Origin: Dokdonella sp.
GTDB lineage: Bacteria > Pseudomonadota > Gammaproteobacteria > Xanthomonadales > Rhodanobacteraceae
Assembly (NCBI GenBank): GCA_024707225.1
Contig: JANQAE010000001.1
Location: forward strand, 806,001 to 870,000
Direction: 5' to 3'
Length of the DNA: 64,000 bases
Each line of letters begins with the position of its first letter. The stretch's first letter is position 1. The notes under the pieces were generated by a model that had not been told where the DNA came from, did not search any database, and saw only the letters and a program-made list of their open reading frames with translations. A program made the translations under genes and the position numbers. Shown here in pieces: positions 1 through 64,000 of the stretch.

Positions 1-1424
1 GCAACAGGGCCTCCACACCGACCGGCGGCCCGGACGGTGCCTTGAGCTTGATCTGGTAGTGCAGCGACAGCTGGTCCAGCGCCAGCGCCCGGCGCAGATC
101 CTGGGTCAGCGCCAGCTCCTCGTGGGCGCCGCGGTTCATCGACGGCTCGAACAGGCAGTAGGCGTTGCGCCCCTGATCCTTGGCCGAGTACATCGCCGCG
201 TCGGCATTGGCGAGCAGTTCGCGCGCGCCGGTGCCGTCGGAACCGAAGATCGCCACACCGATGCTCGCGGTGATGCCGATCTCGCCGCGTTCGACCTGCA
301 CCGGCAGCGCGATCTGCTGCAGTAGCTTTTCGGCGAGCGTCGCCGCGTTCTGACGCATCGTCGACGTCGGCCAGCACGACGAACTCGTCGCCGCCCAGGC
401 GCGCCAGTGTATCGCCGGCGCGGATGCTGGCCTGCAGGCGGTGGGCCAGTTCGAGCAGCAGCTTGTCGCCGATCGGATGGCCGTAGGCGTCGTTGACGGC
501 CTTGAAGCCGTCGAGGTCGACGAACAGCAGCGCGAAGCGCTGGTCGTTGCGCGACGCGCGGCGGATCGCGTGCTCGAGACGGTCCTCGAGCAGCAACCGG
601 TTCGGCAGCTTGGTCAGATTGTCGTGCAGCGCGAGATAGGTCAGCTCCTGGTTCGCCTTCTTCAGCGAATCGGTCAGCAAGGTGGTGCGTTCCTGCAGAC
701 GGCGATCGAGCAGCGCGGTCACCAGCGCCATGCCGAGAATCGCGAACGTCGTGGTCCCGACCAGGCTCGCGAGCCAGTGCTGCGGGATGCCGCCCGACAG
801 CGCCGCGCCGCAGAAGCTGCCTTCGGGAAAGCGCGCCGCGGCCATGCCGGTGTAGTGCATGCCGACGATCGCCAGCCCCATGACCAGTGCGGCGACCAGG
901 CGGTGGCGGCCGACGCCCTTGTCGGCGTCTCGGCGCAGCGAGAACGCGATCCACAGCGCCGTGCCCGCTGCGGCCACCGCGATCAGGATCGAGGCCGCGA
1001 ACCAGGTCGGGTCGTAGTCGATGCCCGGTGCCATGCGCATCGCCGCCATGCCGACGTAGTGCATCGCGGCGATGCCGCTGCCGAGCACGGCAGCCGCGAA
1101 ACACAGTCTGCGCGGCGGCAGGCTCGGTCCGGACACGACCCACAGCGCGTAGCCGGAGCTGGCGATCGCGATCAGCAGCGAGTACAGCGTGATCGCCAGG
1201 TCGTAACCGAGCGGGATCGGCAGCTGGAACGCCAGCATGCCGATGAAGTGCATCGACCAGATCCCGAAGCCCATCGCGATCGCGCCACCGATCAGCCAGC
1301 CGCGCGCCGCCCAGCCGCGGCTGGCGTCGATGCGTCCGGCCATGTCGAGCGCGACGAACGAGGCGAGCGCTGCGACCAGGAACGAGGTGGCGACCAGCGC
1401 GAGATTGTAGGTGCCGACGAGCAT
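1..1424 (-). CDS. MHYT-GGDEF-EAL signalling protein (c-di-GMP turnover), partial and frameshifted
   Basis: Membrane-bound enzyme for making and/or breaking cyclic di-GMP. Read from ATG at 1424, the N-terminal half has repeated membrane segments with the MHYT signatures MHFIGM, MHYVGM and MHYTGM, a domain proposed to sense a diatomic gas through metal bound at the membrane. It is followed by a GGDEF domain with an intact GGDEF motif at about 381-395, so cyclase activity is plausible. The frame then breaks near position 350: the next segment (QNAATLAEKLLQQIALPV) continues in another frame, consistent with one extra or two missing bases. After the break the protein reaches SLHYQIKLK and GVEALL, the start of an EAL phosphodiesterase domain, and leaves the window. 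The break looks like a sequence error because both sides are well conserved. Its catalytic balance cannot be judged because most of the EAL domain is outside. Confidence 0.85.
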   Translation of the reverse strand, partial: MLVGTYNLALVATSFLVAALASFVALDMAGRIDASRGWAARGWLIGGAIAMGFGIWSMHFIGMLAFQLPIPLGYDLAITLYSLLIAIASSGYALWVVSGPSLPPRRLCFAAAVLGSGIAAMHYVGMAAMRMAPGIDYDPTWFAASILIAVAAAGTALWIAFSLRRDADKGVGRHRLVAALVMGLAIVGMHYTGMAAARFPEGSFCGAALSGGIPQHWLASLVGTTTFAILGMALVTALLDRRLQERTTLLTDSLKKANQELTYLALHDNLTKLPNRLLLEDRLEHAIRRASRNDQRFALLFVDLDGFKAVNDAYGHPIGDKLLLELAHRLQASIRAGDTLARLGGDEFVVLADVDDASERGDARRKATAADRAAGAGRTRRDRHHREHRCGDLRFRRHRRARTARQCRRGDVLGQGSGAQRLLPVRAVDEPRRPRGAGADPGSAPGAGAGPAVAALPDQAQGTVRAAGRCGGPV

Positions 1425-2042
1425 CGATTGGGCCGGAAAAGGATTTGTCCAAAAATAGCAATTAGCATGCCACGGAGGTACGAGCCCACACGCGCGTCGC
1501 GGGCGCGCGATCGCAGGTCCGGAAACGGCGCGCGGTCCTAAAATGACGAAAACGTCAGACCGGCAGACGGGCAGCGGCGATCCGGAGGGCCGCGATCTCG
1601 CGAGAAGCCGAATCGCGTGGAATCGATGACGGCGGCGGTTTGCCTGGCCGCTCCGTGCGCGTTGACCATTCCGTTCACGTTTTTTCCGAGGTCATCAGCG
1701 GCGCTGCGATGACGGACCTCTGTCCGATTGGCACGCCGGTGACGACGGACGCATGCGGGCTGGGGACGCGACGTGAAGTCCCGGGTTCCCGACGCGCCGG
1801 CCCCGTGGTTCGGATAAGGAGGGCGCTACCGCGGCACCGGCCCGAGCGGCCCGGATGGCGCCGGCCACGCGTGGGCGCTCGTGCGCGCGGCGGGACGCTC
1901 AGCCAGACGGCGCGTGGGTCGATGGGACCGGCAACGTCGCCTGGCACGCTGCCTGGCCGACGTGCGCGTCGGGCGCATGCATCCGAATGGCGTCGATCTG
2001 CGTAGAGAGGCCATCGAGAACCGCAGCGGAACCTGGCATACC
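1425..2042. other. Intergenic region, no gene recognised
   Basis: About 620 bases between the divergent MHYT-GGDEF-EAL gene and the ECF sigma factor. Short open frames exist on both strands but none has a recognisable protein or a convincing ribosome-binding site. It presumably holds the promoters of both flanking genes, but no clear -35/-10 pair or RpoE-type promoter was found. Confidence 0.5.
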
Positions 2043-2669
2043 ATGGCCACCGACTTCACGAGGAGACCGTCGCCCCCGCAGGCGGCAAGTCCGGTGGCCG
2101 TTCCAACATCCGCGCCACGCGACGCCCACGACTGGACCGGCGACATGCTGGCGGTCGCCCGCGCACGCGATCGCGCCAGCTTCATGCGGATCTACGACCA
2201 TTTCATGCCGCGGCTGTGCCTTTACCTGCGCGGCCTCGGCAGCCCGGACGCGGTTGCCGAGGAACTTGCACAGGAGGCTCTGCTGCGCCTGTGGCATCGC
2301 GCAGCGCAGTACGACCCGCAGCACGGTGCCGTATCGACCTGGCTGTTCCGCATCGGCCGCAACCTGCATATCGACCGCGTGCGATGCGAGCAGGGCTGGG
2401 TCCAGGTGCTCGACGAGGCGATCCCGACGAACGACGAAGAGCTGGCGCGGCCGTTTTCCGCCGCCGAGGATTACGCCGAGCACACGCGCCTGCAGCGCCG
2501 CATCCAGGACCTGCCGGTGATTCAGGCACGGCTGATGCGCATGTCCTATTTCGAGGCCAAGACCCATCAGGAAATCGCCGACGAGCTGCAGATGCCGTTG
2601 GGCACCGTGAAGTCGCACCTGCGCCGCGCGTTCCTGCGCCTGCAGGGCCAAGTACGAGATCAGCCGTGA
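2043..2669 (+). CDS. ECF-family RNA polymerase sigma factor (RpoE/ChrR group)
   Basis: Directs RNA polymerase to a stress regulon. The 208-residue product has sigma-70 region 2 (FMRIYDHFMPRLCLYLRGLG, then EELAQEALLRLWHRA and WLFRIGRNLHIDRVR) and region 4 with a helix-turn-helix (THQEIADELQMPLGTVKSHL). ATG 2043 is chosen because region 2 begins about 45 residues later, as is usual for ECF factors. The stop overlaps the GTG start of the next gene (GTGA), so the sigma factor and its anti-sigma factor are translationally coupled. By family knowledge, the ChrR-type partner places it in the group answering singlet oxygen or peroxide-type stress, and such pairs usually control their own transcription. 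No target promoter is evident in the window. Confidence 0.9.
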   Translation: MATDFTRRPSPPQAASPVAVPTSAPRDAHDWTGDMLAVARARDRASFMRIYDHFMPRLCLYLRGLGSPDAVAEELAQEALLRLWHRAAQYDPQHGAVSTWLFRIGRNLHIDRVRCEQGWVQVLDEAIPTNDEELARPFSAAEDYAEHTRLQRRIQDLPVIQARLMRMSYFEAKTHQEIADELQMPLGTVKSHLRRAFLRLQGQVRDQP

Positions 2670-3334
2670 ATCCGCACCATCATCTGGATCCCTCCACCGT
2701 GGTCAGCTACGCGGCCGGCGCCCTCGCGACGGAAGTGGCGATCGTCGCCGCCACGCACCTGGAAACCTGCGCGCATTGCCGCGGCCGCATCGAGGAGGCC
2801 GAACGCATCGGCGGCCAGCTGGTCGAGCAGCAGCAGGCCTCCGCGGCCGTCGGGCGACTGGCGGATCTGCGTGCGTCGATGCTGCATCGGCTCGACGAGC
2901 CGACGCCGCCGGCCGCTGTGCCGGCGCCGCGTGCCGCGCCTTACGAGGACGACGATCGGCTGCCGACGCCGCTGCATCCTTATTTCGGCGCCTCGTATCG
3001 CGACCTGAAATGGCGCTGGATGGCGCCGGGCGTGCACTGCATTCGTGCTGCCGGCACGAAGACCGGCACCTTGCTGATGCTCAAGATCGGCCCGGGTCGC
3101 AGCATGCCGGTGCATGGACACGGCGGCACCGAGCTGACCCAGATCCTGCGCGGCGCCTATCACGATGCGCTCGGGCACTTCGCGCCCGGCGACGTGGCCG
3201 ATCTCGACAGTGACGTCGAGCACCAGCCGGTGACGGTGCCGGGTGCGGCCTGCATCTGCGTCTCGGCGCTCGATGCGCCGCTGCGGTTCCCCGGTTGGCT
3301 GGCGCGCAAGCTGCAGCCGCTGTTCAAGCTGTGA
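2666..3334 (+). CDS. ChrR-type zinc-binding anti-sigma factor with cupin domain
   Basis: Cytoplasmic inhibitor of the preceding ECF sigma factor, 222 residues, starting at a GTG that overlaps its stop. The N-terminal zinc anti-sigma motif is visible as HLETCAHC (His-x3-Cys-x2-Cys), the site that binds zinc and holds the sigma factor. The C-terminal half is a cupin with HGHGGTE, ILRGAYHD and a later DVEHQPV histidine, matching the ChrR cupin that is needed for release in response to singlet oxygen. A proline/alanine linker separates the two domains. The stimulus is inferred from the family. No photooxidative-defence genes lie beside it, so the regulon must be elsewhere. Confidence 0.88.
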   Translation: MNPHHHLDPSTVVSYAAGALATEVAIVAATHLETCAHCRGRIEEAERIGGQLVEQQQASAAVGRLADLRASMLHRLDEPTPPAAVPAPRAAPYEDDDRLPTPLHPYFGASYRDLKWRWMAPGVHCIRAAGTKTGTLLMLKIGPGRSMPVHGHGGTELTQILRGAYHDALGHFAPGDVADLDSDVEHQPVTVPGAACICVSALDAPLRFPGWLARKLQPLFKL

Positions 3335-4075
3335 AGCGATTCGAGCGGTGGTTGGAGGATGCGGCGACGAACAGGACTTGGGACAAGGTCGCGGCGGATG
3401 GTGTTCGAGGCTTGCTTTCGTCCTGGATACCGCTCGGCGCCGCCGCCGCACCTGCGCGCAGTGAGGACGCTTGCCGTCGAGAACGGTGTGAAACCGGCGG
3501 CGAGCGTACGCCTCGGCGCGCCTTGCCGATGCTCGCCGGCTCGGCCGGTTGTGGCTCATGGCATTCCTCCCGCTCGTTGAGGACATGTCGACGCCTCCTT
3601 GCCAGCACACCGACGGTGAAGCCCGGCCGAGGCATCCCTCAGACCTCGGCGGCATTGGCCGCCTCCACCACCACCCGAAACGATTCGTCGATCCTCGTTC
3701 CCCGCTTCAGGCGGGGATCGTACGTCGCTGGCCCCGGTCGCGACGGAGCCGTCGTCCTGGTCTGAAGCATCCATGCCCAGCAACCGGCGCGCGCCGCTTC
3801 TCGGCCCCGACCTCGATCTCACCGGCGCTCGTGCGCGAGCGCAGCTCGCGACGAGCGAGCTGCGGGTGTAAGGCTTCCGCTGCCATCGTCTGCCGCGATG
3901 GCCTGGCGGCCATTCGGCCAGCGGCGCAATGGCGACCGAACCTGCGCATGGCGGTGACATCGATCGCCCAGCCGCATCGGACAGGCTGCTCGCCCGATCG
4001 GCGGCCATGGTATGGCGCGTCGGCCGAAGGCGGATCGGGCGGCGAGCTGTCGATGCGCTCGATTTCGGACGCGCG
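3335..4075. other. Intergenic region, no gene recognised
   Basis: About 740 bases between the anti-sigma gene and the convergent beta-helix gene. Several overlapping short ORFs lack recognisable domains and plausible starts. One hairpin is visible at 3700-3716 (CCCCGC, loop TTCAG, GCGGGG) without a following T-run. No transposase, tRNA or known RNA motif was recognised. Confidence 0.5.
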
Positions 4076-5545
4076 TCAATGCGATGGACATCCGGCACAG
4101 AGTTCGAAGCCGTCGAGGAAGATTTCATCGCCGGTCCCGTGCGCCTTCAGCTCGTAGGCGCCGATGTCGGCGGCCTTGCCGACGATGCGCGGGAAGCCTT
4201 CGCCACGCTGATCGTACTCATGGCCGTTGTCGTCGCCTGCATCCACCGCCGGGCTGTCCGCAGGCAGCGCATGCGTCCATGTCGGGCCGCCGTTGTCGGC
4301 CAGCGCCTCGAGCATCGGTTCATCGGAGATGGTGTCGGCCGGCAGTTGCAGCGGCGAATAGCCGATCAGGTTGTGACTGCCGGACACCGCCGCGGTGCTG
4401 CCGCCGCTGCCGATGTCCGACGACAGGCCACCGCTGCCGTCGTCGAGCAGGTTGCCGGCGATGATGCTGTTGGCGATATGCGTGGGAACGTCGCCACTGC
4501 CCAGCAGCAGCCCGGCTCCGTACGGCATGTTCTTGGCATTGCGCTCGATGTTGAGCGTGATGGTGCTGTTGATTACCGTCAGCTGCGAGGTCATGCCGAC
4601 GTACAGACCGGCACCGATGACGGATTCGCCGGCGACATTGCCGGAAATGGTGCTGCTGACGATGTCGATCGGATCGCCGTACAGCGCGTCCATCATCAGC
4701 AGACCCCCATTGCTGCCAGCGATGTTGTTGGCGATCGTGGTGTTGCGCGCAGCACCGCCGCCGAACACCCAGGCTCCGCCCGATTGCCCCTTGAAGCCAT
4801 TGTCGGCGCCGCGGGCGGTGTTGCCGGCGATGGTGGTCCGGTTGAACTCCGCCCGTCCCATCGAGAACACGCCGCCGCCCACGCCGAAGCCACTCAGGTT
4901 CGCCGGACCGTCGCTGAGTGCCCGGTTGCCGGTGATCGAGGTGCCGTCCAGATAGAGCCCGGCCGCGGCGTAGACGCCGCCGCCCATGGCGTTGCGATCG
5001 CCGTCGACCCGCGCCGTGCAGTCGCGCACGGCCGCATTCATCAGGAAAACGGTGCCGTTCGAAGCGATGCAGCCGCCGCGGACGTGACCTGCGGCGGGCT
5101 CGTTGCGCCCGTTGCGGACGGTGAGGCCGTTGATCAGGAAACTGCTGCTGCCGCCGTGCTCGAACACGGGCGAACGGTCATTGCCGTCGATGGCGAGCTG
5201 GTCGGCAGACGGGCCGACCAGGAATATCTCGTCCTGCGGTACATGGATCACGCCGGTTTCCAGCGTGATCGTGCTGCAGGTCAGCCCGGACAGATCGATG
5301 GTGTCGCCGCTGCCGGCCTGAGTGTCGATCACCCAGCGCAGGCTGCCCGGCCCCTTGTCGTTGCAGTTCTCGACGATCCAGGTTTCGGTGCCCTCGGGTG
5401 CGGCCGAATCGGTCATCGGCCGCGGCGATGCGGTCGTGTCGATCGCGAACGGGCTGGCAAGGCCGTTGGCGACCGTGAAGGTGCCGAGGACGGCCAGCAC
5501 GAGAGGCTTGAGCCGCGGTGTTCGCGGCGCATGAGATACGGACAT
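4076..5545 (-). CDS. Secreted beta-helix protein with choice-of-anchor Q-like region and DGFE tail
   Basis: A 489-residue secreted protein. ATG 5545 is preferred over an upstream in-frame ATG because AAGGAG lies nine bases before it and the first residues form a signal peptide (LKPLVLAVLGTFTVANGLA). The body is rich in Asn/Gly/Ser with recurring GN...A and NTTIANN-type turns, as in right-handed parallel beta-helices. The start PGSLRWVIDTQAG resembles the CSLREAI-type entry of such domains. Near the end come DNGGPTWTHALPADSPAVDAG and DIGAYEL, typical of choice-of-anchor Q proteins. It ends EIFLDGFELCAGCPSH, with the [LI]FxDGF tail seen in three other secreted products here. The function is unknown; cell-surface attachment is an inference. 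It lies 51 bases downstream of a related gene. Confidence 0.8.
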   Translation of the reverse strand: MSVSHAPRTPRLKPLVLAVLGTFTVANGLASPFAIDTTASPRPMTDSAAPEGTETWIVENCNDKGPGSLRWVIDTQAGSGDTIDLSGLTCSTITLETGVIHVPQDEIFLVGPSADQLAIDGNDRSPVFEHGGSSSFLINGLTVRNGRNEPAAGHVRGGCIASNGTVFLMNAAVRDCTARVDGDRNAMGGGVYAAAGLYLDGTSITGNRALSDGPANLSGFGVGGGVFSMGRAEFNRTTIAGNTARGADNGFKGQSGGAWVFGGGAARNTTIANNIAGSNGGLLMMDALYGDPIDIVSSTISGNVAGESVIGAGLYVGMTSQLTVINSTITLNIERNAKNMPYGAGLLLGSGDVPTHIANSIIAGNLLDDGSGGLSSDIGSGGSTAAVSGSHNLIGYSPLQLPADTISDEPMLEALADNGGPTWTHALPADSPAVDAGDDNGHEYDQRGEGFPRIVGKAADIGAYELKAHGTGDEIFLDGFELCAGCPSH

Positions 5546-5596
5546 GATGAAGAACTCCTTGGATGGAGAGGGTTCCGGCACGCAGCCGGGAAGGGA

Positions 5597-6715
5597 TCAA
5601 TCGGTGTCGGCCTGGAAGCCGTCGCGGAAGATCAGGTCCGGGGTCGGCGTCGCCTCGAATGCGCCCACGTCGATCGCGGCGCCTTGCACGCGCGAGCGGC
5701 CATCGGCATCGAAGGTTCCCGCGCCGCCCTGTGGGCTGTCGGTGCCGCTGTCGATCAGCGGGGAGTGTGGCCGGAGGCGGGCATCGTTCACCGACACGAA
5801 TCCCGGATCGCCCGTGCCGGGCGCGATGTTGCCGGCGGGAGAGCCTTCGATGGAGCCGTAGTGCACTCGCGTCAGCACGACGCCGGCGCCGTTGATCCAC
5901 AGATCCTGCGTATCGGCGTCGCCGTCGTTGCCCCAGGTCACGCTGTTGCCCAGATGGATCAGGCCATTGCCGAAGGTGATCAGCGTGACGCCGCTGCCCA
6001 GCCAGCCATCGCCGCTCGACTGCGTGCCGGTGACGGTGATCTGCGCCAGATGGGCGACGGCATCGGCGTAGGAATCCACGCGAAGGCCGCCATTGTTGAG
6101 CGCAGCTCCGTCACGCACGTAGATGTTGCGGGCGGTCAGGGTTCCCCGGTTGCTGAGGTTGATCGAGGCGTGGGAGCCGAACGGTGCGAAACAGGCGTGT
6201 GCATGAATGCGATCGAGCGAAGCGGAGTGGCCCGATTCGATCGAGCCCCGCAGGCAGGCGCCGTTGGCCTCCTGGGTGAAGCCGGGATTGGTGAAGCTGA
6301 GATCGATCAGATAGACCAGGTTGTCGGCCTGGCCCAGCAGCGAATGCAAACTGAAGCCCAAAGCAGCGCGGCTGGCGGTGCCGACCAGCGTGGTCAGCGC
6401 CGGATCGAAACGCTTGGACTGGCAGCCCAGGTTCGCGCCCGACCAGCCGCCCGACAGTTCGATGAGCCGGTTCGACCCGCGCGGCACGATGTCGTACGAG
6501 AGCGCGTTGCTGTTGGTATAGACCCCTTCACGGAGCCGGATCGAGAAGACGGAATCCACGCTGGTGTTGGCCTCGGCGATGGCGTCGGCCAGTTGCTGGC
6601 TGTTGCCCACGCAGCGTACGGTCAGTGCCTGGACGGGGCCGGCGAGCGACAGGAGGGCGGTGCCCACCAGCGCGCTGGCCTGCACCGACAGGCACGGCTT
6701 GGGAAGATGGAACAC
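5597..6715 (-). CDS. Secreted beta-helix-like protein with DGFQ tail
   Basis: A secreted protein of about 372 residues of unknown function. GTG 6715 is preferred because it is followed by a signal peptide (CLSVQASALVGTALLSLAGPVQA) and preceded by GAGG seven bases upstream; an ATG at 6811 would add a poor N-terminus. The sequence starts with VRCVGNSQQLADAIAEA, a common opening of bacterial parallel beta-helix proteins. It ends with SPLIDSGTD, DVGAFEATP and DLIFRDGFQADTD. The repeat style, the IDVGAFE segment and the tail make it a distant relative of the downstream beta-helix gene, so the two probably arose by duplication and are co-transcribed. Confidence 0.77.
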   Translation of the reverse strand: MFHLPKPCLSVQASALVGTALLSLAGPVQALTVRCVGNSQQLADAIAEANTSVDSVFSIRLREGVYTNSNALSYDIVPRGSNRLIELSGGWSGANLGCQSKRFDPALTTLVGTASRAALGFSLHSLLGQADNLVYLIDLSFTNPGFTQEANGACLRGSIESGHSASLDRIHAHACFAPFGSHASINLSNRGTLTARNIYVRDGAALNNGGLRVDSYADAVAHLAQITVTGTQSSGDGWLGSGVTLITFGNGLIHLGNSVTWGNDGDADTQDLWINGAGVVLTRVHYGSIEGSPAGNIAPGTGDPGFVSVNDARLRPHSPLIDSGTDSPQGGAGTFDADGRSRVQGAAIDVGAFEATPTPDLIFRDGFQADTD

Positions 6716-6833
6716 GGACAAGCCTCGGTAGCCGACCCGGAACGGGCGGGTTCGGTACCAGGATGGAGCAGGGCGCGACCCGCCGACCTGACCGCCGACC
6801 AACCCCAGCATTACCGAAACATTGTCTGGTTCG

Positions 6834-8618
6834 TCAGTGGGTTGCGCCGGTCATTCGGGCCAGCAGCAGTCGCGGAACAGCGGCTGAGAGCGGTGCGTAG
6901 GGTGGATCGAACGGACGCTCCGGTGCGACGGGGAGGGCCAGTTGCGCCGCCAGCAGCCGGGCTTCGTCGGCCAGCTCGGTACCGAGCGCGCCGTGCTGCT
7001 CGGCCAGCAGCCATGCGGCCCGGGCCGTCGCCATGTCTTCGCGGTGCAGCGCGCGCCGTGCATCGAGCAATGCCTGCGCGGCCGGGGCGGCGATCGGTTC
7101 CAGCCCGGTCTGCCGCTCCGGGAACAGGCGTGCGCCTACCAGCACGGTCTGTGTACGCATCCGATCGTTGCCGCCGTCGTCGGCGAACAGGCCGACAGCG
7201 AGGTCGAATTCGTCGCGTGCCAGCCGCTCGTCGCCCAGTAGGGCATGCAGCTGGGCCAGCAGCAAGGTCAGGTCGATGCGGTCGGTGATTCGCATCGATT
7301 GTTCGGCATTGACGCGCGCCGCTTCGAACAGGGCCATGGCAGAGGAGATGTCGCCGCCCAGCATGGCGGCGAAACCCGCACTGACCTGGGCACGGTGGCG
7401 AATATCGTCGCGGCCATTGCTCCGCGCTTCGGCAAAAGCCCGTTCCCAGGCCTGCCGGGCCGCCTGGCGGTCGCCGCGGCTCCAGGCGATGCGTCCGGCC
7501 AGGTACTCCCATGCAGCCCTATCGGTATTGCGCGGCAGCGCGACGAGCTGGGCTTGGGCACCCTCGACGTCCCCGAACGAGGCGCGATCGGCCACGGCCG
7601 ATTCCAGCCGGCGGATGCCCAGCGCGTGCACCTGGATCTTCCGGATCTCGCGCAACGCAGGTTCGCGCTGGCCGAGGTAGTGATACAGATGCGCCCGGGC
7701 CAGACGCAGGCGCCACGCGCCTGGTTCCAGATCGAGAACCGCGCCGGCGTAACGGATGATGTCTCGGGGAGCACCGCGATGTTCGGCCTCGGCATAGCGC
7801 AGCAGGGCGTTGAGATAGGGGTCATCCAGTGACTGGATGCGTTCCCTCGCCTCGACCAGCCAGCCTTGCGCCTGCTGCGGATCGCCGGTGCCGATGTCCC
7901 ACAGGCCGGTCAGCAGCGCGGGCCACGGCGTGCGCCGATCGGCCTCGTGCAAGGTCTCGAGCACCGCGCGCGCGCGTGGCCGATCGCCGGCATCGTCGTA
8001 GCGCACGGCGATGGCGAGCTGCGTCGGCGTGTCGGTCCTGTCCGCATGGATGCGTTCGAGCGTGATGCCGTAGCCGGGATCGATCGGCTGTCCGGGAGCA
8101 GCCGGCCATCGTAGCCACGCCGACCAGGTCAGCAGCGCCAGCACGGCGACGGCCAGCAGGATCGGCGCTGTCCCGAAGCGGCGCGGACGCCCGGCTGCCG
8201 GCTCGAACGTCGGCGCCCGGTCAGTTTCGGCAGCCTGGTCCTTGGCCGTCACGTCCGAATCCCGCCCGACCGGTGGCTCGTCGTTCTCGACGGTGACGTC
8301 TGCATCGAAGCGGATACCGACGCCGCGCAGGGTCACCAAATGCCTGCCTTCGGTGCCAAGCAGCGCGCGGACCCGGAACACGGCCTGGGTCAGTGCTTCG
8401 TCGGAAACGACCTGGCCGCCGGACCACAGTGCTTCGTACAAGGCATCGCGCGGGATCACGCGGCGCGGTGCGCGGCACAGCAGCAGGAGCAGGTCGAACA
8501 CGCGGCGCGGCACCTTGCGCTCTCGGCCGTCGACGAAGACGCGCCGGCCCCGGGTTTCCACCACGACATTGCCGAAGCGGTAGCGCTGATCCGGCTCCGC
8601 GTTCCAAATTCGATCCAT
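6834..8618 (-). CDS. Membrane-anchored winged-helix transcriptional regulator with TPR-like sensor region (CadC-like)
   Basis: A predicted one-component regulator of 594 residues. Residues 10-110 form an OmpR/CadC-type winged helix (YRFGNVVVETRGRRVFVDG, then LYEALWSGGQVVSDEALTQ, VFRVRALLG and LVTLRGVGIRF). A single membrane segment spans about 150-169 (TAPILLAVAVLALLTWSAWL). The remainder is periplasmic and made of helical repeats (ALLRYAEAEHRG, LARAHLYHYLGQREPAL, EYLAGRIAWSRGDRQAARQA) as in TPR sensor domains. ATG 8618 is chosen because the winged helix starts just after it. It lies upstream of the two secreted beta-helix genes on the same strand, so control of those genes is a reasonable guess. 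The ligand is unknown. Confidence 0.85.
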   Translation of the reverse strand: MDRIWNAEPDQRYRFGNVVVETRGRRVFVDGRERKVPRRVFDLLLLLCRAPRRVIPRDALYEALWSGGQVVSDEALTQAVFRVRALLGTEGRHLVTLRGVGIRFDADVTVENDEPPVGRDSDVTAKDQAAETDRAPTFEPAAGRPRRFGTAPILLAVAVLALLTWSAWLRWPAAPGQPIDPGYGITLERIHADRTDTPTQLAIAVRYDDAGDRPRARAVLETLHEADRRTPWPALLTGLWDIGTGDPQQAQGWLVEARERIQSLDDPYLNALLRYAEAEHRGAPRDIIRYAGAVLDLEPGAWRLRLARAHLYHYLGQREPALREIRKIQVHALGIRRLESAVADRASFGDVEGAQAQLVALPRNTDRAAWEYLAGRIAWSRGDRQAARQAWERAFAEARSNGRDDIRHRAQVSAGFAAMLGGDISSAMALFEAARVNAEQSMRITDRIDLTLLLAQLHALLGDERLARDEFDLAVGLFADDGGNDRMRTQTVLVGARLFPERQTGLEPIAAPAAQALLDARRALHREDMATARAAWLLAEQHGALGTELADEARLLAAQLALPVAPERPFDPPYAPLSAAVPRLLLARMTGATH

Positions 8619-8893
8619 AGACAACGCTGTTGTCCCCTGACGCCAACGACCTGATCTTTCCCGCAACGCGCGCGCCGGCCTGGATGCCTCCGCTGCCGGT
8701 GCGTGCCGGAGAAAGTTTAAGCGGCCAGGCCGGCGCAGTTCGAGCATCGGACGGCCCGCGTGGCCGGCTCGATCGCATGCGTCGGCTCGGTGCAGGACCG
8801 TCTTCGGACCAGGCAGATGGCGAGGATCACGACGACATCCGAGGTGTGGCCCGCTCCGCTGTTCGACAAGCAGGCTGGCCGGACCACACGCAA

Positions 8894-9190
8894 ATGGCCT
8901 GGCCGATCCTGGGAGTCACCCGTTTCTCAGACGTCAGTCACGCCTTGTTGCTGGAGGCGGGCGGGGTGCTTGGCATACACCCTTCGCAGGCAAACCGCAT
9001 GCTCCAGGTGCAGCGTGACCGGATCACCGGCGAGGCCACGCGGCTTTGTTCGAAAGTAGAGGCCGAGGCCGAGGTGCGGGCGCCGCAATATTCCGATCTG
9101 GCACCGATGATCGAAGGCGAGCTCCGGTGCCTTCGCAGCATCGTTCACATGGTCAGTCGTGACATGACGCGGAAGCTGCAAGCGGCTTGA
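8894..9190 (+). CDS. Hypothetical small protein (uncertain)
   Basis: Possible 98-residue protein, not recognised. The open frame continues upstream to about 8630, but ATG 8894 begins the part whose third codon positions look coding. The product is hydrophilic and helical (SHALLLEAGGVLGIHPSQ, then EAEAEVRAPQYSDLAPMIEGE). No clear ribosome-binding site, membrane segment or known motif is seen. It sits in a gene-poor, compositionally mixed stretch, so it could be a chance ORF or a remnant of a larger gene. Confidence 0.3.
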   Translation: MAWPILGVTRFSDVSHALLLEAGGVLGIHPSQANRMLQVQRDRITGEATRLCSKVEAEAEVRAPQYSDLAPMIEGELRCLRSIVHMVSRDMTRKLQAA

Positions 9191-9290
9191 AGCCAGGCGC
9201 GCGCGTCCGCAGGCGCGTCTACATGACCCGAGCCCTGGCGCTCGCCGAAGTCTTCGACTGCATCGAGGTCTTCTACAATCGAACGGCCTT

Positions 9291-10259
9291 CGTTTCAAAC
9301 CGCTGCAGTGGGCCGCCATTCCATTCACCGTTTGATTCACCAATTCTGGCGTTTCAAACGGAAGTATTCGGCTCCGTCCCGCTATCGCCTCAAGCTGTTG
9401 AATTGGAAGCACTGCCCAAAATTGGCGGCCGATTTGACGATTTGATCAAATCGCCAAGGGGTTTGCCCATTCGGCCGCCAAGTGACATTTGAAATGCCAG
9501 TGGTGAATCGCCATTTGAAACGGCGAAGTCCGCCGGCAAGCTGCTCGCGGATTCTCGAGCCCGTGTCAATCTGATCGTGCAGGGGGAATGGCGCGTCGTT
9601 CGCGATCTCCCGGTTGGCATCCCACCACTCAAGAGACGGATGCATGTCGACCTCTTCGCCGCGCTGATCGTAGAGGGTGCCATTCCTGAATCGACCGAAA
9701 GTCGGCGCGGTCACGAAGGGAATCTGGAAGAGCACCAGCCTGTCGTCTTCAGGTTGCCGCTCGGACGCTCGGAAATGCGGGTTGTTCATGGCGGCCTCGC
9801 TCTTGACGGGATCAGTATGCGTGCTCGGCCCCAGCTGAGCCAGTCCCCGGCCAGCGCTCGGGGTAGTGAGCGCGAGCTGCCGGGCACTGAGACAGAGTGC
9901 CGAAACCGAGCGGCTCCGACGATAGGCGATCGGCTCGGCACGCTGTAGGAAATCTCGTACAGGAGCCAGTGGATAGGCCGCTGATCCGAAAGCACTCCTC
10001 AAAATTGAGTGGTGTTCACCGCCACGATCTGGAATCGCGCCAGTCGCCACAAAAGTGTGGCGACCCTCCAGGCACTTTTGCGGAGACGGTCGCGGCAGCG
10101 TTCCTGGAGTACGAGCGGACGCAGGCGCGGGAGCGTCAGCGCGCCACGCAGATTCCCGAGGGGAAGCCGCCGGTGCGGGAACATTTTCCCGGACCGGACG
10201 GCCGCGCCGGCGACCGCGCCGGCGAGAGCATGGGGTCGCCAAGCGCCGTTTGAAACGGC
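9291..10259. repeat. Cluster of short TTTGAAA/TTTCAAA palindromes
   Basis: Five copies of an odd palindrome centred on TTTGAAA or TTTCAAA lie within 1 kb: CGTTTCAAAC at 9291, GCGTTTCAAACG at 9350, CATTTGAAATG at 9486, CCATTTGAAACGG near 9511, and the best copy, GCCGTTTGAAACGGC, at 10245-10259. A perfect 16-base palindrome CGATTTGATCAAATCG occupies 9438-9453. These AT-rich cores stand out in a GC-rich window. Spacing is irregular, so they are not a CRISPR array. They could be protein-binding sites or remnants of a small repeat family. Confidence 0.45.
9382..9789 (-). CDS. Hypothetical protein, possibly foreign
   Basis: Possible 135-residue protein from ATG 9789 with GAGG five bases upstream. 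The first 75 residues look protein-like (LVLFQIPFVTAPTFGRFRNG, EEVDMHPSLEWWDANREI). The C-terminal part (RRFKWRFTTGISNVTW) is read through the TTTGAAA repeat copies and may not be genuine. No family was recognised. Lower GC content and the neighbouring repeats suggest that the segment was acquired. Confidence 0.4.
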   Translation of the reverse strand: MNNPHFRASERQPEDDRLVLFQIPFVTAPTFGRFRNGTLYDQRGEEVDMHPSLEWWDANREIANDAPFPLHDQIDTGSRIREQLAGGLRRFKWRFTTGISNVTWRPNGQTPWRFDQIVKSAANFGQCFQFNSLRR

Positions 10260-10262
10260 AAA
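9790..10262. other. Intergenic region, no gene recognised
   Basis: About 470 bases between two small minus-strand genes. Only short ORFs without known domains are present. The right edge contains the 15-base palindrome GCCGTTTGAAACGGC, four bases beyond the stop of the YodC-like gene. Confidence 0.4.
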
Positions 10263-10490
10263 TCAATCCTTCGTTCGTGCCTTGCCAACCAGCATCTTCG
10301 CGACTGCCGCCGGATCTCCATTGCCGCTCGAAGTAGAGGCGGGAGTCAGCTCTGCCGCGTCGAAATGGTCAACGTCGTATGTGCTGGTCTTCTCGTTCCA
10401 CCACCGGCAAGAAATGGCGCTACCGCTGGCGTCCATGACAATCATTAGAGGGCCACCAGACTTGTGCCGGACCTCGTCTCCGTTTTTCAT
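10263..10490 (-). CDS. YodC/DUF2158 family small protein
   Basis: A 75-residue cytoplasmic protein. ATG 10490 is preferred over an earlier in-frame ATG because GGAG lies six bases upstream and the family begins at this point: MKNGDEVRHKSGGPLMIV matches the usual GDxVxLKSGGPxMTV start of YodC proteins, followed by ISCRWW in place of the common VxCxWF. The molecular function of the family is unknown; members are frequent near prophages and other mobile genes. A tail of about 25 residues (TPASTSSGNGDPAAVAKMLV) is longer than in minimal members. It lies about 150 bases from the tRNA-Pro gene, a common integration neighbourhood, although no integrase is present. Confidence 0.75.
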   Translation of the reverse strand: MKNGDEVRHKSGGPLMIVMDASGSAISCRWWNEKTSTYDVDHFDAAELTPASTSSGNGDPAAVAKMLVGKARTKD

Positions 10491-10590
10491 AGAGCGCTCC
10501 AAGATGCCGGCGAAAGGCCGGCGTGCGGAAGCTACGCCTACCCGCGTACGGGCGCAATTTCGCCGACGCCGTTTGCTGACAAGGTGCTGA

Positions 10591-10623
10591 ACGACGAAGC
10601 CGGCGCGAGGCCGGCTTCGTCGT
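10591..10623 (-). terminator. Hairpin downstream of tRNA-Pro
   Basis: A perfect 14-base-pair stem (ACGACGAAGCCGGC ... GCCGGCTTCGTCGT) with loop GCGAG, 17 bases beyond the 3' end of the tRNA on the minus strand. No strong T-run follows. A smaller hairpin (GCCGGC, GAAAG, GCCGGC) sits at 10505-10521. The likely role is transcription termination or 3'-end protection of the tRNA transcript. Confidence 0.6.
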
Positions 10624-10639
10624 ATGACCTTGAAATTCT

Positions 10640-10716
10640 TGGTCGGGGAGACAGGATTTGAACCTGCGACTTCTACGTCCCGAACGTAGCGCTCTACCAG
10701 GCTGAGCTACACCCCG
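10640..10716 (-). tRNA. tRNA-Pro (anticodon CGG)
   Basis: The reverse strand gives a full cloverleaf starting CGGGGTGTAGCTCAGCCTGG, with anticodon stem CTACG/CGTAG, loop TTCGGGA (anticodon CGG, reading CCG) and T loop TTCAAAT. It ends with an encoded ACCA. The acceptor stem CGGGGTG/CTCCCCG pairs except for a T-T mismatch at the sixth pair. The anticodon and the family sequence support proline identity. Confidence 0.96.
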
Positions 10717-10921
10717 AGGAACCTGCCCGAACGAGCAGGGGCGCGAATGTTAACGACTGAGCGAGGGGCGTGCAAGCGTTGTCGATCGATCCGTATCGGC
10801 CGGCCGCCGATGCCGCGGCGCAGCCGCCGCCGGGAACGCTGCCGAGGGCGGTTCTGGTACGCTTTCCGGCTGCGTACGCGGCCGGCGCGGTCGGTACGCG
10901 CGACCAACCTCGAGGAACCCG

Positions 10922-12295
10922 ATGGCTCGATCCTCCGCCCGCACGCCGCCCGGCGTGCTCGAACTGCTGCCGCTCGATCAGATCGCCTTCCAGGGCATGC
11001 TCGATACGATCCGGCGCAACTACGAGCGCTTCGGTTTCCTGCCGGTCGAGACGCCGGTCATGGAGTATGCCGACGTCCTGCTGACCAAGTCCGGCGGCGA
11101 AACCGAGCGCCAGGTCTATTTCGTGCAGTCCACCGGCGCGCTCGAGAAGAGCGAGCGGCCGGAGCTGGCGCTGCGCTTCGACCTGACCGTGCCGCTGGCG
11201 CGCTACGTCGCCGAGCACGAGCACGATCTGAACTTCCCGTTCCGCCGCTATCAGATGCAGCGCGTCTATCGCGGCGAGCGCGCGCAGCGCGGACGATTCC
11301 GCGAGTTCTACCAGTGCGACGTCGACGTCGTCGGCAAGGACGCCTTGTCGGTGCGCTACGACGCGGAGATCCCGGCGGTCATCTACAGCGTGTTCCGCGA
11401 TCTGGCGATCGGGCCGTTCACGATCCAGCTCAACAACCGTCGCCTGATGCGCGGCTGGTTCGAGGGGCTCGGCATCGCCGACGGCGAGCGGCAGATGCTG
11501 GTGCTGCGCGAGGTCGACAAGCTCGACAAGCGCGGACCCGATGCGGTGCGCGAGACCCTGACCGGCGACGGCTTCGGCCTGTCGGGCGAGGTCGCCGATC
11601 GGATTCTCGCGTTCGTGAGGGTCAGATCGACCTCGCTGGCCGACGCCCATACCCAGCTCGACGCGCTCGGCAGCGGCAGCGAAACCTTCGAGCAGGGTCG
11701 CGCCGAACTGCGCGAGGTGCTCGATCTGATCCATGCGTTCGGCGTGCCGGAGTCGCATTTCGCGCTGAACCTGTCGATCGCGCGCGGTCTGGACTACTAC
11801 ACCGGCACGGTCTACGAGACGAGCTTGAACGATCACCCGCAGATCGGCTCGATCTGCTCGGGCGGCCGCTACGAGAATCTCGCCGGCAACTACACCAAGT
11901 CGCATCTGCCGGGCGTCGGCATCTCGATCGGCGCGACGCGCCTGTACTGGCAGCTGCGCGAGGCCGGCCTGATCGGCACGGCGGCCAGCACGGTCAAGGT
12001 GCTGGTCACACAGATGATGCCGGAGCATCTGCCGCACTATCTTGCGCTCGCCGGCGAGCTGCGCGACGGCGGCATCGCGACCGAGGTCGTCATGGACCCG
12101 TCCAAGCTCGGCAAGCAGTTCAAGTACGCCGACCGTGCCGGCATCCGCTTCGTCGCCGTACTCGGCGAGGACGAGCTCGCGCGCGGCGTCGTGACGATCA
12201 AGGATCTGCGCCGCGAGGATCAGTTCGAGGTCGCGCGCGCCGAACTGGCCGCCGCGCTCATGGTCGAGCTCGCGCAGGCCGAGATCACCGGCTGA
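10922..12295 (+). CDS. hisS: Histidyl-tRNA synthetase
   Basis: Class II aminoacyl-tRNA synthetase that charges tRNA-His in the cytoplasm; 457 residues. Visible motifs are class II motif 2 in [20 protein letters not shown], the histidine-binding segment [12 protein letters not shown], and CSGGRYENL with [13 protein letters not shown] (motif 3 region). A C-terminal anticodon-binding domain begins at VKVLVTQMM and ends with [16 protein letters not shown]. The start [17 protein letters not shown] agrees with the Xanthomonas-type enzyme. It is monocistronic or shares a transcript with the ammonia lyase gene 109 bases downstream. Confidence 0.97.
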
Positions 12296-12404
12296 GGCGT
12301 CGCGGCCGCCGGGCCTCCCCCGGCGGCGCGCCGATCTGCGCCGACCGCCGCCATCGCCGAGAATCGGCGGCTTCCGCCAGGCATCATCTTCAGGACATCG
12401 TTCC

Positions 12405-14327
12405 ATGCACGCATCTCCGATCCGCCTCGACGGCACGCGCATGACGCGTGCGGAACTGGTCGCCATCGCCCGCGGCGGCACCGTCGCACTCGACACGGCA
12501 CAGCTGGCGCGCGTCGAGCGTGCGGCGGCGTTCCTCGCCGACAAGGTCAACTGCGGGGAGCCGGTCTACGGCGTGACGACCGGCTTCGGCAGCAACGCCG
12601 ACAAGCTGCTCGGCGCGCATCGCGCGCGCGACGAGCTGCCCGGCGGCAATCCCGAGCCGCGCGAAGGTACGCTGCTCGAGGAGCTGCAGTACAACCTGAT
12701 CGTGACGCACGCGGTCTGCGTCGGCCGGCCGCTGTCGGTCGAGGTCGTGCGCGCGATGCTGGCGATCCGCATCAATACGCTGATGCGCGGCCATTCGGGC
12801 GTCCGCGTCGAGACGCTGCAGGCCCTGGTCGAGCTGCTCAATCGCGGCGTCGTGCCGGTGGTGCCGGAGAAGGGCTCGGTCGGCGCCAGCGGCGATCTGG
12901 CACCGCTCTCGCATCTGGCGATCGTGCTGCTCGGCGGTGGCGAAGCCTTCGTCGGCGGCGAGCGCCTGTCGGGCGCCGAGGCGCTGCGGCGCGTCGGACT
13001 GGCGCCGCTGCGGCTCTCGTTCAAGGAAGGTCTTGCGCTCAACAACGGCACCGCGCAGATGCTGGCGACCGCGGTGCTCGCACTCGACCGGCTCGAGACC
13101 TTGCTCGAGACCGCCGATCTGGCCGCCGCGATGACGCTCGACGCGTTCGCCGGCCGCAGCGGCGCGTTGCGGCCCGAAGTCCACGCGCTGCGGCCGCATC
13201 CGGGCCAGGTCGAGACCGCGCGCCGGATGCGCGCGCTGATCGAGGGATCGACCCTGGTCGACATTCCGTACCACCTGGTGCCGCGCTTTCGCACCTGGGC
13301 GGCCGACGCCTGGCAGGGTCCGGACGCGCAGGCGCGGCGCTTCGATATCACCTGGGACTGGGTGCCGAGCAGCCAGCGCCACGGCCGCGAGGCGTTCTAT
13401 ACGCGCTTCCTGCCGTTCCGCGGCGGCAAGAAGCACCAGCCTCAGGACGCCTACTGCCTGCGCTGCATGCCGCAGGTGCACGGCGCGGTGCGCGACGCCT
13501 GGATGCAGGCCTGCCGCATCGTCGACGTGGAGCTCAACGCGGTCACCGACAATCCGCTGATCTTCCCGGATGCCGACGATCCGGTCTACGCCGAGGGCAG
13601 GGCGGCCGGACGGCCGCTGCACATCGAGGATCAGGTCGTCTCGGCCGGTCATTTCCACGGCATGCCGCTGGCGCTGGCGATGAGCTACGTCAAGGCAGCG
13701 CTGCCGGTGCTGGCGTCGATCTCCGAGCGGCGCCTGGCCAAGCTGGTCGATCCGGCGACCAACGACGGCCTGCCGGCGTTCCTGATCGGCAACGAGGACG
13801 CGACCGATTCGGGCTTCATGATCGTGCAGTACACGGCCGCGGCTCTCGTCAACGATCTGGCGACGCGTGCGCATCCGGCCAGCGTCTACTCGGTGCCGAC
13901 CAGCGCCAACGCCGAGGACCACGTCTCGATGGGCACCAACGAGGCGCGCCACGTGCTGGAGATGACCGAGGATCTCGGCCACGTGCTCGCAATGGAGCTC
14001 TACACCGCGGCGCAGGCGCTGGAATACCGGCAGGACATGCTCAACGCCGCGCGCGATCTCGCCGAGCGCGGCGGCTGGCAGGCGCTCGCGGCCAAGATCG
14101 GCAATGCGCCGCGCGACGGCGAGCCCGGCCGCGCTGCGTTCGAGGCGGAGGTGCAGGCGCTGCGCGATGCGCTCGCCGGCAGCCGCGATTTCCACGCCGG
14201 GGCGCCGGTGCGCCGCGCTCTGGCGGCGATCCGTACGCATATCGACTTCATGCAGCGCGACCGTGCGATGGACGGCGACGTGCGCGCGATCTGCGAGTTG
14301 ATCGCGGCAGGTGACCTCGTCCGCTGA
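12405..14327 (+). CDS. Aromatic amino acid ammonia-lyase, histidine ammonia-lyase-like, with large insertion
   Basis: Catalyses non-oxidative removal of ammonia from an aromatic amino acid, most likely histidine to urocanate. The MIO-cofactor site GSVGASGDLAPLSH is present, with Ala-Ser-Gly at 161-163. The selectivity segment LQYNLIVTHAVCVG resembles the SH-type of histidine lyases. Conserved FKEGLALNNGTA, QDAYCLRCMPQVHG and DNPLIFPD follow. At 640 residues it is much longer than the usual 510 or so: about 60 extra residues lie at roughly 285-345 (VPRFRTWAADAWQGPDAQ to RFLPFRGGKK), and the 63-95 loop is also longer. No hutU, hutI or hutG is adjacent, unlike a normal hut operon, so the physiological role is open. 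Naming it hutH outright would be over-confident. Confidence 0.85.
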   Translation: MHASPIRLDGTRMTRAELVAIARGGTVALDTAQLARVERAAAFLADKVNCGEPVYGVTTGFGSNADKLLGAHRARDELPGGNPEPREGTLLEELQYNLIVTHAVCVGRPLSVEVVRAMLAIRINTLMRGHSGVRVETLQALVELLNRGVVPVVPEKGSVGASGDLAPLSHLAIVLLGGGEAFVGGERLSGAEALRRVGLAPLRLSFKEGLALNNGTAQMLATAVLALDRLETLLETADLAAAMTLDAFAGRSGALRPEVHALRPHPGQVETARRMRALIEGSTLVDIPYHLVPRFRTWAADAWQGPDAQARRFDITWDWVPSSQRHGREAFYTRFLPFRGGKKHQPQDAYCLRCMPQVHGAVRDAWMQACRIVDVELNAVTDNPLIFPDADDPVYAEGRAAGRPLHIEDQVVSAGHFHGMPLALAMSYVKAALPVLASISERRLAKLVDPATNDGLPAFLIGNEDATDSGFMIVQYTAAALVNDLATRAHPASVYSVPTSANAEDHVSMGTNEARHVLEMTEDLGHVLAMELYTAAQALEYRQDMLNAARDLAERGGWQALAAKIGNAPRDGEPGRAAFEAEVQALRDALAGSRDFHAGAPVRRALAAIRTHIDFMQRDRAMDGDVRAICELIAAGDLVR

Positions 14328-14348
14328 GCGCGGGCGAGGCGGGCTCGG

Positions 14349-16073
14349 TCAGCCCGCCTCGAAGCCGTCGGCGAACAGCCTGTCGTCGCCGATGATCTCG
14401 ATGAAGACCGCGTCGGGCGTGCCGACGGTGCCGCCGTTGCGCGCGTTGCTGCCCTGGATCCAGACCAGATGCCTGCCCGGCGCGAGACCGGCGGTCGGAA
14501 TCGTGACCTGGACCGTCTCGGACGTCGCGTTGAAGCTGCCGTCGACGGGCTGCGCGGCGATCGCGACCGCGCCGCTGCGCCACGGCGGCAGGTCGACATA
14601 GGCCTGGGCGCCGGTGATCGCGTAGCTGGTCTCCGCGCCGTTGTCCTGGTTGTAGCGCGTATCGTCGATCGTCGCGCGCAGCGTCACCGCGGTGCCGGCG
14701 GCGACGCGCACGACGTCAACCGTCAGGTCGCGCGCGTCGGGCCCCTGCGGCCACTGATACGGACGGCGCGCCGCGCGCGCGGCGTAGAGCAGCGCGGACA
14801 GGTTGTGCGGCAGCGTCGCGTTCTCGAACTCGTTGCAGCTCTCGAAGAACTCCACGCCGAGCTCGATCGTGTAGGCGGCCGCGCCGACGTAGCCGTAGAC
14901 GGTGTCGACGGTGGTGCCGCGGGTCGGGTACAGCTCGACCGACTGCATCGGCCAGTAATCGTTGAACCAGGCCAGACGACGGCCCATCCGCCGCAGAGGG
15001 GCGTCGTTCGCCGATGCGGTGTCCACGTCGCCCCACGGCCACAGCACCAGCTGCGAGTAGCTGTGGATGTCGAAGAACAGACCCGAATAGTCCTCCGGCG
15101 CCGGATCGGCCAGGCTCGTGCCGCGCCGGTCGGGCAGGGCGCCGCCGCTGCAGTTGCCGCTGGCGTCGCAGGTGCCGACGGTATAGGCGACGAGGTTGCG
15201 CGTCTCCGGCTCCGAGCCGGCCGACGGCCCGCGGAAGGTCTGGTCGCAGCGTTCGGTGCTCGATCCGCCGGTGCCGCTCCAGTGGAACGGGAAGTTGCGG
15301 TTGAGGTCGACGCCGGGCTGGCTGAAGCTGGTCGGCGTGCCGGGACAGAACGCGTCCTCGACATTGGTGTTCTTGCGCCAGCCGATGCCGGTCTCGGCAC
15401 GCTTGCGGCCGTCCGGGTTGGCGTGGACGATGAAGCGGAAATCGACGTGATCGACCAGCCAGGTGCTGAGCGGGTCGCTGCCGTAGCCGGCGACCAGTCC
15501 TTCGGCCATCCGCATCAGCAGCTCGGCCGGCGTGTACTCGCGCGCGTGGATCGATCCGTACATGACCATGCGCGGACGGTCCGGATCGTCGGCCACGGTT
15601 TGCAGATTGGTCACGCGCAGCGCGCGCATCTCGTAGCCGGCGCCCGGGTTGCGCTCGCGCTCCCAGGTCGGCCCGATCGTCTCGATCTCGGTCAGGGCCG
15701 GATGCGCGGCGACCAGGGCGTCGATCGAGCCTGCGGTCTCCTCGACCGTGCGATAGCAGGCATAGCCCGGGATCGACTGCGGCGTATCGGCCACCTCGAC
15801 CGCGGCGTGGAACGCGCGCAGCTTCGCGGTCGCGACCATGTCCACGCGCACGTCGAGCCCGGCCTCGGTCAGCGCGGCGATGCCGGCTTCGTCGGTGTCG
15901 AGGCGGATCAGGCGCCGGGCCGGATCGATCTGCAGATGCTGGAAGCGCGCGCCGAGGCGGTCGACGACCGCGCGGTCGTCGTACTGCGCTTCGACGAACC
16001 AGTCCGCGGCACGGACGAGCGGACTGCCGCCGGCCGCCAGCAGCGCCAGGGCGAAGGTGCACGGTCTGATCAT
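14349..16073 (-). CDS. Secreted M14-family zinc carboxypeptidase with DGFE tail
   Basis: Extracellular metallocarboxypeptidase, 574 residues. ATG 16073 gives a signal peptide (CTFALALLAAGGSPLVRA) followed by a propeptide-like segment. Zinc ligands are H176 and E179 in SIHAREYTP and H337 in FDIHSYSQ; the catalytic Glu is E404 in AYTIELG. Substrate-binding Arg and Asn are seen in GVDLNRNFPFHW. The region from about 440 on forms a beta-sandwich (AVTLRATIDDTRYN, VQVTIPTAGLAPGRHLVWIQG). The last residues DRLFADGFEAG carry the shared tail. The active site is complete. It is convergent with the ammonia lyase gene, the two stops being 21 bases apart. Confidence 0.93.
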   Translation of the reverse strand: MIRPCTFALALLAAGGSPLVRAADWFVEAQYDDRAVVDRLGARFQHLQIDPARRLIRLDTDEAGIAALTEAGLDVRVDMVATAKLRAFHAAVEVADTPQSIPGYACYRTVEETAGSIDALVAAHPALTEIETIGPTWERERNPGAGYEMRALRVTNLQTVADDPDRPRMVMYGSIHAREYTPAELLMRMAEGLVAGYGSDPLSTWLVDHVDFRFIVHANPDGRKRAETGIGWRKNTNVEDAFCPGTPTSFSQPGVDLNRNFPFHWSGTGGSSTERCDQTFRGPSAGSEPETRNLVAYTVGTCDASGNCSGGALPDRRGTSLADPAPEDYSGLFFDIHSYSQLVLWPWGDVDTASANDAPLRRMGRRLAWFNDYWPMQSVELYPTRGTTVDTVYGYVGAAAYTIELGVEFFESCNEFENATLPHNLSALLYAARAARRPYQWPQGPDARDLTVDVVRVAAGTAVTLRATIDDTRYNQDNGAETSYAITGAQAYVDLPPWRSGAVAIAAQPVDGSFNATSETVQVTIPTAGLAPGRHLVWIQGSNARNGGTVGTPDAVFIEIIGDDRLFADGFEAG

Positions 16074-16235
16074 CGATCGATGGACTCTGCGGAAAAAGGC
16101 GGGCGACAGCATGGTCCTGAGTGCCGGTCGGGTCAACTGGACGCACCGGCCCGGCCGTGCAGCGGCACTGCAGCAAGAACCGCTGCCGGCAACCTGCTAG
16201 GCTGCCGCCGACCAGCGGCACCGGAGGGCGGGGAC

Positions 16236-16682
16236 ATGCACTATCGTGGGGTACTGGTGGGTCTGGCGGTCTGGGCCGTCAGCGGCGTGGCGCTGGCCGA
16301 CGGCGAACCGACCGTCGAGCAGCGTCTCAAGGCACTCGAACAGCGCGTGATCGAGCTGGAGCGACGGCTCGACGCACCCCAGCCGGCTGCGGCGCCGGCG
16401 CCGGCCGCACCGGCACGTGCGCCGACGACGCGTGCGGCACCCGCGTCCGCCGCTGCACCGGCCGCCGCCGAGCCGGCCGCGGCAGCGCCACCGGCCGCGG
16501 CGGACTGGCGGGCCCTGCGCAAGGGCATGACCTGGAGCCAGGTCTCGGCCGTGCTCGGCAAGCCCGGCAAGAAGCGCATCGGCGTGATGTCCGAGATCTG
16601 GTTCTATCCGGACGCCGACGGCGGCAGCGTCGAGTTCGATCGCGACGGCCGCGTCTCCGGCTGGAGCGAGCCACCGCGCTGA
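16236..16682 (+). CDS. Secreted coiled-coil protein with SmpA/OmlA-like C-terminus
   Basis: A periplasmic protein of 148 residues. GGAGG precedes ATG 16236. It has a signal peptide ending in VSGVALA, a short coiled coil (TVEQRLKALEQRVIELERRL), an Ala/Pro-rich linker of about 45 residues, and a small globular end. There WRALRKGMTWSQVSAVLGKP resembles the LxxGMSxxQVxxLLGxP helix of SmpA/OmlA (BamE-like) folds, followed by strands EIWFYPDADGGSVEF. The function is unknown; a cell-envelope or peptidoglycan-linked role is a guess from this architecture. It is divergent from the carboxypeptidase gene. Confidence 0.75.
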   Translation: MHYRGVLVGLAVWAVSGVALADGEPTVEQRLKALEQRVIELERRLDAPQPAAAPAPAAPARAPTTRAAPASAAAPAAAEPAAAAPPAAADWRALRKGMTWSQVSAVLGKPGKKRIGVMSEIWFYPDADGGSVEFDRDGRVSGWSEPPR

Positions 16683-16713
16683 GTCGAGGCGCGCGGGGCC
16701 GGATCGGCCGCGT

Positions 16714-18207
16714 TCAGTCGGCGCGCGGGTCGCCGCTCGGCGCGGACGGTGCCGCCTCGCCGGCGACCGTGCCGGATGCCCGATCGCTGCGCGTGAACGG
16801 CACGGCCGGCCCGAGTCTGAGCTGCTGCTGCCAGCGTGCGAGCTGCGCCTCCATCGCCGGCGTCGTCGCGATCTGCGGCTCGGACGGCGTTTCGATGCCG
16901 TCGGCACGTTCGCGCTGCGCGATCGACTCGCGTGCGAGCGCGAATGCCTCCGGCAGCGAGGCCGTCCGATTCAGCGCCTCGTCGAGGAAGGCCCGTCCGA
17001 AATAGGTGATGTCGGCATCGGCGCCGCAGCCGAACGAGGTGCGGTCGGCACGCGCTGCGGTGATCACCAGCGTGCCCTCGTCGCGCAGCGCGTCGACGAA
17101 GCCGCCCGAGTAGCAGGCCGAGACGATCACGACGCGCCAGCGCGGCCGCGGCGTCGCGTCGAGCGCGTCGGCCAGCGCCTCAGGCTCGATCGCATCGAGC
17201 GGCAACGGCGGCAGGTCGACCTGCAGTTGGTGGTCTTCGCTGCCGTGGCTGGTCACGAACAGCAGCAGGATGTCCTCGTCGGGATCCATCGTCGCGGCGA
17301 CGCCGTCGATCGCCCAGGTCAGATTGGTCAGCGTCGCGAGCGGCACGCTATCGAGCGTGGCCGGGTGGTTGATCAGCGTGAGCACGCGGCCGGCCGCGTC
17401 GAAGCGCTGCGAGAACAGCCGCTCGACGTGCTCGACCTCGTTGCGGAACACCGATTCGGTGCCGTCCCCGGCGAACGCGACGACGTAGAGATCGATCACG
17501 CCGGGACGCTGCGGTGCGAGACGCGCCAGGGCCTCGTCGAGGCGCTGCGGCTGCGCATAGAGCACCTGCTCGGGGCTGATCGCGTCGAAACCGGTGAATG
17601 CGCGATCGGCGTCGATCGTATCTCCGCTCTCCATGGCAGCTACGCCGGTCAGCGGCGAATGCTGCGGCAGCCAATGCCAGGACACGCCGATCAGCAGGCA
17701 GGTACCGATCGCCGTCGGCAGCGCGCGCGCCCAGCCTGCGCCGAGACGGCGCGACAGTCGCCATGCGACCAGCAACCACCACACCACGATCGCCCAGTCG
17801 AGAATCTCGACGATGCGCGCCGCGCGTGCCGCATCCAGCCCGTAGAACAGAAGCCAGCTCGCCGCGTAGGTGAGCAGATGCATCAGCAGCAACGCGGCTG
17901 CGAGCCATGCAGCGACCGGCCAGAGCAGGCGCTCGCGTCGCGCCAGCCGGACCAGGGCCCAGCTCGCCGCCAGCAGCAGTGCAACCTGTGCGAGCCAGCT
18001 GAGGATGCCGTCGGCCGAGACGCGCCACGGCGGCATCCACACGGTGCTGGCGAGCAGCGCCGTGAGCAGCAGATCGGCGAGGCACAGCGCGAAGAACACG
18101 GCCGGCCCTTCCTCGGCCGGGGCCGCGATTCGCGCGCGCGCGCCATGCGGCCCGGCCAGCAGCAGGATGCGGCAGCCGGCAGCCAGGCTCGCGAACAGCG
18201 CTCTCAT
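16714..18207 (-). CDS. Membrane protein with C-terminal C13 (legumain/caspase-like) peptidase domain
   Basis: A 497-residue inner-membrane protein. About five hydrophobic segments lie in residues 35-180 (VFFALCLADLLLTALLAS, WLAQVALLLAASWALVRL, WPVAAWLAAALLLMHLL, ILDWAIVVWWLLVAWRL, TAIGTCLLIGVSW). The C-terminal half is a C13 peptidase: DILLLFVTSHGSEDHQ carries the catalytic His (H321) and VVIVSACYSGGFVDAL the catalytic Cys (C365). The ATG overlaps the stop of mtnC (ATGA), so the two are translated together although no biochemical link is known. Substrates are unknown; the two small secreted proteins beyond mtnC are possible but untested partners. The tail is Pro/Ser/Ala-rich. Confidence 0.87.
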   Translation of the reverse strand: MRALFASLAAGCRILLLAGPHGARARIAAPAEEGPAVFFALCLADLLLTALLASTVWMPPWRVSADGILSWLAQVALLLAASWALVRLARRERLLWPVAAWLAAALLLMHLLTYAASWLLFYGLDAARAARIVEILDWAIVVWWLLVAWRLSRRLGAGWARALPTAIGTCLLIGVSWHWLPQHSPLTGVAAMESGDTIDADRAFTGFDAISPEQVLYAQPQRLDEALARLAPQRPGVIDLYVVAFAGDGTESVFRNEVEHVERLFSQRFDAAGRVLTLINHPATLDSVPLATLTNLTWAIDGVAATMDPDEDILLLFVTSHGSEDHQLQVDLPPLPLDAIEPEALADALDATPRPRWRVVIVSACYSGGFVDALRDEGTLVITAARADRTSFGCGADADITYFGRAFLDEALNRTASLPEAFALARESIAQRERADGIETPSEPQIATTPAMEAQLARWQQQLRLGPAVPFTRSDRASGTVAGEAAPSAPSGDPRAD

Positions 18208-18893
18208 CCGCTCGCGACGGCGTCGAAATCGCTCACGCAGGGATGGGTGGCATCGGCCGGGCAGCGGGCCGGCGCGCGCGCGATCAGCGTCGTGCGCAGA
18301 CCGGCCGCGCGCGCGGCATCGAGCTCCTCGACGACGTCGGACAGGAACAGGATGTGACCTGGCGCCTCGCCGATCGCCTCGGCGATGCGCAGGTACGAAT
18401 CGGCCACACGCTTGGGGCCGGTCTCGGTGTCGAAGAAGCCGGCGAACAGCGGCGCCAGATCGCCGGCCTCGCTGTGTCCGAAGAACAGCTGCTGCGCCGG
18501 CACCGAGCCCGACGAATAGACGTAAAGCCGCAGGCCGTCGGCACGCCATTGGCGCAGCCGCGCCGGCACCTCCGGATAGACGTGCGCCTTGAACTCGCCG
18601 GCCGCGTAGCCTTCCTCCCAGATCAGTCCCTGCAGCGCCTTGAGCGCGGTGGACTTGCGGTCCAGATCGATCCAGTGCTGCAGCAGATCGATCATCTCCT
18701 GCTGAGTGGCCGAGACCAGTTCGGCTTCCTTGGCCGCCTCGTGCAGCCAGTGCTGCACGTCGGGCCGGTCGGCATGCGTGCTGACGAAGACCGGCAGGCG
18801 CTTGCGTGCATACGGGAACAGCACGTCCTTGACGAAGTCGAGCGAACTGGTGGTGCCTTCGATGTCGGTGAGTATCGCGCGGATTTCGGGCAT
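18204..18893 (-). CDS. mtnC: Acireductone synthase (enolase-phosphatase E1)
   Basis: Methionine salvage enzyme that enolises and dephosphorylates 2,3-diketo-5-methylthiopentyl-1-phosphate to acireductone. A HAD-superfamily protein of 229 residues with first motif ILTDIEGTTSSLDFV, second motif YVYSSGSVPAQQLFFGHS, the conserved Lys region DTETGPKRVADSYL and the last motif ILFLSDVVEELDAA. ATG 18893 has AGGA six bases upstream. It supplies the substrate of MtnD, whose gene lies about 840 bases away with two plus-strand genes in between. The 3' end overlaps the C13 peptidase gene. Confidence 0.95.
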   Translation of the reverse strand: MPEIRAILTDIEGTTSSLDFVKDVLFPYARKRLPVFVSTHADRPDVQHWLHEAAKEAELVSATQQEMIDLLQHWIDLDRKSTALKALQGLIWEEGYAAGEFKAHVYPEVPARLRQWRADGLRLYVYSSGSVPAQQLFFGHSEAGDLAPLFAGFFDTETGPKRVADSYLRIAEAIGEAPGHILFLSDVVEELDAARAAGLRTTLIARAPARCPADATHPCVSDFDAVASG

Positions 18894-19054
18894 GTTCGGT
18901 CCTGTAGGCGAAGCCGGTCCGAAGCGTAGCAGGAGCGGACGAACGGCGGCATGCACGAACGTGACGTCGGTCACCACGAACGGCACTCGTGGGTTGTCAG
19001 AGCAGGCGCGCCCGGCTTAAGGTCGCGCCCCCTCACGCAAGCCGATCATCCCAG

Positions 19055-19339
19055 ATGAACAGAATCCTCCCGCTCGCGGCCGCACTCGCGCTGGCCGCTC
19101 CGTCGCTCGTTCTCGCCGGCCAGGCCGACATCTGCTACAGCGCCGCGACGCCGTCGCTGCCGTCGCCGCCGCCGCCCGACAACACCACCGTCTTCCATTG
19201 CCCGCAGGCCGGCAGCCGCACCGTTCCGGAGCTCGCCGCGCTCGGCTGGCAGATCGTACAGATGTCGCCAGTGACCACGCCCGGAGCCGATCCGACGTTT
19301 CCGGACATCGCTGTCCAGCTGATCGTGCAGAAGCCGTGA
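19055..19339 (+). CDS. Small secreted two-cysteine protein, first tandem copy
   Basis: A 94-residue exported protein of unknown function. The signal peptide (ILPLAAALALAAPSLVLA) is followed by QADICYS, a Pro/Ser-rich spacer, VFHCPQAGSRTVPELAALGW, QIVQMSPVTTPG and VQLIVQK. The next gene has the same order: DICYS, CPQAG, TVPxLAAxGWxV, MxPVT and QLLI. They are therefore tandem paralogues. Two conserved Cys residues could form a disulphide. Spacing of two bases between the genes indicates one transcript. The pair is inserted on the opposite strand between mtnD and mtnC. This copy lacks the [LI]FxxGF tail. Confidence 0.72.
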   Translation: MNRILPLAAALALAAPSLVLAGQADICYSAATPSLPSPPPPDNTTVFHCPQAGSRTVPELAALGWQIVQMSPVTTPGADPTFPDIAVQLIVQKP

Positions 19340-19341
19340 CG

Positions 19342-19638
19342 ATGCGCGGCGTTTCGATCGTCCTCGCGCTGGTCGCGGCATTCGCCGCGTCCGGCGCCTC
19401 GGCCGCACGCGTCGACATCTGCTACAGCGAGGTGGCGGCGCCCGATACGGCACCGCCGACGTCGGCGACACCGTTCACCTGTCCGCAGGCCGGAATCAAG
19501 ACCGTGCCGCAGCTCGCCGCCGCCGGCTGGCACGTCATCAGGATGACGCCGGTCACCGTCAGCAGCGGCGGCTTCGGCGTGCGCCAGCAACTGCTGATCC
19601 GCGACGACACGCTGTTCGCGAGCGGCTTCGACGCCTGA
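19342..19638 (+). CDS. Small secreted two-cysteine protein, second tandem copy, with SGFD tail
   Basis: A 98-residue exported protein with signal peptide (GVSIVLALVAAFAASGASA) and mature start RVDICYSEVAAPDTAPP. It shares with the preceding gene the blocks DICYS, FTCPQAGIKTVPQLAAAGWH, MTPVT and QQLLI. It ends DTLFASGFDA, the [LI]F-x-[DS]-GF tail also found on the carboxypeptidase and the two beta-helix proteins. The tail is missing from its neighbour, so within this pair it was either gained or lost after duplication. Function is unknown. Confidence 0.73.
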   Translation: MRGVSIVLALVAAFAASGASAARVDICYSEVAAPDTAPPTSATPFTCPQAGIKTVPQLAAAGWHVIRMTPVTVSSGGFGVRQQLLIRDDTLFASGFDA

Positions 19639-19672
19639 CCGGCGACGGTCCGCGCGGGCGGGCCGTCCTGGC

Positions 19673-19708
19673 GGCGCCGTGCGTGGATGGACCCACGCAT
19701 GCGGCGCC
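19673..19708. terminator. Candidate bidirectional terminator
   Basis: A long imperfect stem (GGCGCCGTGCGTGG with CCACGCATGCGGCGCC, two-base bulge) lies between the convergent small secreted gene and mtnD. The position suits termination from both sides, but no T-run is seen on either strand. Confidence 0.45.
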
Positions 19709-19731
19709 CACTGATCGCGCGGGCGCCCGGC

Positions 19732-20298
19732 TCAGCCCGCCGGCGCGGCGCGGTGCGGCGTCATGCGCGGAAAGCGCTCGGCGATGTCGTCGCCGGTGAA
19801 GTTGGCGATCCAGCCTTCCTTGTTCGTGAACAGACGGATCGCGACGAAGTACGGCGATTCGCTCATGTCGAACCAGTGCCGCGTGCCGTCCGGCACGCCG
19901 ATCAGATCACCGGCCTCGCAGAGCACGTCGTAGACCTTGCCGTTCAGATGCAGCGTGAACTGGCCGGCGCCGGCGACGAAGAAGCGGACCTCGTCTTCGC
20001 TGTGCGTGTGCTCGCTGAGAAACTTCCGGCGCAGCGCGGCGCGATCGGGATGGTCCGGCGTCAGGCTGATCACGTCGACCGACTGGTAGCCGTTCTCGTT
20101 CTTGAGGCGCTCGATGTCGGCGCTGTAGGCGGCGATGACCTCGTCCTGGCTCGCGCCCGGCGCGATCGGGCGTGACGCCTCCCAGCGCTCGAAACGGACG
20201 CCGACGGCGCCGAGTTCGTGCGCGATCTGCGCGTGATCGGTCAGCGTGAGGACCGGCGCGGCGCCGTCGCGCTCGTCGAAGATGCGCAGCTGGCTCAT
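19732..20298 (-). CDS. mtnD: Acireductone dioxygenase
   Basis: Cupin metalloenzyme of methionine salvage that oxidises acireductone to the 2-keto precursor of methionine with iron, or to an off-pathway product with nickel. The 188-residue protein has the metal-binding motif [15 protein letters not shown] (His-x-His-x4-Glu) and the later ligand His in [12 protein letters not shown]. Its ATG overlaps the mtnB stop (ATGA), so the two are coupled. Metal identity cannot be told from sequence. Confidence 0.96.
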
Positions 20299-20933
20299 CG
20301 GGACACTCTCCTCAGATCAAGTTCGCAGGCGAGCAGAAACTCGAACGCTTCCAGATGGCGGCGCGTCTCGGCCATGTCAACGCCCCAGGTGTAGATGCCG
20401 TGGCCGTCGATCAGATAGCCGTGGAGCGGCCTGCCGGCGTCGAGCCAGGCGTCGACGCGCGCGACCAGTTCGTCCATCGCCTGCGTGTTCGGGAACACCG
20501 GCAGGTCCAGCACGCTGTCGTGCGTCGTGTAGCCGGCGATCGCCTTCTGCAGCTCCCAGCCCTCGAACCGCACGAGCCCTTCGCGCGCGTACAGGCGCGA
20601 GGCGACGCTCTGCGTGCGCGAATGCGTGTGCAGCACGGCGCCGGCGGTCGGGAAGCGCCGGTAGATCTGCGTGTGCAGCGCGGTCTCGGCCGACGGCCGG
20701 TGCGCGGTGGCGACCGGCCGGCCGTCGAAGTCGACGACCATGACGTCGCCGGCGTCGAGCCGGCCCTTGTCGCGGCCGGATACGGTGACGGCGGCATGGC
20801 GCGCGTCCAGCCGCATCGAGAAATTGCTGCTGGTCGCCGGCGTCCAGCCGAGCGAGGCGAGGTCGCGGCCGGCGGCGGCGATCTCGCGGGCGAGGCGGTC
20901 CAGCGCGGTGGCGTCGTAGGGGAGGTCGGTCAC
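20295..20933 (-). CDS. mtnB: Methylthioribulose-1-phosphate dehydratase
   Basis: Class II aldolase-fold zinc enzyme, 212 residues, that dehydrates 5-methylthioribulose-1-phosphate. Motifs are [12 protein letters not shown] (phosphate site), VSGRDKGRL, the zinc pair in [12 protein letters not shown], and the third zinc His in [12 protein letters not shown]. It is first in the minus-strand mtnB-mtnD pair. The other pathway genes (mtnA, mtnP) are not in this window. Confidence 0.95.
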
Positions 20934-21125
20934 GGTGGTCTGAACGTACGGATGGCCAAATCGAAGCGGGCACTATACCGGAGCGCCCTGTCCGGCGCGT
21001 TGAGGCGGCAGCGGGTGTTGCGGCGCCCGCGTGCACTAGACGACGACATCTCGATACGCCGTATCGTCCGGTGAGACCGGTTCCTGCGAAGATGGCGCCC
21101 GGTCGAAGAGCGGAGCGGACAGGTG

Positions 21126-22646
21126 ATGGACGGTGGCGCGATGACGGTGAACGGTACGATGGCGGCCTATCTCGCGCTGGCGGCGATCGCCGGGCTTGCG
21201 ATCGGCTGCGCGCTGACGGTGCTGCTGGCGCGGCGCTGGCGGCGTGAGGCGTACGACGCCGGCGCACGCAGCCGCGACAGCGAGGTCGTCGCCCTGGCCG
21301 GGCAGCGCAGCGCGCTGGAGACACGTGCCGGCGAGCTCGAACAGCGACTGGCGCAGGCCGTGCGCGAGAGCGAGTCGGCCGAGCGGCGCTATCACGAGGC
21401 GGCCGCCGACGCTGCCGCGCAGCGTGCCCAGGCCGGGCAGCTCGGCCAGCGCTCGGCCGAGCTGCGCCGCGATCTGGACGCCGTGCAGACGCGCCTGGCC
21501 GCGGTCACGATCGAGCTCGCGCAGACGCGCACGGCCGCGGTCGAACAGGCCCGCCACGCCGAGGAGAAGATCGCCCTGCTCGACCAGGCCGAGCATCGCC
21601 TGCGCGAGGCGTTCCAGAACCTCGCCCAGCAGATTCTCGATGCCAAGACCGAGCGCTTCCGCGAACAGAGCGCCGAGCACCTGGGCGGCCTGCTCGATCC
21701 GCTGAAGCTGCAGCTGCGCGAGTTCCGCGAGGCGGTCACGCAGACCCATGCCAACGAACAGCGCGAGCGCGGCATGCTGACCCAGGAGATCCGCACGCTG
21801 AAGGATCTGAACCAGCGCATCAGCCAGGACGCGGTCAATCTGACGCGCGCGCTGCGCGGCGACAACCGCGCCCAGGGCGCCTGGGGCGAACTGGTGCTCG
21901 AGCGCCTGCTCGAGACCGCCGGCCTGCAGGCCGGCCGCGAGTACGAGACGCAGACCAGCTTCACGTCGGAGCAGGGCAGCCGCCAGCGGCCCGACGTGAT
22001 CGTGCGGCTGCCCGACGACAAGGACATCGTGATCGACTCGAAGGTCTCGCTGCTCGCGTGGGAGCGTTTCGTCGGCGCCGTCGACGAAGCAGAGCGCGCC
22101 GCCGCATTGCGCGAGCACGTCGCCTCGCTGCGCCGTCACGTCGACGGTCTGGCCGGCAAGGACTACAGCGCGATCGCGCGCCTGCGCACGCTCGATTTCG
22201 TGCTGCTGTTCGTGCCGGTCGAGGCCGCATTCATCGAGGCGGTGCGAGCCGACGATGCGCTGTATGGCTACGCGCTCGCGAAGAACATCTCGCTGGTCAG
22301 TCCGAGCACGCTGCTGGCGACGCTGCGGACGGTGCGCCATCTGTGGCGGATCCAGCAGCGCAACGAAAACGCGACCGAGATGGCACGCCGTGCCGCGCAG
22401 TTGCACGACAATTTCGCGACCCTGGTCGGCGAGCTCGAGGATGCCTCGGCCCAGCTCGACAAGGCGCAGCGCGCGCAGCGCTCGGCGCTGCGCCGGCTCA
22501 CCGAGGGCGGCAAGGGCTCGGTGATCCTGCAGGTACAGAGCCTGGCCGAGATGGGCGCGCCGGTGAAGAAGACGCTGTCGCGAACGCTGCTGGATACCGC
22601 CGGCAGCGAGCCGGCGCAAGGCTCGGCGGAAGCGGACTCGCCCTGA
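21126..22646 (+). CDS. rmuC: DNA recombination protein RmuC
   Basis: Predicted nuclease-fold protein that limits recombination at inverted repeats. The 506-residue product has one N-terminal membrane anchor (AAYLALAAIAGLAIGCALTV), a long coiled coil (about 45-200), and the RmuC domain with GDNRAQGAWGELVLERLLE, RPDVIVRLPDDKDIVIDSKV, FVPVEAAFIEAV and SPSTLLATLRTVRHLW. The DSKV segment is part of the restriction-endonuclease-like core. A GTG three bases upstream of ATG 21126 is an equally possible start. Confidence 0.93.
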   Translation: MDGGAMTVNGTMAAYLALAAIAGLAIGCALTVLLARRWRREAYDAGARSRDSEVVALAGQRSALETRAGELEQRLAQAVRESESAERRYHEAAADAAAQRAQAGQLGQRSAELRRDLDAVQTRLAAVTIELAQTRTAAVEQARHAEEKIALLDQAEHRLREAFQNLAQQILDAKTERFREQSAEHLGGLLDPLKLQLREFREAVTQTHANEQRERGMLTQEIRTLKDLNQRISQDAVNLTRALRGDNRAQGAWGELVLERLLETAGLQAGREYETQTSFTSEQGSRQRPDVIVRLPDDKDIVIDSKVSLLAWERFVGAVDEAERAAALREHVASLRRHVDGLAGKDYSAIARLRTLDFVLLFVPVEAAFIEAVRADDALYGYALAKNISLVSPSTLLATLRTVRHLWRIQQRNENATEMARRAAQLHDNFATLVGELEDASAQLDKAQRAQRSALRRLTEGGKGSVILQVQSLAEMGAPVKKTLSRTLLDTAGSEPAQGSAEADSP

Positions 22647-23001
22647 GCCGGCGCGTGATCCTGTCCGCCACGTATCGGCACGACGCAGGGGCCGGGCAGG
22701 GACAAGCCAACCGCGAGCCACTGCGATCGGGATCGGCGGCATGAGCGGAGCATGCGGCATGAGCGGTGCGGGTGTCGGCAGCGTCGACCAGCGCGTCCCC
22801 TGCCGCGGGAGCGCCCGCTGCGATCACCCGCCGCGGCGTGGACCGATGGGGGCGACCCGGAATTCGATTCGGGTGCGATCCGTCGCTACCGCTGACGGCC
22901 GGCCGACGCCGCCGTGCGGCTCGACCGGATCGACATCAGCAGCCGGGCCGGGCAGCAGCGCTCGCGGCGAGGCGAACTGAACGGACCTGCGTTCGGCCTG
23001 C
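22647..23001. other. Intergenic region, no gene recognised
   Basis: About 355 bases between the convergent rmuC and transporter genes. Only short overlapping frames occur. No clear terminator with a T-run or RNA motif was seen. Confidence 0.4.
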
Positions 23002-24288
23002 TCAGCGCGTGCGCCGCGCGACGCGGTAGACCACCCAGGCCAGCGCGGTCAGCAGCACGGCACCGACCAGCATGCGGCCCGGCGAGGACAGCAGCAGCAA
23101 GGCGCAGGCGATCAGCGCACCGAGGCCGAGCATCCGGTCGCCGGTCGACGGCCGCCGCGCCGGCGTGCCGACCAGCAGGCTGAGGCCGGCGGCGACGTAG
23201 GCCATCGTGACCAGCAGCACGGCCATCTCGATGATCGTCTGGAACTGGCCGCCGACCGTCGGCGCCAGCGTCAGGCAGGCGATCGCGGTCATCGCCGCGG
23301 CGATCACGGTCAGGCCCCATGCGGCCGCGCCGTTCGTGCGCAGGCGGCCGAACAGGGCCGGCAGATAGCCGCGCTGTGCGGCGCGCGCGCCCGACTCGCC
23401 GGTCACCAGCATCCAGCCGCCGAGCGTGCCGGTCGCCTTGAGTGCGGCGGCGGCTGCGATGATCGGAATCGCCCACGGCCCGAAGATCCGTCCGGCGACG
23501 ACCGCGAAAGGCGCACTCGAGGCGGCCAGTTCGGCGGCCGGCACGATGCCCATGACGAGGACCGAGGAGGTCAGATAGACGACGCCGGCGATCAGGATGC
23601 CGGTGATCGTCGCCAGCGGCACGTTGCGCTGCGGGTCGCGCACGACGCCGGCGACCATCGCGCCGGTCTCCAGGCCGACGAACGCCCAGAAGATCGGCGC
23701 CAGCGAGCTGAACACCACGGCGGCGTCGGAGCGCCCCGACACGTTCCAGCCGGCCTCGTACAGCGCCGGATCGAACTGCGTCCAGCCGCCGAGGAGGATC
23801 ACCGCGACCGGGGTGAGGCCGACGACGACGCACAGCGACTGGAAACGCGCGACCTGCTTGGGGCCGAGCAGGTTGACCGCGTACATCAGCCAGATCAGTG
23901 CGATCTGGCCGCCGACCTGGACCGCGGGCTCGTTGCCGGCCAGCGGCAGCAGCGTGACCAGATAGCCGAACGCAGCGACCGCGATCGCGTTGTTGCCGAT
24001 CCACGAGGACAGCCAGTACAGCGTCGTCGCGAGGAAGCCCATGTCGCGGCCGAGCGCCGGCTGCACGTAGTCGGCCGGGCATTCCAGATTCGGATAGTCG
24101 CGCGCGAGCCGCGCGAACGCGCCGCCGAGCACGATCGCGAGGATCGTGCCGAGCAGCCAGCTCAGCGCGGTCACGCCGCCGATCTGGGCGAGCGAGGCCG
24201 GCAACAGGAAGAAGCCCGAGCCGATCATGTTGTTGGCGACGACGAAGGTCGCCAGCACCGGGCCGATCTTGCGGCTGCTGGAAGTCAT
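23002..24288 (-). CDS. APC-family amino acid/polyamine transporter (basic amino acid antiporter type)
   Basis: Inner-membrane transporter of 428 residues with about 12 helices. The first helix has VANNMIGSGFFLLPASL, the unwound GSG substrate-binding motif of the APC superfamily. Helix 6 contains IFWAFVGLETGAMVAGVVRDP, characteristic of AdiC/PotE-type exchangers. Proteins of this subgroup exchange arginine, ornithine, lysine or putrescine for a decarboxylated product, but no decarboxylase gene is adjacent, so substrate and direction are undetermined. It lies 77 bases downstream of another APC gene, with a terminator-like hairpin in between. Confidence 0.88.
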   Translation of the reverse strand: MTSSSRKIGPVLATFVVANNMIGSGFFLLPASLAQIGGVTALSWLLGTILAIVLGGAFARLARDYPNLECPADYVQPALGRDMGFLATTLYWLSSWIGNNAIAVAAFGYLVTLLPLAGNEPAVQVGGQIALIWLMYAVNLLGPKQVARFQSLCVVVGLTPVAVILLGGWTQFDPALYEAGWNVSGRSDAAVVFSSLAPIFWAFVGLETGAMVAGVVRDPQRNVPLATITGILIAGVVYLTSSVLVMGIVPAAELAASSAPFAVVAGRIFGPWAIPIIAAAAALKATGTLGGWMLVTGESGARAAQRGYLPALFGRLRTNGAAAWGLTVIAAAMTAIACLTLAPTVGGQFQTIIEMAVLLVTMAYVAAGLSLLVGTPARRPSTGDRMLGLGALIACALLLLSSPGRMLVGAVLLTALAWVVYRVARRTR

Positions 24289-24328
24289 CGTTCAGCGGTC
24301 CCCTTGCGCTGGCAGGTGATGGCCGATC

Positions 24329-24358
24329 GAAGCAGCCGGCCCTTGGGCCGGCTGCTTC
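24329..24358 (-). terminator. Hairpin between the two APC transporter genes
   Basis: A nearly perfect palindrome (GAAGCAGCCGGCCC, TT, GGGCCGGCTGCTTC) begins eight bases beyond the stop of the upstream permease gene. It can form at least 12 base pairs with a four-base loop but lacks a T-run, so it may attenuate or protect transcript ends rather than terminate fully. Confidence 0.55.
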
Positions 24359-24365
24359 CGAATCG

Positions 24366-25835
24366 TCAGGCGCCGTTGCGCAGCTTGCTGCGGCGGTAGC
24401 CGTAGCCGAAGTAGATCAGGAAGCCGATGATCGTCCAGCCGACCATCAGCGGCCAGTGCTCGCGGAACGGCTGCCAGAACAGATACAGACAGGCGACCAC
24501 GCCGAGCGGGCAGACCACGATCGCGGCGGGCACGCGGAACGGACGCGGCAGCGCGGGCTGCGTCCGGCGCAGCACCAGCACGCCGGCCGACACGGTCGCG
24601 AACGCGAGCAGGGTGCCCATCGAGACCAGTTCGCCGAGCAGGCCGATCGGGAAGAAGCCGGCCAGCAGGCAGGCGAAGAAGCCCACGATGATCGTGCCGA
24701 CGTACGGCGTCTGGTGCTTGGGATGCACGCGCTTGAAGATCGCCGGCAGCAGGCCGTCCTGCGCCATCGAATAGAAGATGCGCGGCTGGCCCATCAGCAT
24801 GACCAGGATCACCGAGCTCAGGCCCGCGATCGCGCCGATCTCGACGACGTGCTTGAGCCACAGCAGCGACGGGTAGGCTTCGAGCGCGGTCGCCACCGGC
24901 TTGGGCGTGCCCAGCTGCGTGTACGGCAGCATGCCGGTCAGCACGGCCGAGACGATGATGTAGATGATCGTGCAGATGAACAGCGAGCCGAGGATGCCGA
25001 TCGGCATGTCGCGCTGTGGATTCTTCGCCTCGCCGGCGGCCGTTGAGACCGCGTCGAAGCCGATGTACGCGAAGAACACCACGGCGGCGCCGCGGACGAT
25101 GCCGTCGAAGCCGTAGCGGCCCGGTCCCTGGTTCTCCGGGATGAACGGCACCCAGTTGTCGGGATTGACGTACTGCACGCTGAAGGCGACGAACAAAAGG
25201 ATCACCGCGACCTTGATCGCGACGATGATCGAGTTGACGAAGGCCGACTGCGTGATGCCGACGTAGCACAGCCAGCTGATCGCCGCGACGATCGCGACCG
25301 CCGGCAGGTTGAACAGGCCGCCGGTGTAGACGATCGAGCCGTCGACGACGTTGAGCGGCGCGGTCGACAGCGAGGCGGGCAGTCCGATGCCGATGCTGGT
25401 CAGCAGACTGTTGAAGTAACCCGACCAGCCGACCGCAACGGTCGAGGCCGCGAACAGGTATTCGAGCACGAGGTTCCAGCCGATGAACCAGGCCACGAAC
25501 TCGCCGAGCGTCGCGTACGCATAGGAGTAGGCGCTGCCCGAGACCGGCAGCATCGATGCGAACTCGGCGTAGCACAGGCCGGCCAGTGCGCAGGCGACGC
25601 CGGCGAGCACGAAGCTCAGCACGATCGCCGGGCCCGAGTGCTCGGCGGCGGCGTGACCGGTCAGCACGAAGATGCCGGCGCCGATCACCGCACCGATGCC
25701 GAGCATCGTCAGCTGGCGCGCGGTCAGGGTGCGCTTGAGGGCCACCTCGCCCTGCAAGCTGCCCTCGACCGGCTCGCCGGCGTCGACGTGCGGCATCGCC
25801 TGGATCGGCTTGGTGATGAATAAGCCTTTGGACAT
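24366..25835 (-). CDS. APC-family amino acid permease (cationic amino acid transporter-like)
   Basis: Inner-membrane permease of 489 residues. ATG 25835 has GGGGAGA six bases upstream. The cytoplasmic start (EVALKRTLTARQLTMLGIG) leads to GAVIGAGIFVLTGHAAAE, the substrate-binding motif of CAT/YfnA-type permeases. FFAYIGFDAVSTAAGEAKNP is the helix 6 hallmark, and GQPRIFYSMAQDGLLP is also conserved. There are about 12 to 13 helices. Family members take up neutral or cationic amino acids; the substrate is not fixed here. Confidence 0.9.
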   Translation of the reverse strand: MSKGLFITKPIQAMPHVDAGEPVEGSLQGEVALKRTLTARQLTMLGIGAVIGAGIFVLTGHAAAEHSGPAIVLSFVLAGVACALAGLCYAEFASMLPVSGSAYSYAYATLGEFVAWFIGWNLVLEYLFAASTVAVGWSGYFNSLLTSIGIGLPASLSTAPLNVVDGSIVYTGGLFNLPAVAIVAAISWLCYVGITQSAFVNSIIVAIKVAVILLFVAFSVQYVNPDNWVPFIPENQGPGRYGFDGIVRGAAVVFFAYIGFDAVSTAAGEAKNPQRDMPIGILGSLFICTIIYIIVSAVLTGMLPYTQLGTPKPVATALEAYPSLLWLKHVVEIGAIAGLSSVILVMLMGQPRIFYSMAQDGLLPAIFKRVHPKHQTPYVGTIIVGFFACLLAGFFPIGLLGELVSMGTLLAFATVSAGVLVLRRTQPALPRPFRVPAAIVVCPLGVVACLYLFWQPFREHWPLMVGWTIIGFLIYFGYGYRRSKLRNGA

Positions 25836-26150
25836 GAAGCTCTCCCCTTCGAGAACGCGAGATGGGCCGGCGGCGAGGCGAGCGAGACGGTCCGCGGCCG
25901 GCAGCGGCGCTTGCAACCTTGCCAAAGCGCACTGCCGAGCACAAGGCCGGGTGCAGCGCGTCGCGTGCGTGTTCGGCCTCGCACGTGCCGCCGTCCAGGC
26001 GCCAGGTCCGATGCGGTGGTGACCGGACGACTCCGGATGCGATCGCGCGACGGGGCGGCCCCGGTCGTGAGCCGGCGCACCGGTCGGAACGCTGCGATGC
26101 CGACGGGCGCGCATGCGATCATGCCGCCCCCCTCCAGATCTCGATCAGAC
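25836..26150. other. Intergenic region, no gene recognised
   Basis: About 315 bases between the permease and the divergent Nudix gene. In-frame upstream extensions of both genes have no conserved sequence. No recognisable riboswitch or promoter was identified. Confidence 0.35.
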
Positions 26151-26693
26151 GTGTCGACCGAACTCCTGCTCGCGGCGCTCGCCGCCCATGCCGATGCCGG
26201 CGGCGAGCCCGCGCTGGTCGCCGCGTTCGCCGATTTCGCGCGCGCCCACGCCGACGGCTTCGATCGCTCGTGCCGGCCCGGGCATTTCACCGGCTCGGCC
26301 TGGCTGGTCAGCGCCGACGGCCGGCGCGTGCTGCTGACCCATCACCGTAAGCTCGGACGCTGGCTGCAACTGGGCGGTCACGCCGACGGCGATCCGGACC
26401 TCGCCGCGGTCGCGCTGCGCGAGGCGGAGGAGGAATCGGGCCTGCCCGGCCTGACCGTCGAGGCGCCGATCTTCGATCTGGATCGCCACTGGATTCCCGC
26501 GCGCGGCGACGAGCCGGGCCATTGGCACTACGACGTGCGCCACGTCGTGCGTGCGACCGCGTCGGAGGATTTCGCGGTCGGCCCGGAGTCGCTGGCGCTG
26601 GCCTGGCGCGAGATCGCCGCGCTCGCGGCCGACCCGGACGCGGATGCCTCGCTCGGCCGGATGGCCGCACGCTGGCTGGCGCGGACGGACTGA
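26151..26693 (+). CDS. Nudix hydrolase with degenerate Nudix box
   Basis: A predicted Nudix pyrophosphohydrolase of about 180 residues. The core LQLGGHADGDPDLAAVALRE followed by AEEESGL matches the Nudix box except that the first Glu (G-x5-E) is Pro. The REAEEESGL metal-binding half is intact, so metal binding may persist. Flanking strands SAWLVSADGRRVLLTHHRK and HWHYDVRHVVRA fit the fold. GTG 26151 is chosen because family similarity begins near it; ATG starts at 26098 and 26122 would extend a non-conserved N-terminus, and no start has a good ribosome-binding site. Substrate unknown. Confidence 0.8.
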   Translation: MSTELLLAALAAHADAGGEPALVAAFADFARAHADGFDRSCRPGHFTGSAWLVSADGRRVLLTHHRKLGRWLQLGGHADGDPDLAAVALREAEEESGLPGLTVEAPIFDLDRHWIPARGDEPGHWHYDVRHVVRATASEDFAVGPESLALAWREIAALAADPDADASLGRMAARWLARTD

Positions 26694-26727
26694 ACAGGCC
26701 GCCCGCGCGGGCGGCGCTGCGATCGCC

Positions 26728-27291
26728 TCAGGCGCGGCCGGAGAACTCGCCGGTGGTCGTGTTGACGTGGATCTTCTCTCCGGTCGTGATGTACTCGGGC
26801 ACCTGTACCTCGATGCCGGTCGACAGCGTGGCCGGCTTGGCGCGCTTGGTCGCGCTGGCGCCCTTGAGCTCCGGCGCGGTCTCGGCGACCTCGAGGACGA
26901 CGGTCTGCGGCAGCTGCAATGCGACCGGCGCATCGTCGATCAGCTGCACGAAGCAGCCCTCGATGCCGTCGACGATGTAGCCGGCCGCGTCGCCGACGGT
27001 CGCCGCGTCGAGCGTGTACTGCGTGTAGTCCTCGCTGTCCATGAAGACGAACGCATCGCCGTCCTTGTAGGAATAGCTGACCGCGCGTCGCGTCAGCTCG
27101 GTTTCCTTGAGTTCGTCGTCGGCGCGCAGCGAGATGTCGAGCTTCTGTCCGCCCGGCACGCTGTACATGACGAAACGGTAGGTCACGTTGCCGCCGCGGC
27201 CCTGCGGCGCGCTGCGGTCGATGTCGCGGATCTGCCAGACCCGGCCTTCGTGCTCGACGACGTTGCCGCGCTTGATTTCGTGGGCTCTCAT
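26728..27291 (-). CDS. yeiP: Elongation factor P-like protein EfpL (YeiP)
   Basis: A 187-residue ribosome-binding factor that helps translation through difficult peptide sequences, paralogous to EF-P. The start [20 protein letters not shown] and the loop APQGRGGNV identify the YeiP/EfpL branch: the tip carries Arg where EF-P has its modified Lys. The OB domains include [54 protein letters not shown] and the end [15 protein letters not shown] 27291 is preferred over a start five residues earlier because the family begins with MRA. Confidence 0.95.
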
Positions 27292-27325
27292 GGGGAACTC
27301 GCGCAAGGGGAAGGAAGGGCGGACG

Positions 27326-28096
27326 TCACTTCGGCGCCAGGCGCACCGCGCCGTCGAGCCGGATCGTCTCGCCGTTGAGATAGCGGTTGCCGACGATGTA
27401 GGCGACCAGGTCGGCGTACTCCTCGGGCTGGCCGAGGCGCGAGGGGAACGGAATCGACGCGCTCAGCGAGGCCTGCACGGCCTCGGGCATGCCGTCGACC
27501 ATCGGCGTCCAGAAGATGCCGGGCGCCACCGTGACCACGCGGATGCCGAAGCGCGCCAGCTCGCGCGCCATCGGCAGCGTCATGCCGACCACGCCGCCCT
27601 TGGACGCCGAGTAGGCGGCCTGGCCGATCTGGCCGTCATAGGCCGCGACCGAGGCGGTATTGACGATCACGCCGCGCTCGCCGTCCTCGCCGGCGCCGTT
27701 GTGCTGCATCGCGTCGGCGCAGGCCTTGGCGACGTTGAACGAGCCGACCAGGTTGACCAGCACCGTGGTCCGGAACTGCGCGAGCGGCATCGGCGCTTCC
27801 TTGCCGAGCACGCGGCCGGCGCCGAGGATGCCGGCGCAGTTGACCGCGACGTTGAGGCCGCCGAGGAACGACTGCGCGGCGGCGACGCTGGCCGACACGG
27901 CGGCCTCGTCGGTGACGTCGGTGCGGAAGTAGGCTGCGTGGTCGCGGCCGAGCGCGCCGAGTGCCTGCTCGGCCTTGGCGTCGTCGACGTCGAACAGCGC
28001 GACCCTGGCGCCGCGCGCGACGAGATGCCGTGCCATGGCCAGGCCCAGTCCCGATACGCCGCCGGTGATGACGGCCTTGACCTGATCGAGCTGCAT
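27326..28096 (-). CDS. Short-chain dehydrogenase, 3-hydroxyacyl-CoA dehydrogenase type
   Basis: NAD-dependent oxidoreductase of 256 residues. Rossmann motif [15 protein letters not shown], acidic DVDD after the second strand (NAD preference), NCAGI, the catalytic Ser in [13 protein letters not shown], and [19 protein letters not shown] with catalytic Tyr and Lys. Overall it resembles HSD17B10-type 2-methyl-3-hydroxyacyl-CoA dehydrogenases ([27 protein letters not shown]). It is 34 bases from efpL on the same strand and about 5 kb from the liu cluster, so a role in branched-chain acyl-CoA breakdown is plausible but inferred. Confidence 0.9.
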
Positions 28097-28194
28097 GGAA
28101 GTCTCCGGATCGTGCCGCGCGGCCGCGCGGGGGCGCGCATTGTAGCGGCGCGGTCCGCGCCGCGCAGCCCGGCGGCCGGCTGCGGCAGCGCCGC

Positions 28195-29007
28195 TCAGGT
28201 CACCGCGCGGCGGAAATCCAGGTCGTAGCGGGTGCCGGCGGTCAATGCGTGCAGGCGCAGATTGGTGATGCGGATCGGCGCGCCGTCACTGACCGCGGCG
28301 GCGTTCGATTCGTCCATCTCGGCCGGGTCCAGCACGGTGATGCCGCCGCTGCCGACGACGTCGAGCACGTTGTCGGGGCCGATCACGGCCGCGGTGCCGG
28401 CATCGATGCCGAGGCCGAGCGCGAACGGATTCAGCGACAGCGCGGTCAGCAGGCGGCCGAGCCGGTCACTGGCCGAGCCGCCCGGATCGACGACGACGCG
28501 ATTGGTCAGGCCCAGGCCCGGCGCCAGCGAGGCGGCACCCTGGCGCGGCGTCGCGCCCTCGGCACCGTGCGCGAGCATGTGCTCGGACAGGATCGCCGCG
28601 GCCGCGCCGATCGCGCCGATCGCGACGCCATCGGCGCTGCGGCGGCGCAGCGTGCGTGCCAGTTGCGTGCCGCCGATCAGCGTGGTCAGGCGCAGCGGGG
28701 CATGCGGCGCGATCACCACCAGGTCGACGTGGTCGATCGCGTCGAGCAGGGCCGGCTGACCGGCATCGGCACGGGCACGCAGCGTGTGCACGCGCACTTC
28801 GCCGGCGCCGGCCGCGAGCAGGGCCGGTTCGAGCCAGTAGTCATCGTCGAGCGCGGCCTCCGGCGCGGTCAGCACGGCGACGCGCGGGTGGACGCCGACG
28901 AACGACATCAGGCGCGTCAGCAGCGCCGCCGAGCGGTCGTCCGCGGCGACGTCGCCGCAGGCGATGATCAGGCCGCGCGTGCGGTCCGGAGCGATATGGG
29001 CGGGCAT
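28195..29007 (-). CDS. Cyanophycinase-like (S51 family) protein lacking the catalytic serine
   Basis: A 270-residue protein of the cyanophycinase/peptidase E fold. It starts GLIIACGDVAADDRSAALLT, where active members have ACGGAED. VVVDPGGSASDRLGRLLTAL, LGLGIDAGTAAVIG and LDVVGSGGITVLDP match the C-terminal half of cyanophycinases. The nucleophile elbow, normally GGTSAGAA followed by LSEHM, reads GAIGAAAAILSEHM, so Ser is replaced by Ile. It is therefore probably not a peptidase, and may be a binding or regulatory relative. ATG 29007 gives a family-like start. It lies 30 bases downstream of the HMG-CoA lyase gene. Confidence 0.78.
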   Translation of the reverse strand: MPAHIAPDRTRGLIIACGDVAADDRSAALLTRLMSFVGVHPRVAVLTAPEAALDDDYWLEPALLAAGAGEVRVHTLRARADAGQPALLDAIDHVDLVVIAPHAPLRLTTLIGGTQLARTLRRRSADGVAIGAIGAAAAILSEHMLAHGAEGATPRQGAASLAPGLGLTNRVVVDPGGSASDRLGRLLTALSLNPFALGLGIDAGTAAVIGPDNVLDVVGSGGITVLDPAEMDESNAAAVSDGAPIRITNLRLHALTAGTRYDLDFRRAVT

Positions 29008-29036
29008 CGGCAGGCGCGCAGCGGGAGGATCGCCGA

Positions 29037-29989
29037 TTATACGGCCGGCTCGGCGCGTCCGCTGGCGCGTGCGACCTTGCTCGAGGTCTCGCGCTGCAGC
29101 TGACGAGACAGCCACAGTCCGGTGTCGATCAGACGGTCCAGGTCGATGCCGGTGTCGAGCCCGAGTCCTTCGAGCATGTAGACCACATCCTCGCTGGCGA
29201 CGTTGCCGGTGGCGCCGCGCGCGTACGGACAGCCGCCGGTGCCCGACACCGCGCTGTCGACGACGCGGACGCCTTCCTCGAGGCAGGCCAGGATGTTCGC
29301 CAGTGCCTGGCCGCGCGTGTCGTGGAAATGCACCGCGAGCGCCCCGATCGGCACTTCGGCCGCGACCGCGCGCAGCATCGCGCGCGCCTTGGCCGGCGTG
29401 CCGATGCCGATCGTGTCGCCGAGCGAGATCTCGTAGCAGCCGAGCGCGTGCAGGCGCCGCGCGACGCGGACCACGTCGGCGACCGGCACCTCGCCCTGGT
29501 ACGGACAGCCCAGCACGGTCGAGACGTAGCCGCGGACCGCGACGCCGTCGGCGGCCGCGCGCTCGAGCACCGGCACGAAGCGCGTGATCGACTCCTCGAT
29601 CGTCGCATTGATGTTGCGCTGGTTGAACGCCTCGGATGCCGCCGTGAACACGGCGACCTCCTCGGCACCGGCCTCGCGCGCGCGCGCGTAGCCGGTCTCG
29701 TTCGGGACCAGGACCGGATAGCGGATGCCGGGACGTCGCGCGATGCCGGCGAACACCTCGGCCGCGTCGGCCAGCTGCGGGACCCACTTCGGGCTGACGA
29801 AGCTGGTCGCTTCGATCGTCTCCAGACCGGTCGCCGACAGCCGGTCGATCAGCTCGATCTTGGTCGCGGCCGGGATGATCGTCTTCTCGTTCTGCAGGCC
29901 GTCGCGCGGACCGACCTCGACGATGCGGACGCGGTCGGCGGCGCCGCGCAGGCCGGGACTGCCTTGATCGGATCTGCTCATCGCACGCC

Positions 29990-29993
<4 letters not shown>
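29037..29993 (-). CDS. liuE: Hydroxymethylglutaryl-CoA lyase
   Basis: Final enzyme of leucine degradation, splitting HMG-CoA into acetyl-CoA and acetoacetate. A TIM-barrel protein of about 315 residues with VRIVEVGPRDGLQNEK (metal/substrate Asp-Arg), ATSFVSPKWVPQLADA, SLGDTIGIGTPAKA, HFHDTRGQALANI (metal His pair) and the loop VDSAVSGTGGCPYARGATGN with the catalytic Cys. ATG 29993 overlaps the stop of the biotin carboxylase gene; ATG 29981, four codons later, is an alternative. The overlap indicates coupling to liuD. Confidence 0.96.
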
Positions 29994-31986
<1,993 letters not shown>

Positions 31987-32137
31987 GGGCGATGCATCCT
32001 CATTCGGCCGCGGAGCCGACGGTCCCGACGACATGGCCGTCGGAACCGGTCGGCAAGGCGGCATGGTAATCGTCACGGCGGCGCGCACGCTGCCCGGCTG
32101 CGCCGGGGCCGAAAACGCCGCCGCTCATCGCGAGCGC

Positions 32138-32533
32138 TCAGGCGGCCGGCGCATGGCAGACCGCCTCGACATTGTGGCCGTCGGGGTCGAGCACGAACGC
32201 GCCGTAATAGTTCGGGTGGTAGTGCGGCCGCAGGCCCGGCGCGCCGTTGTCGACGCCGCCGGCGGCCAGCGCGGCGCGATGGAACGCATCGACACCGGCC
32301 CGGTCGCCCGCGGCAAATGCGACGTGCCCGTGGCCGGGCCCAGCGCCCTTGTCGTCGTCGCCGATCCAGAAGGTCGGCTTGCCGGCCTCGCCGAACCCGG
32401 CATGGTTGCCGGCGCCGGTTTCGGCCGCGCCGACCTGCATGACCAGGCCGACGCCGAGCGGTGCCAGCGCGCGCTGATAGAACGCGAGACTGCGCGCGAA
32501 ATCAGAAACCGAGAAACCGACATGGTCGAGCAT
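32138..32533 (-). CDS. VOC-family (glyoxalase/dioxygenase fold) protein
   Basis: A 131-residue protein with paired beta-alpha-beta-beta-beta modules: MLDHVGFSVSDFARSLAFYQ at the start, GHGHVAFAAGDRAGVDAFH in the middle and YGAFVLDPDGHNVEAVCH at the end. Likely metal ligands are His4 and Glu in HNVEAV. Substrate unknown. It sits three bases downstream of the enoyl-CoA hydratase gene and upstream of liuD, so it is part of the liu transcript, although it is not a core leucine pathway enzyme. Its stop and the liuD start are 151 bases apart. Confidence 0.85.
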   Translation of the reverse strand: MLDHVGFSVSDFARSLAFYQRALAPLGVGLVMQVGAAETGAGNHAGFGEAGKPTFWIGDDDKGAGPGHGHVAFAAGDRAGVDAFHRAALAAGGVDNGAPGLRPHYHPNYYGAFVLDPDGHNVEAVCHAPAA

Positions 32534-32536
32534 CGT

Positions 32537-33331
32537 TCACTCCCGTCCGGCCCAGGCCGGCGCACGTTTGTCGAGAAAGGCGGTCAGGCCCTCCTGGCCC
32601 TCGGCCGAGACGCGCAGGCGCGCGATCAGTGCGGCATTCTCGCGGTCGAGCGCTTCGGCCCCCTCGCGCGTGATGCCGGCGGCGCGCAGGGCCAGGCGCT
32701 TGGCCTCGTCCTGTGCGACCGGCCCGCACTTGCCGAAGATGTGCAGCAAACGCTCGACCGCCTCGTCGAGCGCATCGGCCGGCACGCAGTCGTGCAGCAG
32801 GCCGATGCGGCGCGCCTCGGCGGCGTCGAAGACCTCGGCACCGACGAAGTAGCGCCGCGCCTGGCGCACGCCGATCGCCGCGCAGACGTACGGCGAGATC
32901 ACCGCCGGCACCAGGCCGAGCTTGGCCTCCGACAGCGAGAACTTCGCCGACTCGACGCCGACCGCGACGTCGCAGCACGCGACCAGACCGACGCCGCCGC
33001 CGTAGGCCGAGCCGTTGACGCGCGCGATCGTCGGTTTCGACAGGAAGTTCAGCGTGCGCATCAGACGCGCCAGACGCAGCGAGTCCTCGCGGTTGTCCGC
33101 TTCGCTGGCTGCGGCCATGCCGCGCATCCAGTTGAGGTCGGCACCGGCCGAGAACGTGCTGCCGTTGCCGGTGACGACGACCGCGCGCACCGACCGGTCG
33201 GCGTCGACCTGGTCCAGCGCCCCGGTCAGCTCGGCGATCAGCGCCGCGTCAAAGGCGTTGTGCACGCCGGGACGGTCCAGGATCAGATGGGCCGTGGATC
33301 CGCGTCGTTCGATCTGTACCGCTGTCGGCAT
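32537..33331 (-). CDS. liuC: Enoyl-CoA hydratase, methylglutaconyl-CoA hydratase type
   Basis: Crotonase-fold enzyme of 264 residues that hydrates methylglutaconyl-CoA to HMG-CoA in leucine catabolism. Oxyanion-hole segments are FSAGADLNWMRGM and VNGSAYGGGVGLVACCDVAV. The SLSEAKLGLVPAVISPYV segment, with Glu in SEAKLG, agrees with AUH/LiuC proteins. ATG 33331 fits the family start (VQIERRGSTAHLILDRP). It is the first visible gene of the liu run; liuA (isovaleryl-CoA dehydrogenase) and liuB are absent upstream. The specific substrate is inferred from context. Confidence 0.9.
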   Translation of the reverse strand: MPTAVQIERRGSTAHLILDRPGVHNAFDAALIAELTGALDQVDADRSVRAVVVTGNGSTFSAGADLNWMRGMAAASEADNREDSLRLARLMRTLNFLSKPTIARVNGSAYGGGVGLVACCDVAVGVESAKFSLSEAKLGLVPAVISPYVCAAIGVRQARRYFVGAEVFDAAEARRIGLLHDCVPADALDEAVERLLHIFGKCGPVAQDEAKRLALRAAGITREGAEALDRENAALIARLRVSAEGQEGLTAFLDKRAPAWAGRE

Positions 33332-33713
33332 GGGGGTCGGGTCGGTCGGTAAACCGCCATCATAGCGGGCCGCCGCGGCACCGGTCGCGCGCCGCGCACC
33401 GCTGCGCGACGCCGCGAGCCGCACTCGCGATAATGGCTAACGTTTACAACAGCTTCTACCGCATTTGCGCGCGTGCCGCCGCTCCGCGCACGCGCGCACT
33501 TCCTGGAGAAGGGCACGGGTGCGAACGATGATTGGCCTGCGTCGCTGCGCCTGACCGTGATCGCGGGTGCCGGCAGCGGGCGCTTCCCCCGTCAGTGCCC
33601 GGCCGCGATGCGATCGGCGAGGTCGTGCCGCGCCGGTCGCCGCGTGCGCTGCGCGACGTGACGGCCGCACTCGAATGGGCACAATCACCGGCGCCGCTAC
33701 GGCCGACCGCGTC
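33332..33713. other. Intergenic region upstream of the liu genes
   Basis: About 380 bases without a recognised gene. An AT-richer patch at 33428-33460 (around TAATGGCTAACGTTTACAAC) stands out and could hold the promoter or an operator for liuC, but no convincing -35/-10 pair or known LiuR site could be read. Confidence 0.4.
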
Positions 33714-34100
33714 TCAGCGGCGCACCATCGTGCGGACCAGATGATCGAGCGCTCTCTCCGGCGCGAGGCAGTGGCCGGTGTGCACGGCCGAGGTCTGGAT
33801 CATCGCGCTGCGCGGCGCGACCAGCCAGTGGAAGCGCTCGCGCTGGCCGAGTCGGCCGATCGGTCCGGCGTCGGCGCCGCCGCTGCAGACCCGCGCGATG
33901 CCGTCCAGGTGCGCGCGCAGCAGATCCAGATCCGCGTCCGGGTCGAGCGCGCGCAGCCGCGATTCGTCCAGTTCGATGCAGGCCTGCAGGAACTTCAGCG
34001 CCGGACACGAGACGATCACGCCGACGTTGACGAACTCCTCGCGCTCGGGCCGTGGCACGACCCGCACGACGGCATAGTCATACAAGTGCCGATCGCGCAC
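33714..34100 (-). CDS. DUF3037 family protein, partner of HipA_2 kinase
   Basis: A 128-residue protein of unknown function. It opens VRDRHLYDYAVVRVVPRPER followed by EEFVNVGVIV, the hallmark of DUF3037, and later has FHWLVAPRSAMIQTSAVHTG. The start is either GTG 34100 or ATG 34124, both overlapping the 3' end of the HipA-like gene. Family knowledge: DUF3037 genes regularly follow a HipA_2 kinase-like gene, as here, suggesting a two-protein system. Confidence 0.82.
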   Translation of the reverse strand: MRDRHLYDYAVVRVVPRPEREEFVNVGVIVSCPALKFLQACIELDESRLRALDPDADLDLLRAHLDGIARVCSGGADAGPIGRLGQRERFHWLVAPRSAMIQTSAVHTGHCLAPERALDHLVRTMVRR

Positions 34101-34860
34101 GGATCGCTTCCTCCACGAATGCATGCGGCGACTGCAGCCGGGCCAGCAGATAGTCGACGTAGGCCTGCCGGTGCGCGGCGGCGGTCGCGAACGGCGTATC
34201 GCCGCAGAGCCAGGACTCGGGAATCTGCGCGGCCAGGCCGGCGACGAGCCCGGGCGTGATCGGCGCGCTCATCGACGCGTCGACCGCGGCCAGTTCGGAC
34301 GCGAACGGCAGCAGTACGTGATCGCGGATCGCCGTGAACGGCTGGCGCGCGCGTGCCTGCGGATCGTCCCAGGCGTGATGGAAATACAGTGCCGCGCCGT
34401 GGTCGATCAGCCACAGCCGCCGATGCCAGACCAGCAGGTTGGTATTGCGCGCGGTGCGGTCGACGTTGGTCACGAACGCGTCGAACCAGACCACGCGCGA
34501 GGCCAGCTCCGCATCGGGCTGCCAGGCGACCGGATCGAACGTGACCGCGCCGGGCAGATAGTCGAGCGCGAGATTGAGTCCGCTGCTGGCGCGGATCAGG
34601 TCCTGGATCTCCGGATCGGGTTCGGTCCGCGCCAGTTCCGGATCGAGCTCGACCAGGACCAGCTCGGGCACCGGCAGCCTGCAGGCGCGCGCGATCTCGC
34701 CGGCCAGCAGCTCGGCGATCAGCGCCTTGGGTCCCTGGCCGGCACCTCGGAACTTCAGCACGTACAGGCCCTGATCGTCGGCCTCGACGATCGCCGGCAG
34801 CGAGCCGCCTTCGCGCAGCGGCGTCACGTAGCGCGTCGCGGTGACGGTGCGCAGCGTCAC
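34078..34860 (-). CDS. HipA_2 family kinase-like protein
   Basis: A predicted protein-kinase-fold protein of about 260 residues. YVLKFRGAGQGPKALIAELL carries the ATP-binding Lys; VVWFDAFVTNVDRTARNTNLL has the HipA-type catalytic Asp/Asn (D and N of TNVDRTARN); and LWLIDHGAALYFHH supplies the metal-binding DHG in place of DFG. GTG 34860 is chosen because conservation begins there; an ATG far upstream would overlap the hairpin region. No HipB-type antitoxin is present; the overlapping partner is DUF3037 instead. Whether it is a toxin is unknown. Confidence 0.82.
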   Translation of the reverse strand: MTLRTVTATRYVTPLREGGSLPAIVEADDQGLYVLKFRGAGQGPKALIAELLAGEIARACRLPVPELVLVELDPELARTEPDPEIQDLIRASSGLNLALDYLPGAVTFDPVAWQPDAELASRVVWFDAFVTNVDRTARNTNLLVWHRRLWLIDHGAALYFHHAWDDPQARARQPFTAIRDHVLLPFASELAAVDASMSAPITPGLVAGLAAQIPESWLCGDTPFATAAAHRQAYVDYLLARLQSPHAFVEEAIRARSALV

Positions 34861-34944
34861 GGCCGGATCGCCCGGTCGTGGGGCAGGGCGGCGGACGGGC
34901 GTCTCGGTGTGCGTTTCATGCGAGGCCGGTGCCGAAAACGAGAA

Positions 34945-34974
34945 CGGCGCCGATCGTACCAACGATCGGCGCCG
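34945..34974 (-). terminator. Second hairpin downstream of fusA
   Basis: A perfect 13-base-pair stem (CGGCGCCGATCGT, loop ACCA, ACGATCGGCGCCG). It lies in the gap between fusA and the HipA_2 gene. There is no T-run, so strength is uncertain. It probably works with the neighbouring hairpin at 34987. Confidence 0.55.
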
Positions 34975-34986
34975 CTCCGAAATCGA

Positions 34987-35008
34987 CGGCACGCCGGACG
35001 GCGTGCCG
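34987..35008 (-). terminator. Hairpin directly after fusA
   Basis: A nine-base-pair stem (CGGCACGCC, loop GGAC, GGCGTGCCG) eight bases past the fusA stop on the minus strand. It lacks a T-run. Confidence 0.5.
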
Positions 35009-35016
35009 CGTCGGGC

Positions 35017-37158
<2,142 letters not shown>

Positions 37159-37509
37159 GCTGTGGTTCCTGAACCTTAAGAAATGAGTTCTCGCCGGAGC
37201 GGGCCCGGCGATGAGCCGAGCCCGCTTCGATCATGAGGTTGTGACACGACTTCGGTCGGGGCGCGTTGTCCCTCGCCGTCGACGGCTGGCTCTCGACGTC
37301 ATGGCGGAGCCGGCCCGTGCCCGGTCCGGCCGCCGGGGTCCGCCGCGGCGGAAGATCGGGACGATCGGGAACAGGCGCGGGATTCTACACGACCGGCGCG
37401 TCCGGCGGGCACTCCGGTCGAATGCGCCCAGGCGGCGGCTTCCGGCGCCGCGCCGGGTCGTGGCATGCTCGCCGCCCCGTTCGTTCCGGCCAGGCGCCGA
37501 GGCTGCCGC
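37159..37509. other. Divergent intergenic region between fusA and maf
   Basis: About 350 bases. Contains an inverted repeat (AGCGGGC ... GCCCGCT) at about 37197-37227 in the fusA leader and GC-rich sequence upstream of maf. No gene or known RNA was recognised. Confidence 0.4.
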
Positions 37510-38102
37510 ATGCTGTTCCTCGCCTCCCGTTCGCCGCGCCGCAGCGAGCTGCTGCGCCAGCTCGGTCTGCGTTTCGACGTGCTCGACGTGTCGATCGAGG
37601 AGATCCGCCGCGCCGGCGAGCCGGCCGAGGACTACGTCAGCCGCGTCGCGCGCGAGAAGGCCGGTGCCGGCCTGCTGCAGGTCGGCGCGGTGGCCGGCGC
37701 CGTCGTGCTCGGCGCCGACACCGAGGTCGTGCTCGACGGCGAGGTCTTCGGCAAGCCGGCCGACGCGGCCGCTGCCGCGCAGATGCTGCGGCGCCTGTCG
37801 GGCCGTACGCACCGCGTCATATCGGACCTGTGGTGCCTGACCGCGGCCGGCGAGACGCATCGCTCGTGCCGCTCGGAGGTCAGCTTCGGGTCTCTGTGCG
37901 AGGCCGACATCGCCGCCTACGTCGCCACCGGCGAGCCGTTCGGCAAGGCCGGCGGCTACGCGATCCAGGGCCGCGCCGCGCCTTCGTGCGTCATCTGGCG
38001 GGCAGCTACTCCGGCGTGATGGGGCTGCCGCTGTTCGAGACCGCTGCCCTGCTGCACGATGCCGGCTGCTGGCCGCTCGACGGCGCAGCGCCGTCCCGGT
38101 AA
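37510..38102 (+). CDS. maf: Maf-family nucleotide pyrophosphatase (YhdE type), frameshifted
   Basis: House-cleaning enzyme that hydrolyses dTTP/UTP or modified nucleotides; about 197 residues. The start LFLASRSPRRSELLRQLG is the Maf phosphate-binding motif. VVLGADTEVVLDGEVFGKPAD and GEPFGKAGGYAIQGR follow. Near 37978-37985, in a GCCGCGCCGCGCC run, one base seems to be missing. The expected ending AFVRHLAGSYSGVMGLPLFE then ETAALLHDAG continues in a second frame to the stop at 38102. The wording KAGGYAIQG fits the YhdE subgroup. The break is most likely a sequence error. Confidence 0.9.
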
Positions 38103-38240
38103 CGTGACGTCCGCGTCGGGCTGCCGGGAGCCGGCCTGACGCGGACCGCCGAGTCGCACTCGGTCCGCCTGCGCGAGCAGGCGTCGGCCAGGCCGCAACC
38201 GCCCGGGCGCCCGTTTTTCACATTCCATCAGGGGAGCCTC

Positions 38241-38636
38241 ATGCGCATCACCAGTCTCTACGCGGCGCTCGGCGCGCTGCTGCTGATCGTGCTGGCGGTC
38301 CGCGTGATACTGCAGCGCCGCCGTGCGCGCGTGGGCATCCACGACGGCGGCGATCACGTGCTGGCCAGGCGCATCCGAGCGCATGCCAACGCGACCGAAT
38401 ATCTGCCGATCGGCCTGCTGCTCCTGCTGCTGCTCGAAGCCAACCAGACCCAGGCCTGGCTGCTGCACGTCGTCGGCATCAGCCTGATCGCCGGCCGTGT
38501 CCTGCATGCCTGGGGCCTGACGCGCTCATCGGCGGTCAGCGCCGGTCGCGCCGCCGGCATCGTGCTGACGCTGCTGGCGATCCTCCTCGCGGCCGGCCTG
38601 CTGATCTGGCAGTACCTGATCTTCGGCCCGCGCTGA
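38241..38636 (+). CDS. MAPEG-domain membrane protein
   Basis: A 131-residue inner-membrane protein with four helices. RIRAHANATEYLPIGLLLLLLLE is the conserved MAPEG signature (membrane-associated, eicosanoid and glutathione metabolism superfamily), followed by GRVLHAWGLTRS. Bacterial members resemble YecN and have no assigned physiological role; glutathione-dependent activity is possible. ATG 38241 is preceded by GGGGAG. Confidence 0.88.
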   Translation: MRITSLYAALGALLLIVLAVRVILQRRRARVGIHDGGDHVLARRIRAHANATEYLPIGLLLLLLLEANQTQAWLLHVVGISLIAGRVLHAWGLTRSSAVSAGRAAGIVLTLLAILLAAGLLIWQYLIFGPR

Positions 38637-38649
38637 GGCCAGGGCGCAC

Positions 38650-39192
38650 TCAGCCCGGACCGAACAGCGCCTCGCCGTGTTCGAGCAGGTAGAGGCCGGC
38701 GAACATCTTCGGGTCGATCGAGTAGCCGGCGCGGATCTTCTCGACCAGCCAGGCCGCCGCTTCGCTGCGCGGCACCTCGTGGACGACGATGTCCTCGGTC
38801 TCGTCGCCGCCGCCGCAGGCGGTGCGCTCCAGATCGTAGGCACGCACGAATGCCAGGATCTCGTTGCTCATGCCCGATGAGGTCGGGCCGGCCATCAGGA
38901 ACGCGATGCGCCGGGCGGCATAGCCGGTTTCCTCGAGCAGTTCGCGGTCGGCGGCCTCGACCGCGTTCTCGCCGGCGTTGTCGGCGACGTCACCGACCAG
39001 GCCGGCCGGCATCTCGATCGTCATCGCCTGCAGCGCGGGACGGTACTGCTCGACGAACAGCAGCCGGTCCTCGGGCGTCACCGCGATGATCATGACCCCG
39101 CCGCCCGGATTCGTGCGCTCGGCGTATTCCCAGCGTCCCCGCCGCATCAGGCGCAGCCATTTGCCTTCGTAGAGGGTTTCGGTATCGCTCAT
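38650..39192 (-). CDS. Nudix hydrolase, ADP-ribose pyrophosphatase-like (NudE/NudF group)
   Basis: A 180-residue hydrolase. The Nudix box reads AGENAVEAADRELLEETGY, complete from Glu to the REllEETG core. The segment just before it (PAGLVGDVADNAG) is a few residues longer than in standard ADP-ribose pyrophosphatases, shifting the first Gly. VMIIAVTPEDRLLFVEQYRP at the front and TSSGMSNEILAFVRA after the box match the NudF/NudE-type dimer fold. The gene is convergent with the MAPEG gene. Confidence 0.9.
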   Translation of the reverse strand: MSDTETLYEGKWLRLMRRGRWEYAERTNPGGGVMIIAVTPEDRLLFVEQYRPALQAMTIEMPAGLVGDVADNAGENAVEAADRELLEETGYAARRIAFLMAGPTSSGMSNEILAFVRAYDLERTACGGGDETEDIVVHEVPRSEAAAWLVEKIRAGYSIDPKMFAGLYLLEHGEALFGPG

Positions 39193-39317
39193 GGGGTCGT
39201 TGTAGAATGGGGATTGCCTATTCTAAGGGCGCGCCGTCCTGCGCCGGGCATTCCACCGAAACTTTCCGGCGTGCCGCGCGGTCTCGTGCCGGCCTCCGAA
39301 GGAACCTAAATCGCCCC

Positions 39318-40856
39318 ATGAAGATCAAGCCCTTGCTGCTGTGCCTCGTTCTGGCCGCCCCCGTTCCGGTGGTGCTGGCCCAGCCGGCTCCCGCCCCCAA
39401 GCCGGCGGGGCAGAAGGATCTGGACCCGGCCACGCTGACCGAAGCGCAGATCAAGCAGGTCGAAGTCCCGGCCGTGCTCGGCCGACTGGCCGGGTTCTAT
39501 CAGGAAAAGGAAGACATGCGCCGGCTGACCTGGACGCTGGAGCGGCTGAGCCAGCTGCGTCCGAGTTCCGGCGAGGTCAAGCTGGCGCTGGCCGCCGCCT
39601 ATGCCAACCTCGACGACAAGAGCCGTGCCTACGACGTGCTGCTGAAGATGCAGCAGCAGGGTTTCGGCTACAACCTCACCGACGATCCGCGCTTCAAGAA
39701 GGTCGCCGACACGCGCGTGTGGACCTATGCGGTCGAGAATCTGCGCGCCAATCTCAAGCCGTTCGGCGAGGGCAAGGTCGCGTTCTCGCTGCCGAAGGGC
39801 GACTATCTGTTCGAGTCGATCGGCTGGGATCCCAAGCGCAAGCAGTTCCTGTTCGGCAGCGTGCGCGAGGGCAAGATCTATCTCGCCGACGACAAGGGCA
39901 AGCTGACCGAGTTCATCGCGCCGAGTGCACAGAACGGCCTGTGGGGCGTGCACGGACTGGCCGTCGACGCCGAGCGTGACGCGCTGTACGTCGCGAGCAC
40001 CGCCTCGGTCTACTACAAGGGTTTCAAGGCCGAGGACAACGGCCGGGCCGGCGTGTTCAAGTTCAAGCTGTCGACCGGTGCGTTCGTCGAGAAGTACCTG
40101 CTGCCGGAGGCCGGTGCGCCGCATACGCTCTCGGCGGTGATCGTCAGCCGCAAGGGCCAGGTCTTCGCCACCGACGGCGTCAAGAATCTGCTGTTCCGCC
40201 TCGAGGGCAAGACGCTCAAGCCGCTGCTCGACGGTTCGCGGCTGACCAGCCTGCGCGGCGTGACCGTCAGCGACGACGGCAAGCTGCTCTACTACGCCGA
40301 TTTCACGCACGGTATCGCCGGCCTGGACCTGACCACCGGCAAGGGCTTCGGGCTGGCGTTCGATCCGTCGCTGCTGGTGCTGAGCGGCATCGAAGGCCTG
40401 TACTGGTACGACGGCACGCTGATCGCGATCGAGCCGGGCATGTCGCCCAAGCGTGTGCTGCGACTGCATCTGACCCCGGACGGCAAGGGCATCACCAAGG
40501 TCATGCCGATCGACGCGGCGAAGCCGGAATTCGATTTCCCGACGGTGGGCGTGATCGCCGACGGCGCGCTGTACTTCATCGCCGACAGCCGGCGCACGCA
40601 TTACGACGCCTACGGTGTCGCCAAGGACCAGGCGGCCCTGGCACCGCTGCAGATCTATCGCAGCGATGCGCGATTCGCGTGGGACCAGAAGGGTATCGCC
40701 GTGAGCGGCAGCGTTCGCGAGCTCGCGCCGGCGCCGACCGGCGCACGCTCGCTGGACGAGTCAGGCGTGACGTTCACCGCGCCGAAGACGGCGCCCGAGA
40801 AGAAAGCCGAGAAGAGCGAGCTGGAAAAGGCGCTCGACCAGAAGGGCGGCGACTGA
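39318..40856 (+). CDS. Secreted protein with TPR-like N-domain and SMP-30/NHL-type beta-propeller
   Basis: A 512-residue exported protein with signal peptide (IKPLLLCLVLAAPVPVVLA). Residues 45-130 are helical repeats (RLTWTLERLSQLRPSSGEVK, ALAAAYANLDDKSRAYDVLL). Residues 150-460 show propeller-like repeats: FESIGWDPKRKQFLFGSVRE, VHGLAVDAERDALYVAS, LRGVTVSDDGKLLYYADF, LSGIEGLYWYDGTLIAIE and VGVIADGALYFIADS, the last with the metal-site Asp typical of gluconolactonase/SMP-30 folds. The end is rich in Lys/Glu. Substrate unknown; sugar-lactonase activity is only suggested by the fold. Confidence 0.8.
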   Translation: MKIKPLLLCLVLAAPVPVVLAQPAPAPKPAGQKDLDPATLTEAQIKQVEVPAVLGRLAGFYQEKEDMRRLTWTLERLSQLRPSSGEVKLALAAAYANLDDKSRAYDVLLKMQQQGFGYNLTDDPRFKKVADTRVWTYAVENLRANLKPFGEGKVAFSLPKGDYLFESIGWDPKRKQFLFGSVREGKIYLADDKGKLTEFIAPSAQNGLWGVHGLAVDAERDALYVASTASVYYKGFKAEDNGRAGVFKFKLSTGAFVEKYLLPEAGAPHTLSAVIVSRKGQVFATDGVKNLLFRLEGKTLKPLLDGSRLTSLRGVTVSDDGKLLYYADFTHGIAGLDLTTGKGFGLAFDPSLLVLSGIEGLYWYDGTLIAIEPGMSPKRVLRLHLTPDGKGITKVMPIDAAKPEFDFPTVGVIADGALYFIADSRRTHYDAYGVAKDQAALAPLQIYRSDARFAWDQKGIAVSGSVRELAPAPTGARSLDESGVTFTAPKTAPEKKAEKSELEKALDQKGGD

Positions 40857-40866
40857 CCGCCGTTGC

Positions 40867-41793
40867 TCAGACCGCCGCCGGGTCGATGCGGACCGGCGGC
40901 GTCGCCTCGCCGCCGAGCGCGCGAATGCGCGTGCGCGTCATCGGCCCCAGCCGCAGCCGGTCGCAGATCGGCTCGATCTGGTCGAAGACCGGCCGCCGGT
41001 GCCGGTAGTCGTCGTGGTGCGCCGGCACCGGCGCATCCAGTGCGATTCCGGTCAGCTGGCGCGACAGGCGCGCCAAGTCGGCATGCTCGCGCAGCCGGCG
41101 CGCGACGGTCGCCGCGCCGCGCATGCGCAGGAAGGCCACTTCGTCGGCGCGCGCGAGCAAGGCCTCGAGCGTGCCGAAATGATGCAGCAGGCTCGCCGCG
41201 GTCTTCGCGCCGATGCCGGGCACGCCCGGTATGTTGTCGATCGCATCGCCGGTCAGCGCGAGATAGTCGGCGACCTGGTCCGGCCGCACGCCCAGGCGGG
41301 TGCGCACGCCGCTCTCGTCCCAGCGCAGATCGCGCGAGAAATCCCACTGGCTCGCGCGCAGCGAGATCAGTTGGCCGAAATCCTTGTCGGCCGACACGAT
41401 CACCACGTCCAGATCGTGCGCGTGCAGCCGTGCGGTCGCGCTGCCGATCAGGTCGTCGGCCTCGTACCGCGCATCGGCCAGCACGGTCACGCCGAGCGCC
41501 TGCGCGATCTGCTTGCAATAGACGAATTGCCGCTCGAGCTCGGCCGGCGGCAGGGCGCGGTTGGCCTTGTAGGCCGGATAGAGCGTGTTGCGGAACGAAT
41601 GCGTCAGCGACTCGTCGAACGCCGCGGCCAGGTGCGAGGGGCGCACGCGCTCGAGCAGGTCGAGCAGGAAGCGCGTGAAACCGTGCACGGCGTTGAGCGG
41701 CTGGCCGTCGGCGTCGAGCGTATCGGGCGGCAGCGCATGCCAGGCCCGGAACACGTACAGGCTCGCGTCGATCAGGTGGACGGCGCCGGTCAC
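40867..41793 (-). CDS. 5'-3' exonuclease (DNA polymerase I N-domain / Xni type)
   Basis: Flap-endonuclease-fold protein of 308 residues without a polymerase domain. VHLIDASLYVFRAWHALPPD is the N-terminal active-site strand; RYEADDLIGSATARL and VIVSADKDFGQLISL supply the carboxylates; LALTGDAIDNIPGVPGIGAKTA is the helix-hairpin-helix with its preceding Asp residues. GTG 41793 lies four bases after the stop of the nitroreductase gene, so they share a transcript. It is longer than E. coli Xni (about 251) and retains the acidic cluster, so it is probably an active nuclease in Okazaki fragment or repair work. Confidence 0.92.
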   Translation of the reverse strand: MTGAVHLIDASLYVFRAWHALPPDTLDADGQPLNAVHGFTRFLLDLLERVRPSHLAAAFDESLTHSFRNTLYPAYKANRALPPAELERQFVYCKQIAQALGVTVLADARYEADDLIGSATARLHAHDLDVVIVSADKDFGQLISLRASQWDFSRDLRWDESGVRTRLGVRPDQVADYLALTGDAIDNIPGVPGIGAKTAASLLHHFGTLEALLARADEVAFLRMRGAATVARRLREHADLARLSRQLTGIALDAPVPAHHDDYRHRRPVFDQIEPICDRLRLGPMTRTRIRALGGEATPPVRIDPAAV

Positions 41794-41797
41794 GGGT

Positions 41798-42363
41798 TCA
41801 GCCGTTCCACTCGCCGAGCAGGTCGGCCAGCGCCGGCCGCGCATGCTCCATCGCCGGGATGCGCACGCTGCCGATGTGGATGAAGCCGACGATCTCCTCG
41901 TTCTCGGCGAGGCCGAGCAGATCGGCGACCTCGCGCGCATAGGCCGGCCATCCGGTCAGCCATTGCGCGCCGAAGCCGAGCGCCTGGGCGCCGAGCAGCA
42001 GATTGTAGGCGACACAGCCGGCGGTCAGCCGCTGCTCGGCCTCGGGCACCTTGTGACCGCGCGTCAGCCGCGCGACGACGGTGACGACCAGCGGTGCGCT
42101 GCCGAAGCGCTCGCGATCCTTGGCGAGCACGCCGGCCGGAGCCTGAGGGTCGATGCGCGCGTGGATCTGCGCGAGCTGCTCGCCGAGCCGGCCTCCTGTT
42201 CGCCGCGGATCAGCAGCAGGCGGAACGGGTTGAGCCGGCCGTGATCGGGGACGCGGATCGCGGCCGACAGCAGGGCCTGCAGCTGGGCCTCGTCGGGACC
42301 GGGAGCGGTCAGCTGGCGCGACGGAACGGACAGGCGTTCGGTGATCGGACGAAGATCGGACAT
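41798..42363 (-). CDS. Nitroreductase family protein (YdjA-like), frameshifted
   Basis: FMN-dependent oxidoreductase of about 189 residues. ATG 42363 starts SDLRPITERLSVPSRQL, then AAIRVPDHGRLNPFRLLLIR, the conserved RxPDHGxLxPxR flavin site of YdjA proteins. Near 42189, in GAGGCCGG-CTCGG, one base is missing and the protein continues in another frame as KDRERFGSAPLVVTVVARL, AGCVAYNLLLGAQALGFGAQ, WLTGW and EEIVGFIHIGS. Both parts are conserved, so this is probably a base-calling error. Physiological substrate unknown. Confidence 0.87.
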
Positions 42364-42504
42364 GGACGGCTCGCGGCTAAGACGGAAAGCGGCCCAGTCT
42401 AGCAATTCGTCCGAGCGAGGATCGATCCGCGGCGCCCGTGTGCTGTCACATCGGCGGGCAGTTCGGCTAGGATGCCGGTCTCTCGAACACCGCGGGGAGA
42501 GGAC

Positions 42505-43637
42505 ATGCCGGTTGCCGTTGTGGTACTGCGCGAGACCGCCGAGGGCGAGCGGCGCGTCGCTCTGACGCCGGACGTCGCGAAGAAGCTCAAGTCGCGCGGT
42601 GCCGATATCCTGATCGAATCGGGCGCCGGCGAGTCGGCGTACTTCTCCGACGCCGCGCTCGGCGCATCGCAGGTGTTTTCGCGCGGCGAGGCGCTCGCGC
42701 GTGCCGACGTGCTGCTCGCCGTGCAGCCGCCTCGGCTCGAGGACATCGCCGCGCTCAGGGCCGGCGCCGTCGTCATCGCGCACCTGCAGCCGCACCGCGA
42801 CCCGGCACGCGTCCAGGCGCTGCGTGACCGCTCGATCACCGCGTTCGCGATGGAACTGCTGCCGCGCACGACACGTGCGCAGGCGATGGACGTGCTGTCC
42901 TCGCAGGCCGCGGTCGCCGGCTACAAGGCGGTGCTGATCGCCGCCGAGGCCGCGCCGAAGTTCTTCCCGATGCTGACCACCGCGCCGGCACGATCCGGCC
43001 GAGCAAGGTCCTGATCGTCGGCGCCGGCGTCGCCGGCCTGCAGGCGATCGCGACCGCACGGCGCCTCGGCGCCCAGGTCGAAGGCTTCGACGTGCGTCCG
43101 GAAACCCGCGAGCAGATCGAATCGCTCGGCGCCAAGTTCGTCGATCTGGGCGTCAGTGCGGCCGGCAGCGGCGGTTACGCGCGCGAGCTGACCGCCGAGG
43201 AGCGCGAGCGCCAGCAGCAGGCTCTCGCCGAGCATCTGAAGGGCATCGACGTGATCGTCACGACCGCGGCCGTGCCCGGTCGCCAGGCGCCGCGCATCAT
43301 CAGCGCGGCGATGGTCGCCGGCATGAAGCCCGGCGCGGTGATCGTCGACATCGCCGCCGAGACCGGCGGCAACTGCGAGCTGACCGAGGCCGGCCGCACC
43401 GTCGTGTCGCCGAACGGCGTCAGCGTGATCGGCACGGTCAATCTGCCGGCGTCGGCGCCGATCCACGCCAGCGAGATGTACGCGCGCAACCTCTACAACT
43501 TCCTGGAGCTGTCGCTGGCCGACGGCGCGCTCTCGCTCGACTGGAACGACGAGCTGATCGCCAAGACCTGCCTGACCCACGAAGGCCGGATCCAGCACGA
43601 ACCGACCCGCCAGCTGGTCGAAGGAGTCACGCCATGA
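42505..43637 (+). CDS. pntA: NAD(P) transhydrogenase alpha subunit part 1, frameshifted
   Basis: NAD(H)-binding subunit of the proton-translocating transhydrogenase, about 377 residues. GGGGAGAGG precedes ATG 42505. The start VVVLRETAEGERRVALTPD is typical. MDVLSSQAAVAGYKAVLIAA leads to MLTTA at about 42984, where a base is missing in ACCGCGCCGG. The Rossmann domain then continues as GTIRPSKVLIVGAGVAGLQA, FDVRPETREQIESLGAKF, VIVTTAAVPGRQAPRI and VIVDIAAETGGNCE. The stop overlaps pntA2. Intact partners downstream make a true knockout unlikely. Confidence 0.93.
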
Positions 43638-43927
43638 TCGACGGTTTCCTCGCGCTGTACATCTTCATGCTGGCCGCCTTCACCGGCAAGGAGATCATCT
43701 CCCGCGTGCCGGTGATCCTGCACACGCCGCTGATGTCCGGCTCCAACTTCGTCCACGGCATCGTTCTGGTAGGCGCGATGATCGCGCTGGCGCATGCCGA
43801 CACGCCGCTGGCGAAATTCATCGGCTTCCTCGGCGTCGCGCTCGGCGCCGGCAACGCCGCCGGCGGCTACGTGGTCACCGAGCGCATGCTGGAGATGTTC
43901 AAGTCGAGCAAGGACAAGCACGACTGA
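43634..43927 (+). CDS. NAD(P) transhydrogenase alpha subunit part 2
   Basis: A 97-residue membrane subunit with about three helices (LALYIFMLAAFTGKEIISRV, FVHGIVLVGAMIALAH, FIGFLGVALGAGNAAGGYVV). Gene split of alpha into soluble and membrane parts is common in alphaproteobacteria and several gammaproteobacteria. It is coupled to pntA by ATGA overlap and followed by pntB. Confidence 0.95.
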   Translation: MIDGFLALYIFMLAAFTGKEIISRVPVILHTPLMSGSNFVHGIVLVGAMIALAHADTPLAKFIGFLGVALGAGNAAGGYVVTERMLEMFKSSKDKHD

Positions 43928-43992
43928 ACCGGCCTGCCGCACGGGGGCGTTGAAGACCGCGTCGCGACGCGCGCACAGCACGAGAGGGGTTC

Positions 43993-45405
43993 ATGGATAC
44001 ACAAACGGCATGGGTCTGGCTCGCCAAGGCCTCCTACTTCCTGGCTGCGGTGATGTTCATCCTGGGCATCAAGCGGATGTCCTCGCCGGTGACGGCGCGC
44101 AAGGGCATCGTCCAGGCCGGCATCGGCATGGTCATCGCGACGCTGGCCACGTTCGCGATCACCGGCGGACACAACCTCTGGCTGATCGTCGGCGGCATCC
44201 TGGTCGGCGTGGTGCCGACCTGGCTCTGGGGCCGCCGCGTCGCGATGACCGACATGCCGCAGATGGTCGCGCTGTTCAACGGCATGGGCGGCGGGTCGGC
44301 CGCCGCGATCGGCGCCGGCGAACTGCTCAAGTACGCGCAGCCCGGCGCTCCGGTGCTGCCGGCGGCGACACTCGCGCTGGCCGTGCTCGGCGCACTGATC
44401 GGTTCGGTGTCGATGACCGGCTCGATCATCGCCTGGGCCAAGCTCGACGGACGCATGGACAAGCGCTTCACGTTCTCGGGCCAGCAGTTCGTCAACTTCG
44501 CGGTGCTGGCCGCAGCCGCACTGGCCGGTCTGGCGCTCGTGCTGTGGCGGCTCGACAGTTCGCTGGTGGTCGTGTTCTTCGTGCTGGCGCTCGCGTTCGG
44601 CGTGCTGATGACGCTGCCGATCGGCGGTGCCGACATGCCGGTCGTGATCTCGCTGTACAACGCGCTGACGGGCCTGGCGGTCGCGTTCGAAGGCTACGTC
44701 ATGCAGAACGAGGCGCTGATCATCGCCGGCACCGTGGTCGGCGCAGCCGGCACGTTCCTGACCCAGCTGATGGCCAAGGCGATGAACCGGCCGCTCAGCA
44801 ACGTCCTGTTCTCGAACTTCGGCGGCGGCGGCGCCGGGGCCGGCGAGATCGCCGGCTCGCAGAAGCCGATCGAGGCCAGCGACGCGGCCTCGCTGCTGTA
44901 CATGGCCGAGAAGGTCATCATCGTGCCCGGCTACGGCATGGCCGTCGCGCAGGCGCAGCACAAGATCTGGGAACTGTCGCAACTGCTGATCAAGTCCGGC
45001 AAGGACGTGAAGTTCGCGATTCATCCGGTCGCCGGACGCATGCCGGGGCATATGAACGTGCTGCTCGCCGAGGCCGGCGTGCCCTACGATCTGATCGCCG
45101 ACATGGACGACATCAATCCGGAGTTCAAGACCTGCGACGTGGCGATCGTGATCGGTGCCAACGACGTGGTCAATCCGGCGGCCAAGACCGACAAGTCCTC
45201 GCCGATCTTCGGCATGCCGATCCTCGACGTCGTCGACGCGCGCCAGGTCATCATCATCAAGCGCGGCAAGGGAACCGGTTTCGCCGGCATCGAGAACGCG
45301 CTGTTCTATGCCGACAACGCGCGGCTGCTCTATGCCGACGGCAAGGAAGCGGCCAACCGGCTGATCGGCGAGCTCAAGGCGATCGAGGGCGGCGGTCACG
45401 GATGA
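43993..45405 (+). CDS. pntB: NAD(P) transhydrogenase beta subunit
   Basis: Membrane and NADP(H)-binding subunit, 470 residues. The first half has about nine helices including MVALFNGMGGGSAAAIGAGE and GADMPVVISLYNALTGLAVA. The C-terminal domain III begins near EKVIIVPGYGMAVAQAQHK and has HPVAGRMPGHMNVLLAEAGV, VAIVIGANDVVNPAAKTD and IIIKRGKGTGFAGIENALFY, covering the NADP site. The enzyme uses the proton gradient to make NADPH. The stop overlaps the next ATG. Confidence 0.96.
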   Translation: MDTQTAWVWLAKASYFLAAVMFILGIKRMSSPVTARKGIVQAGIGMVIATLATFAITGGHNLWLIVGGILVGVVPTWLWGRRVAMTDMPQMVALFNGMGGGSAAAIGAGELLKYAQPGAPVLPAATLALAVLGALIGSVSMTGSIIAWAKLDGRMDKRFTFSGQQFVNFAVLAAAALAGLALVLWRLDSSLVVVFFVLALAFGVLMTLPIGGADMPVVISLYNALTGLAVAFEGYVMQNEALIIAGTVVGAAGTFLTQLMAKAMNRPLSNVLFSNFGGGGAGAGEIAGSQKPIEASDAASLLYMAEKVIIVPGYGMAVAQAQHKIWELSQLLIKSGKDVKFAIHPVAGRMPGHMNVLLAEAGVPYDLIADMDDINPEFKTCDVAIVIGANDVVNPAAKTDKSSPIFGMPILDVVDARQVIIIKRGKGTGFAGIENALFYADNARLLYADGKEAANRLIGELKAIEGGGHG

Positions 45406-46568
45406 GCGGCCTCGAGCCGCCGGGAAGCATGCCCGCTGCGTCCGCCGAACCAGCCGCGCGGCTCGGGCACATCGATGCGCTGCGCGCGATCGCGGCGCTG
45501 CTCGTGGTCTACATGCACGTGTCGGAGAGCTTCTATCGGCTCAGTCCGCAGACCGAGAGCAGCCGCTGGCTGTACGATCTCGCCTTCGCGATCGACGCCG
45601 GACGCATCGGCGTCGTCGCGTTCTTCATGATCAGCGGCTTCGTGATTCCGTTCAGCGCCCGTCCGGAGCGTCCCGCGGCCGGCTGGGACTTCGCGATCAA
45701 GCGGCTGTTCCGTATCTATCCGGCGTACTGGCTGTCGATCTTCGCGGGTGCATTCGCGTGCTACTGGCTGTGGGACCGGCCGTTCGGCCTGCGTGAAATC
45801 CTGGTCAACCTGACGCTGCTGCAGGACCTGTTCGGCGTGCCCTCGGCGCAGGGGCTCTACTGGACCTTGATCGTCGAGCTTGCGTTCTATGCGATATGCC
45901 TGGCTTTCCTGCTGTCGGGCAACATCCGCAACGACCGGGCGATCGCGTTCTTCGCGACAGGGCTGGCATCGGTCGTGCTCCTGTCGCTGATCGCGACGCG
46001 GTCGGGCACCGCGCTGTTCGGCTTCAACGTCATCCAGTGGTTCGTCCATCTGAGCGTGATGGCCACCGGCACGCTGTTTCGCGCCTGGTACGACGACGGC
46101 CTGCGCGATCGGACGTCGCGTGCGCTGCTTTGGGCACTGCTGGCGTTCTATCTGGTCGGCTTTCCGCTGGTCTCGACGCTGGTCGCGGGTCTGCCGTGGC
46201 GCTACACCGTGCCCTATGCGTCGGGTGTGCTGCTGTTCGTCCTCGGCACGGCCGTGGTGCGCATTTCGCATCCGCTGATGGCATGGTTGGGCCAGATCAG
46301 CTATTCGATCTACCTGTTCCACGCGGTCGTGTTCTATCCGCTGCTGTGGCTGTTGCTGCAGTTGCCGGTCGAGGCATGGTGGAGGACGCGTCACCTGGGC
46401 TTCTACCTCGCACTCAACGCGGTATTGACCGTGCTGGTGGCGAGCCTCGTGTATCGCTGCGTCGAACGGCCCGCGATCGAGTACGGAAAGCGCGTGGCGC
46501 GCCGGGTGGCTGCGCGTCGCGCGCGCGACGCGCAGGCGGCAGGGCTGGTCGAGAAACGAGCCGGTTAG
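45402..46568 (+). CDS. Acyltransferase 3 family membrane protein
   Basis: A 388-residue inner-membrane acyltransferase with about ten helices. GHIDALRAIAALLVVYMHVS carries the conserved RAxAxLxVxxxH motif; FFMISGFVIPFS, RLFRIYPAYWLSIF and WTLIVELAFYAICL are family landmarks. These enzymes add acetyl or other acyl groups to cell-surface sugars such as O-antigen or exopolysaccharide. The start overlaps the pntB stop (ATGA), an odd pairing with energy metabolism; no glycan genes are adjacent. Confidence 0.9.
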   Translation: MSGLEPPGSMPAASAEPAARLGHIDALRAIAALLVVYMHVSESFYRLSPQTESSRWLYDLAFAIDAGRIGVVAFFMISGFVIPFSARPERPAAGWDFAIKRLFRIYPAYWLSIFAGAFACYWLWDRPFGLREILVNLTLLQDLFGVPSAQGLYWTLIVELAFYAICLAFLLSGNIRNDRAIAFFATGLASVVLLSLIATRSGTALFGFNVIQWFVHLSVMATGTLFRAWYDDGLRDRTSRALLWALLAFYLVGFPLVSTLVAGLPWRYTVPYASGVLLFVLGTAVVRISHPLMAWLGQISYSIYLFHAVVFYPLLWLLLQLPVEAWWRTRHLGFYLALNAVLTVLVASLVYRCVERPAIEYGKRVARRVAARRARDAQAAGLVEKRAG

Positions 46569-47122
46569 CGCTCGCGGGTGGCCGCCCGGCCCGGACGCGA
46601 GGTGAGCACGCCGGCGACGGCAGCCGATCCGACCATCAGGGCCGCGTCCCAGGCGCCGACGCGCGTTCCGATGACGGCCAGCGCCATGTCAGGCCCGATC
46701 CGCGTCAACGCCGTGCCCATCGGCAGCCCCAGCAGGGAGGCGATCTGCGCAGTGGCGAGCAGGTACTGCGCGTAGAAGCAGGCGGCCAGCGTGCAGACCA
46801 CCGCGAGGATCGTGCCGGCGGCCGTGCCCGCGTAGCCGTGCGCGCGCAGGACCGCGGTCAGGACCAGTGCGATCGCGACCGCGAGCACGCTGAGGTCGCG
46901 TCCCGCGTACAGCGTCAGCACGCACCAGACCGCGCCGGCCGCGAGCGTACACATCAGGGCGGTCGCCAGGCCGAGACCGCGCGAGGCGGAGGTGGCGGAT
47001 CGGATCGTGCTCACCGGCGACGGGCCGGGCAGGGACGGGACATCGAAGACGCTTATCGTGAGCGGTCGGATCGCCGATGATAGCGCACGCCTCCGGGCGG
47101 TCTGCAGGGTGTCGTGCATCAC
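46565..47122 (-). CDS. Hypothetical membrane protein
   Basis: A 185-residue protein not assigned to a family. It has a cytoplasmic N-terminal region of about 45 residues and four or five hydrophobic segments (GLGLATALMCTLAAGAVW, LSVLAVAIALVLTAVL, AGTILAVVCTLAACFYAQY, DAALMVGSAAVAGVLTS). The stop overlaps that of the convergent acyltransferase gene. A second Met start lies three bases downstream. Confidence 0.65.
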   Translation of the reverse strand: MMHDTLQTARRRALSSAIRPLTISVFDVPSLPGPSPVSTIRSATSASRGLGLATALMCTLAAGAVWCVLTLYAGRDLSVLAVAIALVLTAVLRAHGYAGTAAGTILAVVCTLAACFYAQYLLATAQIASLLGLPMGTALTRIGPDMALAVIGTRVGAWDAALMVGSAAVAGVLTSRPGRAATRER

Positions 47123-47172
47123 GGCGTCCGTGAATCGAGACGGATCGGGTCCGATCCGGGTGTGGAGCGAAC

Positions 47173-48638
47173 ATGCACGTGGAACTGGACGGTCAGGGGC
47201 CCCGTTACGGCCAGCTGATCCGGGCCTTCAAGAACGCGATCCTGTCCGGCCGGTTGCCGGCCGGCGCGCGTCTGCCGGCGAGCCGGACGCTCGCCGCCGA
47301 ACTGGCGCTGTCGCGCAACACGGTCCTGGCCGCGTACGAGCAGCTGCAGGCCGAGGGCTTCCTGCTCGGGCGCGTCGGCTCGGGCAGCTACGTCGCGCCG
47401 ATCGCGCTCGGCAAGGCGGCCACGCGCAAGGCGGCTGCGGCACCGGTCGCGCCGCTGTCGGCGTTCGCGCGGCGCGCGCTGGCGGTCGGCGAGGGAGCAT
47501 TCGCCGGTGCCGGTCACGCCGAGCCGCTGCGCTACAACCTGCAATACGGCCTGCCGCTGACCCATCCGGCGCTGGCCTCGGCGTGGCGGCGCGAGATCGC
47601 GCGCGCGGCCGACGCCGCCGATCCGGACTATCCCGATCCGCAGGGGCTGGCCGCACTGCGCGAGCAGATCGGCGACTACATCGCGCGCCGCCGCGGCATC
47701 CAGGCCGATCCGGACGACATCCTGATCGTGTCGGGCACGCAGCAGGCGTTCTCGCTGGCTGCACGCGTGCTGCTGACCTCCGGCGAGGGTGTCGCGCTGG
47801 AGGACCCGCACTATAGAGGCGCGCGCCAGGCGTTTCTCGCGCAAGGCGCCAAGGTTCACGGCTGCCGCGTCGACGCCGAGGGTCTGGTGCCGCAGACCCT
47901 GCCGGCCCATGCGCGCCTGGCGGTCGTGACGCCGACGCACCAGTTCCCGACCGGTGCGTTGCTCTCGCTGACCCGGCGTATGGCGCTGCTCGAATGGGCG
48001 GCCTCGCGGCGCGCCTGGCTGGTCGAGGACGACTACGACGGCGAGTTCCGCTACGGCGGGCGTCCGCTGGCCGCGCTGAAGTCGCTCGACCGCGACGATC
48101 GCGTCATCTACATCGGCAGCTTCTCCAAGGCGCTGTTCCCGGCCCTGCGCCTCGGCTACATGGTGATGCCGAGCGCGCTGCGGCGCCCTCTGGTGGCCGC
48201 CAAATGGCTCGAGGATCGCGGCTGCAGCGCGCTGGAGCAGGCCGCGCTGGCGCGCTTCATCGCCGGCGGCGGCTTCGAGCGCCACCTGCGGCGTGCGGCG
48301 GCCGCGTTGCAACTGCGGCGCTCGGCGATGCTGGCCGGACTGGCGCGCCATGCCGGCGCGGTCACCGAAGTGGCCGATTCGAGCGCGGGCATGCACGTGA
48401 CCGCCTGGCTGCACGGCATCGGCCATGCCGAGGCCGAGCGTCTGGTCGCGCATGCACGCATGCGCGGGCTGGGCCTGCACACGCTGGCGCCATACTGCCT
48501 CAAGCCGCCGCCGCGCCCGGACTGCTGCTCGGCTATGCCGGCCTGTCGCCGGCCGACATCGAGGCGGCGCTGCGCCTGTTCGGGCGCTGCCTGCGCGAGC
48601 TCGGGTTCGACGGCGCGGCACGCCGGAGCGGTGGTTGA
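47173..48638 (+). CDS. MocR/PdxR-type PLP-dependent transcriptional regulator, frameshifted
   Basis: A GntR winged helix fused to an aminotransferase fold, about 488 residues. The DNA-binding part is RAFKNAILSGRLPAGARLPA then LALSRNTVLAAYEQLQAEGF. The PLP domain has DILIVSGTQQAFSLAARVLL, LVEDDYDGEFRYGGRP and GSFSKALFPALRLGYMV with the PLP Lys. At about 48505-48515, in AAGCCGCCGCCGCGCC, a base is missing; the proper ending AAPGLLLGYAGLSPADIEAA then LRLFGRCL runs in another frame to 48638. Without the correction the frame would run on into sufT and create a false fusion. Targets are unknown; no pdx genes are adjacent. Confidence 0.9.
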
Positions 48639-48759
48639 ACGATACGGTTCCGTCCCGATATCGCGGGAACATCCGACGCGGACGCTGCGTGCTATGTCGC
48701 GCGTGCAGCCCCGCCGTCATAATGCGCGTCCGCCGCCCACCGCCTGCTTCGATCTGTCC

Positions 48760-49317
48760 ATGTACGGTTACAGCCAAACGTCCGAACCGGTTCGCTTCGA
48801 ACGCGATTGCGAAGCCGTCATGGTGCCGCAGGGTGAGGTCGTGACGCTGCCGGCCGGGCAGACCGGCTACATCACCCAGGCGCTCGGCGGCAGCTTCACG
48901 GTCTACGTCGACGGCAACCTGTTCAGAATCCGCGGCGCCGATGCCGACGCGATCGGCAAGCCGCCGCCGCCGCCGCTCGAGCTGCCCGACGACGCCGACG
49001 ACGCGACCGTCGAGCGCATGGTCTGGGATCAGCTCAGGACCTGCTTCGATCCGGAAATCCCGGTCAACGTCGTCGAACTGGGCCTGATCTACGACTGCAC
49101 GCTCGAGCACCGGCCCGACGGCCGTCGCGACGTCAGCGTCCGCATGACGCTGACCGCCCCGGGATGCGGCATGGGCGACATCCTCGTCGACGACGTGCGC
49201 ACCAAGCTCGAGCTGGTGCCGACGGTCGCCGAAGCCGACGTGGAGCTGGTCTTCGATCCGCCGTGGAATCAGAGCATGATGTCCGAGCTCGCCAAACTCG
49301 AAACCGGCATGCTCTGA
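48760..49317 (+). CDS. sufT: SufT-type Fe-S cluster assembly protein (DUF59/MIP18 domain)
   Basis: A 185-residue protein helping iron-sulphur cluster maturation. ATG 48760 begins an N-terminal region with AVMVPQGEVVTLPAGQTGYI then GSFTVYVDGNLFRIRGADAD, the SufT-specific part. The DUF59 domain follows with WDQLRTCFDPEIPVNVVELG, LIYDC and MTLTAPGCGMGDILVDDV, the latter carrying the conserved Cys. No other suf genes are near. Confidence 0.92.
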   Translation: MYGYSQTSEPVRFERDCEAVMVPQGEVVTLPAGQTGYITQALGGSFTVYVDGNLFRIRGADADAIGKPPPPPLELPDDADDATVERMVWDQLRTCFDPEIPVNVVELGLIYDCTLEHRPDGRRDVSVRMTLTAPGCGMGDILVDDVRTKLELVPTVAEADVELVFDPPWNQSMMSELAKLETGML

Positions 49318-49356
49318 TTGCCGGACCGATTGAACGGCAGGAGAGGGCGTTCGACG

Positions 49357-49779
49357 ATGAAGAAGATCCGGGGCTGGGCCGTTGCGCTGGCACTGCTGCT
49401 GTGGAGTGCCGCGTTCAACCTGATCGTCTGGGGCGCGGTCCCGTCGCTGCCGGAGGTCGGGCCGCAGATCGCCGCGTCGGCGCATCGCGAGGCGCCGCTG
49501 GCGACGACCTACATCGTGCTCGGCACGCCGCTGGACGACGCCGTGCCGGCCTTGCGCAGCTACGGCGCGGACTGGCTCGAACGGGCCTGGAGCGAAGGAT
49601 TTCCGCGCATCGCCGAAGACGGCCGCGTCGCGATGGACCTGATCACCGGCACGACCTGGAACGGTGCGCACCGCTGGCTCCAGTTCGTATACTGGATGCC
49701 GCCGCTGCTGCTGCCGGTATTCCTGCTGTTCTGGATCAGACGGCCGCGCCAGATCCGCATGATGGGCGCGCGCCGCTGA
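49357..49779 (+). CDS. Hypothetical membrane protein
   Basis: A 140-residue protein not recognised. CAGGAGAGG precedes ATG 49357. It has an N-terminal helix (GWAVALALLLWSAAFNLIVW), a periplasmic loop of about 75 residues and a second helix (WMPPLLLPVFLLFWI) followed by a basic end RRPRQIRMMGARR. It follows sufT by 39 bases and converges on pyrH. Confidence 0.72.
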   Translation: MKKIRGWAVALALLLWSAAFNLIVWGAVPSLPEVGPQIAASAHREAPLATTYIVLGTPLDDAVPALRSYGADWLERAWSEGFPRIAEDGRVAMDLITGTTWNGAHRWLQFVYWMPPLLLPVFLLFWIRRPRQIRMMGARR

Positions 49780-49792
49780 GGCCTGCGCCGGC

Positions 49793-50518
49793 TCAACCGT
49801 CGGTATCGACCAGCGTGCCGATCGTCTCGCCGCGCATGATTCGCATCAGATTGCCGGCGACGCCCATGTCGTAGATGCGCAGCGGCATGCGGTGATCGCG
49901 GCACAGCGCGATCGCGCTCGTGTCCATGACGCGCAGATCGCGATGGATGACCTCTTCGTAGGACAGGTGGTCGTAGCGCGTCGCCGCCGGATCCTTGGTC
50001 GGATCGGCCGTGTAGACGCCGTCGACCTTGGTCGCCTTCAGCAGCAGGTCCGCACCGATTTCGACCGCGCGCAGCGCGGCGGCCGAGTCGGTCGTGAAGA
50101 ACGGATTGCCGGTGCCGGCCGCGAAGATCACGATGCGGCCCTTCTCGAGGTGGCGGACCGCGCGGCGGCGAATGAAGTCCTCGCAGACCTCGTTGATCTT
50201 GATCGCGCTCATCGTGCGCGCGTAGCCGCCGGCCTTCTCGATCGCATCCTGCATCGCCAGCGCGTTCATGACGGTCGCGAGCATGCCCATGTGGTCGCCG
50301 GTCACGCGATCCATGCCGGCTGCGGCCAGGCCCTCGCCGCGGAAGATGTTGCCGCCGCCGATCACGACACCGACCTGCACGCCGGCCCGCTGCACTTCGA
50401 TGATCTCGCGAGCCAGGCGCTGGATGACCTTCGGGTCGATGCCGTAGTCGGCCTCTCCCATCAGGGCCTCGCCGGAGAGCTTGAGCAGAATGCGGCGGTA
50501 GGCGATCGGGTCGGTCAT
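49793..50518 (-). CDS. pyrH: UMP kinase
   Basis: Phosphorylates UMP to UDP; 241 residues. [69 protein letters not shown] and [13 protein letters not shown] are the family segments. It lies in the usual place after rpsB and tsf, but the usual next gene frr (ribosome recycling factor) is missing; a convergent gene follows instead. A terminator after tsf suggests its own promoter. Confidence 0.97.
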
Positions 50519-50627
50519 CGAGCTCTCCAGTCGGGCAAAACGGTGAAATTCTACCTGAAGCGGCTCGATGAAACCCGGATCGGGAGGCGCTCGGCACGCG
50601 ATCGGCCTGCGGCACGAGCGCGCAACG

Positions 50628-50654
50628 AAAAAGGCGCGGTTTCCCGCGGCCTTT
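50628..50654 (-). terminator. Intrinsic terminator after tsf
   Basis: On the minus strand the sequence AAAGGCCGCGG, loop GAAA, CCGCGCCTTTTT forms a stem with a one-base bulge and ends in a T-run. It lies 23 bases beyond the tsf stop and well before the pyrH start. Confidence 0.8.
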
Positions 50655-50676
50655 CTCTGCAGCCTTGCGCCGGGCC

Positions 50677-51558
50677 TCAGGCCAGGCCGGCCTGCTTCAT
50701 GACCTCGGCCGCGTAATCCTCGACGACCTTCTCGATACCCTCGCCGACGACGAGGCGATGCATCGAGACGACTTCCGCGCCTTCCTTCTTGAGCACGGCG
50801 CCGACGGTCTCGTTGCTGTCGAGCACGTACGGCTGACCGGTCAGCGTGACGTCGTTGACGATCTTGGCGATCTTGCCGCTGATGATCTTCTCGAGGATCT
50901 CGGCCGGCTTGGCCTTGTCCTTCTCGGACATCTTGGCCAGCTCGATCTCCTTCTCCTTGGCGATGAAGTCGGCCGGGACGTTCTTCTCGGCGACGTACGG
51001 CGGGTTCATCGCGGCCACGTGCATGGCCAGGCCGCGCGCGAGGTCGGCCGAGCCGCCCTTGACCTCGACCAGCACGCCGATGCGGCCGCCGTGGACGTAG
51101 GCACCGACCGTGTTCGGCGTGTCCAGCGCGACCAGACGGCGGACCTGCACGTTCTCGCCGACCTTCGCGATCAGCGCCGAACGGGCCTCTTCGACCGTGC
51201 CGCCGCCCGGATAGGCGGCCGATTTCAGCGCCTCGACGTCGGCCGCACCGGCACCGGCGACGGCCGCCTTGGCGACGTTGTCGGCGAAGCCGAGGAAGTT
51301 CTCGTCCTTGGCGACGAAGTCGGTCTCGCTGTTGATCTCGACCAGGGCCGAACGCGAACCCTCCTGAGCGAGCACGATGCGACCTTCGGCGGTGACGCGG
51401 TCGGCCTTCTTGTCGGCCTTGGCCAGGCCGGCCTTGCGCAGCCACTCGATGGCGGCCTCGATGTCGCCGTTGTTCTGGGTGAGCGCCTTCTTGCACTCCA
51501 TCATGCCGGCGCCGGAACGCTCGCGCAGTTCCTTGACCAGCTGTGCGGTGATTTCCAT
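50677..51558 (-). CDS. tsf: Elongation factor Ts
   Basis: Nucleotide exchange factor for EF-Tu; 293 residues. The UBA-like start [20 protein letters not shown] and KKALTQNN, the core motif [20 protein letters not shown], the [18 protein letters not shown] segment and [12 protein letters not shown] are diagnostic. It lies downstream of rpsB, as in most bacteria. Confidence 0.98.
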
Positions 51559-51660
51559 CGGATGACCTCGATTGCTTGCGGCGCCGGAGACGGCGCCGCG
51601 CGTAAGAATGGAACACGGATGTGACGGCGGACCGCGAGGGACCGCACGCCGGAGCCTGGA

Positions 51661-51684
51661 GCTCGTCCGCCGAGGCGGACGAGC
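51661..51684 (-). terminator. Hairpin between rpsB and tsf
   Basis: GCTCGTCCGCC, GA, GGCGGACGAGC forms ten or more base pairs ten bases beyond the rpsB stop, without a T-run. It resembles the attenuator commonly found between rpsB and tsf that lowers tsf expression; the role is inferred. Confidence 0.5.
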
Positions 51685-51693
51685 CGGTGCGGC

Positions 51694-52578
51694 TTACTCG
51701 CTCTTGTCGGCGCCGCCGCGCGGACCGTCGCTGCGCTTGCCGGCGGGCGCGCCGCGCCGGTTGTTCGGCGGAGCCTTGCGCGGGGCCGGCTTGTTGCGGC
51801 GGTTGTCGCGGTCGTTGGCGTCCTTCTTGGTGACCGGATTGCCCTCGGCGTCGAGCTCGACGAACTCGTCCTTCTCGCCGGCCGCGATCTGCGGAGCGGC
51901 GGCCTTGCCTTCCAGGACCGCGTCGGCGACCGCGCGGGCATAGAGCTGGACCGCACGGATCGCGTCGTCGTTGCCGGGGATCGCATAGTCGACCAGGCTC
52001 GGATCGTAGTTGGTGTCCACGACCGCGATGACCGGGATGCCGAGCTTGCGTGCTTCCTGGACGGCGATGTTCTCGTGGCCGATGTCGATCACGAACAGCG
52101 CGTCGGGCAGGCGGTTCATGTCCTTGATGCCGCCGAGCGACTTCTCGAGCTTCTCGCGTTCGCGCTGCAGCGCGAGCACTTCGTGCTTGACCAGGCGGCC
52201 GAACGTGCCGTCGGTCTCGCCGGCCTCGAGCTCCTTGAGGCGCGCGACCGACTGCTTGACGGTGCGGAAGTTGGTCAGCATGCCGCCGAGCCAGCGCGCC
52301 GCGATGTACGGCATGCCGCAACGGGCGGCTTCTTCCTTGACCGCATCGCGCGCCGAGCGCTTGGTGCCGACGAACAGGATCGTGCCGCGCTTCTGCGCGA
52401 GGCCCGACACGAAGTTCATCGCGTCGTTGAACAGCGGCAGCGTCTTCTCGAGATTGATGATGTGGATCTTGCCGCGCGCGCCGAAGATGTAATCGGCCAT
52501 GCGCGGATTCCAATAACGGGTCTGGTGACCGAAGTGCACGCCAGCTTCGAGCATCTGGCGCATCGTGACCTGAGGCAT
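51694..52578 (-). CDS. rpsB: Ribosomal protein S2 with extended basic tail
   Basis: Small-subunit protein S2, 294 residues. The start [58 protein letters not shown] and [20 protein letters not shown] are typical. About 40 extra C-terminal residues beyond the usual length are Asn/Arg/Lys/Pro-rich ([20 protein letters not shown]), a low-complexity tail likely to bind rRNA or be disordered. The gene is divergent from map. Confidence 0.97.
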
Positions 52579-52879
52579 CGTATCGACTCCAATCGTGGGC
52601 CGCCGCGCCGGTATCATGGCGGCGTCGGTGGGGCCCGGGGTTGAGACCTCCACGCATCCGCCGCTTGCGACCCGGAAACTCAAGGTTCCCAGGCACCCCG
52701 AAAGCGGTGACGATGCGTGTGCGGATTCGGCCGGTCGGCCGGTGTGGACTTGCCGGATTGCCCGGCAGGCCCTATTTCGTCAACGCTGCCGGCTACTTAC
52801 GTCGACGGCGCTGCGAAACCGTAGAATCATACGCCGTCGCCGACGTCCCCACAAGCCATCCGGAAACCGCCCCGAACTC
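52579..52879. other. Divergent intergenic region between rpsB and map
   Basis: About 300 bases presumably holding the rpsB and map promoters. TAGAAT at 52822-52827 may be a -10 element for map, with TTACGT 19 bases upstream as a weak -35. The rpsB leader is long enough for S2 autoregulation, but no conserved motif could be identified by eye. Confidence 0.4.
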
Positions 52880-53647
52880 ATGCACGTCAAGATCAAGACC
52901 CCCGAACAGATCGCCAAGATGCGCGAAGCCGGCCGCCTGGCCGCCGAAGTCCTCGAACTGCTGGTCGAGCACGTCAAGCCCGGCGTGACCACCGAGGAGC
53001 TGGACCGCATCGCCCATGATCACATCGTGCACGTGCAGAAGGCGGTGCCGGCCAACGTCGGCTACAAGGGCTATCCCAAGACGCTGTGCACGTCGGTCAA
53101 CCACGTGATCTGTCACGGTATTCCGAGTTCGACCAAGGTCCTCAAGGACGGCGACATCGTCAACATCGACGTCACCGTGATCCGCGACGGCTGGCACGGC
53201 GACACCAGTCGCATGTACTTCGTCGGGCAGCCCTCGGTGCTGGCCAGGCGGCTGGTCGACACCACGCTGGAGGCGATGCTGCGCGGCATCGCCCAGGTCC
53301 GGCCCGGCGCCACGCTCGGCGACATCGGCCACGCGATCCAGCGCCACGCCGAGTCGAACGGCTTCTCGGTCGTGCGCGAGTACTGCGGGCACGGCATCGG
53401 CCAGATCTATCACGAGGATCCGCAGGTGCTGCATTACGGCCAGGCCGGATCGGGCATGCGGCTCGAGAAGGGCATGACGTTCACGGTCGAGCCGATGCTC
53501 AACGCCGGCAAGCCGCAGACCCGCCTGCTGCCGGACGGCTGGACCGTCGTCACGCGCGACCATTCGCTCTCGGCGCAGTGGGAGCACACGATCGTCGTGA
53601 CCGACGACGGCCACGAGATCCTGACGCCCTGGCCGCAGGCGGCCTGA
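52880..53647 (+). CDS. map: Methionine aminopeptidase, type I
   Basis: Removes the N-terminal methionine from nascent proteins; 255 residues. The substrate-site His lies in SVNHVICHGIPS; the dinuclear metal ligands are in NIDVTVIRDGWHGDTSRM (both Asp), REYCGHGIGQIYHEDP (His), MTFTVEPM (Glu) and SAQWEHTIVV (Glu). It precedes glnD by seven bases. Confidence 0.97.
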   Translation: MHVKIKTPEQIAKMREAGRLAAEVLELLVEHVKPGVTTEELDRIAHDHIVHVQKAVPANVGYKGYPKTLCTSVNHVICHGIPSSTKVLKDGDIVNIDVTVIRDGWHGDTSRMYFVGQPSVLARRLVDTTLEAMLRGIAQVRPGATLGDIGHAIQRHAESNGFSVVREYCGHGIGQIYHEDPQVLHYGQAGSGMRLEKGMTFTVEPMLNAGKPQTRLLPDGWTVVTRDHSLSAQWEHTIVVTDDGHEILTPWPQAA

Positions 53648-53654
53648 GTCCGGC

Positions 53655-56323
53655 ATGACCGGCGCGCCGACCGATCCTCAGGGCACGCCGAACGACCGGC
53701 CGCTGCCGGCCCTGCGGCGGCTGGCCGATCCGATCAGGCGCTCGGGTGTCGACGCGACCGCGCGCCTGGCCTTGCGCCAGTTCCTGGCCGACGGCGACCG
53801 CGATCTCGGCGGTGCGTTCGGCGACGGCGCGGCCGCGACCGATCTGGTCGCCGCGCGCGCCGCCTTGATCGATCGGGTCGCCGTCCACGTCTGGCAGGCC
53901 TGGGTCGGCGATCGGGCCGGCGTCGCGCTGCTCGCGGCCGGCGGCTACGGCCGGCGCGAGCTGTTCCCGCATTCGGACGTGGACCTGCTGATCCTGACCG
54001 ATGGCGCGATCGGTGACGCGCGCCAGCAGCGTGCCCTGGAGATGTTCCTGTCCACGCTCTGGGACATCGGGCTGAAACCCGGTCACGCGGTACGCGACCC
54101 GGCCAGCTGCCGCGCGCTCGCGCAGAGCGACGAAACCGTCTACTCGAGCCTGCTCGACGCGCGCATGCTCAGCGGCGACGCAACCCTGGGCTCGGCGCTG
54201 ATCGGCGCGCTGCCCGATCCGGCGCTGTGGCCGCCGGCGGCGTTTCTCGAGGCCAAGCGCGCGGACCGCGTCGCGCGGCGCCGGCGTTTCGGCGACACCG
54301 CCTACAACCTCGAGCCCAATCTCAAGGAAGGCCCGGGCGGCTTGCGCGACCTGCATCTGATCGGCTGGCTCGAGCGCGTGCTCGGCACCGCCCTGCTCGA
54401 CGAGGACGAGCGGGCCGCCGTCGCGTCGGCGCGCGAGCGGCTGTTCCGCGTCCGCTACGCGCTGCATCTGCAGGCCGGTCGCCCGGAGGAACGCCTGCTG
54501 TTCGATCACCAGCGCGCGCTGGCGCAGCGGTTCGGGTATCGCGACGAGAGCCGGCGCAATCTCGGCGTCGAGCAGTTCATGCAGCGCTATTTCCGCGCGA
54601 CCGGACGCATCGCGGCCGCCTGCGACGATGCGATCGATCGCGCGGCCGAGCACCTGGAGCCGGCCTCGACGCCGGTCATCCGGCTCGGCGACGGCCTGGT
54701 CCGTATCGGCGATCGTCTCGACCTGGACGATGCCGGCGTGCTCGCGCGCGAGCCGCAGCGTCTGGTCGCTCTGCTCGCGGCGCTGGCGCGCGTGCCGGGC
54801 GTGACCGGGCTGCGTGCCGGTGCGACGCGTGCCGTCAGGCGTCTTCTGCGTGATCCGGATTTCGATCCGGATCGCAGCGAGGTGCTGGCCGCCGTGCGCG
54901 AGGTGCTCGAGGGCGACACCGTGCAGGCGGTCGCGACGCTGTCGACGATGGCGCGCTACGGCCTGCTGGCTCGGCTGATTCCCGGCTTCGCGCGTGTCAG
55001 CGGCCGCATGCAGTACGACCTCTTCCATGTCTACACGGTGGACGAGCATACGCTGCGCGTGCTCGGCTTCATGGCGCGTTTTGCGGCGCCCGGCGCCGGC
55101 GAGGAGTTCGCGCTGGCCCGCTCGATCTTCCCGCGCCTGCCGCAACCCGCGCTGCTGCTGCTGGCCGGACTGTTCCACGACATCGCCAAGGGCGCGGCGG
55201 TGATCATTCGGTGCTCGGCGTCGAGGACGCGCAGCGCTTCTGCGACGCGCTCGGACTGCCGCGGGCCGATACCGAGTTGGTGGCCTGGCTGGTGCGCTGG
55301 CATCTGCTGATGAGCACGACCGCGCAGCGCCAGGACATCACCGATCCGGAGGTCGTGCACCGGTTCGCCTCGGAGGTCGCCGACTGGGAGCGGCTGGACT
55401 ATCTGTATCTGCTGACGGTCGCCGACATCTGCGGCACCAGCCCGAAGCTGTGGAACTCGTGGAAGGATCGCCTGCTGTCGGATCTCTACGGCGCGACGCG
55501 CTTCGCGCTGCGCGAGCGGCGCGAGCTGCCGCCGCTCGCGGCCGAGCGTGCCGAGGCCTGCCGCGAACGCGCGCGCCGCCTGCTGGCCGGCAGCGGGCTC
55601 GACGAGGCGGCGATCCGGCGCGTCTGGAGCGCATTTCCTGAGAGCAGCTTCCTGCGCTACAGCCCCGATCAGATCGCCTGGCAGACGCGCGCGATCGCCG
55701 AGGCCGGCGAACTGCCGCTGGTCAAGGTCCGGCCCGAGGGCCTGCGCGGCACCAGCGAGGTGTTCCTGCACGCCGCCGATGCCGACGGTCTGTTCGCGAC
55801 GGTGACCGCGGTGCTCGACCGCAAGCAGCTGGACATCGTCGAGGCGCGCGTCGTGACCTCGCGGTCCGGACACGTGCTCGATACGTTCCTGGTGCTCGAC
55901 GCGCAGGGCCGCATGCTGAGCGCCGAGACCTGCCAGCAGATCGAGCGTCAGCTGGCGGATCTGCTGCGCCGTCGCGCGTTCGACGTGATGCCGGCGGTGC
56001 GTGCGCTGCCGCGCGCGCTCAGGCATTTCCAGGTCGAGCCGCGCATCGTGTTCCGTGCCGATCCGGCACGGCAGCGCACGCGGCTGGCCTTGATCTGCTC
56101 GGACCGGCCCGGTCTGCTGGCGGCCGTCGCGCAGGCGCTGCGCGACTGTGCGATCCGCGTCCACGATGCGCGCATCGTCACGTTCGGCGAACGGGTGGAA
56201 GATTTCTTCGAAATCACCGACGATGCCGGCCAGCCGCTCGATCCCGCCGCACAGGACACCTTGCGCGCGGTATTGATGGATCGACTGCTGCCCGCCGCGA
56301 CCGCGGCGTCGGCCGGCGCCTGA
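53655..56323 (+). CDS. glnD: Bifunctional PII uridylyltransferase/uridylyl-removing enzyme, frameshifted
   Basis: Nitrogen sensor that uridylylates or deuridylylates PII proteins according to glutamine; about 890 residues. The nucleotidyltransferase motif is [40 protein letters not shown] follows. The HD domain starts [13 protein letters not shown], and at about 55193 (AAGGGCGCGGCGG) one base is missing. The proper [15 protein letters not shown] and [15 protein letters not shown] continue in another frame. Two ACT domains end the protein ([40 protein letters not shown]). The missing base falls in the HD catalytic motif, but all domains are otherwise complete, so an assembly error is most likely. 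Confidence 0.94.
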
Positions 56324-56365
56324 ATCCGCGGCGCGGCCGCCGGGTTTCCTATCGAAGTGGACCAC

Positions 56366-57184
<819 letters not shown>

Positions 57185-57544
57185 ATGACGATGACGACTC
57201 TGTACGGCCTGACCAAGTGCTCGACCTGCCAGAAGGCGCAGACCTGGCTGCAGCGCCACGGCGTCGAACACGCGTTCGTCGACTACCGCGATCATCCGGT
57301 CGCGCCGGCCGTGCTCAAGCAGTGGGCCGCCGCGGTCGGCGGATTCGAGAAGCTGGTCAACCGCACCGGCATGACCTGGCGCAACCTGCCCGACGGCCGC
57401 AAGCAGCCCGGCAGCGACGCGGAATGGACGCTGCTGATCCGGGAGTATCCGGCCCTGGTGCGGCGGCCGGTCGTGGTCGGCGGCGACGGCGCGGTCAGCC
57501 TCGGCTTCAGCGACGCCCTGTTCAAGCGCCTGTTCGCGAAGTGA
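57185..57544 (+). CDS. ArsC/Spx-family reductase-like protein (YffB type)
   Basis: A 119-residue thioredoxin-fold protein. [20 protein letters not shown] carries the N-terminal Cys pair (CSTC, here Cys-x-x-Cys); [16 protein letters not shown] and [20 protein letters not shown] then LGFSD fit YffB/ArsC. YffB proteins are commonly encoded between dapD and dapE, as here, though the molecular role is not established. It starts at the base after the dapD stop and its own stop overlaps the dapE GTG. Confidence 0.9.
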
Positions 57545-58677
57545 GCGAGGTCTTCGACCTGGCCTGCGCGCTGATCGAACGCGCCTCGGTGACGCCGGAC
57601 GACGCCGGCTGCCAGGATCTGCTCGCCGCACGGCTGGCCCGATGCGGCTTCACCTGCGAGCGGCTGCGCTACGGTCAGGTCGACAATCTGTGGGCCACGC
57701 ACGGGCAGGGCGGTCCGGTGCTCGTGCTGCTCGGCCATACCGACGTCGTCCCGAGCGGGCCGCCCGAGGACTGGACCGACCCGCCGTTCACGCCGACGAT
57801 CCGGGACGGCCGGCTGTACGGGCGCGGCGCGGCCGACATGAAGTCGAGCGTGGCGGCGATGTGCGTGGCGCTGGAGCGCACCGTCGCGCGGCATCCGGAT
57901 CATCCGGGCACGGTCGCTCTGCTGGTCACGTCCGACGAGGAAGGCATCGCGCTCGACGGCGTGCGCCGCGTCGCGCGGACCTTCGTCGAGCGTGGCCAGC
58001 GCATCGACTGGTGCATCGTCGGCGAGCCCTCCTCGCGCCGACGGCTCGGTGATCTGATCCGCGTCGGCCGCCGCGGCTCGCTGACCGGCCGCCTGCGCGT
58101 CCTCGGCGTCCAGGGGCACGTCGCGTATCCGGAGATGGCGCTCAACCCGATCCACGCATTCGCCGCGGCGCTGGCCGAGCTGACCGCGACGCGCTGGGAC
58201 GAGGGCGACGCCGCGTTTCCGCCGACCTCGTTCCAGGTCTCCAACATCGCCGCCGGCACCGGTGCCGACAACGTGATTCCCGGCGAGCTGACCGCGACGT
58301 TCAACTTCCGCTATGGCGTCGCCAGCAGCGCGGACGGACTGATCGAACGCGTCGAATCGCTGCTGCGCCGCCACGGACTGAACGTCGAGCTCGCCTGGCA
58401 CCGGTCGGGCGAGCCGTTCGTGACCGCCGAGGGTGCGCTGCGCGAGGCGGTCACCACGGCGATCCGCATACGCTGCGGTGTGGAACCGGAGGCGAGCACC
58501 GGCGGCGGTACTTCCGACGGCCGCTTCATCGCGCCGCTCGGCGCCGAAGTCGTCGAGCTGGGGCCCTGCAACGAGAGCATCCACAAGGTCGACGAGTCGA
58601 TCGCGCTCGACGAACTCGATGCGTTGCCGGGGCTGTACGAGGCCATCGTCGAGCGCATGCTGGGCCTCGCCGGCTGA
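57541..58677 (+). CDS. dapE: Succinyl-diaminopimelate desuccinylase
   Basis: Zinc-dependent M20 hydrolase in lysine biosynthesis; 378 residues with GTG start overlapping the previous stop. [20 protein letters not shown] and [16 protein letters not shown] contain metal ligands, [14 protein letters not shown] the catalytic Glu pair, [10 protein letters not shown] a further ligand, and [13 protein letters not shown] the last His. [19 protein letters not shown] lies in the dimerisation domain. Confidence 0.96.
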
Positions 58678-58780
58678 TCGAATCGATCGATTCGTTCAGC
58701 CGGCTGGTTCGGGTGGCGCCGACGCCCCTGGCCGGTCCCGCTTCCGGGACGTTTGCGCTATGGAGCGGGGCTTTCGGCTG

Positions 58781-58954
58781 TGCTAGGGTTATAAGTTATG
58801 ACCGGACGATCGCCACGCCGGGTGGTTTTGCGACGCCGCACTTCGTACGGCGTACTTCGTAAAGCTCGGGCCGACGCCTTTCGGCGTCGTGAGGGTGATA
58901 CGCGGCAAGCGGACTGCGCCTTATCTTTGGGAATGCCCCGACCAGGAGGTCGGG
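58781..58954 (+). promoter_or_regulatory. Structured leader with hairpin-sequestered ribosome-binding site
   Basis: Upstream of the cytochrome gene lie three inverted repeats: ACGCCG/CGGCGT around 58832-58852, CGACGCC/GGCGTCG at 58872-58889 with a TTTC loop, and CCCGACC/GGTCGGG at 58937-58954. In the last, the loop AGGA together with the following GG forms the Shine-Dalgarno AGGAGG for ATG 58959. Two direct copies of ACTTCGTA occur near 58838-58858. TGCTAGGGT at 58781-58789 is a possible extended -10. This suggests RNA-level control, for example a thermosensor, riboswitch or protein-binding leader, but it matches no riboswitch class that I can name. Confidence 0.5.
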
Positions 58955-58958
58955 TCAG

Positions 58959-60884
58959 ATGGCGGGGGATTCGACGTTGTACGAGACGCAGTCTGCTGAA
59001 CGACGGATTCGAAAGGGCGGTCTTCGCTCGCTCGGTATCCTGATGCTGGTTCTACTGTCCTTCGCTGCCGCTTCGGTGACGGCGCTGGACTTCACGCCGC
59101 ACGGCACGCAACCGGGTCTGTCGTCCTCGCTCGAAGACGACTCCGGATGCCGTTCCTGCCATCGGGGCTTCTCGGCCACCGACTCGGCCTTCATGCCGCA
59201 CAGCACCTGGGGCGGCTCGATGATGGCCAACGCCGCTCGCGATCCGCTGTTCTGGGCCGCTCTCGACGTCGCCAACAACGACATCCCCGGCGTCGGCGAT
59301 TACTGCATCCGCTGCCATACGCCGCGCGGCTGGCTGCGCGGTCATTCGACCAAGCCCGGCAACGGCGGCGCAGCCAATCCGCAGGGCGCACTGGGTTGTC
59401 TGCTCGAGGGCAGCTACGATCAGGACGGCGGCAAGCAGAACGACTTCGGCGGCGTCGACTGCCATTTCTGCCACCGCATGATGCCGGAGGGGCCGCAGGC
59501 GCAGCCACTGTTTCTCGAGAACGCCAATTTCTGGGTCGACGATGCGCTGGAATGTCTGACGCCGGACGGTGCCGGTTTCGGCGGTCCGTGCCGCCGTGGT
59601 CCCTACCAGTACACGGACGGGCATCTGACGCCCCCGCACGGCTGGGTCTACTCGCCGTACCATGAGAGCTCGGCGATCTGCGGCAACTGCCACAACGTGA
59701 CCTCGCCGCAGACCGACGCCGGGACGTATGCGCAGACGCTGCATCTGAACGACGGTACCAATACCGGCATCCCGTTCCCGATCGAGCGCACCTACAACGA
59801 GTGGAAGCAGAGCCTGTTCGGTGACGCGATCTTCCGCGACGGCCTGAGCGAAGCGCCGACCGGCACGCCGGCGGTCGCGCGCGCCGAGCAGTGCCAGCAG
59901 TGCCACATGCCCGACGCGGAGGACCCCAACGCGCGCGCCTGTCAACAGAATCCGGCCGGCTCGCGCAGCGGCAACCTGCCCAAGCACGAATTCGTGGGCG
60001 GCAACACCTGGGTGCCGGCGATCATCAAGGGTCAGTACGGCGGTTCGAGTGGCATCGACCGCGACGGTGACTACGATCGCACCGTGACTGCTGCGCGCCA
60101 GATGCTGCAGTCCAGCGCACAGGTTGCGGCGAACGTGACCGCCTACACCGCGCCGTCGCCGGGCAGCGCAGGATCGATCAGCGCGAATGTCGATATCGTC
60201 AATCTGAGCGGTCACAAGCTGCCGACCGGCTATGCCGAAGGACGGCGCATGTGGATCAATGTCCAGGTCCGCGACGGCAATGCCAACGTCGTCGCCGAAA
60301 GCGCCGCTTACAACCCGTCCACCGGCGTGCTGACCCAGGACCCGCAGGCCAAGATCTACGAGGCGTTGCAGGGCATCTGGGACGCCGGTACGAACACCTG
60401 CAAGACCGAAGAGGGCGGCCGCAAGCTGTTCCACTTCGTGCTGAACAACTGTATCGCCAAGGACAATCGCATTCCGCCGCTCGGCTTCCGTCCGAAGACC
60501 GATGCCGACCCGAACGGCTACGAGACCCGGCCGGTCGGATATGCCTACCCGGAAACCTCGCCGGGTTCCGGCGTCCTGGTCAATCGCGACCGCACGCCGT
60601 ACACGTTCACGATCCCGGCCGGTACGCAGACGCCGATCAGCGTGCGCGTTTCGCTGAAGTATCAGATTTCGAGCAAGGATTACATCGAGTTTCTGCGCGA
60701 CGAGGCCGTCGAGCACGGCTTCCCGGCCGAGAACACGCTGTGTTCGGGTGGGCCCGGCCGACCCTACGACTCGGGCCCGCAGTCGCAGAGCCGCGGCGAG
60801 TATCTGTATTCGCTGTGGAACAATCCGGCCTACGGCAAGTCGCCGCCCGAAGACATCCAGACGATCTCCGTACAGGCCCGCTGA
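58959..60884 (+). CDS. Secreted pentaheme c-type cytochrome
   Basis: A periplasmic or exported electron-transfer protein of 641 residues. Signal segment LGILMLVLLSFAAASVTALD spans about 25-44. Five heme c sites are visible: CRSCH at 64-68, CIRCH at 116-120, CHFCH at 168-172, CGNCH at 241-245 and CQQCH at 312-316, all in the N-terminal half. The C-terminal part (about 370-640) lacks hemes and looks like a beta-rich domain (SISANVDIVNLSGHKLPTGY, then YTFTIPAGTQTPISVRVSLK); LSGHKLPTGYAEGRRMW is a motif frequent in multiheme cytochromes and may give an extra His ligand. It begins an operon with a lipoprotein and an amine-oxidase-like protein. Redox partner and function are unknown. Confidence 0.9.
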   Translation: MAGDSTLYETQSAERRIRKGGLRSLGILMLVLLSFAAASVTALDFTPHGTQPGLSSSLEDDSGCRSCHRGFSATDSAFMPHSTWGGSMMANAARDPLFWAALDVANNDIPGVGDYCIRCHTPRGWLRGHSTKPGNGGAANPQGALGCLLEGSYDQDGGKQNDFGGVDCHFCHRMMPEGPQAQPLFLENANFWVDDALECLTPDGAGFGGPCRRGPYQYTDGHLTPPHGWVYSPYHESSAICGNCHNVTSPQTDAGTYAQTLHLNDGTNTGIPFPIERTYNEWKQSLFGDAIFRDGLSEAPTGTPAVARAEQCQQCHMPDAEDPNARACQQNPAGSRSGNLPKHEFVGGNTWVPAIIKGQYGGSSGIDRDGDYDRTVTAARQMLQSSAQVAANVTAYTAPSPGSAGSISANVDIVNLSGHKLPTGYAEGRRMWINVQVRDGNANVVAESAAYNPSTGVLTQDPQAKIYEALQGIWDAGTNTCKTEEGGRKLFHFVLNNCIAKDNRIPPLGFRPKTDADPNGYETRPVGYAYPETSPGSGVLVNRDRTPYTFTIPAGTQTPISVRVSLKYQISSKDYIEFLRDEAVEHGFPAENTLCSGGPGRPYDSGPQSQSRGEYLYSLWNNPAYGKSPPEDIQTISVQAR

Positions 60885-60893
60885 CGTCCCGCC

Positions 60894-61523
60894 ATGATCA
60901 TTCGCGCCATGACCGTATCCGCCGCCGTGTTCGCAATGGCGGCCTGCTCCGGTATCGCCACCCTCAGCGATGCCGATCGGATCGCCGCCTACAAGTCCCA
61001 GGCCGGGCTGACCGCGAGCGCGGTCGATGCTGCCGGACGCCTCCATGGTGTCGTCGTGACGCGGCGCTATCAGGACCGTTTCCTGGTCGACGGCAAGGAC
61101 GTCTATCGCGACGTCGAGTACGGCTGGGACTACGAGCAGGGCACCGCGGTGTTCCGGGTGTTCGACACGGACGGCAACCTGCTCGTCTCCGAGACGCGCC
61201 CCAACGAGTCGGTCAGCCTGGCGCCCGAGGAGAGAGCGCGCGTCGAAGCGCTGGTGCGCGGCTATCCGGATCTGGCCGCCGCCGTCAATCAGCCCGGCGA
61301 CGTCACGTTCTGGGCCGGCGGCTTCGTCTATCGCAGCAAGGACGATCGCTACTGCGGCGAAGGATCGCGCTGCGTCAGAGCGATCGTGTCCAAGGACGGG
61401 GGTTACACCGAGGTCGCACACGCCGTCGTCGATCTGATGCGCGACCGCGTCGTCTATCCGTTCTACAAACCCGCCGGCGATCCCGTGGCCGACACTTCCA
61501 AGAAGACAGGTAAGCAGCTATGA
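60894..61523 (+). CDS. Lipoprotein of the cytochrome operon
   Basis: A 209-residue predicted lipoprotein. The lipobox MAACSG (Cys at 18) follows a hydrophobic start (MTVSAAVFAM). The mature part is a mixed alpha/beta domain (HGVVVTRRYQDRFLVDGKDV, AVFRVFDTDGNLLVSETRP, VAHAVVDLMRDRVVYPFYKP). No family was recognised. The last segment recalls the small beta-alpha domains that precede the catalytic part of copper amine oxidases, which is only a guess based on its neighbour. It starts ten bases after the cytochrome gene and overlaps the next by four. Confidence 0.78.
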   Translation: MIIRAMTVSAAVFAMAACSGIATLSDADRIAAYKSQAGLTASAVDAAGRLHGVVVTRRYQDRFLVDGKDVYRDVEYGWDYEQGTAVFRVFDTDGNLLVSETRPNESVSLAPEERARVEALVRGYPDLAAAVNQPGDVTFWAGGFVYRSKDDRYCGEGSRCVRAIVSKDGGYTEVAHAVVDLMRDRVVYPFYKPAGDPVADTSKKTGKQL

Positions 61524-62720
61524 AATCGATGCCTCGCTTGTATGCAGGGCTTGTGCTCGTCGGCCTCGGATTCGGGTTCAACGCACATGCCGATTCGCCG
61601 ACGTGCTCCGGCGCCAACGAGACCAAACTGAGCTGGCCCGCGACCGATCCGGTCTGGGAGATGTGCTGGGTTCCGGTCAACCAGAGTGTCGGTCCGCAGG
61701 GTTCGGGTCTCGAACTGCGCGACGTCCATTACAACGGCCACCTGGTCATGCGCCGCGCGCATGCGCCGCTGCTGTTCGCCGAGTACAAGGGCGGCGCCGG
61801 TGGTGACTGCTATCGCGACTGGAAGGACGATCCGAGCCCGATCCTCGCCAATACCTCGGTGCAGAACCAGCTCGGTACGCCGAACTTCGGCGCCCTGGCG
61901 CTCAACGTCTGCGACGTCTCCCAGTCGCCGACCGCGTCGTACAACACCTGTCCGTACGGACAGACCGCGCCGGCCGGCTCGAGCTGCTTCAATGGTGTCG
62001 CGATCGAGGATCTCGGTGACGAAGTGCGCCTGACGGTGCAGTACCGTGCGGACTGGTACATGTACAGCTCGCGCTGGGCGTTCTTCAAGGACGGCCGGAT
62101 CCAGCCTTATTTCGGCTTCGGCAATCGCAACGGCACGTTCAACAGCGTGACGCACTGGCATCACAACTACTGGCGTATGGAGTTCGACATCGACAACGCC
62201 GGCAATCAGGTCGTCAGCGAGAACGGCGTCGACAAGCCGACCGAGTTCTCGGCGCTGCGCAGCCCGACCGGCGGCGCGAACGGCGGCGCGCGGACCTGGG
62301 AGGTGCGCAATCCCGACTCGGGTCGCGGCTATCGCCTGATTCCGGGCGCCGGCGACTATGCCGTGCCGACCAATGATTCCGGCGCGCGGCTACCACCCGG
62401 TCGACTTTATGGCCACGATGCAGAAGACCAACGAGTACGGCGACAGCCAGAGCAACAATCTGTTCGACTGCCAGATGCACGAGAACAATCTCGTCAACAG
62501 CGAGTCGATCGCCAATACGCGCGTCGCGCTGTACTACCGCGTGGCCGTGCGCGACAGTACTGCCAACGACTGGCCGCCGGGCTGCAGCGGAGCGAGCTGC
62601 ATTCCGCAGGATTCGATGGTCTGCAAGAACACCGGACCGATGCTGGTTCCGTTCGGCGAGTGGGCGGACTACATCCACGTCAGCGGCAACGAAGGGCCGA
62701 TCAACGGCACGTCGCCCTGA
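61520..62720 (+). CDS. Secreted protein with copper-amine-oxidase-like fold, frameshifted
   Basis: An exported protein of about 400 residues with signal peptide LYAGLVLVGLGFGFNAHA. VHYNGHLVMRRAHAPLLFAE, YSSRWAFFKDGRIQPYFGFG and THWHHNYWRMEFDIDNAGNQ resemble the beta-sandwich domain of copper amine oxidases (WxFxxDGxI, HxHH, DxDxxGN). The TPQ-cofactor motif Asn-Tyr-Asp/Glu is not seen where expected, so it may not be a classic oxidase. Near 62384-62389, in GGCGCGCGGC, the frame breaks (one extra or two missing bases), and the ending GYHPVDFMATMQKTNEYGDS ... continues in another frame to 62720. Several Cys residues suggest disulphides. Similarity is judged by eye only. Confidence 0.72.
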
Positions 62721-62754
62721 GGAAGCTCTTGAACCGCGACCATTAGAGACGGAC

Positions 62755-62788
62755 GGGTGAGGTTGCCGGAAGCGACCTCGCCCTTTTT
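62755..62788 (+). terminator. Intrinsic terminator of the cytochrome operon
   Basis: GGGTGAGGTTGC, loop CGGAA, GCGACCTCGCCC followed by TTTTT: a 12-base-pair stem with two G-T pairs and a clear T-run. It separates the amine-oxidase-like gene from the next gene. Confidence 0.88.
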
Positions 62789-62814
62789 CATGACGTTCAC
62801 AGACTAGGGGCTTT

Positions 62815-64000
62815 ATGAACACGACTGTCGGATTGGTGGGCAAATCTCTCGCGGTCGCCGTGGCGATCGCACTGTGCGGCGCAGTCGGCGTCGGCCAGGC
62901 GTCGGCGGCGGACATCGGCCGCGACAACAAGCCGGGCGCTGCCGAGCACTGGTCGGCCTGGGGCGGCACGGTCGGCGTGCGCTGGAACCGCGAACTGGCC
63001 GAGGACATCGGCCTGCTCATCGGTCAGGCCAGCGGCAAGCACGCGCAGCCGAGCTGGCGCGAGCACGAGATGTTCGACCTGCGCCAGACCGGCAGCCTCG
63101 AGTTCGACGTGCGCAACAGCAACCTGCACGATTTCATCGGCGGCTCGCTGCAGGCGCGTGGCGGCTACGTGATCGAGTCACCGGCCGGACGCATCGACCT
63201 CAGCGACTTCCGTCTGAGCCCGCGCGCCGGCGACGAGCTGATCCTCGACATCGTCGGCGGCGACGGCAAGGCCTGGTTCTACATCGACCGGCTGATGTAC
63301 GAGCTGATCGACGGCAACCAGCGTCTGGCCGTGCGCACGATGGATCTTCGCATCTCGCCGGACCTGGCCGAACGCCTCGGTCATCCGGAGGTCGCCAACT
63401 GGGCGATCGCCGACATGCAGATGACGACCGACGTGCTGCGCCAGGGCGCCAATCCGCAGCAGCCCAGCGGCGGCTACAAGTGGCACGGCACGCCGGTGCC
63501 GGGCGCCGGCGGTGCGGTCTACCAGGCCGACCTGTTCATGCAGACCTTCAGCGCCCAGTACAGCCGCTGCGACGGCTGCACCGGCGAGGGCGGCAGCGGA
63601 CGGGTCGTGTTCACGCCGTCCTCGACGCTGCGCAACAACGTCAACAACGGCACGCAGCAGGCCACGATTCCGAGCGATCCGCTCGGTACCAGCAACGCGC
63701 TGTACGCCGCCGATATTCCGTGGTGGCAGAAGTTCACCGGCAATCACGAGCCGTACGGCAACGACCAGCATCCGTTCCTGATCTGGAACCTGTACCGCCT
63801 CAACGCCGACGGCTCGATCGACCAGATCGGCCGCTCCGGCGTCAAGCACGCGTTCCTGACCACGAACTCCGGCTGCCTCGATCACCCCGGCACGAGCCAG
63901 GTGCTCGGCCGCGGCTGCTCGGACACCTACGGCACCGGCAACAACGACAGCAACAGCGATCTGGGTCCGCGTTCGGAGATCATTCCGGCGACCAACCAGT
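62815..64000 (+). CDS. Secreted protein of unknown function, C-terminus outside the window
   Basis: An exported protein of at least 395 residues, from ATG 62815 with GGGG seven bases upstream. Signal segment KSLAVAVAIALCGAVGVGQASAA. The mature part has GYVIESPAGRIDLSDFRLSP and LAVRTMDLRISPDLAERLGH, then FLIWNLYRLNADGSIDQIGR, SGVKHAFLTTNSGC, RGCSDTYGTGNNDSNSDLGP and RSEIIP. The last blocks resemble a family of uncharacterised secreted proteins with YRLxxGxxxQIGxSxxKHxF, paired Cys and CSDxY motifs. It follows the cytochrome operon but has a terminator in front, so it is probably separately transcribed. Function unknown. Confidence 0.78.
   Translation, partial: MNTTVGLVGKSLAVAVAIALCGAVGVGQASAADIGRDNKPGAAEHWSAWGGTVGVRWNRELAEDIGLLIGQASGKHAQPSWREHEMFDLRQTGSLEFDVRNSNLHDFIGGSLQARGGYVIESPAGRIDLSDFRLSPRAGDELILDIVGGDGKAWFYIDRLMYELIDGNQRLAVRTMDLRISPDLAERLGHPEVANWAIADMQMTTDVLRQGANPQQPSGGYKWHGTPVPGAGGAVYQADLFMQTFSAQYSRCDGCTGEGGSGRVVFTPSSTLRNNVNNGTQQATIPSDPLGTSNALYAADIPWWQKFTGNHEPYGNDQHPFLIWNLYRLNADGSIDQIGRSGVKHAFLTTNSGCLDHPGTSQVLGRGCSDTYGTGNNDSNSDLGPRSEIIPATNQ

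Follow-up and report, generated by a model that had tools for sequence, protein, structure and literature searches.

A group of bacteria carries a relative of the copper amine oxidases (CAOs) that is seemingly split over two adjacent genes and comes with a five-heme electron carrier, an arrangement that suggests its electrons pass to hemes. CAOs are the textbook enzymes with a self-made quinone cofactor, they consist of one chain and hand their electrons to O2. The trio of genes described here looks like a variation on this known type, with a split chain, a changed motif and metal site, and a heme partner. Computed for it are the CAO fold of the third protein (on a homologue), a CAO-like fold of the second, the linkage of the genes and the conservation of the site residues. 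The trio lies in the window, the whole 64,000 nucleotide stretch of Dokdonella sp. DNA that was analysed.

Gene organisation

58678-58958, + strand, 5' leader of the unit (fold z -1.08; identity to relative L034)
58959-60884, + strand, exported pentaheme c-type cytochrome, 641 aa (five CXXCH; family alignment A2)
59148, 59304, 59460, 59679 and 59892, + strand, CXXCH codons of the cytochrome, which has a C-terminal domain with GHKLPTGY
60894-61523, + strand, lipoprotein, 209 aa, lipobox Cys codon 60945 (AF2 model, Foldseek, profile chain)
61520-62385, + strand, CAO-like catalytic-domain protein, N-terminal part, in frame with the ATG (alignments, profiles)
61784, 61811-61819, 62054-62065 and 62153-62161, + strand, active-site-like Tyr, YRD, W-Y-x-Y and H-x-H of the N-terminal part
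62358-62720, + strand, CAO-like protein, C-terminal part, different frame (stop 62718-62720)
62394, 62403 and 62553, + strand, His, Asp and Asp (third-ligand position) of the C-terminal part
62755-62788, + strand, intrinsic terminator, 12-pair stem and T5 (terminator scan, shuffles)
62815-64000, + strand, start of a 660-aa neighbour gene of the A4 family that runs past the window end (L002:8815-10797)

A sequence-only reading of this region had described a self-contained operon with a structured leader, a pentaheme cytochrome, a lipoprotein and an amine-oxidase-like protein. The three open reading frames, including the 641-aa frame with its five CXXCH motifs, are as described and the third gene does overlap the lipoprotein gene by four bases (ATGA, 61520-61523), but the gap before the lipoprotein, with its lipobox-like MAAC, is 9 bases and not 10, the leader does not stand out as structured and a frame break in the third gene was missed. 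The leader folds within the range of its shuffles (z -1.1, with 27 of 200 folding equally well) and was dropped as a structured RNA, it may nonetheless be regulatory because 195 bases are 73% identical to L034, a relative from the same genus. The strong terminator holds up, as the 12-pair hairpin and T5 at 62755-62783 have a z of -3.2 with only 2 of 200 shuffles folding equally well. The case for it rests on the strength of this hairpin, since over the whole scan 2 terminator-like sites turned up where 2.5 would be expected.

The unit is only partly self-contained, as the gene that starts at 62815 is of the A4 family, whose members lie close to the module in 11 of 31 loci (that of the window among them). 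A4 is a secreted family that recurs beside the cytochrome, with no Pfam match at E 0.01 and no PDB match at E 1, and is not needed for the trio. It was rejected as a defining member because, beyond those 11 loci, it also lies beside the CAO-less cytochrome in 5 of 20 loci.

The third open reading frame as listed (61520-62746) departs from the true frame at about 62,380, with a net one-base shift between about 62373 and 62392, and the C-terminal part of the protein continues in another frame that ends at 62720. In the relatives, 31 proteins from 30 genomes, both parts are always in a single frame, and programmed frameshifting was rejected because none of the 31 need it.

The genes stay together in relatives, which had been set beforehand as a check. 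In the genome survey the lipoprotein and CAO-like genes are adjacent in 42/42 loci and the pentaheme gene is upstream in 39 of them, with two of the other three loci beginning at a contig end. The gaps within the trio are mostly -4 to +30 bases, the largest being 169. Nothing in the trio scores above the curated cut-offs of Pfam or NCBIfam, and in PHROGs, for which there is no cut-off, a single weak match (E 0.0099) came up.

The CAO-like protein

The resemblance of the third protein to amine oxidases had been noted from motifs, and a fold comparison set beforehand as a check bears it out. As the window's copy is frame-broken, the intact homologue of Dokdonella immobilis was modelled instead (AF2, pLDDT 85.6, pTM 0.87), and the best 50 of 113 Foldseek matches in the PDB (E<=0.001) are all CAOs, with a best E of 3e-13 and probability 1.00. 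On this model the third protein has the fold of the CAO catalytic domain, the D4 beta-sandwich. Profile comparison with hhalign agrees, with probability 95 (E 3e-8) against four full-length CAOs and 99.4 (E 7e-22) against seven short CAOs of one genome (G560), which themselves match CAOs at E 4e-38, while control profiles from the cytochrome and A4 alignments give 0.1-0.2. Single-sequence signals are fainter, as the protein reaches 11 bits against the cut-off of 27 for the Pfam CAO model PF01179, and a HMMER comparison with solved CAOs is not significant alone (E 0.38, two of three segments scoring below 0).

The topaquinone site had seemed to be lost, yet a Tyr is kept at its position. The hhalign alignment pairs W-Y-x-Y with the NYDY of standard CAOs, HWH with the HQH-type pairs and an Asp with the third His, the weak HMMER segments agree, and it is the Tyr of an invariant A-x-W-Y-x-Y that falls on the NYDY Tyr. 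This Tyr is invariant in 31/31 and in 44/44 relatives (overlapping sets, the latter being 44 of the 48 CAO-like proteins found), as are the active-site-like Tyr, YRD, the rest of WYxY, HxH and the Asp. The invariant Y88 aligns with the VPY Tyr of CAOs, and the invariant D99 is in the catalytic-base loop, with the hhalign register falling on the next, non-invariant Asp. The Asn-Tyr-Asp/Glu consensus is not kept, there being Trp in place of Asn and a variable residue after the Tyr. In HPAO-1 the N404A change leaves only 5-10% of topaquinone made, according to the accessible part of PMC3382800, and with the Asn lost here a quinone may therefore not form. Of the copper ligands the H-x-H is kept and the third His position is an invariant Asp (44/44), and a His and an Asp elsewhere, H290 and D293, are invariant as well.

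These substitutions allow other explanations. The CAO-like protein could be a catalytically dead domain that binds a metal or a ligand and serves to present or protect the pentaheme outside the cell, as is suggested by the change of the third His to Asp in every member and by the C-terminal extensions on several members. Loss of catalysis does occur in the CAO superfamily, because in a second gammaproteobacterial family of split pairs (considered below) 21 of the 46 CAO copies are missing both the H-x-H pair and the base Asp, with the topaquinone Tyr absent as well in 19 of the 21. However, these degenerate copies drift freely, whereas Tyr, YRD, WYxY, HxH and Asp are strictly invariant here, and a dead domain is considered unlikely. 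It is also conceivable, though slightly less likely still, that the protein is a metal oxidase or reductase (for example in Cu, Fe or Mn redox) whose His2-Asp centre passes electrons to the hemes with no quinone. The triad is now H-x-H plus Asp, with H290 and D293 in addition, which would suit such a site, but this would leave the invariant CAO-site Tyr and the YRD positions unexplained and no metal-uptake gene was recognised among the genes conserved in the module.

The lipoprotein

The lipoprotein had been given the role of a membrane anchor, it is most likely more than that, namely the N2/N3-like N-terminal half of a CAO on a gene of its own. The AF2 model of the window's lipoprotein (pLDDT 84.9) has a Foldseek probability of 1.00 only for the top 8 of the best 50 PDB matches, all of them chains of AGAO and hence of one enzyme, with E-values from 1.4e-3 to 5.5e-3 (none <1e-3) and the next match at 0.13. 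In profile comparisons, bridging lipoproteins match the CAO N-terminal half with probability 94 (E 9e-8), the catalytic half and a reversed control giving 0.1-0.2, and the window-type lipoprotein matches CAO N2/N3 weakly (hhalign probability 14 to 27). A PDB sequence search with the window-type lipoprotein gave nothing at E 1, and in Pfam no CAO domain was matched by this lipoprotein or by two bridging ones. Two further candidates for proof of the split were set aside, the single-chain proteins of Variovorax and Nonomuraea, which give hhalign probabilities of 13 or less with the lipoprotein, and a fused protein of G560 (L154:5337-7145), which the A3 (lipoprotein) profile did not match.

As an anchor the lipoprotein is not universal. 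The window copy has its lipobox Cys in MAAC, and of the 46 homologues whose N-terminus is complete the script's pattern recognised 29, L067 and L068 fit it by eye, L090 and L093 have the Cys elsewhere, and the remaining 13 have no Cys within the first 45 residues when the sequences are read directly. The second and third genes together look like a split CAO, since the predicted fold of the lipoprotein is CAO N2/N3-like and that of the third protein is the CAO catalytic fold.

The pentaheme cytochrome

Alignment A2 holds 32 of the 38 cytochromes found, 6 truncated or divergent ones being left out, and all five CXXCH are invariant in 32/32. Besides the five heme-binding His there are six further conserved His, four of them in 32/32 and the others in 30 and 28, with one of the six inside the third CXXCH. 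The conserved His are thus enough for bis-His hemes, as judged from the alignment.

The C-terminal domain weakly matches cytochrome c552 (5ze8, E 0.019) and MccSep (9wt8, E 0.18), and with the NCBIfam ExtKL model the cytochrome reaches 11 bits, the cut-off being 250. The accessible parts of PMC11976967 and PMC6148476 discuss c552 and Geobacter ExtKL as a single group of pentahemes with a link to extracellular electron transfer, a likeness that would also fit the metal-redox explanation given above. With this group (ExtKL, Gsu2801 and the T. tepidum cytochrome c552, in the part of PMC11976967 available) the cytochrome shares five CXXCH and a C-terminal H-x-x-P-T-G segment, although only the C-terminal domain is detected here and its partner is a CAO relative rather than porin or rhodanese genes. 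The link of MccSep to ExtKL is drawn from their names.

The cytochrome has other uses, because 19 genomes (counted by hand) carry a cytochrome match of >650 bits without a CAO-like match, one of which (G026) keeps a CAO remnant. A tie of the cytochrome to a PmbA/TldD-Mur-ligase gene run, seen in 9 of 20 CAO-less loci, was rejected as mere location.

A second family of putative split pairs

In 15 of the 23 loci of the second gammaproteobacterial family the split pair is accompanied by a MauG/peroxidase-type diheme gene and a YtkA-like gene, both names being Pfam assignments from one locus. Asn precedes the Tyr in 0/25 of its complete-site CAOs, against NYDY in 11/11 of the standard CAOs parsed by script (from 20 loci). 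This would fit another role for the heme protein, that of a maturase and not an acceptor. With the Asn-Tyr-Asp/Glu consensus lost, the pentaheme here and the diheme there would make the cofactor that the split enzyme derives from tyrosine. There is a precedent in MauG, which makes the TTQ cofactor of methylamine dehydrogenase, with mauG also sitting beside mtoX of the Cu methanethiol oxidase (accessible parts of PMC5739008 and PMC6405878). However, the MauG superfamily also contains plain peroxidases (PMC6405878, in the same part), the diheme gene is absent from 8 of the 23 loci, the pentaheme cytochrome has no match to the Pfam CCP_MauG model and its His would allow all hemes to be six-coordinate, which suits electron transfer and not peroxidase chemistry. 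A maturase is for these reasons considered improbable.

Proposed mechanism and known systems

The preferred reading, held tentatively and at somewhat less than an even chance, is of a split CAO-type enzyme with the pentaheme cytochrome encoded just upstream as its redox partner. The N2/N3-like part would come from the lipoprotein, and the third gene would encode the catalytic beta-sandwich domain, in which the topaquinone-position Tyr is retained and the metal site is changed to H-x-H and Asp. A small substrate, perhaps an amine, may be oxidized outside the cytoplasm at a tyrosine-derived quinone and/or the metal centre, with electrons passing through the five hemes to the respiratory chain or to outside acceptors, so that the enzyme would act as a dehydrogenase and not as an O2-consuming oxidase. 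Complex formation, the cofactor, the metal, the substrate and the direction of electron flow are what we infer in this scheme, and an extracytoplasmic electron-transfer complex of the three products remains the likeliest reading. Of the earlier interpretation, the checks on the fold and on conservation of the trio came out in favour, and the loss of the topaquinone Tyr and a lipoprotein that merely anchors do not stay. A wider version is rather doubtful, in which a split CAO descendant no longer uses O2 and has become a quinoprotein dehydrogenase that is linked to heme and has a His2-Asp metal site. Enzymes split in this way would have been coupled to c-type heme proteins in at least two gammaproteobacterial lineages, to the pentaheme in one and to a MauG/peroxidase-type diheme in the other, and the diheme protein may also make the cofactor.

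Compared with CAOs proper (PF01179 D4 plus N2/N3), the predicted pair shares the D4 fold, the topaquinone-position Tyr, the H-x-H pair and an N2/N3-like partner, and may share the VPY-like Tyr and the base-loop Asp. It differs in being two genes and not one chain, with the N2/N3-like fold on the separate upstream gene, in the replaced Asn and Asp/Glu around the Tyr, in Asp as third ligand, in falling below the Pfam cut-off and in the heme partner encoded alongside. Related single-chain proteins are the WYxY-type ones of Variovorax sp. WDL1 and Nonomuraea gerenzanensis, which score 161 and 142 bits with the A1 (CAO-like) profile and keep W-Y-x-Y and H-x-H, but each is one chain of about 525 aa. 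At the third-ligand position Variovorax has His and Nonomuraea a His-Asp pair with the register off by one, in contrast to the Asp here. The Variovorax gene adjoins a galactose-oxidase-like gene.

Methylamine dehydrogenase with MauG and quinohemoprotein amine dehydrogenase are protein-derived quinone enzymes outside the cytoplasm with c-heme partners, and in this they are like the proposed enzyme. Their folds are presumably unrelated to that of the CAO-like protein, the catalytic subunit here seems to be CAO-derived and its quinone is putative. Among the titles and openings of abstracts searched, in part the best of longer lists and with few subscription journals, none described a multiheme or MauG partner for a CAO.

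If the preferred reading is true, there is a conserved split form of CAO with an altered cofactor motif and metal site that is tied to heme, an oxidase that would have been rewired into a dehydrogenase or made dependent on a heme maturase. The trio offers the genes and residues with which such rewiring could be tested, and several families of secreted proteins in Dokdonella, Tahibacter and Marinicella would gain a redox context.

Gene organisation

An ORF reading of the window, bases 806001-870000 of contig 1 in a 4.37 Mb genome, contains the pentaheme cytochrome, the lipoprotein and the 4-base overlap that the sequence-only reading had described.

58959-62720, + strand: whole unit of three genes
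First gene of the unit, + strand: exported cytochrome, 641 aa, five CXXCH motifs
Starting 9 bases downstream of the cytochrome gene, + strand: lipoprotein, 209 aa
Start overlapping the lipoprotein stop by 4 bases, + strand: third protein, copper amine oxidase (CAO)-like
3' end, + strand: 12-pair hairpin then T5, closing the unit

The lipoprotein gene does lie close behind the cytochrome gene, at a spacing of 9 bases rather than the 10 claimed, and the strong terminator reported at the unit end is this hairpin with its T5. The structured leader did not hold up, the 281-base leader folding at chance level (z -1.1); 195 leader bases align with the same-genus relative at 73% identity.

Alignment shows a break of the reading frame within the third gene as assembled. 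As listed its ORF reaches 62746, relatives align with it only up to ~62,385 and afterwards with a different frame ending at 62720, and both parts lie in a single frame in 31/31 relative proteins (30 genomes). Identity to the same-genus relative is 73% for the first part and 74% for the second, thus nothing points to long decay, and recent mutation and sequencing error cannot be told apart as the cause.

After the unit (62815-64000; L002:8815-10797 in the locus extended past the window end) lies a gene whose secreted 660-aa product belongs to an unnamed family, A4, with conserved KHAF, CSDTYG and LGPRSEI; the family is recurrent beside the cytochrome, at times with two or more copies per locus. 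Among relatives a loose IFxxGFE-like C-terminal tail is found in 36/48 CAO-like and 15/30 A4 proteins, 1/53 cytochromes and 0/48 lipoproteins, and it is absent from the window's own CAO-like protein. The pattern F-x-x-G-F-E-stop, which also allows TGG, has 9 sites in the window's genome and none when read backward as a control, and the tail may be a sorting signal. Elsewhere, 52640-52741 on the minus strand matches the Rfam t44 RNA (54.6 bits, gathering score 44).

Conservation of the trio

The first 288 residues of the third protein, searched against 200 genomes from the order, matched in 31, the window's own included; the family alignment matches just 2 of 299 phylum-wide genomes, both of the window's own family and one being its genome. 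Within the 31 order-set loci the cytochrome is always present, at L041 just as a divergent downstream copy (24% identity), and the lipoprotein is detected in 26 with the window's sequence as query. Public genomes gave 42 loci, mostly from organisms already in the order set, under the names Dokdonella, Tahibacter, Pseudofulvimonas, Marinicella, other Lysobacterales/Xanthomonadales and some loosely labelled MAGs. It is apparent that the trio, earlier read as one operon, does co-occur in related genomes: with a second, more distant lipoprotein query added, the lipoprotein gene adjoins the third gene in 42/42 public loci, with the cytochrome upstream in 39. Of the other three, L065 and L079 start where their contigs do, and L083 has only a divergent five-heme gene, located downstream; the lipoprotein-CAO pair is tandemly duplicated in six of the 42.

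The cytochrome family is broader, with some match in 79/200 order genomes, and by hand count 19 genomes have a cytochrome match >650 bits and no third-protein match. Inspection of their 20 loci (one genome, G103, has a second copy) found A4 nearby in five, a CAO remnant in one (L128) and the lipoprotein in none at E 1e-3.

Two probable halves of a copper amine oxidase

From a structure model and profile comparison, the third protein is predicted to be a divergent CAO domain. The homologue from Dokdonella immobilis, which is intact, was modelled with AF2 (pLDDT 85.6, pTM 0.87), and a fold search with this model bears out the amine-oxidase likeness claimed before: the best 50 of 113 PDB matches with E <=0.001 are all CAOs, with sequence identity of 11-15% and a query TM of 0.45-0.54. 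Against four standard CAOs the profile probability is 95 (E 3e-8); plain HMM signal is slight (11 bits in Pfam, E 0.38 against solved CAOs).

Site residues, numbered as in the same-genus relative (L034), were mapped from the profile alignment with CAOs. Y88 aligns with the Tyr of VPY, an invariant YRD (97-99) falls in the catalytic-base loop with uncertain register, W177-Y178-x-Y180 aligns with N-Y-D-Y, H210-x-H212 with the copper-binding H-x-H, and D343 stands where CAOs have the third copper His, the last three also being aligned in weak HMMER segments. The TPQ site had been thought missing, yet Y178 stands at the topaquinone precursor position and, like the other mapped residues, is invariant in 31/31 order-set sequences; the equivalents are invariant in the public set, in which 44 of the 48 sequences found could be compared. 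Two further invariant residues, His 290 and Asp 293, have no assignable CAO counterpart in the alignment.

Standard CAOs have two ~100-residue domains, D2 and D3, ahead of the catalytic domain (PMC3382800). Model and profiles indicate that the half containing these domains (N2/N3) is most likely supplied by the lipoprotein. Among the 50 listed PDB fold matches of the window's own lipoprotein (AF2, pLDDT 84.9), probability 1.00 is reached by one kind, eight A. globiformis CAO chains (E 1.4e-3 to 5.5e-3), and the next listed match drops to 0.13. By profile the window-type family matches N2/N3 weakly (probability 14 to 27). Lipoproteins of a bridging clade, another gammaproteobacterial family, reach 94 against N2/N3 (E 9e-8) and likewise 94 against the window-type set (E 1e-7); with the CAO catalytic half or a reversed alignment as control, the values were 0.0 to 0.2. 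The bridging set was gathered with a profile already holding window-type sequences and two bridging members, found beforehand at E near 1e-6. None of the lipoproteins tested, window or bridging, matched a CAO domain in Pfam, and a PDB sequence search with the lipoprotein gave no match at E 1.

A role as membrane anchor had also been proposed. A lipobox fits the script pattern in 29 of 46 homologues with complete N-terminus and is seen by eye in L067 and L068, L090 and L093 carry a Cys at another place, and 13 lack any Cys among residues 1 to 45, thus anchoring is not essential.

A second clade and single-chain relatives

The same probable split enzyme is found in the bridging clade beside a different heme protein. 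Of 143 class genomes, 4 had matches to the CAO model of Pfam; one of them, G560, has short CAOs (~400 aa) beside a lipoprotein homologue; such CAOs occur in 27/60 genomes of its family, mostly two or more each. The lipoprotein is found at 19 of 23 loci (17 genomes), and 15 of the 23 carry a diheme gene, like the CCP_MauG protein of L152, together with a YtkA-like gene. The upstream Tyr, Asp, topaquinone Tyr and all three His are retained in 25/46 CAO copies, and 21 lack both the Asp and the H-x-H pair. Asn precedes the topaquinone Tyr in 0/25 complete sites, against NYDY in 11/11 standard CAOs parsed by script from 20 loci, nine unparsed loci being excluded.

At L152:3366-9339 and similar loci the order is lipoprotein, degenerate CAO, complete CAO, YtkA-like, MauG/peroxidase-type diheme, the side-by-side copies suggesting heterodimers. 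In G560, L154:5337-7145 (minus strand) encodes a 603-aa protein whose degenerate CAO-like C-terminal half scores 29 bits to the third-protein family and 26 to PF01179 (cut-off 27); its N-terminal region gives an impression of the lipoprotein.

Single-chain proteins of ~525 aa bearing W-Y-x-Y and H-x-H occur in Variovorax sp. WDL1 and Nonomuraea gerenzanensis. By profile the third-ligand position is His in the former; the latter has a His-Asp pair, of which the profile places Asp there, one place off. The comparison suggests that both the Asp and the division into two genes may be innovations of the lineage that led to the window. The N-terminal halves of both show no convincing match to the lipoprotein. 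The Variovorax gene, which lies on a plasmid (L205:4341-8122) and is annotated hypothetical, adjoins a galactose-oxidase-like gene.

The heme partner and a possible mechanism

The five CXXCH are invariant across 32 aligned cytochromes, and beyond the five heme-binding His six further His, one within the third motif, are kept in 28 to 32 of them, which suffices to give each heme a second ligand. The C-terminal domain shows weak likeness to cytochrome c552 and MccSep; c552 is grouped with Geobacter ExtKL among pentaheme cytochromes (PMC11976967, PMC6148476). These features suit a role in electron transport more than one in catalysis.

A literature search, with most subscription journals outside its scope, found no CAO clustered with a multiheme cytochrome gene and, among the papers listed and by title and abstract start, no relevant-looking work on CAO with MauG. 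The altered consensus around the Tyr weighs seriously against a quinone that the enzyme makes by itself, as HPAO-1 N404A makes just 5-10% of the quinone (PMC3382800), and the heme partner as a maturase is therefore kept as the first rival to the electron-transfer reading. Computation shows the CAO fold, a CAO-like second half encoded by a separate gene, tight linkage and retained site residues. In the most likely mechanism the two halves would assemble into a split enzyme holding a quinone or a metal centre, which would oxidise a substrate, for example an amine, and the electrons would go to the hemes, not O2.
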